From positions 186,001 to 250,000 of the forward strand of contig OX637620.1 in the NCBI GenBank assembly GCA_951802195.1: a DNA stretch of 64,000 bases, given 5' to 3'. This document shows, piece after piece, positions 1 to 64,000 of the stretch; within the stretch, counting starts at the first letter, position 1; every line of letters starts with the position of its first letter. A model generated the notes under the pieces. That model saw nothing but the letters and a program-made list of their open reading frames with translations, was not told where the DNA came from and did not search any database. Position numbers and translations under genes: made by a program. This DNA is from Tausonia pullulans (lineage: Eukaryota; Basidiomycota; Tremellomycetes; Cystofilobasidiales; Mrakiaceae).

Positions 1-265
1 AATTTGCGAGGGCCAGGACAGATCCAAGTCAAGAAGATGGACATCGTGTATCCTGGGTGCGGGGAGCGCCGCAGTAGCGAGGATCAAAGCGGACCACGAG
101 ATCGAAAGTAAGCAAGAGCAGGCAGGAAAGCCGAGTCCTTGGGGGCAGTTTGAGGCTGATGGAGGCAAGAACAGGGAACAGAGCAAACAAGCGAGACTCA
201 ATAACGACAAATAAAAAGTAGAAACCACTAGTAGATGGAAATGAGAACAACGAGAGCAGGATTAC

Positions 266-3200
266 TCAGACGCCCACAGTCACGCCACGGCTCTGATCTT
301 CGCCGAGCATACGCTCCATCGCGTCGACCTGGCTAGCACGAGCGGCCTCAACAGCGATGCTAGCGTCAATGGCCGCCGCCGCACGGACGTTCTCCTCGGG
401 ACTGTCTTCGACGTCAGCGGGCAGAGCGTCTCCCGTCGGGCGGGCAGCAACGGCGGCAGCACCATTGGCGGCGCGACGGCGGCGGCGTCGGGGGAGGGTG
501 ATAATCTTAGGCATCGGGCGCTCGTCGAGGTCAAGCGAGACGTTCGTGCCAGCCTGAAGGAAGACAAGGTTAACATCGATAAGAGGGCGCGTCAAAGAAT
601 ACTCCAAACATACCTGGAAGGCCTCAATCCAGTCGACGACGTCCTTAGGACTCTCAGCCTGGAGAAGGAATTGTTCACCCTGGACACGAACGCGGACGAC
701 GTTCTTCTTTTTGAGGTAATCGGCCGCGAGACCCGACTCGGCGCCCTGAAGTGTGTATGATTTAATGAGGGCGTTGGGACCGTGGAAGGGGAGGTGGGCT
801 GCGATAGAGGAGGACGTCGAGCTCAATCCCTCAGCCCCGGTGCGAGGAACATGGACGACGCCCGTGTCGGCATGGAAGGTCGCCTTCTCCGTTCCGGTCG
901 AAGCGCTCGTTCCTGTATGCGAAGATGCTGAGCCCGCCGAGGAACCGAAGGGAAGGGAGATGTTGAAAGATCCACCCGAGGCACCACTCGAAGCCGAAAG
1001 CGTCGCCGAGCGCCGACGGGCAGAACCAGACTGAGCAAGTCCAGCGATTCCGGGAAAGCTGCCCGCGACAGACAGATCAGTCGAGCCCCTCCGGTTTTCA
1101 GCCGGCGACGACATGACGACACTGCCCCGACGACTGTTGGTGACGCCTCCGGCACTGACGTGCGTAGCGGACGATGGGTCGCTCGCTCGCCTCATGCCAG
1201 ACGAAGTCGAGCCGCCAAGAGGGAGCGCGATGGAAGAGGACGAGGCAGAAGCGACCGTTCCCGGGAGATGAACGTGCGGGGCGGAGTCGTTGATGCCTTC
1301 GAACGAGGCCTCGCACTTGCTGCCCGACTTGATGGGCGCGCGGTGGATGTCATGTTTATAGACCTTGAGGCACGTGCCGTGGAGCACGAAGTAATGCCTC
1401 TTCCAGGCGCGGTCGCGGGCCTGCTGACCTGGCTGGGAGAACTCCATCTTGCGCGGAAGATAGCCTTCAATGTGGACGTCGCAACGATAAGAAGGGAGGC
1501 CTTCGCGACCCTCTTCATCTCGCGGGCGTGGAATGCCGCTTCCAAGAGCAGGGAGGGAATACGGTGGCGGCGGGACACTCAGGTCGTTGAGGGAGCGACG
1601 GCGACGAGGAGGGCGGCCAACGGAGCCAGTGGGAATAGCTGCGGCACCATTGGCAGGGAGAGCGGCGGCGGTGGCCCCAAGCGATGCATCGGTAGAGCGG
1701 TTGAGCAGGATTACTGAGGGACTGATCTGGGTCGATCGTGGCGTGACGTTGTGGATCGAGGGAGTGAAGAGCGGTGGGGGTGAGAGCGAGGCGGTGAGGG
1801 AGAAGCCCGGGACGCCAGCGGCGAACGAGGCGCGCTCGTCATGCGTGGGAGAGGTCGACGTCGAGGCGGCCGGTGTGCGAGCGGGAGACACTGAAGCAAC
1901 GACAGCAGGCTTATTCAAGTGCATCGCGTCGTTGTCCATGCGTCGGTCTGACGCCGTAGAGAGGTTAATTAAGGATCGCGACGCCTGCTGATAAAGGCTT
2001 GGCCGGACAAAGGTGAACCTCTCTGAGGCTCCTGGGGTCGGTGGCTCGACGAGGATGAAGCTCTCGCCATCAAGATGAGGCGAGTCCATCGAAGGCGGCT
2101 GCCGCTGACCATGTTCTGCGTCTTGCTCGTCCTCTTCCTCCGTCGTCTCAGCCACTCTGCTGCTCTCGTTCACCTCTGAGCCGAACTGCTGCTGGTGCGC
2201 CTCGGTGGCCCTCGTTTTGCCCTTGTTAACTGAGCGCGTGAGAGACATGCCAGCCGTAGGCGTCTTGGCACCATCCGCCCCATTCCGAATGATGTCAAAG
2301 TAGCTCAACCCTCCCTCACCCGCAACGCTAGCCTTAGGCGTGCGGCCCCTCTCGCGAGCAGGTGTCTGTGACGGCGTCGTATTGTTCGACCTCACCGGCA
2401 TCTGAGAGAGAGGTGGCTGCTGGGCCTGTTGTCGCGGACCAGGGGTGGCGGCCGTGCCGTTGGGACCCGGCGTCGGGGGGGTGAAGGTCGCCCAACTGCC
2501 GGCGGACGCTTGCTTGTCCACCGATGGCGTCTCAAGATCCCATTGCGAGTTGGCGAATCGGTCGGGGGCGGCGTTTGACGATGAGGCGGGGGAGAGGGCA
2601 TCATACGGCGAGTTGCTGAACGGCGGGAGCTGGGGTTGGGGGCCCTGTCGGCGAGCAGACAAAGGCGGTCCAGGGGGCGTTATCGGCGGGGAGGTGCGGA
2701 TGGGAGCAGCTGTAAGGCAATGAAAGCAGGATATATGTCAGCAACATGGCATGTAATGATAGCGGGCTCAAGCTAAGCTGGCGCGACTCACCGAGACCGG
2801 CGAACGCAGACGTGGGCGACAAAGGCGATCCCAAGTGGTTTTGGTCGGCCTCGTGGTCGTCCTCCTCCTCGACAATACTGTCAACGCTCATCGAGCTCGC
2901 CGAGAACGCCAACTGCCGTCGACCCGAGGGCGGCGCCAGGGAAGGCGACAGCTCTTCGCTGTCAGTCTCGCTCTCGCTACCGTCGTCCTCCTCGTCCGAA
3001 GCCTCCTGCTCCTCGTCATGATGGGCTACACCTGCACCCTCCGCGTCGCTCGTCTCGACGGTCGGGATCATAGTCATCGTCGGCATGTGCCGCATCGCTC
3101 GCCGGGGGTTCTCCGACGTCGACGCCAGCGCGAACGGCGACATGGGCGGGAGCGTCGGAAGGTTTTGGAGTGGCATGGGAGTGGGTGTCGACCGAGGGAG

Positions 3201-4256
3201 GACGGCCACGGACGACTTGCGCCGACCAGCAGAATCGATCCACGGTCGGCCATCAACGGGGGAGATTCCCGCGGAACTGGCTGCACTATCGCCTGGGAGA
3301 GTGTCCAAAGTAGGGAGAGGGGAGGACGTAAAGGACGAAGACGCATCGGAGAGATACGACTGGGTGGCGACGTGGGCCCGTATCGGGTCGAACCGAGGGG
3401 AAAGGGTCGTTGGGAGCTGGCTTCGGGCAAAAGGGGTACGCGTTGGAGTGGAAACGAAGGCATCGGTAGCGGAGGACAAGACCGGTGTTGAGGAAGGGCC
3501 GGCATTGTTCGTCGCCATCGTTGGCGTAAGCGTTGACGTCGTCGGTGGAGGAGCGGCGGGCGTTTCCGAGGAAGGCTCCCCCGTCTGGCTATTCCCTATG
3601 TCCGACAGATCGATGAGGTTGCCTCCGTTTTTGGCATGTCTATACTCAGCAGGGTTCACAGCAGAGGCCGGGGCCGAAGACAATGGGGCAAAGACGTCGT
3701 TTCCTGGCGAGGGAGGGACGATGAGGGGTCCGCGTCGAGCGGCGTTCTCGTCCGAGGTTGACGGACGGCGTGCGTCGTCCGAGGCGCCTCGGCTGCCGTA
3801 CCCCGAGTCCGAGACGACCCCGGCGTCGAGGGACGGCCGCTGGATGTCTAGAAAGAGGAGCGGCGAGTGTACAGCAAGGAGTCAGATATACTCGAGAAGG
3901 AATTTAGTCCGCAGGAAGGGCAGGTCTTGAGGAACAAGGATGACGATGACGGACAACGCACTTGAACGGGCCTCATCCCGGCTCGTCCTCGTCGCCTCTG
4001 AACCATTGGCAGACGACGAAGATGTCTTGGTGGGGAAGGCGACGGACGCTCGCTTTTTGATCCGGTCAAGCGCGCCCGTCGGCGATGTCTGGATAGCAGC
4101 CGATGCAGGTGAAGAAGAGGTTGAGGAGTGTTGGAAGAGCGCCTTAAGCGGGTTCCTCGGCACCGTCGTTGCCGCCGAGGAGACGACGGGGGGAGGTGTC
4201 TCGTCTGGTTTGTAGACGCCCGAGACGTCGCCCGAGCCGTTGCGGCGGTGGAACAT
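266..4256 (-). CDS. PH-domain protein, fungal-specific, 1244 aa
   Basis: Spliced model, minus strand: exons 4256-3962, 3847-2792, 2709-614 and 553-266. Phases agree throughout (3735 nt, 1244 aa). The first ~850 residues are Ser/Pro/Thr-rich with an acidic stretch and look disordered. A pleckstrin-homology domain follows (~857-1150). Its first half carries the KRHYFVLHGTCLKVYKHD strands, a ~200-residue Ser/Gly-rich insert interrupts it, and it closes with the C-terminal helix VVDWIEAFQ. Directly after comes a basic LDERPMPK...LPRRRRRR motif, which I recall from fungal PH proteins related to budding yeast YNL144C/YHR131C. The likely role is binding of membrane phosphoinositides; partners are unknown. 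The last intron (613-554) is 60 nt, in frame and stop-free, so naive ORF calling retains it. Start: first ATG of the exon opening with MFHRRNGSG. Confidence 0.9.
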
Positions 4257-6287
4257 GGTGTGAGTGGGGCAGGTGGGTGGAGGAGTGAGGTGAGACGAGG
4301 CGAGCGAGGTCTAAAGGTAGTGTGTCCCAAGAGAGTCGAGGCGACGGCCAAGGGCAAGAACCAAGCGGGCAAGCAGCCGCGGGGGGAAGCAGGCAAGAGA
4401 ACCAAGACAGGCGCGGCCGCAGGACCAAGAGAGAGGGAAGAGAGGACGACGACGGTCAGTGACCTGAGAACTGGGTAGAGAGATAGACCAACAGCGCCAC
4501 TTCACGGTATCGAACCAAAGAGGGGGGAGAAAGGCAACGGTCGGAGGAACCGCTAGGTCATCGAAGCCACCTCGTTCGTCCGCCGGGTGTCCTCCCGTTG
4601 CACGCTACCAAACAGCACCCCTTGCCCCTCTCGCCCTCGGCCTGCAGGCCGAGGGTCGTGGCCAGCGACTCCCACGAACCCTCTGGACAGAGACCAAGCA
4701 GCCGGGTTACTCACAATGGCTGGCGTATGGACGTTGGCCTCAGGAAGGATAACAGCGGCAGAAAGAAAAGGAGCTGTCGGCCGGAGGATCGGAGCGAAAC
4801 GGATAGCGCTCCACGAGCGAGGACAACTGCCTTGATGCTGTCAGTCGTTGGTCGGACCTGAACGAATGCGACGAAGGCTCTCGGAGAGAAATCAGGCCGT
4901 GCTGGTAGAGGTCCCTGCTCTGGGATTTGGGAGGACGGGATGCGAAGGAGCCAAGGTGGTCGGTCTGGCGAATGGTCGTTGGGCGCAGACAGGGGAAGAC
5001 GAAGGGATGATGACGCGGAAGACAGGCGCCGAGTCCTCTGCCTTCCTCGGTCGCCACCGGCCTGGGAGGGACGAGCCTTTCGGCCATTGGACCTGGGGGC
5101 TGAGGTGTGACTCTGGTCTTTTGTTAGTCAGACCCAGAGCAAAATCCAAGGGCGTCGTCGTCCTCCCCTTTCCTCCCCGTCTGCCTTCCCGCACTCCCTT
5201 GCTCGTCCCAAGATATCAGCTAGAGTCTGAGCCGACCCACCGCGAAGGGGCGGCCGTCGCCACCCCTGGGGGAGGATAGGATGGATGAGGGCTTGGTAGC
5301 TGTTTCTGGCTCTCGCCTCCCAACCAGAAGCAGCCACCACCGGCAAGGAAGTAAACATAGATCGCCTCGCTCGGACGATGCCGACGATTCGTTCATTCAT
5401 CCCGGCAGGCATGCAGCTGCATAATCGAGGGAATTCGAGCGCAGTGGCTTGCTCAGCGTTATGTATACATAGTGTGCAAGCTGCGCACACCAATATTATT
5501 AGCGAAGAGACGCCAACGAGCTGCGACTTGATCGGGCCCTTCATCGAGAGTCCTACCAGCACCCCGTCGAACCCGAGAATGGTCGGGCTTGGAAGCAAAC
5601 ATCAATCTAGAGATGAAGGGAGTTGAACCCCGGCGCCCGGCTCGGCCTTCATTCGTTCAGGCTTCTCTGGCCACCGTACGCCGTTTGCGATCTGCCTAAC
5701 TGAAGAGAACATAAGCGATTCATTTCTCTCAGGGACGTGAAGGCTAGCCAGTCGTAAAGAAGGCGAAAAGAAGAGCCTTATGCTTGCCCGCTGCTGTCGC
5801 CTCTCCGGGAAGAACAACTTCCGGCCGGCTCATCGACCGGAACTTGACTGGTCGACAGATTTGAAGGTCGATCTGTCGAGTATTGCCATATGCAGCAGCC
5901 AGGCTCTACGCGTGTGCTTGTGCTTGTACAAAGATGGCGTTACCTTCAGTTTTCCCCCCTCGGCATGACATCCAGGCTTTCATCTCGACTCAAGAATTGG
6001 GAGACTCAAGTCATCTACAACCGTGTGAGAACTTTGAGCATAGCGATGGTTTACCAAGAGAGGGTCCTCTCCCTCTTTCATACCTGTCCATTTCCTTTCT
6101 CATGAATTCTGATGAGTCTTGAAGGGAGAGGAAGGGAGAGAAGTCATCTTAGACCCCTGAAGGGCGGAGCAGCAGCGCTCAATCTTCCGCATCTTCGCTG
6201 ATCTTCCGGTGTCCACTGAAGGACGCGGTCCTTCTTCTTCTCAGCAATCCCTCCTTCCCCTAGACGACCACCTGCCTTCTCTCCATC
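4257..6287. other. Intergenic, 5' of the PH gene to the first COX-like gene
   Basis: No ORF here has a recognisable domain or a convincing spliced continuation. The part next to 4256 must carry the PH-gene promoter and leader. A perfect 9-bp inverted repeat lies at 5852-5879. Pyrimidine-rich sequence at 6140-6287 is probably the leader of the next gene. Confidence 0.5.
5852..5879. repeat. Inverted repeat, 9-bp arms, 10-nt loop
   Basis: TCGACAGAT at 5852-5860 and its exact reverse complement ATCTGTCGA at 5871-5879 flank a 10-nt spacer. It lies between genes; the function is unknown. It could be a hairpin or a dimeric protein-binding site. Confidence 0.6.
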
Positions 6288-6707
6288 ATGATCTCATCCC
6301 CTCTCCTTCTTCGCACGCTCCCTTCGAGGATGGCATCGAGCACCACCGCCGCCCTCACCGTCGGCCGTCGCACCTCCTCTCATGTTGTTAACACATGCGT
6401 ACATCCGACCATATTTTGGGACCCTTTTACTAGCCCAAACTGACCATCTTTCCTTCCTCTCAGGAAAACTGCAAGTTCTTCTGCTGCCTGCTCCTCCTCC
6501 CCCCGACTGACCGATCTCTCGAGCTCCTTCTTATCAGGGATGCCCTCCCAAGGGTTCGCGACCCGTTCTCCACGCCAATGGCTGGCGGGCTTCACTCTGG
6601 CGTGCGTCGCCGGACTTGGAGCGCCATTCGCTGTCTCCGAGTACAGTCTCCGTAAGAGTGGAAACTCCCTCGGTCACGGCAAGAAGGCCTCCGAGGACGA
6701 GGCGTAA
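6288..6707 (+). CDS. Small mitochondrial inner-membrane protein, COX VIIc/COX8-like (copy 1)
   Basis: The C-terminal exon is clear: around 6540-6707 it reads GMPSQGFATRSPRQW, then a hydrophobic segment ending GLGAPF, then SLRK and an acidic tail ASEDEA. The likely first exon at 6288 (MISSPLLLRTLPSR...) is rich in Arg, Ser and Thr and lacks acidic residues, like a mitochondrial presequence. The exon join is unresolved: with the visible donors the first exon ends in phase 0, while the second needs phase 2, so a small exon or another start is missing from the model. One membrane helix with a PF break followed by a basic LRK end fits cytochrome c oxidase subunit VIIc (yeast Cox8). The next gene downstream is a paralogue. 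The family assignment rests on pattern only. Confidence 0.55.
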
Positions 6708-7002
6708 CAGGGGAGATGAAGCGCGCGCGCAACAGAGAGAGGGCGAGAGGGAAGAGGGAGAGGTTGGCGCGTGAGAGAGAACTGATACAATGAGCTTTCG
6801 AGCCTGTTGACTTCTTCCCTCTCCCTCTAAGGCCACTGATTATACCTTCATTCGAGGACAAGGGCCTCGTCTCCCATCGCAAGCACAGCTAGACGCCTTA
6901 CCCAAGTGGCGCTCGCTTGCCCGCCATGAGCCGCCGCTTGACGCTCACTGGCTCGTCGCCCGCCGCTTCGCCTCTGTCGCCTACCTTCCCTCGTCCCTCG
7001 CC

Positions 7003-7987
7003 ATGTTCCGCCCTGTCGTCTCCCGCGCCGCTCCTCGCGTCTCCGCCTCTCTCAAGGCCCCCATGGCCAAGAGGTCTTCGGGTCACATCACCAACACCAC
7101 TGTTCGTTCTCCGCCCCTCTCAAAGGAGAGGAAGGAGGAGTGACGGGCGAGGCTTGCCCGGCGCGCGACGTCCGCCCTCTCGCTCCTCCTCCTCGCCGCC
7201 CTCCCGCCCTCTCCTCCCGCCTCAACCTACGTCTTCTGATCACTCTTACTGCTTCTCTTGGATTTCGAACCTGTTTCTGTGCCATAGGAAAACGTGAGTC
7301 TCTACCGGGTCTTGCACGTCCTCTCAGCCCTCTGACTGCCTCTTTCGCGACCATCAGTGGATGCCCTCCCAGGAGACCGCCAGCAAGAGCCCGAAGCTGT
7401 GGATGCTTGGCTACGCATCGTTCTGCGTCATTGGCTTCTTCAGCCCATTCTGGGTCGCCAACTATCAGCTCCGCAAGCAGGTACGTGACCTAAATGGCCG
7501 TCTGGCGGCCATCCCCCCTCCCCCCTCCATTCTCCCCGGCCGCCCCCTCTGTGCCTCCGCGCGCCCTGTCCCTTCTTTCTGGACCCGCCGTCTTTCTTGA
7601 GCATACGGAGCCCACTTTAGCTACCGCCTCGCTCAAGTGAGCGCGGAAGGCTCTCAGGGAGTGAGGAGACATGGGAGGGAGGGAGGGAGGTACGACTCGT
7701 CAACCGACCTAGGCGCGACGCTGACCTTGAGCTTCTTGCTTCACTTGCCCTGCCCTACGAACGTCTTGCATCCATCCATCTCTTCGTCGGATCGACTCCC
7801 TTTTCTCCTCGCCCAAACGCGCGTCCTCTCTCTGTCTCTCTTTGCCTCGCCTGCACTTCAGCAAAAGGTCCGTTCGCCTCCTCCCCTTCGCCTGTTCGCT
7901 GCCTGCGCGTCCCGCGTTGCTGACGGTAGTTTGCCCCGTTCTCGCCTTCAGCACCTCTGGTTCCAGGCCCAGCCTGAGGAGGAGTAA
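7003..7987 (+). CDS. Small mitochondrial inner-membrane protein, COX VIIc/COX8-like (copy 2)
   Basis: Starts at 7003 with a basic presequence (MFRPVVSRAAPRVSASLK). The membrane exon, from about 7358 to 7481, encodes WMPSQETASKSPKLW, a hydrophobic helix with GFFSPF, and NYQLRKQ. A last exon ends LWFQAQPEEE at the stop 7985-7987. If the first donor is GTTCGT at 7102, exon 1 is 99 nt and in phase. A possible 6-nt microexon (GAAAAC, between a CATAG acceptor and a GTGAGT donor near 7290) would keep the frame, as would a second 6-nt candidate (CAAAAG) near 7862; neither is proven. It shares MPSQ, SP(K/R), W, CV.G, PF and LRK with the gene just upstream, so the two form a tandem duplicate. The likely role is structural subunit of complex IV. 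Confidence 0.55.
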
Positions 7988-10843
7988 ATATCAAACCAAC
8001 TGGTGCTTTGCTTGGTTCGAGGTTAGATAGAGAAAAGAGGGTGGGGGCGAGCGGGAGGGAAGGACAGGATGGAGAGAGAGAGAGAGATTCAGATGCTTGA
8101 CGTTCACCTCGACCCTTCACGTCGTCCTCCCCACCCATCGCTCAGCCGTCGTGCTCGCTCTAGGTGGCTTAGCCCCATGCAGCTGGGCGCTCGTGTTTGT
8201 TCTGTTCGAAGAGGGACGGCGGGGGTTATTTCATCCTCAACCAGAAAGAGGAGAGGCGTTGGCCGCGAACACAGGAGCGAGCAAGCGAAGCCAAGGCAGA
8301 AGAGGTATAGCGAAGGGCGTTGGTTGACTCCAACCTGACACCTGAGAGTCTTCCGTTGCTGAGAGAATGAGAAGGAGCGAGCGGGCAGATGACTCAGCAA
8401 TGCGTCGTATCGGATTGGAGACGACGAGTTGTAGACTCACGAACGCTGGGCCTGGGCGAGGATGAGATCGACAGCACCACGCCTTATCGCCAGCCAGATC
8501 TCTCGGACGGCCGGGCCTATCCAGGGGCGACTCAGCCTTCACATGTTCATCGAAGGCAGGGCGCTCTCCAAGTGCATCGAGACTCCGGTGACGAAGATCG
8601 TCTTGTCCTTCGTCGCCGTCGTGTTGTAGGCTCAGCCGCTCCTGATGGGGCGCGTTTGAGCGGATGGTCAACCTGTTGCACGGCATCTCGACTAGGGCGA
8701 CTCCTCGTAGACGGCGGCGGGGTAGCGGGGGGAGGGGGGGGGGGAGGGGCAACAGCGGCAGCAAGGATGAAAGATTACATCGAGGGCACAGTCATGTACG
8801 ACTACTCCATCATGCCCCTCGGGGGGGGGGGGACGTAAACTGGGAGCCAGACTTCTTGGAGAACGTTTGGTGACATTTTGAAGCGCGTATGAAATTCCGG
8901 TAGCCCAACATCAACGATGAGCAGAGCGAGAATGAACTGCTGCGGCGAAGAGGAAGCCGACTTGAGGAGGGCTGGCGGCTGTCCCTTCTTCCCAGTCGCC
9001 AACTTGATCCGCAAGCTGTTCATTCAACTTGCGAAAGATCGTGGCGTCCTCGCCGAAGACTACACAGAGAACCCTTTCGAGGTCCGTCCCGGCTTTCGTC
9101 AAAGAAGAGCAGGGGGAGAGGACATTGAATCAAACAGAGGACTGGGCAGTAGAGGATGGATCAGGAGAGCGAGGCCGAGATACCCACCGTGGTCAGCATA
9201 TCTGAGCTTGGAGAGAAGCTAGAGGGTGTTTTGCAGGGCTTGCGAGGCCATCAATTGAGAACACCGTTTTAGGCAGTATAGGGCCTCCGGGCTCTGTCGA
9301 CGAGGACGTTGCCGTTGAATGAACGGCTTTATTGAAATAGAGAGGGGAAGCCTTCCCATGTTTGTTGTCAGAGACTCAAAAGAACTGGGCCAGCACGTTG
9401 AGTGTGTGCCTATGTGGTCATGAAATCCGGGAAGGACGGTTAGAAACCAACGTATAGCCAGGCGCAAAGAACTAGACCGTGGATCTCAATCGGGATTGGA
9501 ATGGGAGCGCTTAATGGCAATGTTGGGCACTTAAGACTCTGAGAGATCCTAAGGTTGACCTAAATGATCATGGGGGGCGTCAATGGTCTCGTAGAAGGTG
9601 GGAAATAACCGTCATGGTCAGACATCTGCATAGAGCGGAGGTCTGCCCAAACGAACTTCAGTCTTCTGCGTGACCGCCTATGGCAGACCAATGGAGTCAT
9701 GACAGATCATCCGGACAATGGTAGTGAGTCTGATCAGAATCACCCTGGATCCGAGGAAGTCGACAAGGGCGCGACGTTGGAGTCGTTAACGATCTGGAAC
9801 TACTCCTAAACCAGGTGATTAAGTCAGCTTGAAGATCTATTGAGTGGCTTTCATGAGCGATCCAGGTGAAGGAGGAACCATAAGGATGGAAAAATTCTCA
9901 GTCTGAAGAGCAAAGAGGGATTCAGGTCGCATATCTCGACGGTGTCGGGTTGTCGACTGCACATGTGCATTAGCAAAAGCCCGACTCTAGCGATGCTCAT
10001 CTTGCGCCCCTTCTGTCTAATGAGAGTGTTAAGAAAACCGTTGGTTTCAGGTTCTACCTGATTGTTCCTGACACATCCCGAATTGTCGGAGCATTCGCTG
10101 CCTTGTGGTGGTGGTGGTCGAAGCGTAGAGAAAAGGGAGAAGCGAATTTCCTTCTTGCTTCCGGGAACTCACCCTCCTTGGACCTCCTGAGCTCACCTGC
10201 GAAAGGAAATTTTTGATGATTTCCTCAGTTGGACTAGGCAGGATGCGAGCTAAACAAAGGGGGTTCTCAACTGATACAAGATTGGAGCTGATGAGAAATT
10301 CAGCCGTCATGATGGCTGACCGCTCATTCCCTTGCAGCAAGCGCGTCAACTCCGCCAAAAGCGTTCGTTGCCATCGGGAACCAGCTTTCGCTTTCAGACC
10401 TGGGCTCTAGCTTTTGAATAAAAAGAAGTCCTTGTGTCGACTGTTCCCAGAGTGACATCGCGTGATCGTATTGAGCTCGCCTTCGGTTGACGCGCTGTCG
10501 CTCAGTCCCACTCGGACAGCACTCGATGGGACAATATCTTTAGCTATCCCTCGCAGACTTCCAGACCACACTCGGCGAGTGGTGTGGACGACGTCTCTCA
10601 TACATCGATGGACCTGGTCGGGTTGGAGCTCTTTCTAGTCGTCTCGTGTTCCCCTCCTCCACGGCTTGGGCTTGCTTGGAGTGGGTATTGTCTCAACCGA
10701 AGACGTGTAGATACAAGGGATGGCCATGCATGCTATCTCTCTATTCGTCCTGCTCACTCGGCGCCGTGCCCACTTAGTTATACCTGAAGAAGCCACCCAA
10801 GTCAGTCGCTAACGCCCTCCAAAGCCAACTGATGACATACGAC
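7988..10843. other. Gene-poor 2.8-kb region
   Basis: Downstream of the COX-like pair and 3' of RPT1. ORFs are short and none continues well through splicing. Two G-rich runs lie at about 8722-8750 and 8820-8834. A coding-like but broken patch lies between about 8400 and 9200 (see findings). From 9220 to 10800 I see no gene, RNA or repeat that I can support. Confidence 0.5.
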
Positions 10844-13152
<2,309 letters not shown>

Positions 13153-13376
13153 ATTGGATGAGTGAGGTGGGGGATGGAGGTGGTTGGGAGCGTCCAGGTC
13201 CTCGAGCTCTAGCGCGCCCTCTTGCGCGCTTGCCCACAGCCCTGACGTGCGGCGGGCGGGCTCAGCGCTCAGAGGGCCAAGAGGCCCAGCCAGCCAGTCT
13301 CGAGCTTCTCTCGACCACATCCCCTACCTCCCCCCCCCTTCTACTACCCTCCCTCACACCTAGCTCCCTCGACACC
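13153..13376. promoter_or_regulatory. Shared bidirectional promoter of RPT1 and VMA1
   Basis: Only 224 bp separate the start codons of the divergent RPT1 (-) and VMA1 (+). A pyrimidine tract just before the VMA1 ATG (13321-13370) looks like its leader. Both genes are housekeeping, so co-expression is plausible; no specific factor site is recognised. Confidence 0.6.
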
Positions 13377-16300
13377 ATGGTACGCCCACTCAGACCGAAG
13401 AGAGCCCAGCACCAACCCCGTCTGACCCGGGCCACGGCGCCTTGCCTGCCTCATCGGCCCTCTTCCCTTCCCCCTTCCGTCCGCTCATCGCCCCTCGAAC
13501 TCGCTTCTCTCGCACCGCGTCGCTCCTCACCTACAGGCCGGAGCTTTCCAGAACGCCAAGAGGGATCTCCCCAAGGTCTGTCGGTTCATGCTCCAGGGCC
13601 GTGGCCGCGAGGAGCCTCGCGCGCTGATGCTCCTCTTCCACCATCGGACAACCCCTATAGATCCGGGACGAGGACCGCGAGTCTCGGTACGGTACCGTCT
13701 TCGGCGTGTCGGGTCCCGTCGTTATTGCAGAGAACATGATCGGAGCCGCCATGTACGAGCTTGTGAGTCCCAGCGGCCCGATCTCGCGCTCCCATGGAAG
13801 GCAGGGGAGACCCCGGCTCCGAGCGGCGATGGACGATCTACCCCTCCTCGAAGCGAGAGGTTCCCTCTTTCCCTCTCGCCCTCTCTAGCGTTCACCTCCT
13901 CTGAAGCTGGTCTGACATGTTGTTGCTCTAGGTTCGCGTTGGACACGATGAGCTGGTCGGAGGTCGGTCCCTCTCGTCTCGCGTCGTCACGGTCGCGCGC
14001 GGCTCGTCTTGGCTGAATCGACCTCTCATCATCCGCCTCCTTGCCTTGCTCTTCCGCTTGCTTGCCCATTACAGAGGTCATCCGTCTCGACCAGGACAAG
14101 GCCACCATCCAAGTCTACGAGGAAACCTCAGGCGTCACCGTCGGAGATCCTGTCCTCAGGACGGGCAAGCCGCTCAGTGTCGAGCTCGGCCCAGGTGCGT
14201 TCCCCGCCCGCCTTAATCTTTCGTTTTCCGCATGACAACAAAGACGACACGTCCTGACGCGTGCCTTGCTCACACCAGGTCTCATGGGTAACATCTATGA
14301 GTGAGAAGACACTCTCGCCCGTGCCCCACTCCCGCCCTTGCTTGCGCTCGAACCCATCAATCTCTGACCCCTCTTGCTCCACCTCACCGTCCGCGTCCTA
14401 TCTATCAGCGGTATCCAGCGTCCTCTGAAGGCCATTCAAGAGCAGTCGCAGTCTATCTACATTCCTCGTGCGTGTCCACGGGGTTCCCAGCTTGAGCAGC
14501 AAGGGGCTTATCTCCTGACCGCCTGCACACAGGCGGTATCTACACCGATGCTCTCTCTCGGGAGGCAAAGTGGGACTTCAACCCTGCAGAGCTCAAGGTG
14601 CGCCATTCGCACTCTTCGCGCGACCTCCTGGTATAGCGCTGACGAATGTCGCATGGACACGCAGATCGGGGATCACATCACCGGAGGTGACATCTTCGGA
14701 CGCGTCTATGAGAACTCGCTCGTCGACGACCACAAGATCATGCTCAACCCGCGGGCGATGGGAACCATCACCAAGCTCGCCGAGAAGGGTTCCTACACCG
14801 TCGATGTGCGTTTCTCCATCTTGCCACTCCTTCACGTCGTCCCTTGACCGACCACGTGTGCACTCGCCCTCAGGACATCATCCTCGAGACCGAGTTCAAC
14901 GGCAAGACCACCCAGCACACGCTCAACCAGATCTGGCCCGTCCGTGCCCCGAGACCCGTCTTGGAGAAGCGGACCGCCGACTTCCCGCTCCTCACGGGCC
15001 AGCGTGTCCTCGATGCTCTCTTCCCGTGCGTGAAGAAACAACTTATCCAACAATCGCTTGTGCTGAGTCTCTCATCCCTGATCCTGTGCGTTTCCAGCTG
15101 CGTTCAGGGAGGAACTACTGCCATCCCGGGAGCCTTCGGTTGCGGAAAGAGTGCGCGGATCATTCTCCTTTGCGGCCCGACCAACTGTTGACGCTGTTCA
15201 TCCACTCTAGCCGTCATTTCTCAGGCCCTCTCCAAATTCTCCAACTCCGACATCATCATCTACGTCGGATGCGGAGAGCGTGGAAACGAGATGGCTGAGG
15301 TCCTCATGGAGGTCGGTTGTTGCTCGCTGTTCTCTCTTCAATCCCTAAGCTCATCACTCATCGCTGATTCTTTCCTTTCAGTTCCCCGAGCTCACCATGG
15401 AGACGCCCGACGGCCGTGAAGAGCCCATCATGAAGCGCACCACGCTCGTCGCCAACACATCCAACATGCCCGTAGCCGCCCGCGAGGCTTCGATCTACAC
15501 CGGAATCACTCTTTCCGAATACTTCCGCGACCAGGGCAAGAACGTCGCCATGATGGCCGATTCGACCTCCCGTTGGGCTGAGGCGCTCCGTGAGATCTCG
15601 GGTCGTCTTGCCGAGATGCCGGCCGACTCAGGTTACCCGGCCTACCTTGGTGCCAAGCTCGCCTCGTTCTACGAGCGCGCCGGAAAGGTCTCGTGTCTTG
15701 GAAGTCCGTCACGTGATGGATCCGTCTCCATCGTCGGAGCGTGAGTTGCAGCTTCTCCTGCTCACTCATGATCTTGCGTTCTTGACTGACGCCCACTTCC
15801 ACGCACTCACAGTGTCTCCCCTCCCGGAGGTGACTTCTCGGACCCTGTCACCGGATCCACCCTCAGCATCGTCCAGGTCTTCTGGGGTCTCGACAAGAAG
15901 CTTGCCCAGCGGAAGCACTTCCCCTCCGTCAACTGGTCGCTCTCGTACTCTAACTACATCAAGATCCTCGAGCCGCATTACGAGTCAACCGAGCCCGGTT
16001 TCATCGACCAGCGCGATGCCGTCAAGGAGATCCTCCAGAAGGAGGACGACCTCGCTGAGATTGTCCAGCTCGTCGGCAAGTCCGCCCTCGGCGAGGCCGA
16101 TAAGGTCACCCTTGAGGGTGAGTTGTGATCTGATGCAACTCAACTCGGCAGGCCATGGCTGACATGCACCCTAACCTTTCCAGTCGCCCGTCTCCTCAAG
16201 GACGACTTCCTTCAACAGAACGGTATTTCGGAGTATGACCGGTTCTGCCCCTTCTACAAGACCTCGGGCATGCTCCGAAACTTTGTCACGTATTACAACT

Positions 16301-16488
16301 GCGCTCTCAAGGCCGTCGACTCGGGGGAGCTCACCTTCAACCAGATCCGTGACGAGACGGGCGACCTCATGTACGCTCTGTCGCAGATGAAGTTCGAGAG
16401 CCCTTCACAGGGCAAGGAGGTCATCGTCAAGAAGCTCGAGAAGGTCCACAACGACATCATCAACAAGTTCCGCCAGATCCAGGAGTAG
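13377..16488 (+). CDS. VMA1: V-type H+-ATPase catalytic subunit A, 618 aa
   Basis: Spliced model in 15 exons: 13377-13379, 13537-13575, 13661-13762, 13933-13963, 14075-14194, 14279-14300, 14409-14467, 14533-14597, 14665-14805, 14874-15025, 15098-15150, 15211-15311, 15382-15740, 15813-16117, 16184-16488 (1857 nt). It begins [10 protein letters not shown], like yeast Vma1 MAGAIENAR. It has the [18 protein letters not shown] block, the Walker A P-loop [19 protein letters not shown], and the catalytic-face GDFSDPVT region. The length matches the mature yeast subunit (617 aa). The V1 sector hydrolyses ATP to drive proton pumping into vacuole, Golgi and endosomes. The first coding exon is the ATG codon alone. 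The yeast VMA1 intein site (within [10 protein letters not shown]) is uninterrupted, so there is no intein. Confidence 0.98.
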
Positions 16489-18250
16489 TTAGATGGACGC
16501 TTGCTCGCTTGTCGCCTTTTTTTTTGGCCTCGTTTCCTTACACGCTACGCTCTCTCGCTCTCCTTTCCGTCCATACTGTTTGCTCCTCCGTCTCCCCCAT
16601 ATTAAAGATCTTGGTTCTCCTTCTTGCGGCTCGACATCCCTTGGGGCCATGCAAAGTATTCTTCTCAAGGACGTCGAGTTGACGACCCCTTGACTCCTCG
16701 CGCTCTCCTTTCTTGCATCGAAGTCCATACCCTGGTTCAAAGAGGCGGGACGAAGATCCCCCAGGATTGACCGTGAAGGGCTCGAGGAGAGAATCCAGCC
16801 GCCCGACTTGTCCAACTCCGGGGGCGAGGAGGCCGAGGAAAATCGTCAGGAAGAAACCGCTCATCGACGTTCAGCCCCTCCTTGATGAGAAGCAGTCACA
16901 TGCACTTCTCGACGGAGGGGAGGACTGCGATTTGAGGCCGGACATTCCGTAGATCCGGCAGGATACGACGCTTCCCGGTCGATAGCATGGGAGACCTCCT
17001 CGACTCTCCCTGACCCATCGGCGAGGAATGCCGCGGTGGACACCAACAACGACGATTGTTACGGCGACCTAGCTGAACGTGCTCCTTAACGTCGATGTTC
17101 GGTTCGATTGGTGCATGGGGGCCTCGCCTTCCGCCGTTGTCCCTTCGCTCGCCTCGCCGAAGGAGAAGACTGCCTCTTCTTCCCCCTCTCGACCTTCCGC
17201 CACGACGACCACCGCGAATGTTCCGACTCAAGCTAAGACGAGGGTCCCTTCGAGACAAGTCGCGACTCAGGCAGAGATCAAGGCGCTCAAGGCGGTCAAA
17301 GCTTCATCTTCCTTTGACAGGGCGGCCAGCATATCTCCCCCCTTGACTTGATTGATCTCGACTTGCCCTTCGGATTCTGCTCAAAAAAACCTTGCCTGTA
17401 AACCTGTTTCGCTGATCGTTATTTTATACACTTTATTTCTGCTTTTGTTGCTCTTCACAGACCCTTCGCAGGCGCTCTGGCGTCAATGTCCACTTGCGCG
17501 CCAGGCCCTTAAAAACGCCTGCCAAGAGCCAACAACCATCGATCGAGGAGCTAGTTGTCCAGCGCCGTCCGGGCCAGGATCTCGCCCATACTCCCTTGGA
17601 GCCAGTTGGTAGGAAGACTTCCGTGCGTGCCTGAATGGACGGTAGCTGTGATTGCCACCCGCCCCTGTCGCTCCCATTATCGCTTGCTAGAGTTTGGTCA
17701 TGCCTCCCTTCTTTCACTTCTCTTTTTGCTCTTGCGGTTTCCTTGCCTCACACCGCCTCCCACACTGACCGGAAGACGAGAAAGAGAGATGAGAAAGGGC
17801 CAGGGCTATCGCAGCAAATCTGAGGCGCGAGGGGGAGAGCAACTCGCTGGGGAAGATCTCGAGCGTCTAACCCAACTGCGTGCCCCCTTCAAACCCTCGC
17901 TCGTCCCAAGCTTATTCCCTCTGCCGTCTGAACCGTGTCTCGTGATCCTCGACCTCATTCTCTTGAGCAACCTCGTCTTGCAAAGCAAGGCCGAAAGAGA
18001 ACGTCAACATGTATCCCGCCGCTGGCTCCCCAAAGGGCCATCTTGTTTTCATCCCTTCAGCCAGACAACACAGTTACATTGCAGAGCATTTAACGAGCAA
18101 TCTTGAGCGTGGTATTCGATTGGGGGGCAACGTGAACATTTCACGAGTGGCCCACCTGGAAGAGCCGAGGCAGATAGACAGCGAAGGTATCAGGCGAAAC
18201 CAGAGACTGTCAGCCTCTCTCAACCTGGCCTCCTGATAGGGCTCGATCGG
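16489..18250. other. Intergenic between convergent VMA1 and the aldo/keto reductase
   Basis: About 1.7 kb. The start is the T-rich VMA1 3' UTR (T run at 16516). An ORF at 17079-17351 (+) is Ser/Ala/Lys-rich and overlaps an equally long Arg-rich antisense ORF; neither has a recognisable domain. A T-rich stretch at 17375-17460 separates blocks. No gene can be supported. Confidence 0.45.
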
Positions 18251-20604
18251 TCGGACGTACGATGGGCTTGGGTTGGTAGGGAGCGGAGATATACTTGACC
18301 TCGTCCTCGGAGAGCTTGACGTGGACGCCGTCTGCCGATCTCCGTCGTCAGTCCCTCTTCCCCTTCATCCGTCGTCCCAAAACTCACTGATGAGGTCCTC
18401 CAGGTGGTCAAGCGACGTTGATCCAATGATCGGCGCCGAGATACCTTCCTGAGCCAGCGACCAAGCGAGCGCGACCTGGGCCATCGAGATGCCCTTCTTT
18501 TTGGCGAGCTCCTCGACGCGTTCCGTAATAAGTCGCGTTGCGTCGTCGGGCTTGTCGAGCCCGCGGCCCTTGTAGCCTGGGTCCGAGTCCATACGCTTGC
18601 TCGAGCTGGATCCGACGGGGCGCGTGAGGGCACCGCGGGCAAGAGGAGACCAGGGGCTGTCAACCAGATAAAGGTCAGCTATGAGTGCAGAGGAGACTAA
18701 AGAAAAAGAGTGGGCACACATGAGACCCATGCCGAAGAGCTTGCAGGTCGGGTGCATCTGATTCGAGGCCATGGAGCAAGCGTATCAACAGGGTGGCCGT
18801 AGCAAGGGGGAAACATACTCGATAACGTACCTCACGTTCTGCATATAACCATTCCAAGCGATGTAAGAGCCGAGTCAGCCGCTATCGAATGAACAAGGGG
18901 GGATTGTGCCTTTCGCGGCCTCACCCTCCTCGCGATAGATCGCCTAGAGTACGGGGCATGGTCAGCGAGCGTAAGTGGACGAATTTGAGCGAATTTGACT
19001 TACGTTGTGGAAGTTCTGAAGGACAGACGTCGTCAGAGTTAAGGTCATGTGGAGAACGAGACGCCAGACATACCTGCATCGAGATGAACGGCGTGAGGTT
19101 GTTGGTGATCGCATAGTTCTGCATGTGATGCAGCTGGTAGGCGTAGCACGAGCTAATGGGACGTCACCAAGGATCAGCAAGAGCACAACGCAGATGCATA
19201 CTGCTTCTTACCTCATCCCAATGTAGCGGACCTTGCCAGACTGGACGACGTCGTGGAGGGCGCGCATGGTCTCCTCAATCGGGGTCTCGTAGTCGAAGCG
19301 GTGGCACTGTAGGAGATCGATATAGTCGAGCTGGAGGCGTTTGAGAGAAGCATCTGTGTGCGAGTTGTAGCGATGAGCATGCGAGATTTAAAGAACGAGA
19401 AGAGACGGATGACGCACCGACAGCCGCAAAGATGTGCTGATGGGGGATGTGAGGATGTCAGCTCGCCCTCTGGAGACGTTGAATGCCTGCCGACCGACCT
19501 TCCGGCTGAGGCCCTGCTGGTTCGTGTACCTGATCAATCAATTTGACGCGCCCATCAGCGCTACTCGGCATATACGTCCACAGAAAGCACAGGACGCACC
19601 CCTCCGCCTCAGCGAGGGCCCTGTCCTGTGCCAGGCCCGGCTGGCCTCCAGGTGTCCGCTGGGTGAGATTGTTAACCTGATGGTCGCGGAGAGAGTGACC
19701 CCATCAGCGGCTAATAGCTTGAAGATGCTGGGTGAGTGGTGGCGCACCTTAGTGAGGACGACAATGTTGTCCCTCGGAAGATTGTACTTCTTGATAGCCT
19801 GGGGACGACGACGAGCAGTCATCAGCAGGAGCGCCTTGAACGAGGATCGAGTCAAATGACCTTTCCCAGGATGACCTCGGACTCTCCGTTTGAGTCTACA
19901 TCATCATGTCCCTCCCCACCTAGTCAGCGGCATCCCTCACTTTGACTTGCCATAACCTGGACCACGTACAAACGTTCGCCGTGTCCTGCACGCAAACCCA
20001 TCCGGTTAGTTGTTGAGCGAGCACCGAGTCAACAAGGCTTATCTCTCACAAAGGTAGTGATACCGAGTTCGTACGCCCGCTTGATGTGAGGGAGCGACTC
20101 CTCCTCGTTGAGGACCCAAGACTGCCATTCGGGGGACCCGTACCTACGGGAAAATGAGATCGTCAGCCGTCCTTTTCGGTGAGGGCTTGAACATCAACCT
20201 CGATACAATTCCCTTAGAGAGCGCGAATTCTCTCTAAAAGGAACAGGGGCTCGTCCTACGCTTGTCTCTCGTGAGAGCGAAGACAAGATCGAAAGCCGGA
20301 TCGCCGATCCCGCGTCGAGGTCATCGGGCGTCCTTAGAGGGAACGAGAGCTGTCGAGAAACGCACGACATGCATCCGCTGAGACACAAACACCTAGAGTC
20401 AGCAAACGACAAATTGAGAGATCAAGAAACATTTTTCGCGCACAGGATGATTTTGGACACCTATATCGAGCGGGAGAAGAAGCGCAGGATGAAGTCGTCA
20501 TTCGACGGGGCGTTTGATGAGGGGAAGCGAGGACGACGCACCTTGAGGCCGCTCTTACCGAGCCGAACGTAAGGCATCTTATTGATGGATGAGATGGTAG
20601 ACAT
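18230..20604 (-). CDS. Aldo/keto reductase (AKR superfamily)
   Basis: Starts at 20604 ([20 protein letters not shown]; exon 20604-20542). At least 15 short exons follow, among them a 12-nt exon encoding NFHN. Key blocks in order are KIILGCMSYGSPEW, ITTFDTANVYSNGESE (catalytic Asp and Tyr), NIVVLTK (catalytic Lys), [13 protein letters not shown] (catalytic His), [40 protein letters not shown], and [10 protein letters not shown] followed by [15 protein letters not shown] (NADPH-binding end). It resembles fungal aryl-alcohol-dehydrogenase-type AKRs that reduce aldehydes or ketones with NADPH in the cytosol; the substrate is unknown. Two points are uncertain. The intron just before PWSPLARG does not splice in frame at the obvious sites. 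The last few residues near 18230 could end in one of two ways. Confidence 0.92.
20214..20237. repeat. Inverted repeat inside a long AKR intron
   Basis: TTAGAGAG and CTCTCTAA are exact complements around an 8-nt spacer, with TTCC/GGAA extending the arms imperfectly. It sits in one of the longest introns of the aldo/keto reductase gene (about 190 nt against the usual 55-70). Confidence 0.55.
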
Positions 20605-21414
20605 GACTGGGTGGATAGAGGGTGCGAAGGCAGGTGAGGGTTGGAAGCGGACCGAATATAGAACGCCGAATCGCACCTTTCGATACATCTCTGCGTTCAT
20701 CGGAGGAGGCCGACTTCGTAGACTGACTCGGTTCGGCTGGTCTCATTCGGCCTAATCTCAAGGGCAGCCTGGAGAGAGGAAGTTGTTAAGTGTTCAGGCC
20801 TCAGTATTGGGAGACTGCATTCTGAACGCACAGTGACTCCCTCCAGCAGCCATGCACAGTGCTGGTGGCTGGCTGTACGGCGGCGCACTGGGTCACGTCG
20901 AGACGAGAAGACAACCGCCATCGTGTCGCACGGTCTGATACAGTCAACTATCGGTCTCTTGTATCCCTGGTAACTCTTCTTTGTCGATAGGAGCCACTAA
21001 TCACCACCTCTGATCGAGATACCCTTCTCTCTCCGGGGTCAAGGGGGAGAATGGCGACCAGATTGCACCGCCTCCGCGTGTCGAGCTGCTCGACGTATCA
21101 GCGAGAAAGCTAGTACAGCCAAAGATCACAGCCAACGTTGGTGACATAAACGGAGTAACGGGGTACCTAGCCACACTCTCGATATCTTCCCAGTTGGTTG
21201 CTCTCCCCCTCGCCAGCGCCCAATGTCTGCGGCAATGGTACTTTCGACTTTCTATTCTCTCTCTTGTTCCAGTAAACTTGGGAACACGCATGAGACAGAA
21301 GGCAGAGACGAGAGCAAAGAGCGAAAAAAAGGAAGATGTTCAAATGAAAAGAAACAAGACCACGAACTACAGAAGGAAGGAATGAAGGGAGACGAAAAGG
21401 GTACTACCGTCCAT
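20605..21414. other. Intergenic: AKR promoter and bHLH 3' flank
   Basis: Upstream of the AKR gene and downstream of the bHLH gene, both on the minus strand. A-rich sequence at 21300-21390 is probably the bHLH 3' UTR. No further gene is seen. Confidence 0.45.
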
Positions 21415-23202
21415 TCAGGCACGGAAGTCTTCCTGCCAGTTGGCCCCGAGGGAGTACGAGATTCCGGCCCGAACGGCGTTAGAGAGCTCTTCGAGCGAAG
21501 GCTGTTGAGCCTGGGCCTGCTGGGCCTGGTGCGCGAGTGCGTACTGGCGCCAGAGCGCCATTTGGTCGATCTGGTGCGCGTGGTCGTGCTGCTGTTGGTA
21601 GCCGTACTCCTCCGTAGCCAACGTCGAAGGGAAGCCGCCAAATGAGGAGGCGCGCGCTTGAGTGGCCGAGATGGAGGCAAGAAGACCCTCGGTCATCGGA
21701 TTCTGCATCATCGGGAAGCGGTGGGCCTGCTGCTCGTACGACTGCTGGGAGAGATGCTGGAAGAGCTGCGAGGCGGCCTGAGAGGCTGTCCACTGAGCAA
21801 CCTTGTCGCTGTCGAGGCCGTAGAGCCCGCCATTGCCGGTGTGCGAGGCGGTCGGTCCTGAGGCCGTCGACGAGAGCGGCGACTGAGGGTCCGACGAGGG
21901 CGGTGTGAGGGCCTCAGTCTTGACGGCCGAAATGCCCATCGCCGGGCGAGTCGGGTAGAATGGCCCTCCGATGTGACAGTTGAGGCTTGAAGCAATGGCG
22001 GCAGCGGCGGCGGCAGTGGACGAGGTCTCGTCAGCGACGAAGAAGTTGGTGCTGTTGCCCTGAATCGAAGACGCGAACGACGACCGATTGTCGTTGGTGT
22101 TGGTCGACGAAGGGGCGGCATCGAATGAGGCGGCGTCGTTTTCATCTCCCTCTAGGAGGTCGTCGTCGTCGCCGTCATTGCCAAATCCAGCGGTGAACTC
22201 GCCAAAGACCTCCTCGTCGACCTTGAGAGCATCTTCAACGCCCTTGGTGACGCCGAAAGAATCGCGAGGAGCGAGGTTGTCACCTGAGCGGGCGCGCCAC
22301 TCGTTGACCTCAGTGAGGAGAGCGTCGCGCTCGGCGAGGAGCGCACGGATCTCGACGGCGGCGGTAAGACGCTTCTGACGCTGGAGCGAGAGGTGGCCAA
22401 TCGAGCCGTTGACGATGGCCGACTTGGACGGGCGTCGGACGGTGGCGAGCGAGGGAAGAAGGCGAGCAAGGTCCTGGCAAGGAGGAAGTGGCAGAGGAGC
22501 AGACGAGGGCGGAGGAAGCGCGGAGGCAAGGTCAAGGTCCTATTTCCAATACCGGGCCAAAAGCGCCCACTCACGAGGAAGCGACCATTGAGAGCCTCCC
22601 GGCGCTGCCTCTCGACGGCGTTGTGGGTGCTGCAGATGAACAGGCGAGATAAGATACATGTAAGTCAGCGACGAAACAAGGGAGAAGGGAGAGGGAAACA
22701 AGGGAAAGGGGAGGAGAGGAAAGGAAAGGGAGAACGAGGCGTTTCGGTGGCGTCCGCGATCGGCGCCGCTGACGCTCCCAGCCTGCCCTTTCCCCCCTCT
22801 GCCCTGAGGCCGGCGGCTTATCCTCAGCCGCCAGACCCCTTGCTCGCACGTCGTCGTCGTTCTCCGTCGTCGCAGCCTTCACCACCTGCTCTCTGGAAGC
22901 ATAAAATGAATGAAAACGCACGCTCGCTTCTCGGCCGTGTTGACACGCTTGCGGCTCTTGGCCGTCTTGACACGCCCTCCGCTGGAGGCGTCGCCTCCGT
23001 TCTTAACAGCGGTCTGCTTCTGCTGCTGTTGCTGTTGGTGCTGCTGTAGCTGGAGACCGGCCGCAGCGTAAGCGGCCTGCTGATGCGCGGCGGCGAGCGT
23101 CGAGAAGCCAAGGGTCGGCGAGGGCGTCGCCAGGTTGGTCGGCGACGACGACGACGAGGTCGGCGAGCTGTCGGGAGCGGCCGAGAGGGGGAAGGTGGTC
23201 AT
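21415..23202 (-). CDS. bHLH transcription factor, 464 aa
   Basis: Spliced model: exons 23202-22922, 22629-22575, 22473-21415 (1395 nt, phases agree). The N-terminus is Ser/Thr/Pro-rich with a Gln-rich stretch near residues 50-62. The basic region RATHNAVERQRREALNGRF carries the His, Glu and Arg residues that read CANNTG E-box halves. Helix 1 (FLDLARLLPSL), a short loop and helix 2 (SKSAIVNGSIGHLSLQRQKR) follow, then a leucine-containing helix RALLAERDALLTEVNEW that could extend the dimer interface. The basic region and helix 1 are split over three exons. The C-terminal half is Gln/Ala/Ser-rich, as in activation domains. It acts in the nucleus as a dimer; the targets are unknown. It is neither a clear Ino2/4 nor a clear Pho4 type. 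Confidence 0.9.
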
Positions 23203-26200
23203 GGTAGGAGTGGAGTGGAGTGGAAGGAGGGAAGGGGTCGGGTCGGCTGAAAGGGTATGTGGCGAAATGTCTAGAAGCGCTTTGAGTCGCTGCTTTTTGA
23301 ATGAAGACTGTATAGAGGAGTGTCGAGCTGAAGAACGACGACGTGCAGGAGGAGTGGGTAGGATAGAGGGGCTGAGAACGAGGAAGCGGTGGAAGAGATA
23401 AGGCTTGGTGTAGCAAGGAGGAGGCCGAGATGAGCAAGGAGACCCCAGGCCAGCACACGCGACGGCCGTTGCAACGCTCGTCGGCTCTCTCAGAGACTCA
23501 CTTGAGCGAGACGAGTCTACAGCGTCAAATCCTTGAGGAGGCGGGTGGGTAGGAGGGTGAGTGGGTGGATAGTCGAGTTTGGTGGGAAGGGCGAGTGGAC
23601 GGGGTAGGGCGAGTGGTGTATGGTGGAAGGTGTGTGGTGTGGAGGAGGAGGATAAGGTACCAAGGTCGCGAGATCTGTGAGAGGAAAGACCAAGGGGCAT
23701 CGTGAGACCGTGCTCAATGCGATAGGGAGTCCGAGAGGGTCGTAGCAGGAAGGACTAGGAGCCAGTAGAAGAGGCGAGGTGAGGAAGGCGAGGCAGGCGC
23801 CCGCCGGGGTGACCTTGGTTGGATCCTGGCAGCCCTGACTCGCCCGCCCGCCCGCCCGCACTCTCTCTCTTCTCGTTGGTCCTTCACTCCCTAAGACCCT
23901 CGCGTGCCTGGTCACTCATGTAACTGACGATCAAGCGGTATCAAGGTCCTAGGGGGGGTCGGGGGGTGGGGGGGGAGGGGGGAGGCGGAAGAGGGAAGGT
24001 CGCGGTATCCGAGTTCGTGGTCGATAGGCGGGAATCGCAGAGCAAGAACACGGGGGCCAGGCGCCAGAGAGGCAAGGGCGGCGGCCGCGGGGGCGTCTGC
24101 CGTTACCTTTCTTTATCCCCTCTCCTTCGCTGGCTCTGAACACCGCTGTCGGTCGGGGGTAATCGCCGGCCGTGTCTCGCGCTCTCCTGGCTCGCTGTCC
24201 TCAGCTCTGACTCCGCCTCTCCTCCCCCGCTTTTTGCACATCGCCCAACTCTGGATGGCGTTTTCTTGCCCCCCTCCACCTTCCCATGGTGCCTTCTTCT
24301 TTGCCTCTGCTTCCTTGACTTTCATATGCACTGATCGCAACATCATCGTCACTCCTTGCGCCACCGGCAAGCATACCATGAGAGACAAAGCGCGTACACA
24401 TTCACCCAAATCGTCGTCCATCCGTCCGTTCACTTTCCCACCTTCTCCGGCATCACCCTCTGGATCAACGAGTAAAAGCTTCACTTCATGATGAAGGGCC
24501 TCCCCGCACTGACTTTTTTTTGGCCTCGGCCAACTGTCGGAGAAGGAAGGTGGAGTTAGTTCGGATGGGCTTTGGCCCGCAACAGGTAAGGAACCGGGCG
24601 TCAGAGAAGCCTTTGAAGTCGCGCGGGACGAGCGAGCCTTCTCTGCTCCCTCTCTTTCATCGGTGCCGAGTTTGCGAGCAAATGCGTGTCAAGCCTTCCC
24701 TCTAGCAGTCAATGTCGGATACTCTCTTTCCCTCCTCTCATTGCTTTCTGTTCCTATCCTGGAGAGAAAAAGGCTCCCTGTGTCCGCGTTTTGACTCGCC
24801 GGCTATGGATCAGTGGCTGCCGGCTCTTCACTTCACCCGAAGATAGATGTCTTTATTCTCTTCCAGATAGATATCCCCCTTGCAATACTTGACATTGTAA
24901 GACAGACAACCAAGCACGCACTGCTAAGCAGAAATAAAAGAAGAAAAAAAAGCACCATCTCTCTCTCTCTTCTCTCCCTGCTGTTTGTCTTGGTTCCTTC
25001 TTCCTTCTTTCCTGTAACCCGTGGTGGCCACCGGGAGATTGGAGGAGTAAAATCGAAGCCCGAAACCCGTCTCGGGGCCAAGGGTTTAGCAGGAGGTTCC
25101 AGCGAGCTCACTCTCCCTCTCTCACGCGCGCAAATGTGGGGGAGCCGACGGGAAGTCGAGAGCCGAAAGCGCAGCGTGTGTTAGTTCTTTTGGGCCTACG
25201 GACACGTTAACGGGCGAGAGAGGTGCAAGAAACGAAGCTAGCTTCCTAGCCTTATTGCTCTCGGGCCAGCCCGACTCATTCCCGGCCGATCCATCTCGTG
25301 TCGGAGCGCGGGCGGGGAAGCTGATGGCCCCCAAAGTGGGGGAGAGAACCAACGGCCGAGACGAAAGAACGCCGCTGAAAGGGAGGGGAAGACCAGCAGC
25401 TACAGACAAGACAGACCAAAAGAAGAGGAGGTGGCTGGTTACACCGCTGTCGAGACTCCTTGTCCATTCCGTATATCAAGTGAAGATGGAAGAAGGGGAA
25501 ACCGGTGGCAGTGTTATGTGAAGAGGGAGCTGGCGCCGGAGATGAAGCATTCCAGGCGAGAGGTCCGGCATGCAGGAGAGCAAATGAGTTCGAGATGCCG
25601 ATTTCCACCTTCTTCTTTCATCGCGGCCTCTGACATATTTCTGCTCATTAAACTAGCACAGCCGGATCCCCGCAGACTGCCTGACGATGAGCCAGTTTAA
25701 CTCTCAAACAGTTGCCGGCTCGTCAACCTTTCTTATCAGAAGGCGATGTCGTGTCGTACTCGTCAAAGCAAGGAGTGAGATCGAGCGAACCAACAGCATG
25801 TACTGCCCCGCCAGTATGTAGGAGCAACACTAAATAACTGAAAAGTGCTATTTTCTTCATTTCTGAGAGCGAACCAGGTCTCTCATCGCTTCTTTTGCAG
25901 GAAGATGCCGCCGGCAACTGATGGCGAAGATTGACATGTGCTCACGCGCGCGCGCGCCGCCGCTTGTTAATCTCGGACTCGGGTCCATCGGTCATGATAC
26001 GTTTGTGCTGAAGGAATCCTTATCTCTCAAGATTTACGCTATGCTTGTTGCTAGGCCTGTCATTCCATCCTTCGGTGTAATTTTGGAGCAGAGTCTCGTT
26101 GCAAAACGTGGGAAAGTCGGCTGGCTTTGCCTAGATGGGAAGGCTCGCCCTCGGTTCATGGCTGGCCCGGAATGAAGCTCCCAGGTAGGCCCAATCTCGC

Positions 26201-26756
26201 GCAGGATCAGCTTTCCAGGGCGGGATTTCCGCCTCGCACGGCCAGCTTTGGCATCGTCAAGCAATTCATGTCGGGCCACCGGGTCTGGGCGCGCGTTGCA
26301 AGGGCTACTGTCGCCCTTCTGCGCGTGATGGCCGTTGCTGCGTCTCCCTGCCTCTTAATTACTTCTCTCTCTGCCCGTACAATTACTCTGAGAACAAGCA
26401 CGAAGGGACCTGGCATGTTTGTTTGCTTTTGCAAAAATGACGAAGAGCGATGGGCAGGAAGCAGGCCATGCGCGCAGAGGTGACGTAGGACGGACGTTCA
26501 AGGCCGCGGAGAAGGGAAGGGGGACCCGCCTTCTCTCTCTCGCTTGTGACCTTGGCCGTTCTTTCCCTCAGACGACCACCACCGCACTACACCAGACGAC
26601 CACGATCTCCGTACCTCTCAACACATCTAATCCCACTGCCACCCAACCATCAACTAGTGACTTGTCTACCGGCCCCTTCATCTCGCACCGCCGTATCTCT
26701 CTTTGGATCAACAACCTTCTTCCTGGCCCCTCCCCCCACCATCTTCATTAAGCACC
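23203..26756. other. Long divergent intergenic region
   Basis: About 3.5 kb between the divergent bHLH gene and the small gene at 26757. It contains pyrimidine/purine-skewed sequence, a very G-rich tract at 23951-23993, and several low-complexity ORFs with no domain. The bHLH leader probably begins within 23203-23700. No other gene can be supported. Such length is unusual for this compact genome and would suit a heavily regulated promoter. Confidence 0.45.
23951..23993 (+). repeat. G-rich tract with G-quadruplex potential
   Basis: Consecutive runs of six to eight guanines separated by one to three bases on the plus strand, about 750 bp upstream of the bHLH start codon. It meets the usual pattern of four or more G-runs with short loops. 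On the bHLH coding strand it is C-rich. Confidence 0.6.
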
Positions 26757-27702
26757 ATGACCGACACTGCCCCGGCCGTTGCTTCCTCCTCTCGCGGCCT
26801 CCTCCCACCTGTCCTCTCCGCCTCGTCATTCGGCGGGCCCTCCCCATCGTTTCAGAAAGCCGAGCACGAGCGCAAGGAGCGGACCCTCTCCGACGCCTCT
26901 TCCGGCGGCAGCGGGACCGAGATCCAAACGTTTGACCCGGAGAAAGCCTTTGGCGAGCGGAGGGGCAGCCGAAGTGCTAGCACGGGGAGCGCTGGCTCAG
27001 CTGTTGGGCAACAGCAGCAGGCAAGGGAGGCTGTTCGAGACGAGGCGAGGAAGTCGGGAGCCAAGGACCGGATGGGAGCCGTCGAGGAAGACAATGAGGA
27101 AGGTGAGAGGCTCCTTCTCCTGCTTTTTCTGTCTATTCTTTCTTGGAAAATCAAGTCGCCTTCGCAGACAGCGCCATTCTTTCCATCGAATCCTTGCGAT
27201 GGTCGGGGCGAGCTAGGATGAACCAAGTCCGGTCCGGTCCGTGGACCGGGCTTTCGGCCTGGCATGCTGACTTCCTCGCGTCTTGACTTCTCGTCTTGCC
27301 TTCCCGTCTTGCCTTCCCTTACCCCCTTCCGCCGGCTCGTCGTTCATTCGACCAGGTTCGCTGACCCGGCGCTTTCTCTCTCTCTCTCAAACCCACCCCT
27401 TGCCCCTCTCCTCCAAACTCCGTCTCCACACCTATTTGACCTTCATCATTTCCCCGTCCTTCACATCACCTCATGAAACCAATGAAACAGCCAACACAAC
27501 ATCCGCCATCAAAGAGGCCCTCGCGCCGACGAAGGCGTCCGGCTCCAACGGCGTTATCAATCTCTCACCCGTGGGGCGAAAGGAGCTCGCCTCGTACGCG
27601 CTCACCCCGGGGCTCGACGACATCCCCTTTTCGTTTGAGGACGGCGGAGCCTCCGCAGGGGGTAGCCAGAAGGTCAAGAGCCCGCTTGGGGGGTCGGACT
27701 AG
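26757..27702 (+). CDS. Unknown small protein, about 208 aa
   Basis: Model with exons 26757-27102, 27168-27236 and 27491-27702 (627 nt); all phases agree with consensus splice sites. The protein starts MTDTAPAVASSSRG. Its N-terminal half is Ser/Gly/Glu-rich with many charged residues and looks disordered. The middle exon gives DSAILSIESLRWSGRARM. The C-terminal block AIKEALAPTKASG...INLSPVGRKELASYAL...DDIPFSFED is the part most likely to be conserved. No signal peptide, membrane helix or known domain is visible and I do not recognise the family. It sits alone between a long upstream region and the convergent nuclease gene. Confidence 0.6.
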
Positions 27703-27971
27703 GATTAAAGCACAAAGAAAGAAGGGAGAAGCACTTATTCGTGAAATTCACGTGCTTCGAGCAGGGCCATAGTCGACGGCCTTCGCCTCCCCATCAGTTT
27801 AGTTGATAGTTTTGTGTTCTCATTGTAAGGACGCCTGGATGATCTGGTCACCTCTGCCAGAGCAGCAATTATCAAATGTATTGAAATCATAATGTGGGTT
27901 GACGACGAAGAAGACTGAGAGAGATGGGAAAGGAAAGGGGCCGAACTGGTCCGAGCTGGTCACTGGCTCGC
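27703..27971. other. Short convergent intergenic region
   Basis: 269 bp between the stops of the small gene at 26757-27702 and the secreted nuclease gene; it holds both 3' UTRs. Confidence 0.5.
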
Positions 27972-30900
27972 TTAGCAGACTGAGAAGGACGAGAGAACCG
28001 GGTCGTGGTCTGAGGCCTGGTTCTTGAGAGTTCCCTGTTGAATGGAGAGATGAAAAAAGATCAGTCTTGATGCGATGAGTAGAGCGGAGATGCGTTGAAG
28101 AGACACACCCAGGTGTTGACCTGTGGACAGAAGAGAGCGAACATATTAGGTTAGTGCCACTAAAAGCGCATAGAGAGCAAGGGATAGGGATAAACGTGGA
28201 GGATCTCGAACTGGCTGCTGGTAGAGAGCTTTGGAACGGTGAGGATGTGGTCGATCTGCTGCGTGTTCCTGTGGATGGCAGTGAATAAGTTACTCAGCTC
28301 GCTACCATACCTCGAGAAGAACAAAGAGTAGTTCGTTGAGATGAAACGTACTGATCGAACCTGAAGGTCGGAATCAATCCTCGTACGTCAGCATCAAGAC
28401 ATAATGATGACGACAGGGTGTGAGGGCGACATACTGGTACGAATAGCGTTCGGCAGGGTTGGGGACAACGAGCTCGGTGAGAACCTCACCAAGGACCTCA
28501 AGCTAGAAGGAAAGTTTTTCGTTTTATTTTAGCTAAGGGTTGACTTCTCCGAAAGAAATTGAGGGCGTACAGGCTGTACACCAGAGCTGAGAGGGAAACG
28601 AGAACGGGTTAGCATCCCAGCTTCGGGTTCATTCCTTTCCATACTTGGTTTCAACTCACAACTCGTTGAGGTCACCAGCAAGCACAAGGTGAGCGTTCGG
28701 GTCCTGTGCGAGAAGCTCCTTGATGAAGTCACGGATGACCTTGGCCTGTTCAATGCGAGCTTCGACAGCGCCGTTCTCGTAGGTCTGTTCGCGACCGGCG
28801 GTCGTGGTCGAGCCAGACTTGGAGGCTGGGATGGACAGATGACGAATTAGATTGGGTTTGGAGGAAGTGAGGGAGAAGGGGAAAGAGAGTGCGCACCAAG
28901 ATGAGCAGCGATGAGATGGATACGCTTGCGCTGGGAGGTGCTGCCTTTAACGATGAAAGAGGCGGTGAGAGGCTTGCGTGAGCTCGTCCAGGCGGAATTG
29001 GTCGGGTCAATGAGGGCAGGGTTGAGAGCGAAGGTTGTTTCTCCGGTGGTGGTGTCCTTGATGAGCGTTTGGCTGTCAGCGTTGCCACCCTTGGCGCCGG
29101 CTTGGAACGTGTCGAGCTCGAGCTCTGTGTGGTTCAAGTAAATGTCATCAGTGCGCAGAGATAGGCAAGGCTAGAAAAGGGGGACGTACTGTCGCTGCGG
29201 TAAAGAACAGCAGGGTGCTTCGGAAGGGAGGAGCAGTAGGGTAGCTCGTTAGTCGAAGATCTCTTTAGCCAGAACCCCGACTGAGCGACGCACAATGTTG
29301 CCTCCAGGAGCTCCACCGTCTTCGTTGTTGATGGGAGGGATCTCAAGGATTTCGTAGCGGACGGTGTTGCCTGAAGCGGCGTAGATAGCCTCGACGAGAA
29401 GGCGAAGGGTCTCGCTTCCGCTCGTGATGCCATCGTCGGTAGCGCCCGAGTTGCTGAAGTGCAAAGAGGCGGATGCTATCAGAAGCGAGGAAGAACAAAG
29501 GAATATTGATGGGCTCACTCCTGAATTTCCTCGAGCGCGAGGGCGTACGGCAAGTTCATGAAGTTGGCGACGTGGTCACCGAGCTGGGCAAAAGTGGCTG
29601 ATTTGGGATTGAGGTTGAGAACCTATTCGAGAGTGATCGTGTAAGAGTTTGGATCACCAGAGAAGAAGGAGAATAAACGAGGGAGGCCCTCACGTTGTAG
29701 TTTCCGACAGTAACCTTGCACTGGTCATCACCGAGGATCATCGAACGAGGGTAGTCGCTCTTCGCTGGACGGCTGTTGGTGAGGACGGGCGGGGCAATGG
29801 GGTAGAGCACCGGCTGGCCCTGATTTAGAGGACCAAACGAACACAAAAGAGACGGACATCAGCTAATTACATTGACAAGTGGCGGGGCGTGAAACGCACG
29901 TTGGCGTAAGAGATGACACCGGTGATGTCCTGGAAAGTCGAGCCGACTGGTGGAAAAGAGGCATGAGATAAACAGTGGCTTGGACCAGGAGTTGAGGCGA
30001 AAGAAAAGCCACCAACTGTTAATCGTTTCGTCCGCAGGTCCAGTACCGCTGAGAGGGGCCTGAATGTAGATCGCCTCGGGGTTGGTGTCCCAGAGTCCGT
30101 TGACCTTGCCTAGGTTGAGGCCGCCACGTGCGCCCGAATTGGTGCTAGATAGGACGACATGATCTCCGCTCAGTTTCGTGGTAGGACTGTTTAGACTGGA
30201 TCATAACTCACGCGTAGGCAGACCCGACGGCCCTGAGAGACACCCGATGGTGAGAGGAATCTTGTCAACGTCTCTGCAACTTCAGTGGCACACACGCCTG
30301 TGCGCGGCTCACCAGAAAGCCTTGCTGCGGCCGCGAGCGACAGCACGGGGAACGGGGACAGTGACTAGCATACCCTCAAGACTAAAAAAACTCCATCATC
30401 AGCTTGGTAAACAGGTACAGACCGAGTGACGAAGTTGGCGGGCCACGCACGACTCCCAGAAGTCAAGACCGCGCTTGGCGGGGTCGAGCTTCTGGCCGGT
30501 CTCCTCAATGTTGACAGTCTTGGAGGGAAGCTGCCAGGGGTCCTCAAAGTAGATGGTCGAGGTGGAGGGAGTACGGTCAACGCCGAGGACGAGAGGAGTG
30601 ACTGTGTTGCCGGATGAGATGATCTTGACGTTGGTCGGGAATGTGAGCTCAGTGAGACGGAGACCGGCGGCCCCAGCGGTGGCTGACGAGGGTGAGGAAG
30701 GGGTTCAGCCCGGCTCCGAGGAAGACAAGCAACGAAGGGGGGCGAAGAGGACACACTGTTGGGAGCGTACTCGTCGACGATACCGTCTACAGAGATGATG
30801 TCGCCAACGTTGACGAGCCCGACGGACTGGGTGCCAAAGACCTGAGACCACGTAGAGTACAAATCATGGAGGATAAGCACTCAAATGAGCTCGCAAAGAG

Positions 30901-31437
30901 CACCTTTAAGCTACTGACAAAGAGACCCTCGCTGGTCGAGTCGTCGGTGTCCGGGATGACGCTCTGGATGTAAAAGCCGTTTGACCTATAGGGTTTGGCC
31001 CGGTTCGTTTCGCCACGCACGCACGTGAGCCTCTCTCGTGTTTACGCAGGCCCACTGGACTACTCACGCTTTGGCAGTGACGACTCCCTGAAGACCAGTG
31101 ACTGTTTGTTTGACGTAGGGCGAGAGAAAGCCGTTGCCCTGAAAATTGATGAGGAGATCCGAGAGAGAAAAACAGATGGGGGTCAGCGAGCGACGCGCAC
31201 GGTAGATAAGACACGCCCGCGCACCTGAATGTCGTGAGGGGTGAGATTAGTGACCGGACCGTTACTGGGGACGGGGTCCTGCCTCTTGCGGGCAGAGTCA
31301 TAGACACGCGTCGGCGCAAGTGGCTTGAGACCGCGACGAAGACGCTGAGCGTTCGTCTGCTTGTACGACGGGATCGTGATCGCTGAGGCTGAAGCGGCCG
31401 CAAAAGTGAAGAGAGAGGCGAGCTGGATAACGAGCAT
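27972..31437 (-). CDS. Secreted nuclease, OB-fold plus EEP catalytic domain (ExeM/NucH-like)
   Basis: Starts at 31437 with signal peptide MLVIQLASLFTFAAASASA, then a short Arg-rich propeptide ending in a Lys-Arg dibasic (Kex2-type) site. About 16-18 small exons follow down to the stop at 27974-27972 (...SFSVC). The first domain (GVVTAK..NGFYIQSVIPDTDDSTSEGLFV) is the OB-fold domain seen in bacterial YhcR/ExeM extracellular nucleases. A linker GLWDTNPEAIYIQAPLSGTG comes next. The endonuclease/exonuclease/phosphatase domain then has the Glu of ALALEEIQ, GGAPGGNI, the HL motif in RIHLIAAHL, the Asp and Asn of LVLAGDLNE, and the final DH of QASDHDPVLS, so its catalytic residues look intact. Expected function is degradation of extracellular DNA or RNA to supply phosphate and nitrogen. 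It shares a 1.16-kb divergent promoter region with FTR1. Exact exon edges were not all verified. Confidence 0.87.
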
Positions 31438-32593
31438 GGTGGCAAAGAGTGTGGGTTGTTAAAGGAGCGTGAGAAGTGCCGGAAGGGGAAGGGTAGGGAG
31501 AGAGGGAATGTAGATGAGAGAAGGTCGATGTTGGTTGTAAAGCTCGAGAAGGCCGCTATCTCTCGACGAACACCTGTCCGCCTTCTTCCTCTCGTTCTGT
31601 CTTTCGACCCGTGGTAGTCTTGGCCCCGCCTCAGTTGAACGTGGTCGATCCGCCTTCCCTGCCATACGGAGGAGATGTGGGGAAGACTCACACCCGGCCG
31701 GCACCAGTCGTCGCGCTTCGAGGAGAGAGCCATGCGTGTCCACTCGCCCCTCTTCGTCGGAGCTGGCCTGCGCGCTGCTCCCGCCAAGAACGCACGTGTA
31801 GGACGAGCACTTCTCCGCCGCCGGCTGATCCTAAGCAGGGGAGAGATGGCGGACGAAGACTATCCCGGGAGGAGAAGGATACGCCCGAAGCACGCCAAGG
31901 GATGGAGGAGATATCAACGACTTGCGAGAGAAGGCAACCGAATCGGCGCGTGGGGTGAATTAGACATGTGCGCGCGCACAGGCGGTAGAGGAGAAGGCAA
32001 GGGTACTACTGAATGTAAGCTTCCCGTCTCTTACATGACAGTCAGATGTAGTGGGTTTCCCTAAGTTCTGTAAATCGAAGCCGGCCACGGGATTTCTGTC
32101 TGACCAAACGACGTCCGAGTGGAATGGCCGTCGAGCACCTCTCAGTGCGAGGATGGTGAAGCGTCAAGCTAAATCACGGTTCTTGCTGGTCATGGTTGTC
32201 AAGCATTGATCCTCAAACATCGGGGAGCCGGCCAAGCGGCTGACAAGGCACGAAGGGGCTGTTCCGATGGGGACAAGTCTGGGCAGACGCTGGCAGGCCA
32301 CGCCGGGATTGGCTCCACCGTGCTGAGGAGAGCAGCATCGTCGTAATCCCCCATCTAATCTGATCCGGCTCCCGGCTGCGCTTAGAGGTTCGGCGCAAGC
32401 CACCCGCGCTCCATCAAGCGAACGCTGCGAGCCACAAGAGCGAGAGCGGGCGCAAGAGTCTGCAAAAGCGGGCTAGTGCAAGCCGCGGAGAAACGCGGAG
32501 AACGAGATCAAGGGAAGCCGCTGAGAAAGGCCACGAGCTGTCGACCACTGACCTACGACCACCACCACCCTTCTCTCTCGACATCAAGCAAGC
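31438..32593. promoter_or_regulatory. Divergent upstream region of the secreted nuclease and FTR1
   Basis: 1156 bp between the two start codons. It contains only antisense or low-complexity ORFs. I searched by eye for the extended GATA (HGATAR) sites of fungal iron repressors and saw no convincing cluster, so its regulation cannot be read from the sequence. Confidence 0.45.
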
Positions 32594-34759
32594 ATGAGTC
32601 GTCTAATCAGCGTCAGTCATGCACTCCTCTGCTTGCCGCACAGAGAGTCTGGCTCACGCTCCCTCCCTCCCAGCCGTCGATTACGTTCATTGTCCTACGC
32701 GAGGTGCGTCGTCCTATGCGTCAACTCTCCTCGCCTCACTCCACTCCTGGTCATTCGTTGTCTCTGACCGAACCCACCTTGTTCTCATAGACGCTCGAAA
32801 GCGCCATCGTCATGTACGTCCCTGCTCTCTCTCGTCGAACTCCCTAGGCGAAAGAGCCTCGCCAGCTGACGCTCGATTCCCCGAACCCGCCCGTCCCCCA
32901 ACCCCCGGGCCCCTTCGCCCGCATCCTACTCCTCCCTTCCTCCTCCTGCTCGCCCTTCCGCCAGCTCGGTCCTGCTATCGTTCACCTCCAAGCTCATCGA
33001 ATCCACGCCGCAGACGATCCCGCTTGTCCACTCACCGCGGCCTTCACAGGGGGAACTCCCACCTCGAGAATCGGCCGAGTCCGTGGAGTCTGCGAGAGAG
33101 GAGACCGCGCTCCTACTCGGCGCCCCATCATTCTCGCCCTCAACGTCAGCTGTAGGGGGAGCCCCCGACGCCGAGCATTTCTTGCAGCCCGGGAGCCGGA
33201 GCGAAGAGAAGAGCCTCAAGCGGAAGCTCAACACGCAGGTGCGCCCATGCTCTCTCTCGCTTGCTTCGGGCGGAGCCACTTTTCGGGGCCTTCGTGCGAA
33301 ATCTAATCGCAATCTTGTACCATCGGCGCGGCGCGTGCCTTCTGCCGTCTCAGATCATCTTCGGCGCCGCCTCGGGCTTCCTCCTCTCCCTTGCCATCGG
33401 GTTGGGCTTCGTCATCATCGTGCGTGGACTCTTTCTCCTCTTCTGTGGCAAGAGCCAAGGGACCGGTGGGCGTGAAGGAGCCGCGCGTATCACCACCCAT
33501 CGGAGGGAAGAGCGCAATGTGCCGTGCCATGCAAATCTTGGCTCGTCAACTGATCTGATAATCTTTTTCATCTTCCCCTCAATACTCACCCCCCGCATCT
33601 CCGCCCCCCAGTTTTACGAGACGCTCGCCCAGTCCTTCAGCCTGACCGAGGCTCTTTGGGAGGGCGTCTTCTCGCTCGCGTCGTCCATTTTCATCCTCCT
33701 CACTGGTCTGTCGTTCGTCAAGCTCGACCGGGCTCGGGTCAAGTGGCGCATCAAGCTCGCGAGAGCATTTTCCAAGTCTGTCGTCAAAGGCGGCAAGAGA
33801 GAAGGAGCAGATGGCCGCTGGGCGCTGTGGATCCTGCCTTTTGTTACTGTCCTGAGAGAGGGGTGAGTCGTTGTTGCTCTTACATCTCTCTTTCTGAGCG
33901 TTGCAGCTGACCCACTGCCCACCCTTCAGGCTTGAGGGTATTATTTTTGTCACCGGAGTGCGTGTTCTCTGCCCTCGTGACTCATGTTCAACGATCCTGA
34001 CGCTCTCTTACAGGTCGCCATCTCCGACTCGCCAGAGACGATTCCGCTCTCGATCCTCCTCGGCATCGGATCTGGCGGCATCCTTGGCTGGGCTTTGTAC
34101 CGAAGCACGAGTCGTGCCCACATGCACCACTTCATCATCTTTTCCTCTTCCCTTCTCTTCCTCGTTGGCGCCGGTATGTTGTCGTTATTGCTGCCGGCGG
34201 CTGTCGCTTAAGGTCTCGTCATATCTGCGCGTCCCGCTGACACCCCTCCTCCAGGCCTTTTTGCACGCGGTGTCTCGAGACTCGAGGCCTACCCCTTTGT
34301 GATGCATGTCGGTGGGGATATCGCCGAGTCTGGTAGCGGGCCTGGCTCATACGACGTCAGGGGCAACGTCTTCCATGTGGGTGCAGTCTGCATGGCTCAC
34401 ACCAAGCAAAGTTCTAATGTCCCTCGCTTTCCAGTTTAACCAGGACTGGCTCAATCCCGAGATCAAGACCAACGGCTGGGCGATGGTCGCCGCTGCTGTG
34501 GTCGGATGGAGCAACAATGGGACGATCCTTTCGGTCTCGGCGTACTGTCTCTACTGGTGAGCGTGCTCTATCGGCTGTCTATGGCTCTGGGTCCCATGCT
34601 GATGTCATTTGATCCTCTAGGGGCGTCGTCACGGCCTCGTTGGTCTACATGAAGTGGAGCGAAGGCCGTCTGGTGTTTGGTCGGGGCGGAAGATCGGTCA
34701 AGGGAAAAACCGCAGAGACGCCCTCGCGGGAGCCTGTGGAGCCAGAGTATACGGATTAA
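32594..34759 (+). CDS. FTR1: High-affinity iron permease Ftr1, about 410 aa
   Basis: Spliced model: 32594-32611, 32674-32703, 32791-32813, 32965-33238, 33354-33419, 33612-33862, 33930-33957, 34014-34173, 34255-34376, 34435-34556, 34621-34759 (1233 nt, phases agree). Both iron-binding REXXE motifs are present: RETLE in TM1 (FIVLRETLESAIVI) and REGLE (FVTVLREGLEGIIFV). Seven hydrophobic segments fit the family. WALWILPF and the late GW..N..GWSNN block are typical. In the plasma membrane Ftr1 imports Fe3+ produced by a multicopper ferroxidase (Fet3), which is not in this window. The TM1-TM2 loop is about 85 residues, acidic and Ser-rich. The first three coding exons are only 18, 30 and 23 nt, and the REXXE motif of TM1 is split by an intron. 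The 18-nt first exon is the least certain part. Confidence 0.95.
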
Positions 34760-34973
34760 GATGTTGTCCCGTTTTGTCTGGAATGAATTGAAAAGAAGGC
34801 ATTCTGATGTGGCAGGATCTACTGTGCCAGCGCGGGAGCGACCGTCCGTGGGAAGAACACCACCGCGAGGAGCCGCGAGGTTGAGCAGAGCCGACTCTCG
34901 CTTTCGCCCTTGCTTGCTGCACCCTCGACGCCCACCATCTAGTTCACCACCCTAAACCACGCCGACGACGACC

Positions 34974-37900
34974 ATGTCTGCGTCGCCCAGCCATCCCAGC
35001 CAACGAGCAGGAGACGATGAGGGTCTCAAGAGAAAGAGGTTCGTGGCTTTGCTGCTGCTACAGTCGACCCAAGCAGACCCGCTCACGAACGCCTCTCTCC
35101 ACTCCACCCGCCTTCCTCCCTTGCAGGTCTCCCTCCCCTCCCCGCCACCGCTCTGGTTCTCCTCCTCCTCCTCGTCGCCGCTCGCCCTCTCCCCCTCCCG
35201 CCCGTCGCGCCGCTCCAGCCGTCGAGCTCCCTCGCGTCTCGGACGTTGACCCCACTCGGCGACGCGAGCGCGAGCGCCAGCTGGCCCTTCGCGCCGTCGA
35301 GTCCCAGCTCTCCGCCGGCGACGGCCCATCATCGTCCTCCGCGCTCACTGTTACCAACAAAAACGGAACGAACGACAACTTCGATGCCGCCGCCGAGTTC
35401 GCCAAGCTCACGGCTGGCAGCAGAAGCGGCGGGGCGTACGTCCCGCCGGCGAGGCTTCGCGAGATGCAAATGAACGCGAGCAAAGACAAGGCGAGCGCAG
35501 AGTTCCAGCGGCTCAGTTGGGACGCTCTCCGCAAGAGTATCAACGGTCTTATCAACAAGGTGTGTCCTGGGTTCGCTCTTTCTCATGTCATGCTGGATCT
35601 GGCCCGGCCAGACCGCGAAGGCGACGACGTGCAAGCGAAAAGCGCGAGGGACTGACCGTTCGCGTCTCTCCTCTCCTTCTCTTCTCTCTCCTCCCTCTAG
35701 GTTAACGTCGCCAATATCAAGCACGTTGTCCCTGAGCTCTTCGGCGAGAATCTTATCCGCGGACGGGGTCTCTTCGCCCGCTCTATCATGAAGGCTCAGT
35801 CGTCGTCGCTGCCGTTCACCCCGGTCTTTGCCGCGCTCATCGCCATCATCAACACCAAGCTGCCCCAGGTCGGAGAGCTCGTTCTCGTCCGGCTCGTCAG
35901 CCAGTTCCGAAGGGCCTTCAAGCGGAATGATAAAGTGGGTGGTCGGCTCGCGGCTCCGCTCCTCCGGGCGGTGGGTCACGCGGTCGGGTGGCTGATCGAC
36001 TCTCCAACCTCCCCTCTCTCCTTTCCCACTTCCCTACTCTAGATCGTCTGTCTTTCGACGGCCGCTTTCATCGGCCACCTCGTCAATCAATCGGTCGCGC
36101 ACGAGCTCCTCCCGCTCCAGATCATTCTCCTCCTCCTCCAGAACCCGACCTCGGATTCAATTGAGATTGCATGCGCCCTCACGCGCGAAGTCGGCGCCTT
36201 CCTCGCCGAAAACTCGGCCAAGCCCAACAACATGATCTTTGAGCAGTTCCGAGCTGTCCTCCACGAGGGGAACATCGAGAAGCGCGTCCAGTATATGATC
36301 GAGGTGCTGTTCCAGACGCGCAAGGACCGGTACAAGGACAATCCGATCATGCCGGAGGGACTTGATCTCGTTGAGGAGGACGAGCAGATCACGCACAAGA
36401 TTCTCCTCGACGACGAGCTTGCCGTGCAGGAGGGCCTGAGTAGGTTCTCCTTGCCTTCACTCGTGTGTAGAGCCCAACTGACGAGTTGATCCTCTACAGA
36501 CATCTTCAAGGCCGACGCCAACTTCCTTGAGAACGAGGAGAAGTACAAAGCGATCAAGAACGAGATTCTCGGCGACTCAGATGACGAAGACTCGGACGGT
36601 TCTGGCTCGAGCGGCAGCGAGAGTGATGATGAGAGCGAGTCTGATGCGGGCGAGGGTGCATTCTGTTTCCCCCTCTGTACGGATCAGAACAGCGGCTGAC
36701 CCAACCTTCTCCAGTCGTCCCGAACAAGCACGGCATCCGCGACATGACCGAAACCAACATGATCAACCTCCGGAGGACGATTTACCTTACCATCATGAAC
36801 TCGCTCACCTACGAGGAGGCCGTCCACAAGCTGATGAAGGTCCAGATCGAGGAGGGCAACGAGGTGGATCCAGTCGTTGTCTCAGCCCTGAATGTTATCT
36901 GACTGTCCCTCCTTCTCCATTCACAGATTGAGCTTTGCAACATGATCATCGAGTGCTGCTCGCAAGAGCGGTCTTACTCAAGCTTCTACGGCCTCATCGG
37001 CGAGCGCTTCTGCAAGATCAACCGCGTCTGGACCGAGGCGTTTGAGCAGGCGTTCCAGAACTATTACGATACCATCCACCGGTATGAGACGAACCGGCTC
37101 CGCAACATTGCCCGCTTCTTCGGCCACCTCATCGCCTCGGACGGCGTCTCTTGGGGCGTCTTCCATGTGGTGCACATGAATGAAGATGAGACAACGTCGT
37201 CAAGCCGTATCTTTGTCAAAATCTTGCTCCAAGAGATGACGGAGGAGCTTGGCATCAAGAAGCTCGCCACGAGGTTCGCCGAGCCGAGTATGCAGGGCGC
37301 GTTCCAGAACGTCTTTCCGCTCGACAATCCCAAGAACACGCGGTTCTCCATCAACTACTTCACCTCGATCGGCCTCGGCGCCGTCACGGAGAAGATGCGC
37401 GAGCATCTTACCGTACGTGCTGTTTCCTGGCTCGCGCTTCGTTAGCGGAAGGCCACTGACATGAGTCTCCTCCCCTTCCTCCCACAGAACATGCCCCGGC
37501 TCATCCTTGAGCAGCGCCAGAAGGCTCTTGAGGCCGCCTCAAGCGACAGCGACTCGTCGTCGTCCTCCGACTCATCCTCGGACTCGGACTCGGACTCGGA
37601 CTCAGACTCGTCCAGCTCTTCAGGCTACTCGTCCCGGTCGCGCTCGCGTAGCCCTCCTCGCCGTCGATACTCGCGTCGGTCGTCGTCCCCTCCCCCCCGG
37701 ACGCGTCGTCGTCTCTCGAGCACCCCGCCCCGACGACGCGACTCGCGGTCGCCTCCACCCAGGAGGCGCGACGACTCTCGATCCCCCTCTCCCCCTAGGA
37801 GGCGCGATTCGCGGTCGCCCTCGCCACCGAGGAGGAACAGGCGGGACGACTCTCCGCCCCCACCGAGGAGAAGGCGCTCGCTCTCGCCGGCACCTCCGAG

Positions 37901-38096
37901 GGACGGAGGAGCAGGCGGTCGTCGTGCGGACTCTCCGCCTCCTCGTAAGCGATACTCGCGCTCGCCGTCGCCGCCTCGTGGTGGACGGGCTGGTGGTGGA
38001 GGCGGTGGACGAAGGGAGGACTCGCCTCCTCCAAGAAGGAGGTCGCCGTCGCCTCGTCGGGATGGTAGAGGTGACGATAGCTACCGGCGGAAATGA
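34974..38096 (+). CDS. CWC22: Pre-mRNA-splicing factor Cwc22, 842 aa
   Basis: Eight exons: 34974-35038, 35127-35559, 35701-35934, 36043-36439, 36500-36655, 36715-36863, 36927-37412, 37488-38096 (2529 nt, all phases agree). An N-terminal Arg/Ser/Pro segment is followed by AYVPPARLR. Next comes the MIF4G domain ([15 protein letters not shown] to about residue 400, with [20 protein letters not shown]), an acidic Asp/Ser linker, and an MA3 domain ([18 protein letters not shown] to [11 protein letters not shown]). The tail is a long RS domain with an SD-repeat stretch. Cwc22 joins the spliceosome before the first step and, through MIF4G, contacts the DEAD helicase eIF4A3 in organisms that have the exon junction complex. 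It acts in the nucleus. The RS tail is much larger than in budding yeast and more like that of animals. Confidence 0.97.
37556..37618 (+). repeat. Ser/Asp codon repeat in CWC22
   Basis: Tandem TCG-GAC type hexamers encode alternating Ser and Asp just before the RS domain. The stretch could be prone to slippage; it is coding and in frame. Confidence 0.7.
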
Positions 38097-38520
38097 AAGG
38101 AGACTCGGGCGGAAGAGCAACGTTGGCAAATCTGGTTTGTCAAGCAGAGGACGGATGGGAGAAGAACGGATTGATAGGGCGAGGGGGAAGCGAGACGGGC
38201 AGATGAGATGTGACAGAGAGAGGGGGGCGGGGGCCAAAGACGGCCTCTCCCTGTGTTATCCATGTAAATGGCATGCCTTCGGAAGCTTGTGAGAGCCATA
38301 CGTACCAAGATGAAAGATGAACGAGCATCTAGCCGAGCGGCAGCTGTCCTTGCCGGCCGCAGACTCGCTACACTCCGCCCCCTGCCGGTACCCCTGTCCT
38401 CCCCCCCTCTTTCGCGCGTCTGCTCTTCCACCTCCGCCGCTCGCCCTATCGCCTGGACTCCTCTTCAGCCCTCAGTCCACTACCTGCCCCTTCTTCCTCT
38501 CACGCTTTCTTCTGTTGTCG
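38097..38520. other. Intergenic between CWC22 and the M50B gene
   Basis: 424 bp holding the CWC22 3' UTR and the C/T-rich promoter and leader of the next gene. No additional gene is seen. Confidence 0.5.
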
Positions 38521-40375
38521 ATGGCCCCGCTCATCAACGGCACCCTCCTCGTTGGAGACGTCCGAGAGTCCCTCACGCCGAACAAAACGCAGCAGTCTGT
38601 TGTGTTTCCTCGCTATCGGTCCCCCTTGTTTCTTTGTCATTGACGATTGGATTGGCTTTCGCTCCTCGTTCGCAGAGACACCTTGGTGGGCTAGACTCGT
38701 TGAAGGAAAAGGCGACCTTGCGTTGACTATTGCTTCTTCTTCGGGCTGATCAGATCGTCGCTGGCTGCTACGGTAAGCGCGCGTCACTTCGATTCCTCCT
38801 CACCCCGTCAGCTCCAGGTTCTGAGCGCTGACACAGTGATCAAAACGCAACGGTGACTAAGTCGTCCTCATTGCGATCCTCTGGCATGTTCCCTTCCTCT
38901 CCCGACTCCTCTACCCTTTCAAGCTTCTCGTCGTCGGCATGCACGAGGTGCGTCGTTCTTCAACCAACTTTCTCACAGGACCACGGTCGCCCGCGGCCGC
39001 GGTCACCATCGGAGCGCTGATCCAGTGAAGTTTGTAATGTCGATGATCGCAGCTTTGGTGAGGAGAGCCCTTCACATCGGGTTCCATGCGGATCTTGACT
39101 GACAACTTGTTTAAAGCCACGCCATCGCGGGAGTCTTGACCGGCGCCACGATCGAGGTGAGCTGAGCGCCTTCAGTTCTCTCCACTCGAAGATCGTGATC
39201 ACTCATGAATTTTCCTCTAATCAGTCTATAACACTCGATCCGGACGAGGGAGGCTCGACGCGCATGCGAGGAGGCATCCCGGCCATCACGCTGCCAGCAG
39301 GTGAGCAGGGCAGCTTCACCTTCGAAGAGCGCGATTTGAACAAATGGCGGTCATCTTGATTAGGCTACCTCGGTAGCAGCGTCATTGGAGCCGGCCTTAT
39401 CACGTGTGGATGTATGTCCAGGGCTACTTCTCGGAAAGGAGACGGCCTCCGACTGACGATGAACGGCCTGTATCGGCAGTCGACACGAACGCTGTACGCC
39501 CCTAACTGCTCTCTCAAATTTCAAACTGGAGACTCTGAGCCATCATCCTTGACAGTCAAAAGTAGCCTGCCTTGTCCTCTCCTTCGGCTTCCTTCTCACC
39601 CTCTGGTGGGCGCGCAAATCTTGGGTGTGCGTTTTTGGAGATGACCCGTTGAGCCGTTGAGCAACCGTGCTGATTCCTGGGCGCTTCCTATCAGATCCTG
39701 GATGACAATTCTTCTGATGTGCGCGATCATCGTGGTCTGCTGGCTTTTTGGAAATTCGGTCGGTTTTTCTTCTCTCGCGCTCGTCCAAGACCGCATCAGT
39801 AAGCTGAAATTCGCTACACCTCTCGCTCACTCAGGCGCCTCTCCGGTTCTTTGTACTATTTGTGGGCGTGATGTCGTGTCTTTATGCGCTCTATGACATC
39901 GTGGACGACACTGTGAGTCGGCCTGCCTAAATTGCGGCCAACGAAGATCCTGATCTTACATTCTGGCGCAGATCGCTCGAAAGGTGATCTCTATCTTCAC
40001 CCAGGTCGCACCTCCCTTGAACTCACAGGACTGTTTTGAGATTTCAGGTAAACACGTCCGATGCATCGGAGTACGCCAAGATCTGCGGATGCTGCCCGTC
40101 CAAAGTCTGGGGTGAGTACGCTCCGGCCTGGCTCTGCGTCCTTCGGGCCGTCCCCTGCCGCTCTGACTTTGTCGTCGCCAGGCTGCATCTGGCTTCTTCA
40201 ATCTTTTGTGTTCTTTGCTCTGGGCGTCCTTATCGGCCTCGTAGCATTTGGTGAGTAGAGGTACACTCGAGGAATCTGCCATGTCAGGTCCTGATCAGTT
40301 CATCCTTCAGACGACGACTATGCGACACAACGGAGAAAAGCCGAGTCCTTCCTCGGTGGAACGCCCTTCTCTTAG
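38521..40375 (+). CDS. Peptidase M50B-like integral membrane protein, 257 aa
   Basis: Fifteen exons: 38521-38594, 38676-38685, 38754-38772, 38862-38947, 39053-39057, 39117-39156, 39225-39300, 39364-39411, 39563-39626, 39695-39758, 39835-39912, 39972-39983, 40048-40111, 40182-40250, 40311-40375 (774 nt, all phases agree). The fold reads TLIVAGCYVVLIAILWHVP (TM1), a catalytic HELCHAIAG motif (HExxH), SITLDPDEGGSTRMRGG, PAGYLGSSVIGAGL, three or four further hydrophobic helices, and DIVDDT. This matches fungal M50B-like zinc metallopeptidases of the site-2-protease clan; the substrate is unknown. Canonical splicing places a 5-nt exon (CTTTG) inside the HExxH codons. Exons of 10, 12 and 19 nt are also needed. 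The C-terminus after the last helix is short and polar. Confidence 0.9.
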
Positions 40376-40437
40376 TCATGAGGAAATGTTGGAGAGATTG
40401 AACACCGTAGATTTGAATTATGTTCTATTATGATCGT

Positions 40438-41926
40438 TTACGCTGCTGCCCCCTCCCGGACTTGACCACCATCGACGCACCGCCGGTCTCCTGCGACGAT
40501 GACACTCCTGGCATGAGAGACGATTTCCTCATCGAGCCGATGCCATTTCTCGAGCCGGTCGATGGACTTGGGGTCAAGGTCGATTGCCTTGATCTCGATG
40601 GGAGCGGCCGACGGCTGACCGCTGCGCTCGAGGGGGACGCGGACGATGACGGAGCAGTCCTTGAAGGTGGCTGAGAGGAGGAAGGCAATGACGAGGTCCC
40701 GGTCGGTCCACTCTTTCGGAGGGGGAAGAGGAGACGCAGAATCTCCGTAGCGCGAGACGAAGGCGGCAAACTCGTCGGTCGAGGGCTGGTGGACGGTCGC
40801 AGGAGACGGCAGGGCGTTGGGGGATGCATCGAGCACACGGGAGGCGAGGCCTTCGATGTCGAGGGGGTCAAGAGAAGCTTGAACTTGCGCGAGGAGGGAA
40901 AAAAACCGAGAGCTTGAGATTATTGGCGCAAGATGGGAGAGGAAGGTTGAGCGTAGAGATGATTCTAAGGCTGAGGTCGCCAGGACCTGGGCGAGGCGAT
41001 CTGGCTGAAGGGAGGACAAGACAATGAGCGAGAGAAGCTTCGTTCACATCTCAATCTGGGTTCACCTCAGCAGGAGAGACGAGAGTCCCATCGACAAAGA
41101 GTTTGAGATTATTCCCAGCCCCTCCTTCCGCGCACCACCCGTCCCACAGTCCGCCCAGTGCTCGCTCGACGCGCACCGGATCACCCGAGTACAGGTCGAG
41201 CGGGCAGTACTCGGACATTTCAGCGATAACCCCTCCGGTCTTGGAGACCGAGGACTTGAGCCTCTGGTGCATGCAGAAGCGACAATGCGTCCGCTTGAGA
41301 TCGCGCGTTCTTGAGGAGAGCTGATCCGCCGAAGGGAGAAACCCCCATTTTGGCTGCGTATACGCGCATGTATGCGGTCAAAACAAGCAAAAAAAACATC
41401 TCAACGAGCACATTACATGCTAACCTTAATTTCTACGGCCAAAATGGGTCGCGATCTGTCTGGACTGGGTCCGGTCAGGTCGTCGACAAGGAGCGCGTCC
41501 AGCCCGTCAAGATCGATCCCGCCACGCTCTACCCTCCACGACGGCCTCTTCAATCGGCTGGCCTCGTCCATCGCTGCAAGGAGACTTGAGGGAGGAGAGA
41601 CGTGCTCCTGCCTGGGAAGGAACTCCTCGGCAAGGAGTGGGGCGATAACACGATCGCGGAAGGCCGAAGGAGATTCCGAGGGTGTAGACGACAAGGATAA
41701 CGAGGGTCTTGTAGTTTCGGTCACCTTGCGAAGGCGGAGTACTTTGCCGTCCAGGGAGGCTGACGGGGGTCCTGAGTAGCGGAAAACTATGTTGGCTCCT
41801 CCTGCGTATGAGGGAAGACATCAGCGCGCAACGCGACGACCGCCCAAGAGTTGTTGACGAACCTTCCGAAATGTAGGTCCAATGCTCGGGTAGAGAGCTA
41901 GAGAAGTGACTCATGGTCGTTGGCAT
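40438..41926 (-). CDS. IPK1: Inositol-pentakisphosphate 2-kinase Ipk1, about 431 aa
   Basis: Exons 41926-41863, 41801-41425, 41353-41066, 41004-40438 (1296 nt, phases agree). The family signatures are in order: HWTYISEGGANIVFRYSG (ATP-binding N-lobe), GKVLRLRK, ILAVEIKPKWGFLP, RTHCRFCMHQRLK (the conserved EIKPK and RxxMHQ blocks), SEYCPLDLYSGD, and NNLKLFVDG. The C-lobe continues to DCSVIVRVPLE and an IDLDPKSIDRLEKWHRLDEEIV end. The enzyme phosphorylates IP5 at position 2 to make IP6 (phytate), used in mRNA export and as pyrophosphate precursor, in nucleus and cytosol. Two in-frame starts are possible, 41926 (MPTTMSHF) and 41914 (MSHF). It is divergent from the RING gene with 275 bp between starts, and convergent with the M50B gene. 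Confidence 0.93.
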
Positions 41927-42201
41927 ACTGGTCCGAACTACTACAAGGCCCCTTCAAAAAAGACTTGAAAGCGGAGATGGGTGTTGGAGACCAGCTGGAG
42001 ACGACGCGCCTCCAAGTCGCATCGTCGCTCGTCCCATCTGTTCGCCTCTGACAACCATCAACCCTCTCCCGTGTCTCTTGCTCCTCTCATCAGTTCTTCA
42101 CAAACCTCTCATATTGACCTGTCGAATTGGCCCTTTGATTCCTCTCACATTTGCACCGGTTCATAGGCGACGTGTTCCCCCACCGCCGTTAGCAGCACTC
42201 G
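41927..42201. promoter_or_regulatory. Bidirectional promoter, IPK1 and Zip3-like gene
   Basis: 275 bp between divergent start codons. C/T-rich towards the plus-strand gene. No specific motif is recognised. Confidence 0.55.
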
Positions 42202-44115
42202 ATGTCCTCAATCGCTGGCATCGACGCTGCCTCCCCTCAGTTCCTCGACTTTGTTGCCTGCGAAGTCTGCCGACGAGATCTCCCAGACTCGACCGACCCG
42301 AAACCGGTGACCTTCTTCGCGACGTCCTGTGGTCATATCATCTGCGACGAGCACCGCGGTCCGTCTGCATGCATCGAGCGAGCCCGGCCGGCTGCCGCTC
42401 GCAGTATCATCAAGCTTTGACACGTGTCGAGATGAACTGTGCCTTGCATTCTTCCCTCCAGATCCGTCCAATAGGTGCTCCAAGTGCCACACGGAGCGCA
42501 TCAGCCTGCAGGTCTTCTCGCGCCAGGTTAGGATGGCGCGATCTGGAGGCATCGCAGAGTCATGGCGGAGTCTCATTTCTCTCGCTCAATCTGCCTCCCA
42601 GGCTCTCGACTCTCTCGCCCACTTCTTCCTACCTGTCCCGCAGACCCTTCAGGAGGCGTTTGAGGCGGCTAACGTGATCTTGCCTGATTCTCTTTTGCCT
42701 CGTCGACTCTGTGCCTGACCGAGCGACACTTCGAGCAGTACCAGCAACGATACCTTTTGGATCTCCTCACCTTCTTCAAGGAGAAGGTTATCAAGCAGAA
42801 GGTAGGCCAGAATGCTTCAGTGTTCATAGTAAGCCTTGATTGACCCATGTCGTCGACCATCCTCTTTCCAGGCCGTTCTAGATCAGCTCAAGCCTCGTCT
42901 TCAGGCCGCTTCCGAGGATCAGAGGTGACCTCGTTGACGCCATATTCTGAATTCTTGCTGTTTCCCTGACTAACCTGCTCTCCCAGGCGCGTCGAATCCC
43001 TTGAGGTTGAGGTGGCGACTCTGCGGTCGCTGCTAGACAAGCGCGCTGCTCCCCCTTCGATCTCATCAAGCTCTCGCAAGAGGCGGTCTGAACTTGATGG
43101 AAGCCTCGGCAGCAACCCGTCAGCTTCGCTCCATGTGTGCAGTCCAGCGTCAGATAGTAATGTTAATAGGCACATCTGCCTGACCTTCAGCAAAGCGCAA
43201 CCACCACGCCCGGCATCGACGCTCCCGACGATCGGTCCACAACGGGTGACGATGACGCCCGAACGTCGCCAGCCTAGCGCTCTCGCGGAAGCCGCGGTTG
43301 ACTGGAACATTCAACGGCACGCGGCAGAGGCTCAGAGCCACGATGAGCGGCGGCCCACGAGTGGGATATCGGGAGATGGAAGGCAACATCCTTTTATCGA
43401 GTGAGGATTCTCATGCCACGACAGAATGCACTCTACGGCTAATCAGCCTCTCCTTGACAGGCAATTATCCTACGCTCACAGCCGGACATCCGCTACTCCC
43501 ACTCCTGCGCAGATGCCTCCAATCCTCGAAGACGGTCGACCCAGCGCGAGCCTCCCCTACCAGCGATTCGCGGCCACGCCCACCAAACTCCCCAGAGCTA
43601 TTCCTATCACTGCACATGCCCAGCCGCCTACTTTAAGCTCACACCGTCCCTTGAGCAGAATGCCGTCGCGGATAGGAGGAGTGAACGTCGGACCAGGAGT
43701 GCGCCCGATGCCCATGCCAGCGCCGACAGCTCGGGCGCCAAGCGCGATTCAGAACCGTGGTGGTCAGCTGCCTTGAAGCGCAGATTGCATTCGGGTGGCA
43801 TGGCTGACAAGTGCCGTCTGACTTGCAGCTTACGCCGTTCTCCAACGCCAGGCCCGACCAAGTCCTCTTGCGTCGCACGCGAATGTTCAACCCCCCTCGA
43901 CGCCGTCTCGTGCTCCTTTCTACCCTTCGGCCTCGTTGTCATCGAGGAATGGTGGCGGCGGTGAGCTAAGGGGACAGCAGCAGCAGTACCAGCAGCCTGT
44001 ACAGGGGTGGTCGCCGAGGCACCAGCCAGACGAGTATGTTGGTAGTCTCAGGGGTGGAGATGAGGGCTTCAAGAAGCAGCGGCCAGGTACGAGCAGCAAC
44101 CTTGCACCATTTTAG
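42202..44115 (+). CDS. RING protein, Zip3/HEI10-like (meiotic SUMO/ubiquitin ligase family)
   Basis: Verified exons: 42202-42358, 42462-42526, 42602-42673, 42736-42801, 42872-42924, then 42987 onward; the downstream exons to the stop at 44113-44115 (...SSNLAPF) are not fixed. An N-terminal RING (ACEVCRRDL, then TSCGHIICDEH, then CSKCHTERISL) leads directly into FFLPVPQTLQEAFEAA and a coiled coil YLLDLLTFFKEKVIKQK...DQLKPRLQAASEDQ...VESLEVEVATLRSLLDKR. This RING plus coiled coil plus Ser/Pro/Gln-rich disordered tail is the layout of Zip3/RNF212/HEI10, which mark crossover sites on meiotic chromosomes. The name is from layout, not from close identity. It is convergent with the FRG1 homologue. 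Confidence 0.72.
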
Positions 44116-44231
44116 CCAAGGGGGTGATGAAATGATGAGGTAGGGAGAGGTCAAATCGCCATCGTTTTGTTTCGGAATGACACGCGTAGTTCCTTGATGA
44201 TAGTACAGAGAAGCATGACATCGTAGCGAAC

Positions 44232-45543
44232 CTAGCAGAACTTGTCGCTGAGGAGAAGTATATGCGCGTCGTGGTCAGTCGGAACAGCGAGCGCGCATGT
44301 ATGCGAGCGAGTGACGCACCTCTTCAGCTTAGAGCGCCTATCGAGCAGAGCCTCTGAGAGCCGTCCCTCCTCCTTCGCCTTCTTGAGCTACAGTAAGTAC
44401 GCGCATGGAATAGAAGTCGTCAGTGCTGCTTGGTTGGGTTGGTCACACTCGCATATTTCACCACCTACCTCGCGCTTCGAATCTTTGCTGACGACGCTCT
44501 TGCCGGAACCCCACGCCTGTCTCTCTTTGTTGAGGGCGACCTCGTCAAGCTCCTCCCCGCGAACACTTGTCCGAGCCTTGCCCTTAAGGCCTCCCTCCTC
44601 CGCCTCGATTCGCGCCTTCTCCCGAAAGCCAGCCTGGACCTTGCATCGGAAGGACTCATGGAAGCCGATCGAGGTGGAATCACCCCGGAGCGTGAAGGAC
44701 CCATTGGCGGTCTCGGAGATAGAAAGGAAAGTTCCATGGCTGAGGAATCAGCATGGTCGGGTCGGTCAGCACGAGAAACAGACGTCGCACATGCCCGTCC
44801 TGTCGAACTAACGTGGTCTCGAGAGCGAAGAGATTGGACTCGAGGATATGCGGGGTAAAATTCTCCAGGGGACCGCGGCTCTCTGACGCGGCCGAAACCT
44901 GTTGGCAAGCCAGTCCAAGCAACAGTGAGCAACGACGTCCTTGCCACTTGCAGGCAACGACGGCGCCGCGTGAAACGACTTACCACTCCAAATCGGTCGC
45001 ACGCGAGAAAGTTGCCGCTGGCCGTCCGCAAGTTGATAGCTGTCGCGCCCGAGAGCTTAGAGACAACCCAGACAGACCCGATGTCGGTGGGCTCGTAGGC
45101 GAGCGCTGGTGGGAGCGAGGTTGACTCGGTCTGCGAAGGCGACGGAGGAGAGAGCGCGACGGGCATGACGCGAGTCCTCTGAACGTCGAACTGGGCGGGA
45201 GTCAAGGGAGGTCCAACATCAGATGGGAGAAACTATCGACTCGAAAGAGCCGTCAGCTCACTGAGATGGCAGACGGCGGGTCTGTTGGCGCCCAGATGAA
45301 GGTCGGTCCCGTCACCTCGTTCGGCTGCACACGCAACGTCAGCGTCGTCGTCACCTTCTCCCTCATGCATAGCAATCAAGATCTCCGTACCTCTGCCGGG
45401 AACACCCAAGCTCCAGGATCGGTGATCTCGGCCCTCTTGGTCCGCCCCCGGGAACTGCTACCGGTGCTTCCCTCGTCGTCCGAACCTTCGCGAGGGCGCT
45501 TGTGCTTCTTGTGCTTCTTCTCGCCCTTGAAGCTCAGCTTCAT
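44232..45543 (-). CDS. FRG1: FRG1 homologue (actin-bundling/RNA-processing protein)
   Basis: The first exon runs 45543-45391 (MKLSFKGEKKHKKHKRPR, then GAWVFPAE). The next begins PNEVTGPTFIWAP. Further exons carry the beta-trefoil strands: GSVWVVSKLSG, INLRTASGNFLACDRFGVV, and in a later exon ENFTPHILESNLFALET. The C-terminal exons have ESFRCKVQAGFREKARI and QAWGSGKSVVSKDSKR, and end LSEALLDRRSKLK...DKFC at the stop 44234-44232. The lysine-rich N-terminus, single trefoil (fascin-like) and LLDRRAKLK-type tail are diagnostic of FRG1, a nuclear/nucleolar protein linked to pre-mRNA splicing and F-actin binding. The start is uncertain: the frame stays open upstream to 45597, and a small extra first exon is possible. 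Middle exon edges were not all checked. Confidence 0.87.
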
Positions 45544-46000
45544 CGATTTCTGAAGGCGAGGGATCATCAGCCATGTCACATCAATGAGGAGACGCACTGT
45601 GAAGAGTGGCTCGCCTTTTCGCTCATAGTCTTGAATGATGCGCGAGGGTGGTGGAGGTCGATGGGAAAGCGGCGAACGGCGGTCTCGCCCGTCCCTCTCG
45701 AATCATCGAGGCCACCCGCTTGACTACCGGATGGATTGATCTCCTCAATCGAGTACAGTCGGCCCTTGCACGACGATACAATCGGGCCACATGCTTGTTT
45801 GTGTGCGTTACAGGCGTCATCTCCGCTGTGCGCCTTCCCAGTGTGGACCGGTGTAGCGTCACATCCGCAAAACGGTCTATGTGTGCATTTGTTTCGACAT
45901 TTTCACGTATCTAACCACCCATAACTTCAAGGGCATAACAGTCGTAGTTGATGGGCGGGAGCAGAAACGGGAGGAGGAGATATAAGAAGAGCTGGCGTGC
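45544..46000. other. FRG1 upstream flank
   Basis: Holds the FRG1 promoter. Short ORFs on both strands lack domains. Towards 46000 the composition becomes A/T-richer where LINE-derived sequence starts. Confidence 0.4.
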
Positions 46001-46384
46001 CTTGCCCACGATCCTTATCTCATACTTTATTAAAATGTCACGTATAATATTGTTGCGAGAGAAGCGGCCGTACATCTACTCTCCTCTTCCTACAGACGAG
46101 GCTCAGGAAATGGTCATGGGCCGATGCCAAAATAAATTTATAGAGGGTAGGGGGATCGGAGGAGCTTGCGAGAGACGAATGTTGCGGCAATAACTCAGAT
46201 GGCGCGCACCACAGGATAGGGCTCGTCGGAGAGATGAAAGAGGGACTCGACGGAGGCAAGGATACAGAGACAGAGCACGTATTGCGTGCTCTCTTTTTGC
46301 AACATGAGCGTCCTATTAACGAGCGAGACTGATGCGGTATGCTTGCCCGGGTGAAGATCAGAGGTAGAAATGATTGGCGTCGAC
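46000..46384 (-). mobile_element. LINE relic (copy D): decayed 3' end of an ORF2
   Basis: Read on the minus strand from about 46365, the sequence gives LHPGKHTA, then VESLFHLSDEPYPVVRAI, parallel to LHPGKHTA and VESFFHLFDEPCPVVRAI near the end of ORF2 in the full copy nearby. A stop falls straight after VRAI. Similarity then fades through an FVRRRR-like region. It is a 5'-truncated, diverged member of the same family in the same orientation; its own tail is not recognisable. Confidence 0.75.
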
Positions 46385-46465
46385 TTATTTTATTCTATTT
46401 GTATTGTACTTAAGTCAGTCATGGGTCATACGTAGAAACAAGGTAACCCCATGAGATATAGCAAT
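46385..46465 (-). repeat. LINE 3' tail (copy C), diverged
   Basis: On the minus strand it reads TATCTCATGGGGTTACCTTG, then TACGTATGACCCATGACTGA, then a degraded A-rich end (ACAATACAAATAGAATAAAA). It matches the last ~55 bp of the full LINE copy with several changes. It lies directly after that copy's poly(A). Confidence 0.8.
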
Positions 46466-46707
46466 TCGTAGCTGTACACTTTTTTTTTTGTATTTAAGTC
46501 ATGAGTTATACGTAGAGAACGAGGTAACCCTATGAGAGATAGCGAGTAGTAGCCAGATAGAGGGGGAACGAAAGTAAAGAACAGGTAGAAGGAAAGCAAA
46601 ATATGGGTGTGGACATAGGCCCATTAAAGAGGTAAGATATTAAGATGACCAGCTACATCAAGCAGTGGCTATGGACCAGCCATACTTCCCCACCCCAGAC
46701 CTGCTTG

Positions 46708-49700
46708 TCACCCAGGATCGGTGTCGGCGCCGACCGTAGCTCCATCCATCTGGTCCCTGCGAGCTATCCACCTCGTACTCGACTGCCAGTGTGTCTGCCG
46801 GATCGTAGACGCGATCTTGCGGATTTCCTCGTCCGTGACAGGATCGAGGGCTGCGATCTTGCTGTACCTCCGCCTTCGGACGAATCGCCATGTCCGGGCA
46901 ACAAAGATGCAGTGGAAGAGGAAGACCCCCCTCGGCGGCGACGGCGTCGGGCAGACAAGCGTCTGGAGGGACGGAGGATGGGAGGGGATCGAAGGCGAGG
47001 CACGTGCAGCAGCAGCAGCAGACCAGATAGCGCGCACGACGGGACACGGCTCGTCGAAAAGGTGGAAGAAGGACTCAACGGGGGCCATCAGGCACAGCGC
47101 ACATCGCTTGGACCTGTTGTGCGGTGTAGCGGTGCCGTCGGCGAGGAATGGCGCAGCAGTATGCTTCCCTGGGTGGAGGCTATACAGCGAGAATCGGTGG
47201 GCCAAGTCGACGTCCTCGGGCGACGCTCGGGACACGGCCTTGAGCAAGCACCACTGACGCTTCCAGTCGACCTTGGTAAGCGCCGGGAAGTGGTCCTGCC
47301 AGCCCTTTGGGATGATGAGGTCGCGATTGGCTAGAGTACGACTGTGTGCGCCGTGGGGCGCACGAGGAACGTTCAGCCGGCCGAGGTTTGTGTGGCTAGG
47401 GTGGAGACCCAGCCGCAACTGGCTATCTGTACCGAACGTAGACATCCAGTGGACAGCGTTCCTCCAGCGGTCTTGATTCCAATAGCTCATGTCAAAGCTG
47501 ATTTCTTCGAACCATGCCCGGAGGTAAGCCTGCCATCGTGCAGGGAGAGCTCCTTGGAGCTTTGTGATGGCATTCCACCAGACGGCTGGGAAGAACCATT
47601 GACCTTCCACTGGGGAAAGGAATACGCCTAACCAGCTGAAATTGGCGGGCCGGGGTCCTCTGATGAACTCTCCATCCCGGAAGATGGTGCGAGTCATCAT
47701 TCTATAAGCCCCTGGGTCGAGGCTCATGGTATGGATGATCCGCTTGCGAATACGGATCGATGCGGGAAGCTCTGGTTGGAAGAGCACATCGCCAGCCCAC
47801 TGGGCGCGCGCTTTGATGAGCCGGAATCGGAGTGGCGTGAAGCCGAAGCCGCCGAGGTCTCGAGGGGTTTCTAGACGTTCTCTGCTGACGTCGTGGTGTT
47901 TCGATCGGTAGAGGGACTTGTAGGCCGTTGCCTCGAGGTCTTCCAGGATATCGTCTGGGCACGGCAGAAAGCGGTCCAGGTAGATGATCTTCGAGTAGAT
48001 GTACTGGTTGATGATGTTGCATCGCGCAAGGAGAGGGAGGTCGTGCAGCGGGATGCGCGCGAGTCGAGCCTTCAGTTTGCCGATGACATCTCGCCAGCAA
48101 GCAGGCACGTTGACCGTGCGACCACATGGAACGCCGAGGAAGTCGAATGAGTGCGTTTGGACGCGCCATTCGTGGTACCTCGTAGGCGCCTCTGTCCGAC
48201 ATGTACCTAAAGGATAGAGGAGTGATTTTTGGTAGTTCAGCTTGCTTGCTGCGGCTTTCTCGTACTCGCGGAGGCAGGCCGTCGCCTTGTCGACCTCCGG
48301 CCAAGACCGACACCGGATACTTAGATCGTCTGCAAAGAGAAGGACCTTCCGCTCGTGTAGAGGGGGCGGATTGGCTGGTGGGAGGCGATGGCGGAGCATA
48401 CATGCCAGCGGCTCCAGAAGGAGGGCGAAGATCGTCGGTGCCGCGGGATCGCCCTGTCGGACACCAGACCGGATGTCGATGGCTTGGCCCATCCATCCGT
48501 TGATCATGAGGCGAGCTGTCTGGGAGGTCATCGTTGAGATGATCCACGCGGCGGCGCGCGGACCGAACCCCATGTGGCGGAGGCAGGGGCCAACAAAGTC
48601 GTGCGATACTCTGTCGTATGCCTTCTCAAAGTCGACTTGGGCGAGGACGCCAGGTAAAAGGTCTTCGTCGTCAATGGCGAGCTGGAGAGAGGAGATGTTG
48701 CGACCCGAGTCGCGGCCAGGGAGGAAGCCTGTCTGGTCCCCGTCGATGAGAGTGTCCACGACGGTGAGCAGGCGGCTGTTGATGGCAAGGGAGAAGATGC
48801 GAGCGTCAACGTTGATGAGCGAGATCGGACGATAGTTGGCAATCTGATCGCGATCTCCCTTCTTCTTGAAGATGAGATGGATATGGGCCTCGCGCTGTGA
48901 GGCGGATCGGAGGCCTGTCTCCGGGACGAGGTTCAGCAGACTGAGGAGGATCGGGCCGACGGCAGCCCAAGTGGCCTGGTAGAACTCGACGGGGATCCCG
49001 TCGCTTCCTGGTGTCTTGTTACGGTTCGATCGGAACGTGGCCCGCCTGAGCTCTTCCAGTTCGAAGGGTTTCTCGAGGGTCCGACTCTGGGAGTTGTCGA
49101 GTGTGTTGGTGGCATATCGGAGGACGTTGGCGTGCTCGGCAGCTGGCGTCGTCTTGGTCTCATAGAGAGTCGAGTAGAAGGCGTGTGCTGTAGCTAGAAT
49201 GTTCTCGTTGTTTGCGATGGCTGTGGCTGCTGGGTTGTCGAGTGGCCGCAGGGCTGCGATAGTGTCGGCCTGGCGGACGATCTTGAGTCGCTGCTTGACG
49301 GCATACTCGCTTGTGTTGGCTGGTTCGAGATGGGCTCGGAGAGCGTGGCCTTGGAGGATGGACCGAAGTGAAGGGCCTCCTGACACTCTGCTCATCCGGG
49401 CGAGGTGTCTTGAGATGTCAGATGCATGCTCCGCTATCTGAAGCTTGGTCTTGTCCCAGGCCTCGAAGGGGTCTCTGATCTCGGTGAGCGCATCTTGGTA
49501 CCACTTGGGAACGTGGTAGAGGAAGTACTCAACAAAACCGGTAATCTTCAGCAGGTGTGTGCCAATCTTGTACGATCCAGGACCGTGCTCTATTGCACCG
49601 GGGAAGGTGAGGCTGAGTGCGATCGGCTTGTGGCTGGAGTACAGGTGGCCGGTCGGACGTGGTAGGAAGCGTTGTCGCACGGCTCGGCTAGCGAGTAGAG

Positions 49701-50385
49701 GCGACAGGTAGAAGCGATCAATGCGGCGATCTGCTCGCGTGATGCCAGTATAGTTTGTGTATTCGCGCTGGAGCGGATATAGTGATCGGTATGGGTCGGA
49801 GAGGGCAAAGTCCCGGGCCAGCCGGCACATTTCCTCCTTTCCCGCGTTCTGGGTAAATTGGCTCATCCCGTCGAGGTAGCTGTCCTCCACACAGTTCCAG
49901 TCCCCGCCCAGGAGGAGAGGGATGTCAGAGTGGGCAGGTATCTTGCGAGATAGAGTAGAGAGGAACTCCTTTGTCGAACGGCCGTTCGTCTGGCTGTCTC
50001 GGCAGGGGACATAGACTGCAGCCACTCTGACGGCTTCGCCGGCGATGACGAACACGGCATCCGTGAGGTTGGTTCGTAAGATGGGGGAGGAGCGGGAGAT
50101 GGATCTGATCCTAGTTGGAGGGGTATCGGGAGGAAGGAATCGAGAGGCCTGCCGCCAGAGGATGGCAGTCTGGCAGCCGACCGTAAAGATCGAGCCGAAG
50201 CCCACATCTTCACACTCAGTTGTCCAGGTCGCTACCTGATCTAGTGTTGTGCATGCCACTTCTGAGAGAAGGTATATGTCAGCCTTGGATCGTGAATAGA
50301 GGGAGAGGAGGAGACTGCGGGCGCGATCTCGCGTGAACACCCTCTGGATGTTCGCCGCGACGATCTGTACATCGTTGTACACCAT
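46708..50385 (-). CDS. LINE ORF2: endonuclease and reverse transcriptase, 1225 aa
   Basis: Apurinic/apyrimidinic-type endonuclease at residues ~5-260: N of AANIQ, E42 of SEV, GGDWNC (D162, N164), and the SSHKP end near 250. Linker to ~450. Reverse transcriptase ~455-720: KTPGSDGIP, NYRPISLINVDARIFS, GFLPGRDSGRN, QVDFEKAYDRVSH, SGVRQGDPAAP, and catalytic LLFADDL at 682-688. The C-terminal region has a cysteine/histidine cluster, CALC...ESFFHLF...C. The enzyme nicks target DNA and primes cDNA synthesis on the nick. The start codon overlaps the ORF1 stop as TAATG, suggesting translation by termination-reinitiation. The frame is intact. Confidence 0.95.
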   Translation of the reverse strand: MVYNDVQIVAANIQRVFTRDRARSLLLSLYSRSKADIYLLSEVACTTLDQVATWTTECEDVGFGSIFTVGCQTAILWRQASRFLPPDTPPTRIRSISRSSPILRTNLTDAVFVIAGEAVRVAAVYVPCRDSQTNGRSTKEFLSTLSRKIPAHSDIPLLLGGDWNCVEDSYLDGMSQFTQNAGKEEMCRLARDFALSDPYRSLYPLQREYTNYTGITRADRRIDRFYLSPLLASRAVRQRFLPRPTGHLYSSHKPIALSLTFPGAIEHGPGSYKIGTHLLKITGFVEYFLYHVPKWYQDALTEIRDPFEAWDKTKLQIAEHASDISRHLARMSRVSGGPSLRSILQGHALRAHLEPANTSEYAVKQRLKIVRQADTIAALRPLDNPAATAIANNENILATAHAFYSTLYETKTTPAAEHANVLRYATNTLDNSQSRTLEKPFELEELRRATFRSNRNKTPGSDGIPVEFYQATWAAVGPILLSLLNLVPETGLRSASQREAHIHLIFKKKGDRDQIANYRPISLINVDARIFSLAINSRLLTVVDTLIDGDQTGFLPGRDSGRNISSLQLAIDDEDLLPGVLAQVDFEKAYDRVSHDFVGPCLRHMGFGPRAAAWIISTMTSQTARLMINGWMGQAIDIRSGVRQGDPAAPTIFALLLEPLACMLRHRLPPANPPPLHERKVLLFADDLSIRCRSWPEVDKATACLREYEKAAASKLNYQKSLLYPLGTCRTEAPTRYHEWRVQTHSFDFLGVPCGRTVNVPACWRDVIGKLKARLARIPLHDLPLLARCNIINQYIYSKIIYLDRFLPCPDDILEDLEATAYKSLYRSKHHDVSRERLETPRDLGGFGFTPLRFRLIKARAQWAGDVLFQPELPASIRIRKRIIHTMSLDPGAYRMMTRTIFRDGEFIRGPRPANFSWLGVFLSPVEGQWFFPAVWWNAITKLQGALPARWQAYLRAWFEEISFDMSYWNQDRWRNAVHWMSTFGTDSQLRLGLHPSHTNLGRLNVPRAPHGAHSRTLANRDLIIPKGWQDHFPALTKVDWKRQWCLLKAVSRASPEDVDLAHRFSLYSLHPGKHTAAPFLADGTATPHNRSKRCALCLMAPVESFFHLFDEPCPVVRAIWSAAAAARASPSIPSHPPSLQTLVCPTPSPPRGVFLFHCIFVARTWRFVRRRRYSKIAALDPVTDEEIRKIASTIRQTHWQSSTRWIARRDQMDGATVGADTDPG

Positions 50386-51498
50386 TATTCTTCCATGTCC
50401 TCGGCTTCAGCCAAGGTCACGAGGGTATGCTCGATGGATGCCTGGGAGGACGGCGTGGAGGGGATGAGAGAAGGAGTGGAGGGTGGGTTCAGGAGGAGCG
50501 AAGATGGCGGGGATGGCGATGGGGGTGGGGGAGACGATGGTGACAGGGGGGGTGGAGTGGGAGGTGGATGCTCGTCTTCGACCTGCATCCCGTCTTCTGT
50601 CCTCGCCATACCCCCCTCGTTGTCATCCTCTAGGGCGCTCAGGGTGAGAACGGGTTGCGAGCCCGCATTGCGCGGTGCTTGCTCTGAGTGGGAGTGGGAG
50701 GAGTCGGCGTGGGCAGGAGGTGTGGTCACCTCCGTCGCGGCTCCAGTCGGTCTGTTCAGTGACCTCCTTTTGGATCTTTGTACGAGCTGGTATCCATCCA
50801 GGTCTGGTCCCGGTTCGACAGGCCGTTGGGGGGGTCCTTCGGTTGGTGCTCGCGCACTCGCTGGAAGGTTTGCCTTCGGACGACCTGGGCATCGGGTCGA
50901 TGGGTGGGCGCGCGATCCGCATCCGCCACACTCTGGAGCGGTGGGACACTTGGCACGAGCGTGCTCAAATGAGTGGCAGTAGTAGCAGTATGACGAGGCT
51001 TGACGGGATGGAGAGTTTGTCGCAGAGCTAGTCTGGACGGGTTTGAAAATGACATCGCAGTTGACCCAGCCGGGGAACTGCTGGGTGAAGGCATTTGCCC
51101 TCGGCATCGTCTTGGAGCCAGAGAGGTCGAGCAGGACTCTAACCCGGCCAGTTGGGGAGGTAGGTGCGCTGGGGTGGAATTGACGCTGGAAGAAGATGAC
51201 TCTGTCTCCGGAGGCCTCTACCTGCTTGCGAAACTCATCCTCCGATCCTTTGATGTTTTCGAAGTTCTTCAGCAGGCCTTCCTGCAGGAGCTTGTTTTGG
51301 GTATTGTAGCACGCGTGAATCTGAGGTTTCACCCCTCTCACGTTCAGCGGGAGGGACTGTAGTTGGGTCAGGATGTCTTGAGTGTTTTCTTCAGGGTCGA
51401 CTTGGAGGAGCATTCTGTCTTTGGGGTCCTTGAAAGGACGGATCAGGGTGGTCAGCCGTTCATCGCACTTGCCAATTGCGATAGAGATCTCAACACAA
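50385..51498 (-). CDS. LINE ORF1, 5'-truncated, nucleic-acid-binding
   Basis: From the first ATG (51413, MLLQVDPEENTQD) it is 342 aa, but the same frame continues upstream as VEISIAIGKCDERLTT...KDPKDR to the poly(A) junction at 51499 without a start, so the real N-terminus is missing. Two adjacent CCHC knuckles are clear: C-YY-C-HSFE-H-ARAK-C and C-GG-C-GSRA-H-PSTR-C. The C-terminal 150 residues are Pro/Ser-rich and acidic. ORF1 proteins of this kind coat the element RNA. The stop overlaps the ORF2 start by one base. Confidence 0.92.
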
Positions 51499-51570
51499 TT
51501 TTTTTTTTTTTTTTTTTTGTATTTAAGTCATGAGTTATACGTAGAGAACGAGGTAACTCTATGAGAGATT
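51499..51570 (-). repeat. LINE 3' tail (copy A), severely truncated, with 20-nt poly(A)
   Basis: T run 51499-51518, then the reverse complement of the family tail (CTCATAGAGTTACCTCGTTC and CTACGTATAACTCATGACTT). Only about 50 bp of the element are present. It is almost identical to the tail of copy B (one change, AGAG for AGGG, in the compared part), so the two are close in age. Confidence 0.88.
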
Positions 51571-51571
51571 G

Positions 51572-51612
51572 TCTCTAACAACAAAATGTTGGGCAAATAT
51601 TGCTGTTAGAGA
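51572..51612. repeat. Inverted repeat between LINE tail and tRNA
   Basis: TCTCTAACA (51572-51580) and TGTTAGAGA (51604-51612) are exact complements. A smaller CAACA/TGTTG pair lies inside. It may be a hairpin of the original target site; its role is unknown. Confidence 0.6.
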
Positions 51613-51660
51613 TATTTGATGAACAACACGGACGTCAATAACAAGTGGCTTTGTCTGCTC

Positions 51661-51764
51661 GCCCTGCTAGCTCAATCGGTAGAGCGTCAGACTCTTACAG
51701 CAGGTGCTCAACTCACTTTCAAACGGTGATCTGAAGGTTGGGGGTTCGACCCCCCCGTGGGGCT
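51661..51764 (+). tRNA. tRNA-Lys (anticodon CUU) with 31-nt intron
   Basis: Acceptor 5' strand GCCCTGC pairs with GTGGGGC (two G-U pairs). The D arm is GCTC-AATCGGTA-GAGC with an A-box. Anticodon stem TCAGA (51687-51691) pairs with TCTGA (51730-51734). The loop carries CTT at 51694-51696 followed by A37. An intron at 51698-51728 interrupts directly after position 37, the canonical site. T arm GGGGG-TTCGACC-CCCCC follows. The discriminator base read here is T, which is unusual. A T-run terminator is not obvious directly downstream (CGTTTCCTTTTG). Confidence 0.93.
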
Positions 51765-52301
51765 AACGTTTCCTTTTGATGTCCGTCCTGTCGGACGGAC
51801 TAGCGACGACTCCGCAGCATATGTCTGACAGAAGATTTGTGAACCTTTTCGTTTCGATCGATTCGCCTGCTTCATTACACTACCCATCTCCTGGCATCTT
51901 TCGCTCCACCTCGTATCACGAACGACTATGCAAGCGCTGCCGAATACGGAGTGCACCACCATCTGTCACCTCTTTTCGGCTACTCGGGTTAGCCGAACCG
52001 GGCTCCTTCTTCTTTCGATCGTCTCTCACGATTATCGGGCGAGCGTGGATGACCGAGATCCGCATGGACTATAGCTACAAACGGACGGGGCGGAGCTGGA
52101 GGGCAACTGTTGCGCCGTCGCCGTTCTCCCTCTCCCTTATGCCCGTGGGCGAGACTGACAGCTGAACCCGCGCGGCGCGGGGTCTCACGGGGCCCTTCTC
52201 TTCGGGCCAAATCGACTCTCGAACAGGGAAAGGGTGTCTAGGACTGGATTCTCGTTCACCCTCGACATTCAGCTCGACTAACACAACTCGCCCGCCCGCC
52301 C
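51765..52301. other. Intergenic: tRNA 3' flank and SLC41 promoter
   Basis: 537 bp. A short T run (51771-51777) may end pol III transcription. The rest is the upstream region of the Mg2+ transporter gene; ORFs here have no domain. Confidence 0.45.
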
Positions 52302-54874
52302 ATGAGCCCCATCATCCGCTTCCATGGGACCGACCAGCCCCCACCCTTCGCCCAGTCCAGATCCTCCCTCCCCCGACGCACCCACTTCACTGACGAGGAC
52401 AACGAGGACGCCGCAGACCCAGTGTTCCCGCCGTCATATCCGCCAGCAGCAGGGGAAGGCGGCGACGCGCCCGTCTTAGCAGCAGCAGTCAAGTCGAAAC
52501 ATCGCAGGGGAATCGACGACTATGGCGACTACGAGGGCCGAGGAGACGAGGCAGAAGAAAATGGCCTCCTCTACGAGATGGACATACTCGGCGGTCGAGG
52601 CCCGTCCGCGGTTGGGAGCGCGCCATCGAGGCCAGAGTCGGCCAGCGCCCGACGGGCACGGGGGGCCGCCCGGATAGGCGGCAGCCCTGGCAACTGGTCG
52701 GGGCTCGAGCGACCGAGCAGGAAAGCTTGGAAAGAGATATGGGAGCTCGCATATGAGGTGAGTTCTTCGGGCTTCCGTCGCTCTCTCCGCGGAAGAAACG
52801 ACGTCGTCACTGGCTCCCTTCGACTTCGTCACGTCGACTCTCCCGCCGGTTTATGGGATCAGGGTCTCCTGTCTTGCCTGTTTCGTCCTCCCTCCCCTGA
52901 GACGTCGACGCTAATCTCTCGTCTTTGATATCTCCAGGCGACGCCGACGTTGCTCTTCACATTGCTCGTGAGTCGCATCCAACGCACTACACTCGAATCC
53001 CCTCGATCGTCACAGACCGCGTGCTGACGCGCCGCTCTCAACCTCTCCTAGGGACTCATCTTTACCGGAGAGCTGCTCGAGCACCTTTCCCACTGGAAGG
53101 TGTTTGAGAGCGTAGATGAGCTCTTCATCCTCGTCCCCATGCTCGGTAAGTCTTGGCCAAACTTAGCGCGATATCCAGGACTGGCGTGAGCGTGGCCTGA
53201 GCAGTCCGTCAGTCCACGACCGCGACGATTCTAGACTGATGTTTATTCACCGACAGCCAACCTCAAGGGAAATCTGGAGATGTGCCTTGGAGCCCGATTA
53301 AGCACGAGCGTGAGTGTGCTTCGAGTCCTCATTGTTGGCGCGTCGCTCACAACCAGACCAACCAGGCCAACATCGGCGAGCTCGACTCTCGACCCACTCG
53401 GCGCGCCATGATCATCGGCCAGCTCTCGCTCCTCCAACTTCAGGCTCTGGCCATCTCGGCGCTTGCGGCCGTCCTGTCTTACCTCCTCGGCCTGACGATG
53501 CCCCATCGCATTAGTCCAGACGATCCCGCCTCGCCGCTGTACAACGCTACTCTAGCCGCCCTCTCTGAGCCGCGGAATCTCGCCGTCCACGCTGGTTTCT
53601 ACCTTGGCCAGCGCGACGACCCAGACGCAGGCTACATCGACACCTTCAAGGAGGGCTGGACGCCCCCGGGCATGAAGGAGCTTGTGATGGTCCTCGCCAC
53701 GGGCATGCTCGCTGCTACTTTGAGCGGTGGCATTCTCGGCAGTTTTGTGAGCGCGCTTGTCGTCCTCAGTCGACGGCTCAGGATCAACCCAGGTGAGGCC
53801 ACCTCCGTACGCGGTCTTGCTTGTCTCTTCTTCTGACATTGAACTCGCCCAGACAACATCTGCACCCCGATCGCCGCCTGTTTGTCCGATCTCGTCACCC
53901 TCTTCGTTCTCGGCCTCATTGGCTCGCTCCTCATCCCCTACGTCTCGACCCCCATCCCCTTCCTCTTCCTCCCGGTTCTTGCCATCGCTGGCGGCTGCTT
54001 CCTTTGGTCGACGCTGCGCAACGAGTACGTCAAGGGCCTCATCCGAGGCGGCTGGACGCCTCTGTTCGGGGCCATGACCATCTCGAGCATGACTGGCGTC
54101 GTCCTCGAGCGGTGCGTTAGTCGGTACGAGGGATATGCGATTCTCGCCGTCGCCATGACTGGTTTGTCTTCATTCCACGCACATGTTCAGATGAGAATAC
54201 TGACCTCAGCTGTCTTGCTCTTCCAGGCCTTTCCGGCGCGGTCGGTTCCATCCATGCCTCCCGCCTCTCAACCATCCTCCATTCCTCCCGCCCTCCACCT
54301 ATGCCCCACTCGTCTATCTCATCTGTCGACTCAACCTGCTCCTCGCCACCACTGACCATGCCGGCGCCCGAGCCCCATCGGGACGCCGCGAGCCCACGGA
54401 CGATCGCCCTTGCGCTCTTCTTCATCGCGCTCCCCGTCCAGGCGTTCTTTCTCATCTTTGTCAACCTCGCCGGGTGGATGCGACCAGAGTGGCAGCTCAT
54501 CGTGAGCTTTGTGCTCGTCTCGTCTGTTACGGTGTGTTTCTGGGCGGCTGTGCGAAAAGGGCGGACAGGCTCATGTTGAAGCTGATCACTACCCTTCCTT
54601 TCTTCAGGTCATCATCTCCATCTGGACCGCCGACCGAATGACGCTCCTCTTCTGGTCCCGGAATCTTGACCCCGATTCGTATACACTCCCAATACACTCC
54701 TCGCTCATCGACCTTGTCGGCCAGATTCTGCTAGGTTCGTCGCTCGAACCATTTCCGACCTTCTCTCTTCTGACTGACCCCCCCCCTCCCCCCCTCCCCC
54801 CCTTAGTCGTCGCCTTCGAGCTCGCAGCCGCATTGGGCGGCAATGTCCGCGTCATTGCCAAACAGCAGTCCTAA
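52302..54874 (+). CDS. SLC41A/MgtE-type magnesium transporter, 622 aa
   Basis: Nine exons: 52302-52757, 52938-52967, 53052-53145, 53257-53309, 53366-53792, 53853-54161, 54227-54531, 54608-54734, 54807-54874 (1869 nt, phases agree). A ~150-residue polar N-terminus is followed by two MgtE-like membrane repeats. The first repeat carries the SLC41 signature FTGELLEHLSHWKVF...[30 protein letters not shown]. The second holds DNICTPIAACLSDLVTL, a matching Asp-bearing cation-pathway segment, then GGWTPLFGAM and GLSGAVGSIHASRLST. About ten hydrophobic helices are visible. It is expected to move Mg2+ or related divalent cations across the plasma or an internal membrane. A ~60-residue Ser/Pro loop breaks the second repeat. 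The membrane (plasma or vacuolar) cannot be read from sequence. Confidence 0.93.
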
Positions 54875-55330
54875 CCTCCTCCCCCCTCCTTTCTTTCTTG
54901 CGTTCACTTTCTCCTCATTGCACCCACCCACCCAACACCCAGCCCACGCACCTCAATCCCGCACTCCCCCGTGGTTTGCCACACTTGCTTTCTCCTGTTG
55001 TACCTCTATCCTCTACCTTACCATCGAGATTACATTCGATGCCGCGGTCTAAATCTCTTGTCTCCCTCCTGAGGGAGTGCTCCCGCTCCCGCTCCCGCCG
55101 CCGCTGCAAGGAGGACGCCGTCATGGCTCATGGGCCACCGAAAAGCTGAGGAAGGGAAAGGGCAGAGCGGAGCGAGCGAAGCATGCAGGTCCGATGGGAC
55201 TGGGGGACAATACAGGATTGAAGAGGATAGGAAGATTATGAACTAGGATGAGAGTGGAGCAGTATGTGATGCGGTCCTGTACATGGGAAGGGAGGGAAGG
55301 GAGGAGAGAAAGAGGCATGATCTGGTAGAG
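54875..55330. other. Convergent intergenic region
   Basis: 3' flanks of the SLC41 gene and of the unknown gene on the minus strand. C-rich at its start and G/A-rich near 55290; no gene is seen. Confidence 0.4.
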
Positions 55331-55334
55331 GAGA

Positions 55335-56766
55335 AGGAGCTCAGCTTCGGCCAGACCAGTGGCCCCTGCGAGGAACGAGATGGGAACTCTGTCAAGTCGA
55401 AAGCCAGCCGAACGATCACTCGACCCGGGGACTGACCAGTGACCCCTTACACCCGCGCGACACTTGTCGCAATCTGCCCTTGGCCCCATCGTGTAGTGAC
55501 CCTGGTGGTGAGTGCCGCTCGCTCCCGGCTCCCCCGTCCTCGGCGGCGGCGGCTGCAGCGGCCTCGGGTGATGATGCGCTATCGGGACGGGTACCGCCGG
55601 CCCCTCGGGTGCCCTCGGGATCGAGTCAAACGAGTGATGCGAGAGCAATTGCGGGGGAGGGAGGGATTGCAGAGGCGCGTGCTGAGGGGAGTGATGAGGT
55701 GTGGAAGCAGGCGTTTGAGCGGCTGAGGGGAGTTGGAAGGACGGGGGGAGGAAGGCGGAGGCGGCGGAGGAAGCTAAGGTGGACGCTGACGCTGCTACGA
55801 GGGAGGGGGAGGCGGAGGAGGAGGAATTGGTGGTGGAGGCGGCGAGGTGGTGGTGGCGGCGGTGGTGAGGGAGACGAGCCGAGGGGTGGTCCATTGATGG
55901 GTACAGCGAGTGGAGGAGCTGGAGGCAAGTCGATCAGTGAGGTATCAGGAGATAATTCGCGCAACTGTCCGCGGCTCACCTGCGGAGAGCCCGACAACAT
56001 GCCGTCTTGATCGTCCCTGATGTCCTCCGAATCGAAACCCCACCCAGCACCCCTCCCAGGCCCAGCTCTCACCGACATTAACGAGGCTGCACCAACTTCC
56101 GACGTCTCACCCATCGACGACGGGTCCTGGACGGGCGGGACCGAGACGCCCTCCATGCCCGTTTCACCCATATGAACGCTGATCCCGGGAGGGATTCCCA
56201 TCATCGCGTCCACTCCGTCCATCCCGAGTGCGTTATTGTTGGTGTGCTGCATGTCACTCGCCAATGTTGATAGAGGCGGGGACACATCAGCCTCGGTTGG
56301 GCCGATGACGGGCGTCGCCACGGGCGAAGACGAGGCAAGGCAAAGGGCGCCGAACTTGGAGGAAGACGATTGGAACGAGGAAGACGCCTGCTGGAGGTTG
56401 GGCCGTTTCTTTGTTGGACAACGACGACGAGGCAAGCGGAAGAAGAAGAAAGATGAACGGAAGCGAGACCATGAGCGCACGGGTCGAGACGTCAGCTCTT
56501 CGCCTCTTTCGCACGACGCGCGCAAGAAGAGCAAGCCAAGCGGCCCCACTCACGGGACTTGGCTCAACAACGTGGTCGCCGAATGTCCAGGAAGGCGACC
56601 CCCAGGCAGCCGGGGCTGGGGAGCCTGTCGGCGAGGCTGGACGGGACCGCTTGGTGGAGAGGACCGAGGGAAGAGGGGGTCTCGTAGAAGGAGCGACTTC
56701 TGGCTGGTTGAACGGCGACCAGCTCGCTGTGGAGGAGGAGCCGAGGGGGGAGGGGTCAACCTGCAT
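55335..56766 (-). CDS. Unknown low-complexity protein with a Cys-containing C-terminal motif
   Basis: Start at 56766 (MQVDPSPLGSSSTASW). The first exon ends at VVEPSP by the GTGAGTGG donor. The second begins QASSSFQSSSSKFG and ends at GMLSGSPQ; the third begins LLHSLYPSMDHPS and ends GHYTMGPRADCDKCRAGVRGHW, with a probable short last exon near 55340. All these joins are phase 0 or otherwise consistent. Most of the protein is Ser/Pro/His/Ala-rich and disordered. The end, GHYTMGPRADCDKCRAGVRGHW with its CxxC pair, is the only compact block, and I recall similar tails in other basidiomycete proteins, so it may be a small metal-binding or docking motif. Function unknown. Confidence 0.7.
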
Positions 56767-59210
56767 GGCTGGAGAGGGAGGGAGGGAAGAGGAAGCTTCG
56801 AGAAGAGGCGAGGGGAACCAGAAGACCGGGCGAGGGCGAGAGGTGGAAGGGAGGGAGCAAGAGAAAGAGGGTCTACGAGAGGAGGCCTCGCTCTTTCTCG
56901 GCCAAGTGCGGCGACCCCCGCCCTCCTCTGCCCTCGTCGCTCTCAGATGCCGAGCCAAAGGGACCCTCAACGTAGCTGTCTCCGCCTCATTCCAGTCTGC
57001 TCGAGGGAGAGAGTTGCAGGGTTTTTTTTCCCTTCCCGCAACGGCTCTGGTCCAAGTGCCCTCATGCGCGCGCGCGTGTACCTGAATACCAACGCTGTCC
57101 CAGCTATTCAGTTTCATGACGCCGTTGAAACTGGACTCTGGGGATTCGTTTGCCCTTTCTCTCCCATGCAGTTTCGTCGGCTTCGTGCGAAGGAGGAGGT
57201 CATCGCGAGCCTCCGAGACCGTCTCAGAGCTAAAACATGGCATTGAAGGGTGATGAGCAAGCGAGCGAATATCTCTCTCCTAGAGTTTCACTTCGAAGCC
57301 ATGAGACGCAAGACCAGGAGGTGATGATCCATGGATCGCTAGCGAACGGCGTGTCTCTTGCTCCGTTGCTTTCGTTTCTTGTTGACCCGGAGCTCCACGC
57401 TCCCTCCTCCTGGACCCGGAGACAAGAGTCGATCGTGATCCAACACCCCCTGCTCTTTGTCCTTTCTCAGGCACTCTCTTCCATTCCTTCCATTCCTTCC
57501 ATATCTTCCATATCTTCCATATCACTTGCTCCCTTTCTCCCCCGCCTCCCTGGTACAACTGATTACGGGGTTTGAGGGGAATACTAAGGACACTGTTTCG
57601 AAAGGCGTCGTCATCGTCCAAAGTCGACTCTAAGTTTGACTGTGGTCATCTCGCTTGACTGTCCGATAGGTGGATACTGACCTGTCGCCTCTGCTTCTTG
57701 CCTGATGCTGCAGAGACTTGGGATGGGAGTAGAGGCGCACAAATTCTGGCGGGGCATCAGGAGAGCGTAGAGAGGGAGATAGATGTTGATATAGATATAG
57801 ATGTCGTCTGAGGAATGGCGAGCAAGAAAGAGGCGGGTCGCGGCCCTAGTGACGTGCCTGATTTCTCTCTTCAAAGGGAGCGAAGCGCAAGGGGGCGGGC
57901 ATGGCGAGCGTGCGATCGTTGTCGGAGGTTCCAGAGAGTTCAGCTCTAAGCAAACAAACAGAGCTTGATAAAGGAATAGTGACGGAAAGGGAGGGAGCGG
58001 GTCGAGCCAGAAAGCAAGAGAGAGGCAAAGCTAAGGCTAAGGACTGCTGCTCCTTGCTCCGACTCAATTCCAGTCAATCAACAAATCGATCCCGAGCCGC
58101 TGGAGTCGAGAGTGAATCGCCGACTCCCTCCCATCCCCCCTTCCTCCCCTTTCTTTCCATCCCCCCCTCTCTCTCCCTCGCCGACCTCCAGCTCATCTCT
58201 GTTCTCTCCCCTCTCTCGCTCTCTCACGCGTGTGGCACTAAGACCCCCGCCTGTTCCCTCGTCATTAATCCCGGACCTCGGCTCGCTCCGACGACGCTCC
58301 TATAACACCGAGGGCGAACAAGGCGACCCCATCCACCCGTCGGCCTTCCGTAGCTTCCCTCGAGAGAGCGACCGCGCTCGTGTCTCATTCCCTTGTTTGA
58401 CGTCCCGGGCGACGGTGCCGACTTCGACAGATCCGCCCTTACCACCCATCCTCGCCGTCCCTTCCTCTCGTCCTTGTCCTCGCCGGCTCGTCCGTCCCTC
58501 CACTCGCAGCAACGCCGGCTCCTCCTCCGAGGCCGTCCCTGCTCCTGCATTGCCTCGACATGTGCGTCGCTACTCATTCCATTTCTCGCTGGCGATCCAT
58601 CCTCTCGGGGGGTGGAAGGAGAGGGCGGGACGCGACCTCTTGCTGATGCGACTTGCTTTCCACACGCGCGCGCTGCTTCGCCATGGTCCCCACCGTCTTC
58701 TTTCGCGACCGACCCTGTGCATCCTTCATCCCCGCTTCTCCATCCGGTCCCACTCGACTCGTCACATATTCCAGAGCGACTGTCTCGTGTTTGCCATATT
58801 CCAATCATCGCTCCCCGTACCGCGAGACGCGTGAGAGCCTGGATCCACCAGGAGCCGCCGCACTAGCGCGTGAGTCAACCTTCGCCCTCACTGCCCGGTT
58901 AATCGTGCCAGCCGTCGATGCCCCCGACCGTCGGTGTACGAGTCTGCAAATGCATGCATGCCCCCGCTCTCCGTCCCCTCCGCCCTCTCCGCCGGATCGG
59001 CAGACAGAGACGACGGCGGAGGGTGTGGAAATGTGGAGATCGGGATGGATGGGTAGTCGCTGCCCTCGTCTCCACCTTGCATCCTCCACCGAAGTCTTTC
59101 CCTTCGTTGTTATCCTGTTACCGAGACAGGGGGCCTAGATCTGATCCTCTTGCTGCATTCTCCCTCTTTTGTTCGTTGCTCACCCGTCTTTCTTCCCCCC
59201 AGACTTTGCC
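56767..59210. other. Divergent intergenic region, 2.4 kb
   Basis: Between the unknown minus-strand gene and the Crz1-like gene. A CCCCCCAG acceptor directly before the plus-strand ATG suggests a 5' UTR intron. It contains a TTCCA-type microsatellite (57479-57524) and C/T-rich sequence at 58110-58220. Open frames at 58100-58860 are Ser/Pro/Arg-rich on both strands and carry no domain. Confidence 0.45.
57479..57524 (+). repeat. Microsatellite, TTCCA then ATATCTTCC units
   Basis: Three CCTTCCATT-like units pass into three CCATATCTT units without interruption. Non-coding. Confidence 0.75.
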
Positions 59211-62200
59211 ATGGACTCGTCGCCTTCTTACTCGTGGGAGGCCTCGACCGGCTCCGACGCAGGCCCTCCGCTCACACCCTTCCTCCACGCCAAGCACGCC
59301 GGTCCTCGGCAGCAACAGCGACCTACGCCCTCCCCCCGGCCAAGGCACGGTGTTCTTGCTGCTACTAGCTCTGGATCAGTGACGTCTTCGCTCGATCGGC
59401 ATTTCATCTTCAACAGTCCGCCGTCCTCATCGTACACCCAGCCGCAGCCACAATCGCATTTGCAGGCTATTATCGCACTGCCGCCCAACTCTTCGCCCTT
59501 GAACCGCTCTGGATCGGCCTCGTCCACTGCAACGGCGATGGCACCTCCTCCTCCAGCGCAGGATGCTGGTGCTGGTGACGTCGGCCTCGTTAGCCACCAG
59601 GCTCTCTCCGATGGCGACGGCACCATCAAGGCTCGGCGGATCATCCGGAAGAAGGACTCGGGCGGCCAGCTCCTTCAGAGGAGCTCACCTGTCAAGGTCG
59701 TCGACCCACGCGAGCTCGTGTTCGGCAGCGACGAAGGCGACGACGTCGACTTGACCCTCCTGGGGAATGATCCCTTTGGCGGCAGGGCAACAGGCCTTGG
59801 CGTCAACTACGACGGCAGCAGCCGCGGGTATGATGGCAGTCAATCTTACGATGAGGGGGATGATGAAGTCGGCGTCCAGCCGGATGACTTCAGCTTTGTC
59901 TGCTATGGCTTTGCGCCCGGTGACGCTACCGCCGGGTTCTCCTCGATAAGCACATACGTCAACGTCAACGACAGCGGGGTTGACGAGGAGCTCGGAGGCG
60001 TTTGGGCCTCGACTCTCGAGCCAATCAGTGGTGGCGGCGGCTCTTATGGTGGACTTCTCCCGCCAAACACCATCGGTGGCGAGGACTCAGATGGGGGCGC
60101 TGCGCTCGAGTACGCGATGGACCAGCACATTCACCACCAACAGTGCCACCAGACCAGCGTTCACTCCTCCTCGGCCCAATCATACGGCGATACCTTTGCT
60201 CCTCCGCCGCAGTCGAGCACCACCGCGATCCCAGCTTACTTCGGCCATGCCCGCGTCCACAGCGACAACGTGACGACCGTCGCCTCTTCCTCTCCCTTGC
60301 GAGGGTCCGGCGGTGGTACAGGCGCCCTCGCGGCCGGCTACTACTATGAAAGCGCATCGCCCTATGACACGCCTCGCTCGGTCGGAAGCCATCTCCGCGT
60401 TCGAAGCGACGACAGCACAATCCGGCCCCCAAAGTCTCAGGCTCACCGTGGCTCGTCGCCCTCTTGGTCGCACTTTACGTCACCGCAACAGCCACCGCTG
60501 TCCTATTCGCCGGTTCAGGATCCCTTGTCATCGTCTGTAGCAGCAGAGGACCACTCCCCGGTTTACAGCTCGAACCGTTATTCTTCCCCGGTAGGAAGCG
60601 CCACCACGAGACGGAAGTCACAGTCGGCCGTCTCGAAGAGCTCTCCCTCTGCTGGTGTCAACGGCTCCAGTACTGCCCGACCGACGAATTCCTACACTGC
60701 CGAGATCAGGCAGCAGATGCAGCAGCAACTTCAACGGGCCACCTCGGGTGACGTTAACGAGGGACTCGTCTCTCCACCATTGAGGGGACACACCCAGCAT
60801 GCGCCCGCCCTCCGGACGTGGTCTCTTGCTGGAGCGACGGCGGGTAGCTACCCTCGCCAGACGGTCAAGGCCCCAGCATCTGTCCAGCCTGGGCGCCAGC
60901 AAAACCACTCGCCGTCATCGTCGCGTGATTTCTCTCGCCCTCAGACCCTCTTTTATCAGCCGTTCCAGGCGCCGGTCCCGGTTCCCTCGCAATTACACGA
61001 ACGTTCGCCTCCGACGACGTCGCATTACGGCAGCTATCCGGGTCCTCCTCCGCTCTCGGCATCGTCCTCGATCTCGTCGTCAAGTCTCCTCCCGCCGGAT
61101 CTTCAACCATCGCTCTCGACAGACAGCACGTCGACCATCGCCTCGGGCTCTTCCTTCTCCGTCGGCCACCAGCACCACCAGCATCACTCGTATCAGCGCT
61201 CCAGCGTCGCCAACGCCGGCGCCAACCGCAGACCTCAGCGCGTGGACTACCGCTCTCACCGGAGCTCGATGAGTTCAGGTTCCATCTCGGACTTTGCATC
61301 TGACCTCTCTCCGGCTCTCGGCGGGCAGCAGGGGCTCAGCCCACGGAGCTTCGCGGGGCCATCGCCGATCCTCAGGGATGAGAGCACTCTCTTTGGCCAA
61401 CCGGGGCCAGAGGACTACGGCCTGACGGACATGTTGAGAAATACGCGCGTCAATACGCTCGAGTCGTCGGAGCTCGCGCTCGGTTTTAAGGTGGACGGAG
61501 GTGCCGGAGGAGGAGGAGGAGGAGGAGGAGAAGGAGGAGGAGAAGGAGGAGAAGGAGGAGGAGAAGGAGGAGGAGATGAGGAGGCCACAAGCGAGGGTTA
61601 CATCGGCGGTGGAGGAGGAGATGGCAGCGGTAGCAGCAGTCACTACGCCCACGGCACGACGACGACGGCCGGGCTCGATCTCTACACCAACAGCGGCTAT
61701 CATCACCCCCTCCCTCAGCAGTACCATCACCAGCGTCTCCCTCCTCCCTCCCTCACAACAACGATGTCTCATTACTCCTCTCGTCCGCCTCCGAGCTCAC
61801 TCGCGGCCGCCATTCCTCGCTCGATGCAACAACAGACCCATCGTCCGACGACATCAACGGGGTTCAACTCTTCCTCGACAGATTCCACCTCCCATCACTC
61901 GCCAGCGACGTTCGCGTCGCACTCGCTAATTGCGACGAACGTCTCGCCGGTCACGTCGTCAAAGCAGCAACAACAGTCGGCGATGCAGATCTCGAGCCAG
62001 CTGCATCAACATCCAGCGTTTGCCTACCACACTCCGATTGCCTCACGGTCGCCGCCGACTCAGGCGCATCCCTCGTACATCGCTCCAGAGACGCTTCGCC
62101 GCTCGCACTCGCAGCAGCAGCAGCAAGGCGGAGACGGAGGCGAGCAAGAGAAAGACAGTTTCGATTGGCACGACGAGGCGGTCGGAGTTGATGCTATCCT

Positions 62201-63171
62201 TGAGAGCGACTTCCGCTCACCTACCCCACCAGAGCAACACCAACGTCAGCAACACCACCACGCTCCTCCTCAGCAGGGCGACGAGGAGTTGCACGGCGCT
62301 GCCCTCTCTGTCGAATCAGAGCAGAGTGTCGCAGCGACAAGCGCCAGTTCGAGAGCAACAAGCAAAGGCAAAGGCAAAGCCAGAGGAGCACCGGCGCCCA
62401 TTGTTGTCCTGCCTACACTGCCTTCTAGTCTCGGAGGAGGTTCAGGCGGTCCTCCAACACCTCCCCCCTCAGCATCATCAGCCTCGGGGTCCAAGTCCAA
62501 GGGAAAGCGCCCGGCGCCGTCGACTCTTCCGGCGGCGCTCATTGAGTCTCTCTTCAAAACCCTTCGCGTCCCCGTCGATGAAGCATTACCGTCTTCAGGA
62601 GGCCGGCACAAGCGCAGCTCCGAGTCGCTTGAGCCTGACGCAGACGATGACGGCGCGAGCGTCAGCGGCGGCGGTGGTCGAGAGGCGAGTGCTCGGCCGG
62701 CCAAGCGAGGACGTCTCGAGAATCGGTACAAGTGCCTCGTCCCGGAGTGCGATCGCGTCTTTCCGCGCAAGAGCGCTATTGTAAACCATATCCAGACGCA
62801 CCTCGAAGACAAGCCATTCACGTGCTCGGTCGGATCATGGTGCGTCTCTCCCTCTCCGCCTTCCCTTTTCTCAGATCCGCTTACCTCAACTTCTTGTTTC
62901 AGCCGGGCCTCGTTCGTCAGACAGCATGATCTTCGCCGACATGAGAAGATTCATCTTGGCACGAAGCCGTTTCCGTGCATCTGGTTCGTCTCTCATTGTT
63001 CTCTCTATCTCTTGCCTCTCCTCTCTTTTCCTCCGCTGACATCCTGATTCTCCTCTCTTAATCAGCGGCAAGGGCTTCGCTCGAGGTGATGCGCTTATGC
63101 GTCATCGCCAGCGCGGCATCTGTGCCGGTGCTCTCCCCATGGAGGAGGACGATGCCGATGTCGCCTTTTAA
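59211..63171 (+). CDS. CRZ1: C2H2 zinc-finger transcription factor, Crz1-like, 1271 aa
   Basis: Exons 59211-62839, 62903-62983, 63066-63171 (3816 nt, phases agree). Start MDSSPSYSWEAS follows a likely 5' UTR acceptor. The first ~1150 residues are Ser/Gln/His/Pro-rich, as in calcineurin-docking regulators, with a Gly/Glu tract near residue 765. Three C2H2 fingers close the protein: YKCLVPECDRVFPRKSAI..H..TH, a second CS..CRASFVRQHDLRRHEKIH, and a third beginning PCICGKGFARGDALMRHRQR. The RQHDLRRHEKIH and GKGFARGDALMRHRQRGIC blocks are characteristic of fungal Crz1, which is dephosphorylated by calcineurin under Ca2+ stress and enters the nucleus. No docking motif (PxIxIT-like) was pinned down by eye. 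Orthology should be treated as likely, not proven. Confidence 0.87.
61508..61577 (+). repeat. GGA/GAA tract coding Gly/Glu in the Crz1-like gene
   Basis: About 70 bp of nearly pure purine, GGA and GAA triplets, read in frame as a Gly-rich run with Glu. It could vary in length between strains and can form triplex or quadruplex DNA. Confidence 0.75.
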
Positions 63172-64000
63172 GTGAGACCGCTTTCCCTCCATCCTCAATT
63201 CCACCTCCCCTTTTCTTACTTTCTCTTACTTAGTCGTTCCTCACGCGAGCCCTTGCCCCCCTTTTATGTCCTGTCTGTCTTCTGTGTGTGTGTCTATAAT
63301 GTGCCCCTCCCCCCCCTTTATACCTCTCCAAGCTTCTTTTCCCCCTTTGTCTTTTACCTCCTTTCCCTCGACCTTCTCACGATCTCTCTCTTCTCTTCTG
63401 CTACTGTTCTCTCCCTCCTTCGATACCCTGATCGCTTCCAGCTGCGCCTCTCTTCTTCACGTGTGACCTGTGACGCCCCTTCTCTCCTCTCCCTCCTTCG
63501 TCCTCTTTCGCTCGGCTCGGTCTTCTCTCTCTGTGCAAACGATGCTCGTGATGGTCTTCTTTTTCTCTTTTATTTGGTTTTCTTTCACTACTTTGACGAC
63601 CCACATCCCACGTTTTCCCTTATCTTCATGCATGGCTTTGGTCTCCTGTCTTCGTGCGCGCACGAGCTGATTGCTCCTCGCTTGGCAGCTTTCACCAGCT
63701 ATCATGATCATCTCACGTTAGAGCTCAAAGACCAGAACAAGTGGTCCATCATCTTCTCACGAGCTCTCCTCAATCTTGCATCGCTTCCTCAAGTGTGCAG
63801 AATCGCGAGCGAGAGCCCGGCGAGATGACTGATGCATGACAAATCCGCCCCTGCCCTTGCCTTAATCTCGTGTGAAACATCCCGAGCGCTCTACCCTCCT
63901 CGCCCAGGCGCTTTCTTTCTCTTGTCCGCTTCATCGAGCGCGCGCCAGGGGTGAGCCACCTCGGCACGTATGGCCGTATCATATCTCCTTTGGCACTAGC
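63172..64000. other. 3' flank of the Crz1-like gene
   Basis: Strongly T/C-rich on the plus strand, with an open frame of 218 codons (63172-63828) that follows only from low complexity. Probably 3' UTR and spacer; no other gene is visible up to the window end. Confidence 0.5.

What the first reader, a model, noticed from the sequence alone, without database searches (positions are those of the whole stretch)
46000..51764. Head-to-tail array of four LINE copies ending next to a tRNA-Lys gene
All copies lie in the same orientation. Reading the minus strand: a 50-bp tail with A20 (copy A) abuts the 5' end of a ~5-kb copy B. The A10 of B abuts a diverged tail C, and the decayed A-rich end of C abuts an ORF2 relic D. 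Each junction is poly(A) directly followed by the next copy. Random insertion would not usually give four abutting copies, so the element may prefer A/T runs, its own poly(A) tail, or a site near the tRNA gene (as Dictyostelium TRE elements do). Tails A and B are nearly identical while C and D are diverged, implying repeated use of one spot over time.
Basis: partly seen in the sequence, partly recalled or inferred. Interest (0 to 1): 0.82.

Follow-up and report, generated by a model that had tools for sequence, protein, structure and literature searches.

The report
tRNA-gene-targeting LINE stacks in yeast
A jumping gene in a Mrakia-like yeast, together with a small hitch-hiker that shares its tail, keeps inserting about 86 bases upstream of tRNA genes and pointing away from them, so that copies pile up in order of age, a habit that the papers seen describe for elements of this kind only in social amoebae.

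Summary
The array is real. Four same-strand LINE remnants (A-D) lie directly upstream of a tRNA-Lys(CTT) gene (window 51661-51764, +). The host is a Mrakia-like basidiomycete yeast (BiP 97% identical to Mrakia frigida). The tail has 414 matches genome-wide. In 30 of 32 informative tail clusters (35 of 47 fetched) the nearest copy starts within 150 bp upstream of a tRNA gene on the opposite strand. At 37 such tRNA genes of 15 isotypes the distance is 59-119 bp, median 86, and does not depend on tRNA intron length, so it is set from the 5' side of the gene, not from the B box. In arrays the outermost tail is the more diverged in 20 of 24, and 29 of 35 innermost copies are followed by more element sequence. 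Arrays therefore grow by repeated insertion at a site anchored to the tRNA gene, not by landing in poly(A) tails. Many short 'tails' elsewhere are a SINE with its own head and the LINE's 3' tail, at the same site. This works like Dictyostelium TRE5, at another distance, in a fungus, with a SINE partner. My searches gave no published fungal LINE of this habit. Tethering by Pol III factors is inferred.

The parts
51661..51764 (+). tRNA-Lys(CTT) gene with a 31-nt intron; the anchor (target) of the array
   Evidence: ARAGORN with introns; Rfam RF00005 53.7 bits
51573..51660 (.). 88-bp spacer between tRNA 5' end and the innermost LINE copy; no LINE match
   Evidence: within the 59-119 bp (median 86) seen at 37 tRNA genes
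51499..51572 (-). copy A: 5'-truncated LINE tail (54 bp, 98% identical to the L019 copy) plus A20; innermost, taken as the youngest from position and poly(A) length
51492..51498 (-). 7-bp remnant between A's poly(A) and B; candidate imperfect target-site duplication
   Evidence: no perfect duplication found
46490..51491 (-). copy B: LINE, 5'-truncated by 794 bp compared with the copy in L019, 93% identical to it
46480..46489 (-). poly(A) tail (A10) of copy B
50388..51490 (-). ORF1 of copy B, N-terminal part missing; zinc-knuckle-like Cys/His motif read by eye; the ORF1 of the L019 copy has no Pfam match at E <= 1
46708..50391 (-). ORF2 of copy B (1227 aa, open): reverse transcriptase, N-terminal endonuclease-like domain (below Pfam cut-off); its ATG overlaps the ORF1 stop (TAATG)
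   Evidence: Pfam RVT_1 1.4e-24, Exo_endo_phos 7e-4; human L1 ORF2p 1e-44; junction
46385..46479 (-). copy C: diverged LINE tail
   Evidence: 11 edits in 52
46143..46357 (-). copy D: decayed ORF2 relic, 65% identity to LINE positions 5084-5294 of the L019 copy

Best explanation
The array is the product of an L1-type non-LTR retrotransposon that integrates selectively about 60-120 bp (median 86) upstream of tRNA genes, in the opposite orientation to the tRNA. Shown: site, side, strand, independence from tRNA intron length, age order, and a SINE partner that shares the tail and uses the same site. Inferred: the LINE ribonucleoprotein is tethered by the Pol III initiation complex on the 5' side of the gene (TFIIIB or polymerase III), nicks at a roughly fixed distance with little sequence demand, and target-primed reverse transcription inserts a copy whose head faces the tRNA gene. 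Each new copy lands at nearly the same place, in front of or just inside the previous one, and pushes it outward. The 'poly(A) directly followed by the next copy' junctions follow from that.
For: Fetched loci: of 50 ARAGORN tRNA genes with at least 150 bp upstream, 38 have an opposite-strand element start within 150 bp and 0 a same-strand one; I dropped one of the 38 (L040 tRNA-Ala, weak 66% hit), leaving 37 with median 86, IQR 80-91, range 59-119. By tail cluster: 35 of 47 fetched, 32 informative, 30 positive. Distance against tRNA gene length (72-151 bp): slope -0.009 (p 0.92); in the 35 genes with a B-box match the sd is 11.6 bp to the 5' end and 24.5 bp to the B box. Shuffled control: 12 of 56 listed tRNAs have an opposite-strand exact tail within 1 kb upstream, 0.44 expected, maximum 4 in 1000 rotations; within 300 bp 7 of 56, 0.16 expected. 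Age order: in 20 of 24 arrays the outermost tail is more diverged, in 3 less, in 1 equal. 150 bp behind the innermost copy: element sequence in 30 of 36 (29 of 35 without the dropped row), starting within 22 bp in 27 of the 29; 60 bp in front: 4 of 36. A filled tRNA-Ala site (L038, duplication CCCTCCT) against an empty paralogous site (L040).
Against: L018: a SINE with no tRNA found. L013: only a tRNA-like sequence with a B box, 74 bp from the SINE head, that ARAGORN and Rfam do not call. 13 of 50 tRNA genes in fetched loci are not occupied. The one 5S hit and the two U6 genes listed have no exact tail within 5 kb, so targeting of Pol III genes in general is not shown. Same-strand upstream tails (4 of 56, mean 0.46) and downstream tails (4 of 56, mean 0.89) within 1 kb also exceed their rotation means. 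Stretches were chosen by an exact tail, so occupancy is not a genome-wide figure; only 14 of the 63 tRNAs lie in them. Duplications were found by script at 19 of 36, three of only 5 bp. No biochemical evidence for a TFIIIB contact.
Confidence: 0.93

Rival explanations
1. The element prefers A/T runs or its own poly(A) tail (Candida Zorro3 is reported to be flanked by poly(A)), so copies chain tail to head.
For: Junctions look like poly(A) then next copy; 77 of 190 exact tails have a same-strand tail within 1 kb, against 3.15 at random.
Against: The outermost tail is the more diverged in 20 of 24 arrays; chaining onto poly(A) would put the newest copies outermost. Duplications are varied and few are A-rich. 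Element sequence lies behind the innermost copy in 29 of 35 and in front of it in 4 of 35. The tRNA-anchored distance is unexplained.
Confidence: 0.03
2. Insertion is random and selection leaves only copies in harmless places such as tRNA flanks.
For: Compact 23.9-Mb genome; tRNA flanks are often harmless sites (general knowledge).
Against: Selection does not by itself give one strand, one side and a median distance of 86 bp with sd 11; the rest of the 64-kb window and six HSP70 stretches from four places hold no copy.
Confidence: 0.02
3. The arrays are mainly tandem duplications of LINE blocks by unequal crossing-over, not repeated insertion.
For: C2:364-401 kb has units 6.1-6.3 kb apart, 98.7% identical at a shift of 6096 over 10 kb, with six equal-scoring ORF2 copies; C11:445-468 kb looks alike from coordinates.
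Against: Many arrays have copies of different type, length and divergence with a short spacer or duplication between them; without the two long arrays 60 of 169 tails still have a same-strand tail within 1 kb.
Confidence: 0.04
4. The ruler is set by the B box (TFIIIC) and not by the 5' side of the gene.
For: TRE5-A needs an intact B box (PMC5006619 section 11; PMC5911963 passages); L013 has a B box without a called tRNA.
Against: Distance to the B box varies twice as much as distance to the 5' end (24.5 against 11.6 bp) because introns do not shift the insertion. TFIIIC may still be needed to load TFIIIB.
Confidence: 0.05

Closest known systems
TRE5-A and other TRE5 elements of Dictyostelium discoideum (L1 type)
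   Same: Upstream of tRNA genes, opposite transcriptional orientation, two ORFs with an L1-type reverse transcriptase, oligo(A) end (PMC5911963 passages and section 11).
   Different: Median 86 bp (59-119) instead of 44-54 bp (40-54 in the review's table); basidiomycete host; ORF1 and ORF2 joined by a TAATG stop-start overlap where TRE5-A needs a -1 frameshift (paper); 5' leader of about 33-35 nt; a tail-sharing SINE uses the same site. Kinship to TRE5 by sequence not tested.
NLTR-A and NLTR-B of dictyostelids
   Same: Non-LTR elements upstream of tRNA genes (PMC5006619 section 9).
   Different: 2-6 bp and about 50 bp upstream, with an RNase H domain after the RT; none found here by Pfam at E <= 1.
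Ty1, Ty3, Tj1, Ylt1 (LTR retrotransposons of yeasts)
   Same: Integration upstream of tRNA genes; Ty1 and Ty3 through contact with Pol III factors (PMC5911963 section 11).
   Different: LTR elements with integrase, within about 10 bp of the start site (Ty3, Tj1, Ylt1) or over about 1 kb (Ty1).
Zorro3 of Candida albicans
   Same: L1-type LINE of a yeast with a very short 5' UTR (PMC7175516 passages).
   Different: Flanked by poly(A) on both sides; the passages seen do not report tRNA targeting.

Membership tests
L1-type non-LTR retrotransposons | ORF2 with N-terminal AP-endonuclease-like domain and RT closest to L1 | tested here: met
   RVT_1 1.4e-24; Exo_endo_phos 7e-4, below its cut-off, so the endonuclease is weakly supported; human L1 ORF2p 1e-44, R2-type about 1e-15
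L1-type non-LTR retrotransposons | 3' poly(A), target-site duplications of varied length, frequent 5' truncation | tested here: met
   Poly(A) runs of 6-20 in 36 innermost rows; duplications of 5-17 bp in 19 of 36 by script; truncated copies
TRE5 (Dictyostelium) | Upstream of tRNA genes in opposite orientation | tested here: met
   37 of 50 tRNA genes in fetched loci (38 before dropping one weak hit), 0 same-strand within 150 bp
[quoted passage not shown]
   Median 86, IQR 80-91, range 59-119
TRE5 (Dictyostelium) | Sequence kinship with TRE ORF2 | not tested
   No TRE sequence was in hand; none of the 48 homologues listed carries a dictyostelid name, but most carry no name; nearest two are unnamed (37-38%)
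TRE5 (Dictyostelium) | ORF1 protein binds TFIIIB; B box of the target needed | not testable with these tools
   Needs binding and insertion assays
Zorro3-like poly(A)-flanked LINE | Poly(A) on both flanks | tested here: not met
   5' flanks printed for 36 innermost rows are not poly(A); one (L019) ends in five A's within its duplication
SINE with a LINE-derived 3' tail | Short non-coding element with its own head and the 3' end of a partner LINE | tested here: met
   Recurrent breakpoint at position 4930 of copy B numbering and a shared head of about 130 bp with tandem repeats; a diagnostic tail base in most copies shown
SINE with a LINE-derived 3' tail | Pol III promoter in the head | tested here: inconclusive
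   B-box-like GGTTCGACC cores seen by eye; no Rfam match to the SINE copies of L012, L019 and L023

The most novel reading that the evidence does not exclude
A fungal L1-type LINE and a tail-sharing SINE have, independently of the social amoebae, evolved integration at a fixed distance upstream of tRNA genes, read from the Pol III initiation complex. The SINE rides the LINE machinery to the same address, and the stacks at tRNA genes are ordered age records of past insertions.
Probability: 0.75. Interest if true: 0.78.

Novelty: new variant of a known kind. Interest (0 to 1): 0.66.

Why it matters
The four tRNA-targeting non-LTR elements in the 2018 review's table all come from social amoebae (PMC5911963 section 11). 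An independent case in a fungus would show that L1-type elements, which cut with their own endonuclease, can acquire Pol III-linked addressing more than once and at a different distance. Because the tRNA genes here carry introns of different length, the genome itself separates a 5'-side ruler from a B-box ruler. The stacks give a relative order of insertions at each target, and the SINE suggests that the address comes with the borrowed machinery. A yeast with such elements could be studied genetically.

Tried and rejected
Poly(A) self-targeting: rejected by age order and flanks. Random 5' truncation for all short tails: rejected; a breakpoint at position 4930 recurs with a shared head. Zepp-like chaining (recalled; one search gave a listing only) was set aside on the same grounds as poly(A) targeting. 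U6 and 5S as further targets: no exact tail within 5 kb of the genes listed (compared by eye). L013 and L018 searched for an RNA gene: none called. ORF1 structure: mean pLDDT 36.5, no use. Relatives in viral contigs: none. A host protein of the window gave one unnamed 98% match, so BiP was used. The tree of ORF2 (26 of the 48 hits plus the window) has long branches and 8 of 24 inner forks open; it shows only that the two unnamed proteins are nearest. Paper searches for a fungal tRNA-targeting LINE. Corrected on recount: duplications 19 of 36 (not 20), flanks 29 of 35 after dropping the L040 tRNA-Ala row, which repeated its neighbour's flank; the six HSP70 stretches overlap and come from four places.
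Full report
What is there. On the minus strand, reading away from a tRNA-Lys(CTT) gene (window 51661-51764, +), lie an 88-bp spacer, copy A (54 bp of LINE tail plus A20), 7 bp of other sequence, copy B (5.0 kb, 5'-truncated by 794 bp compared with the copy in L019, ORF2 open, A10), a diverged tail C and an ORF2 relic D. ARAGORN without introns missed the tRNA; with introns and with Rfam it is clear. It is the only tRNA gene that ARAGORN finds in the 64 kb, and the three LINE matches of the window at E <= 1e-4 are at it.

Host and element. The genome is 23.86 Mb in 21 contigs. A BiP fragment is 97% identical to Mrakia frigida and 94% to Phaffia rhodozyma, so the host is a Mrakia-like basidiomycete yeast; this rests on one protein. 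ORF2 has RVT_1 and a weak endonuclease match and is nearer to human L1 ORF2p (1e-44) than to R2-type proteins (about 1e-15). Its best relatives are two unnamed proteins at 37-38%. The genome search listed 38 matches to ORF2, over its full length at 94-100% identity, window copy included, three of them with a stop inside; that is a lower bound. The 27-mer tail with up to 3 mismatches has 414 matches, the reversed control 0.

A second element. Many short copies elsewhere start at the same tail position (4930 in copy B numbering) and are preceded by a shared head of about 130 bp with tandem repeats. This is a SINE-like element with the LINE's 3' tail. A one-base difference marks most copies shown of the two kinds (a diverged SINE at L019:2763 is an exception): 125 exact SINE-type and 123 exact LINE-type 35-mers genome-wide. 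The window's copy A has the LINE-type tail.

Targeting. The 100 listed exact tails form 47 clusters; stretches for 35 were fetched. Three (L012, L029, L042) end before the informative side. Of the other 32, 30 have a tRNA gene whose 5' end lies within 150 bp of the head of the nearest copy, on the opposite strand; L013 has only a tRNA-like sequence with a B box and L018 none. Of 50 tRNA genes with at least 150 bp upstream, 38 are so occupied, 37 after I dropped a weak hit, and none by a same-strand element. The distances have median 86, IQR 80-91, range 59-119; SINE heads were counted from CCACCA, and two preceding A's probably belong to them. Five further loci from then on other contigs or places: two show a tRNA gene at 66 and 71 bp, in three the LINE runs off the stretch. 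ARAGORN names 15 standard isotypes among the 37, so the signal is not one gene's sequence.

Controls. Against 1000 rotations of 190 exact tails on contigs 1-11, 12 of 56 tRNAs listed have an opposite-strand tail within 1 kb upstream (mean 0.44, maximum 4); within 300 bp 7 of 56 (mean 0.16), with no same-strand or downstream tail. Within 1 kb, same-strand upstream tails (4 of 56, mean 0.46) and downstream tails (4 of 56, mean 0.89) are also above their means; I put this down to tRNA clusters, untested. 77 of 190 tails have a same-strand tail within 1 kb, against 3.15 at random (60 of 169 without the two long arrays). These are lower bounds, since only exact 35-mers and the 63 best-scored tRNAs count; the lengths of contigs 6-11 were approximated. 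Six HSP70 stretches from four places hold neither tRNA nor element.

Ruler. The occupied tRNA genes are 72-151 bp long because of introns. Insertion distance does not follow length (slope -0.009, p 0.92), and in the 35 genes with a B-box match its spread is 11.6 bp from the 5' end but 24.5 bp from the B box. The ruler is on the 5' side, where TFIIIB sits (general knowledge); contact with TFIIIB is inferred.

How arrays form. In 24 arrays with two or more tails the outermost is more diverged in 20, less in 3, equal in 1 (p 0.0005), and its poly(A) run is shorter in 18 and longer in 5. The 150 bp behind the innermost copy hold element sequence in 30 of 36 rows, 29 of 35 without the dropped row, starting within 22 bp in 27 of the 29; the 60 bp in front hold some in 4 of 36. 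Short duplications were found by script in 19 of 36, of varied sequence, three of only 5 bp. One tRNA-Ala site filled (L038) and one paralogous site empty (L040) show the duplication CCCTCCT. So new copies land at nearly the same tRNA-anchored place and push older ones outward. This explains A and B fresh, C and D decayed. One long array (C2:364-401 kb) is in addition a tandem duplication, and C11:445-468 kb looks alike.

Comparison. TRE5 of Dictyostelium lies 44-54 bp upstream of tRNA genes in opposite orientation and its ORF1 protein contacts TFIIIB (PMC5911963, passages, section 11; PMC5006619, abstract and sections 9 and 11). The review's table lists four non-LTR tRNA-targeters, all from dictyostelids. 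Ours works like TRE5 at another distance; membership in TRE was not tested. Paper searches gave no fungal LINE of this habit, within a library of open papers and going by listings, abstracts and the passages named.

Noticed in passing
G000:C2:364000-401000 (L023-L025): Tandem array of 6.1-6.3-kb units, each a LINE plus SINEs, 98.7% identical at a shift of 6096 over 10 kb, upstream of one tRNA-Ile gene; looks like unequal crossing-over on top of insertion. C11:445-468 kb looks similar from coordinates.
   Followed up: partly
L019:8800-9991, L012:3200-4050, L036: The SINE head carries a variable number of direct repeats of about 50 and 95 bp with GGTTCGACC cores that resemble a B box.
   Followed up: partly
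L018:3495-3723: A SINE copy with no tRNA gene found; its flank has a TATATA-like stretch. A U6 gene lies 5.3 kb away.
   Followed up: partly
L013:3791-3873: A SINE head lies 74 bp from a tRNA-like sequence with a B box that neither ARAGORN nor Rfam calls; possibly an unknown Pol III gene.
   Followed up: partly
G000:C6:991766-1002694: Pairs of tRNA genes repeated at a shift of 9766 bp, as in a tandem segmental duplication.
   Followed up: no
window 50388-50391: ORF1 stop and ORF2 start overlap as TAATG, which suggests reinitiation rather than frameshifting.
   Followed up: no
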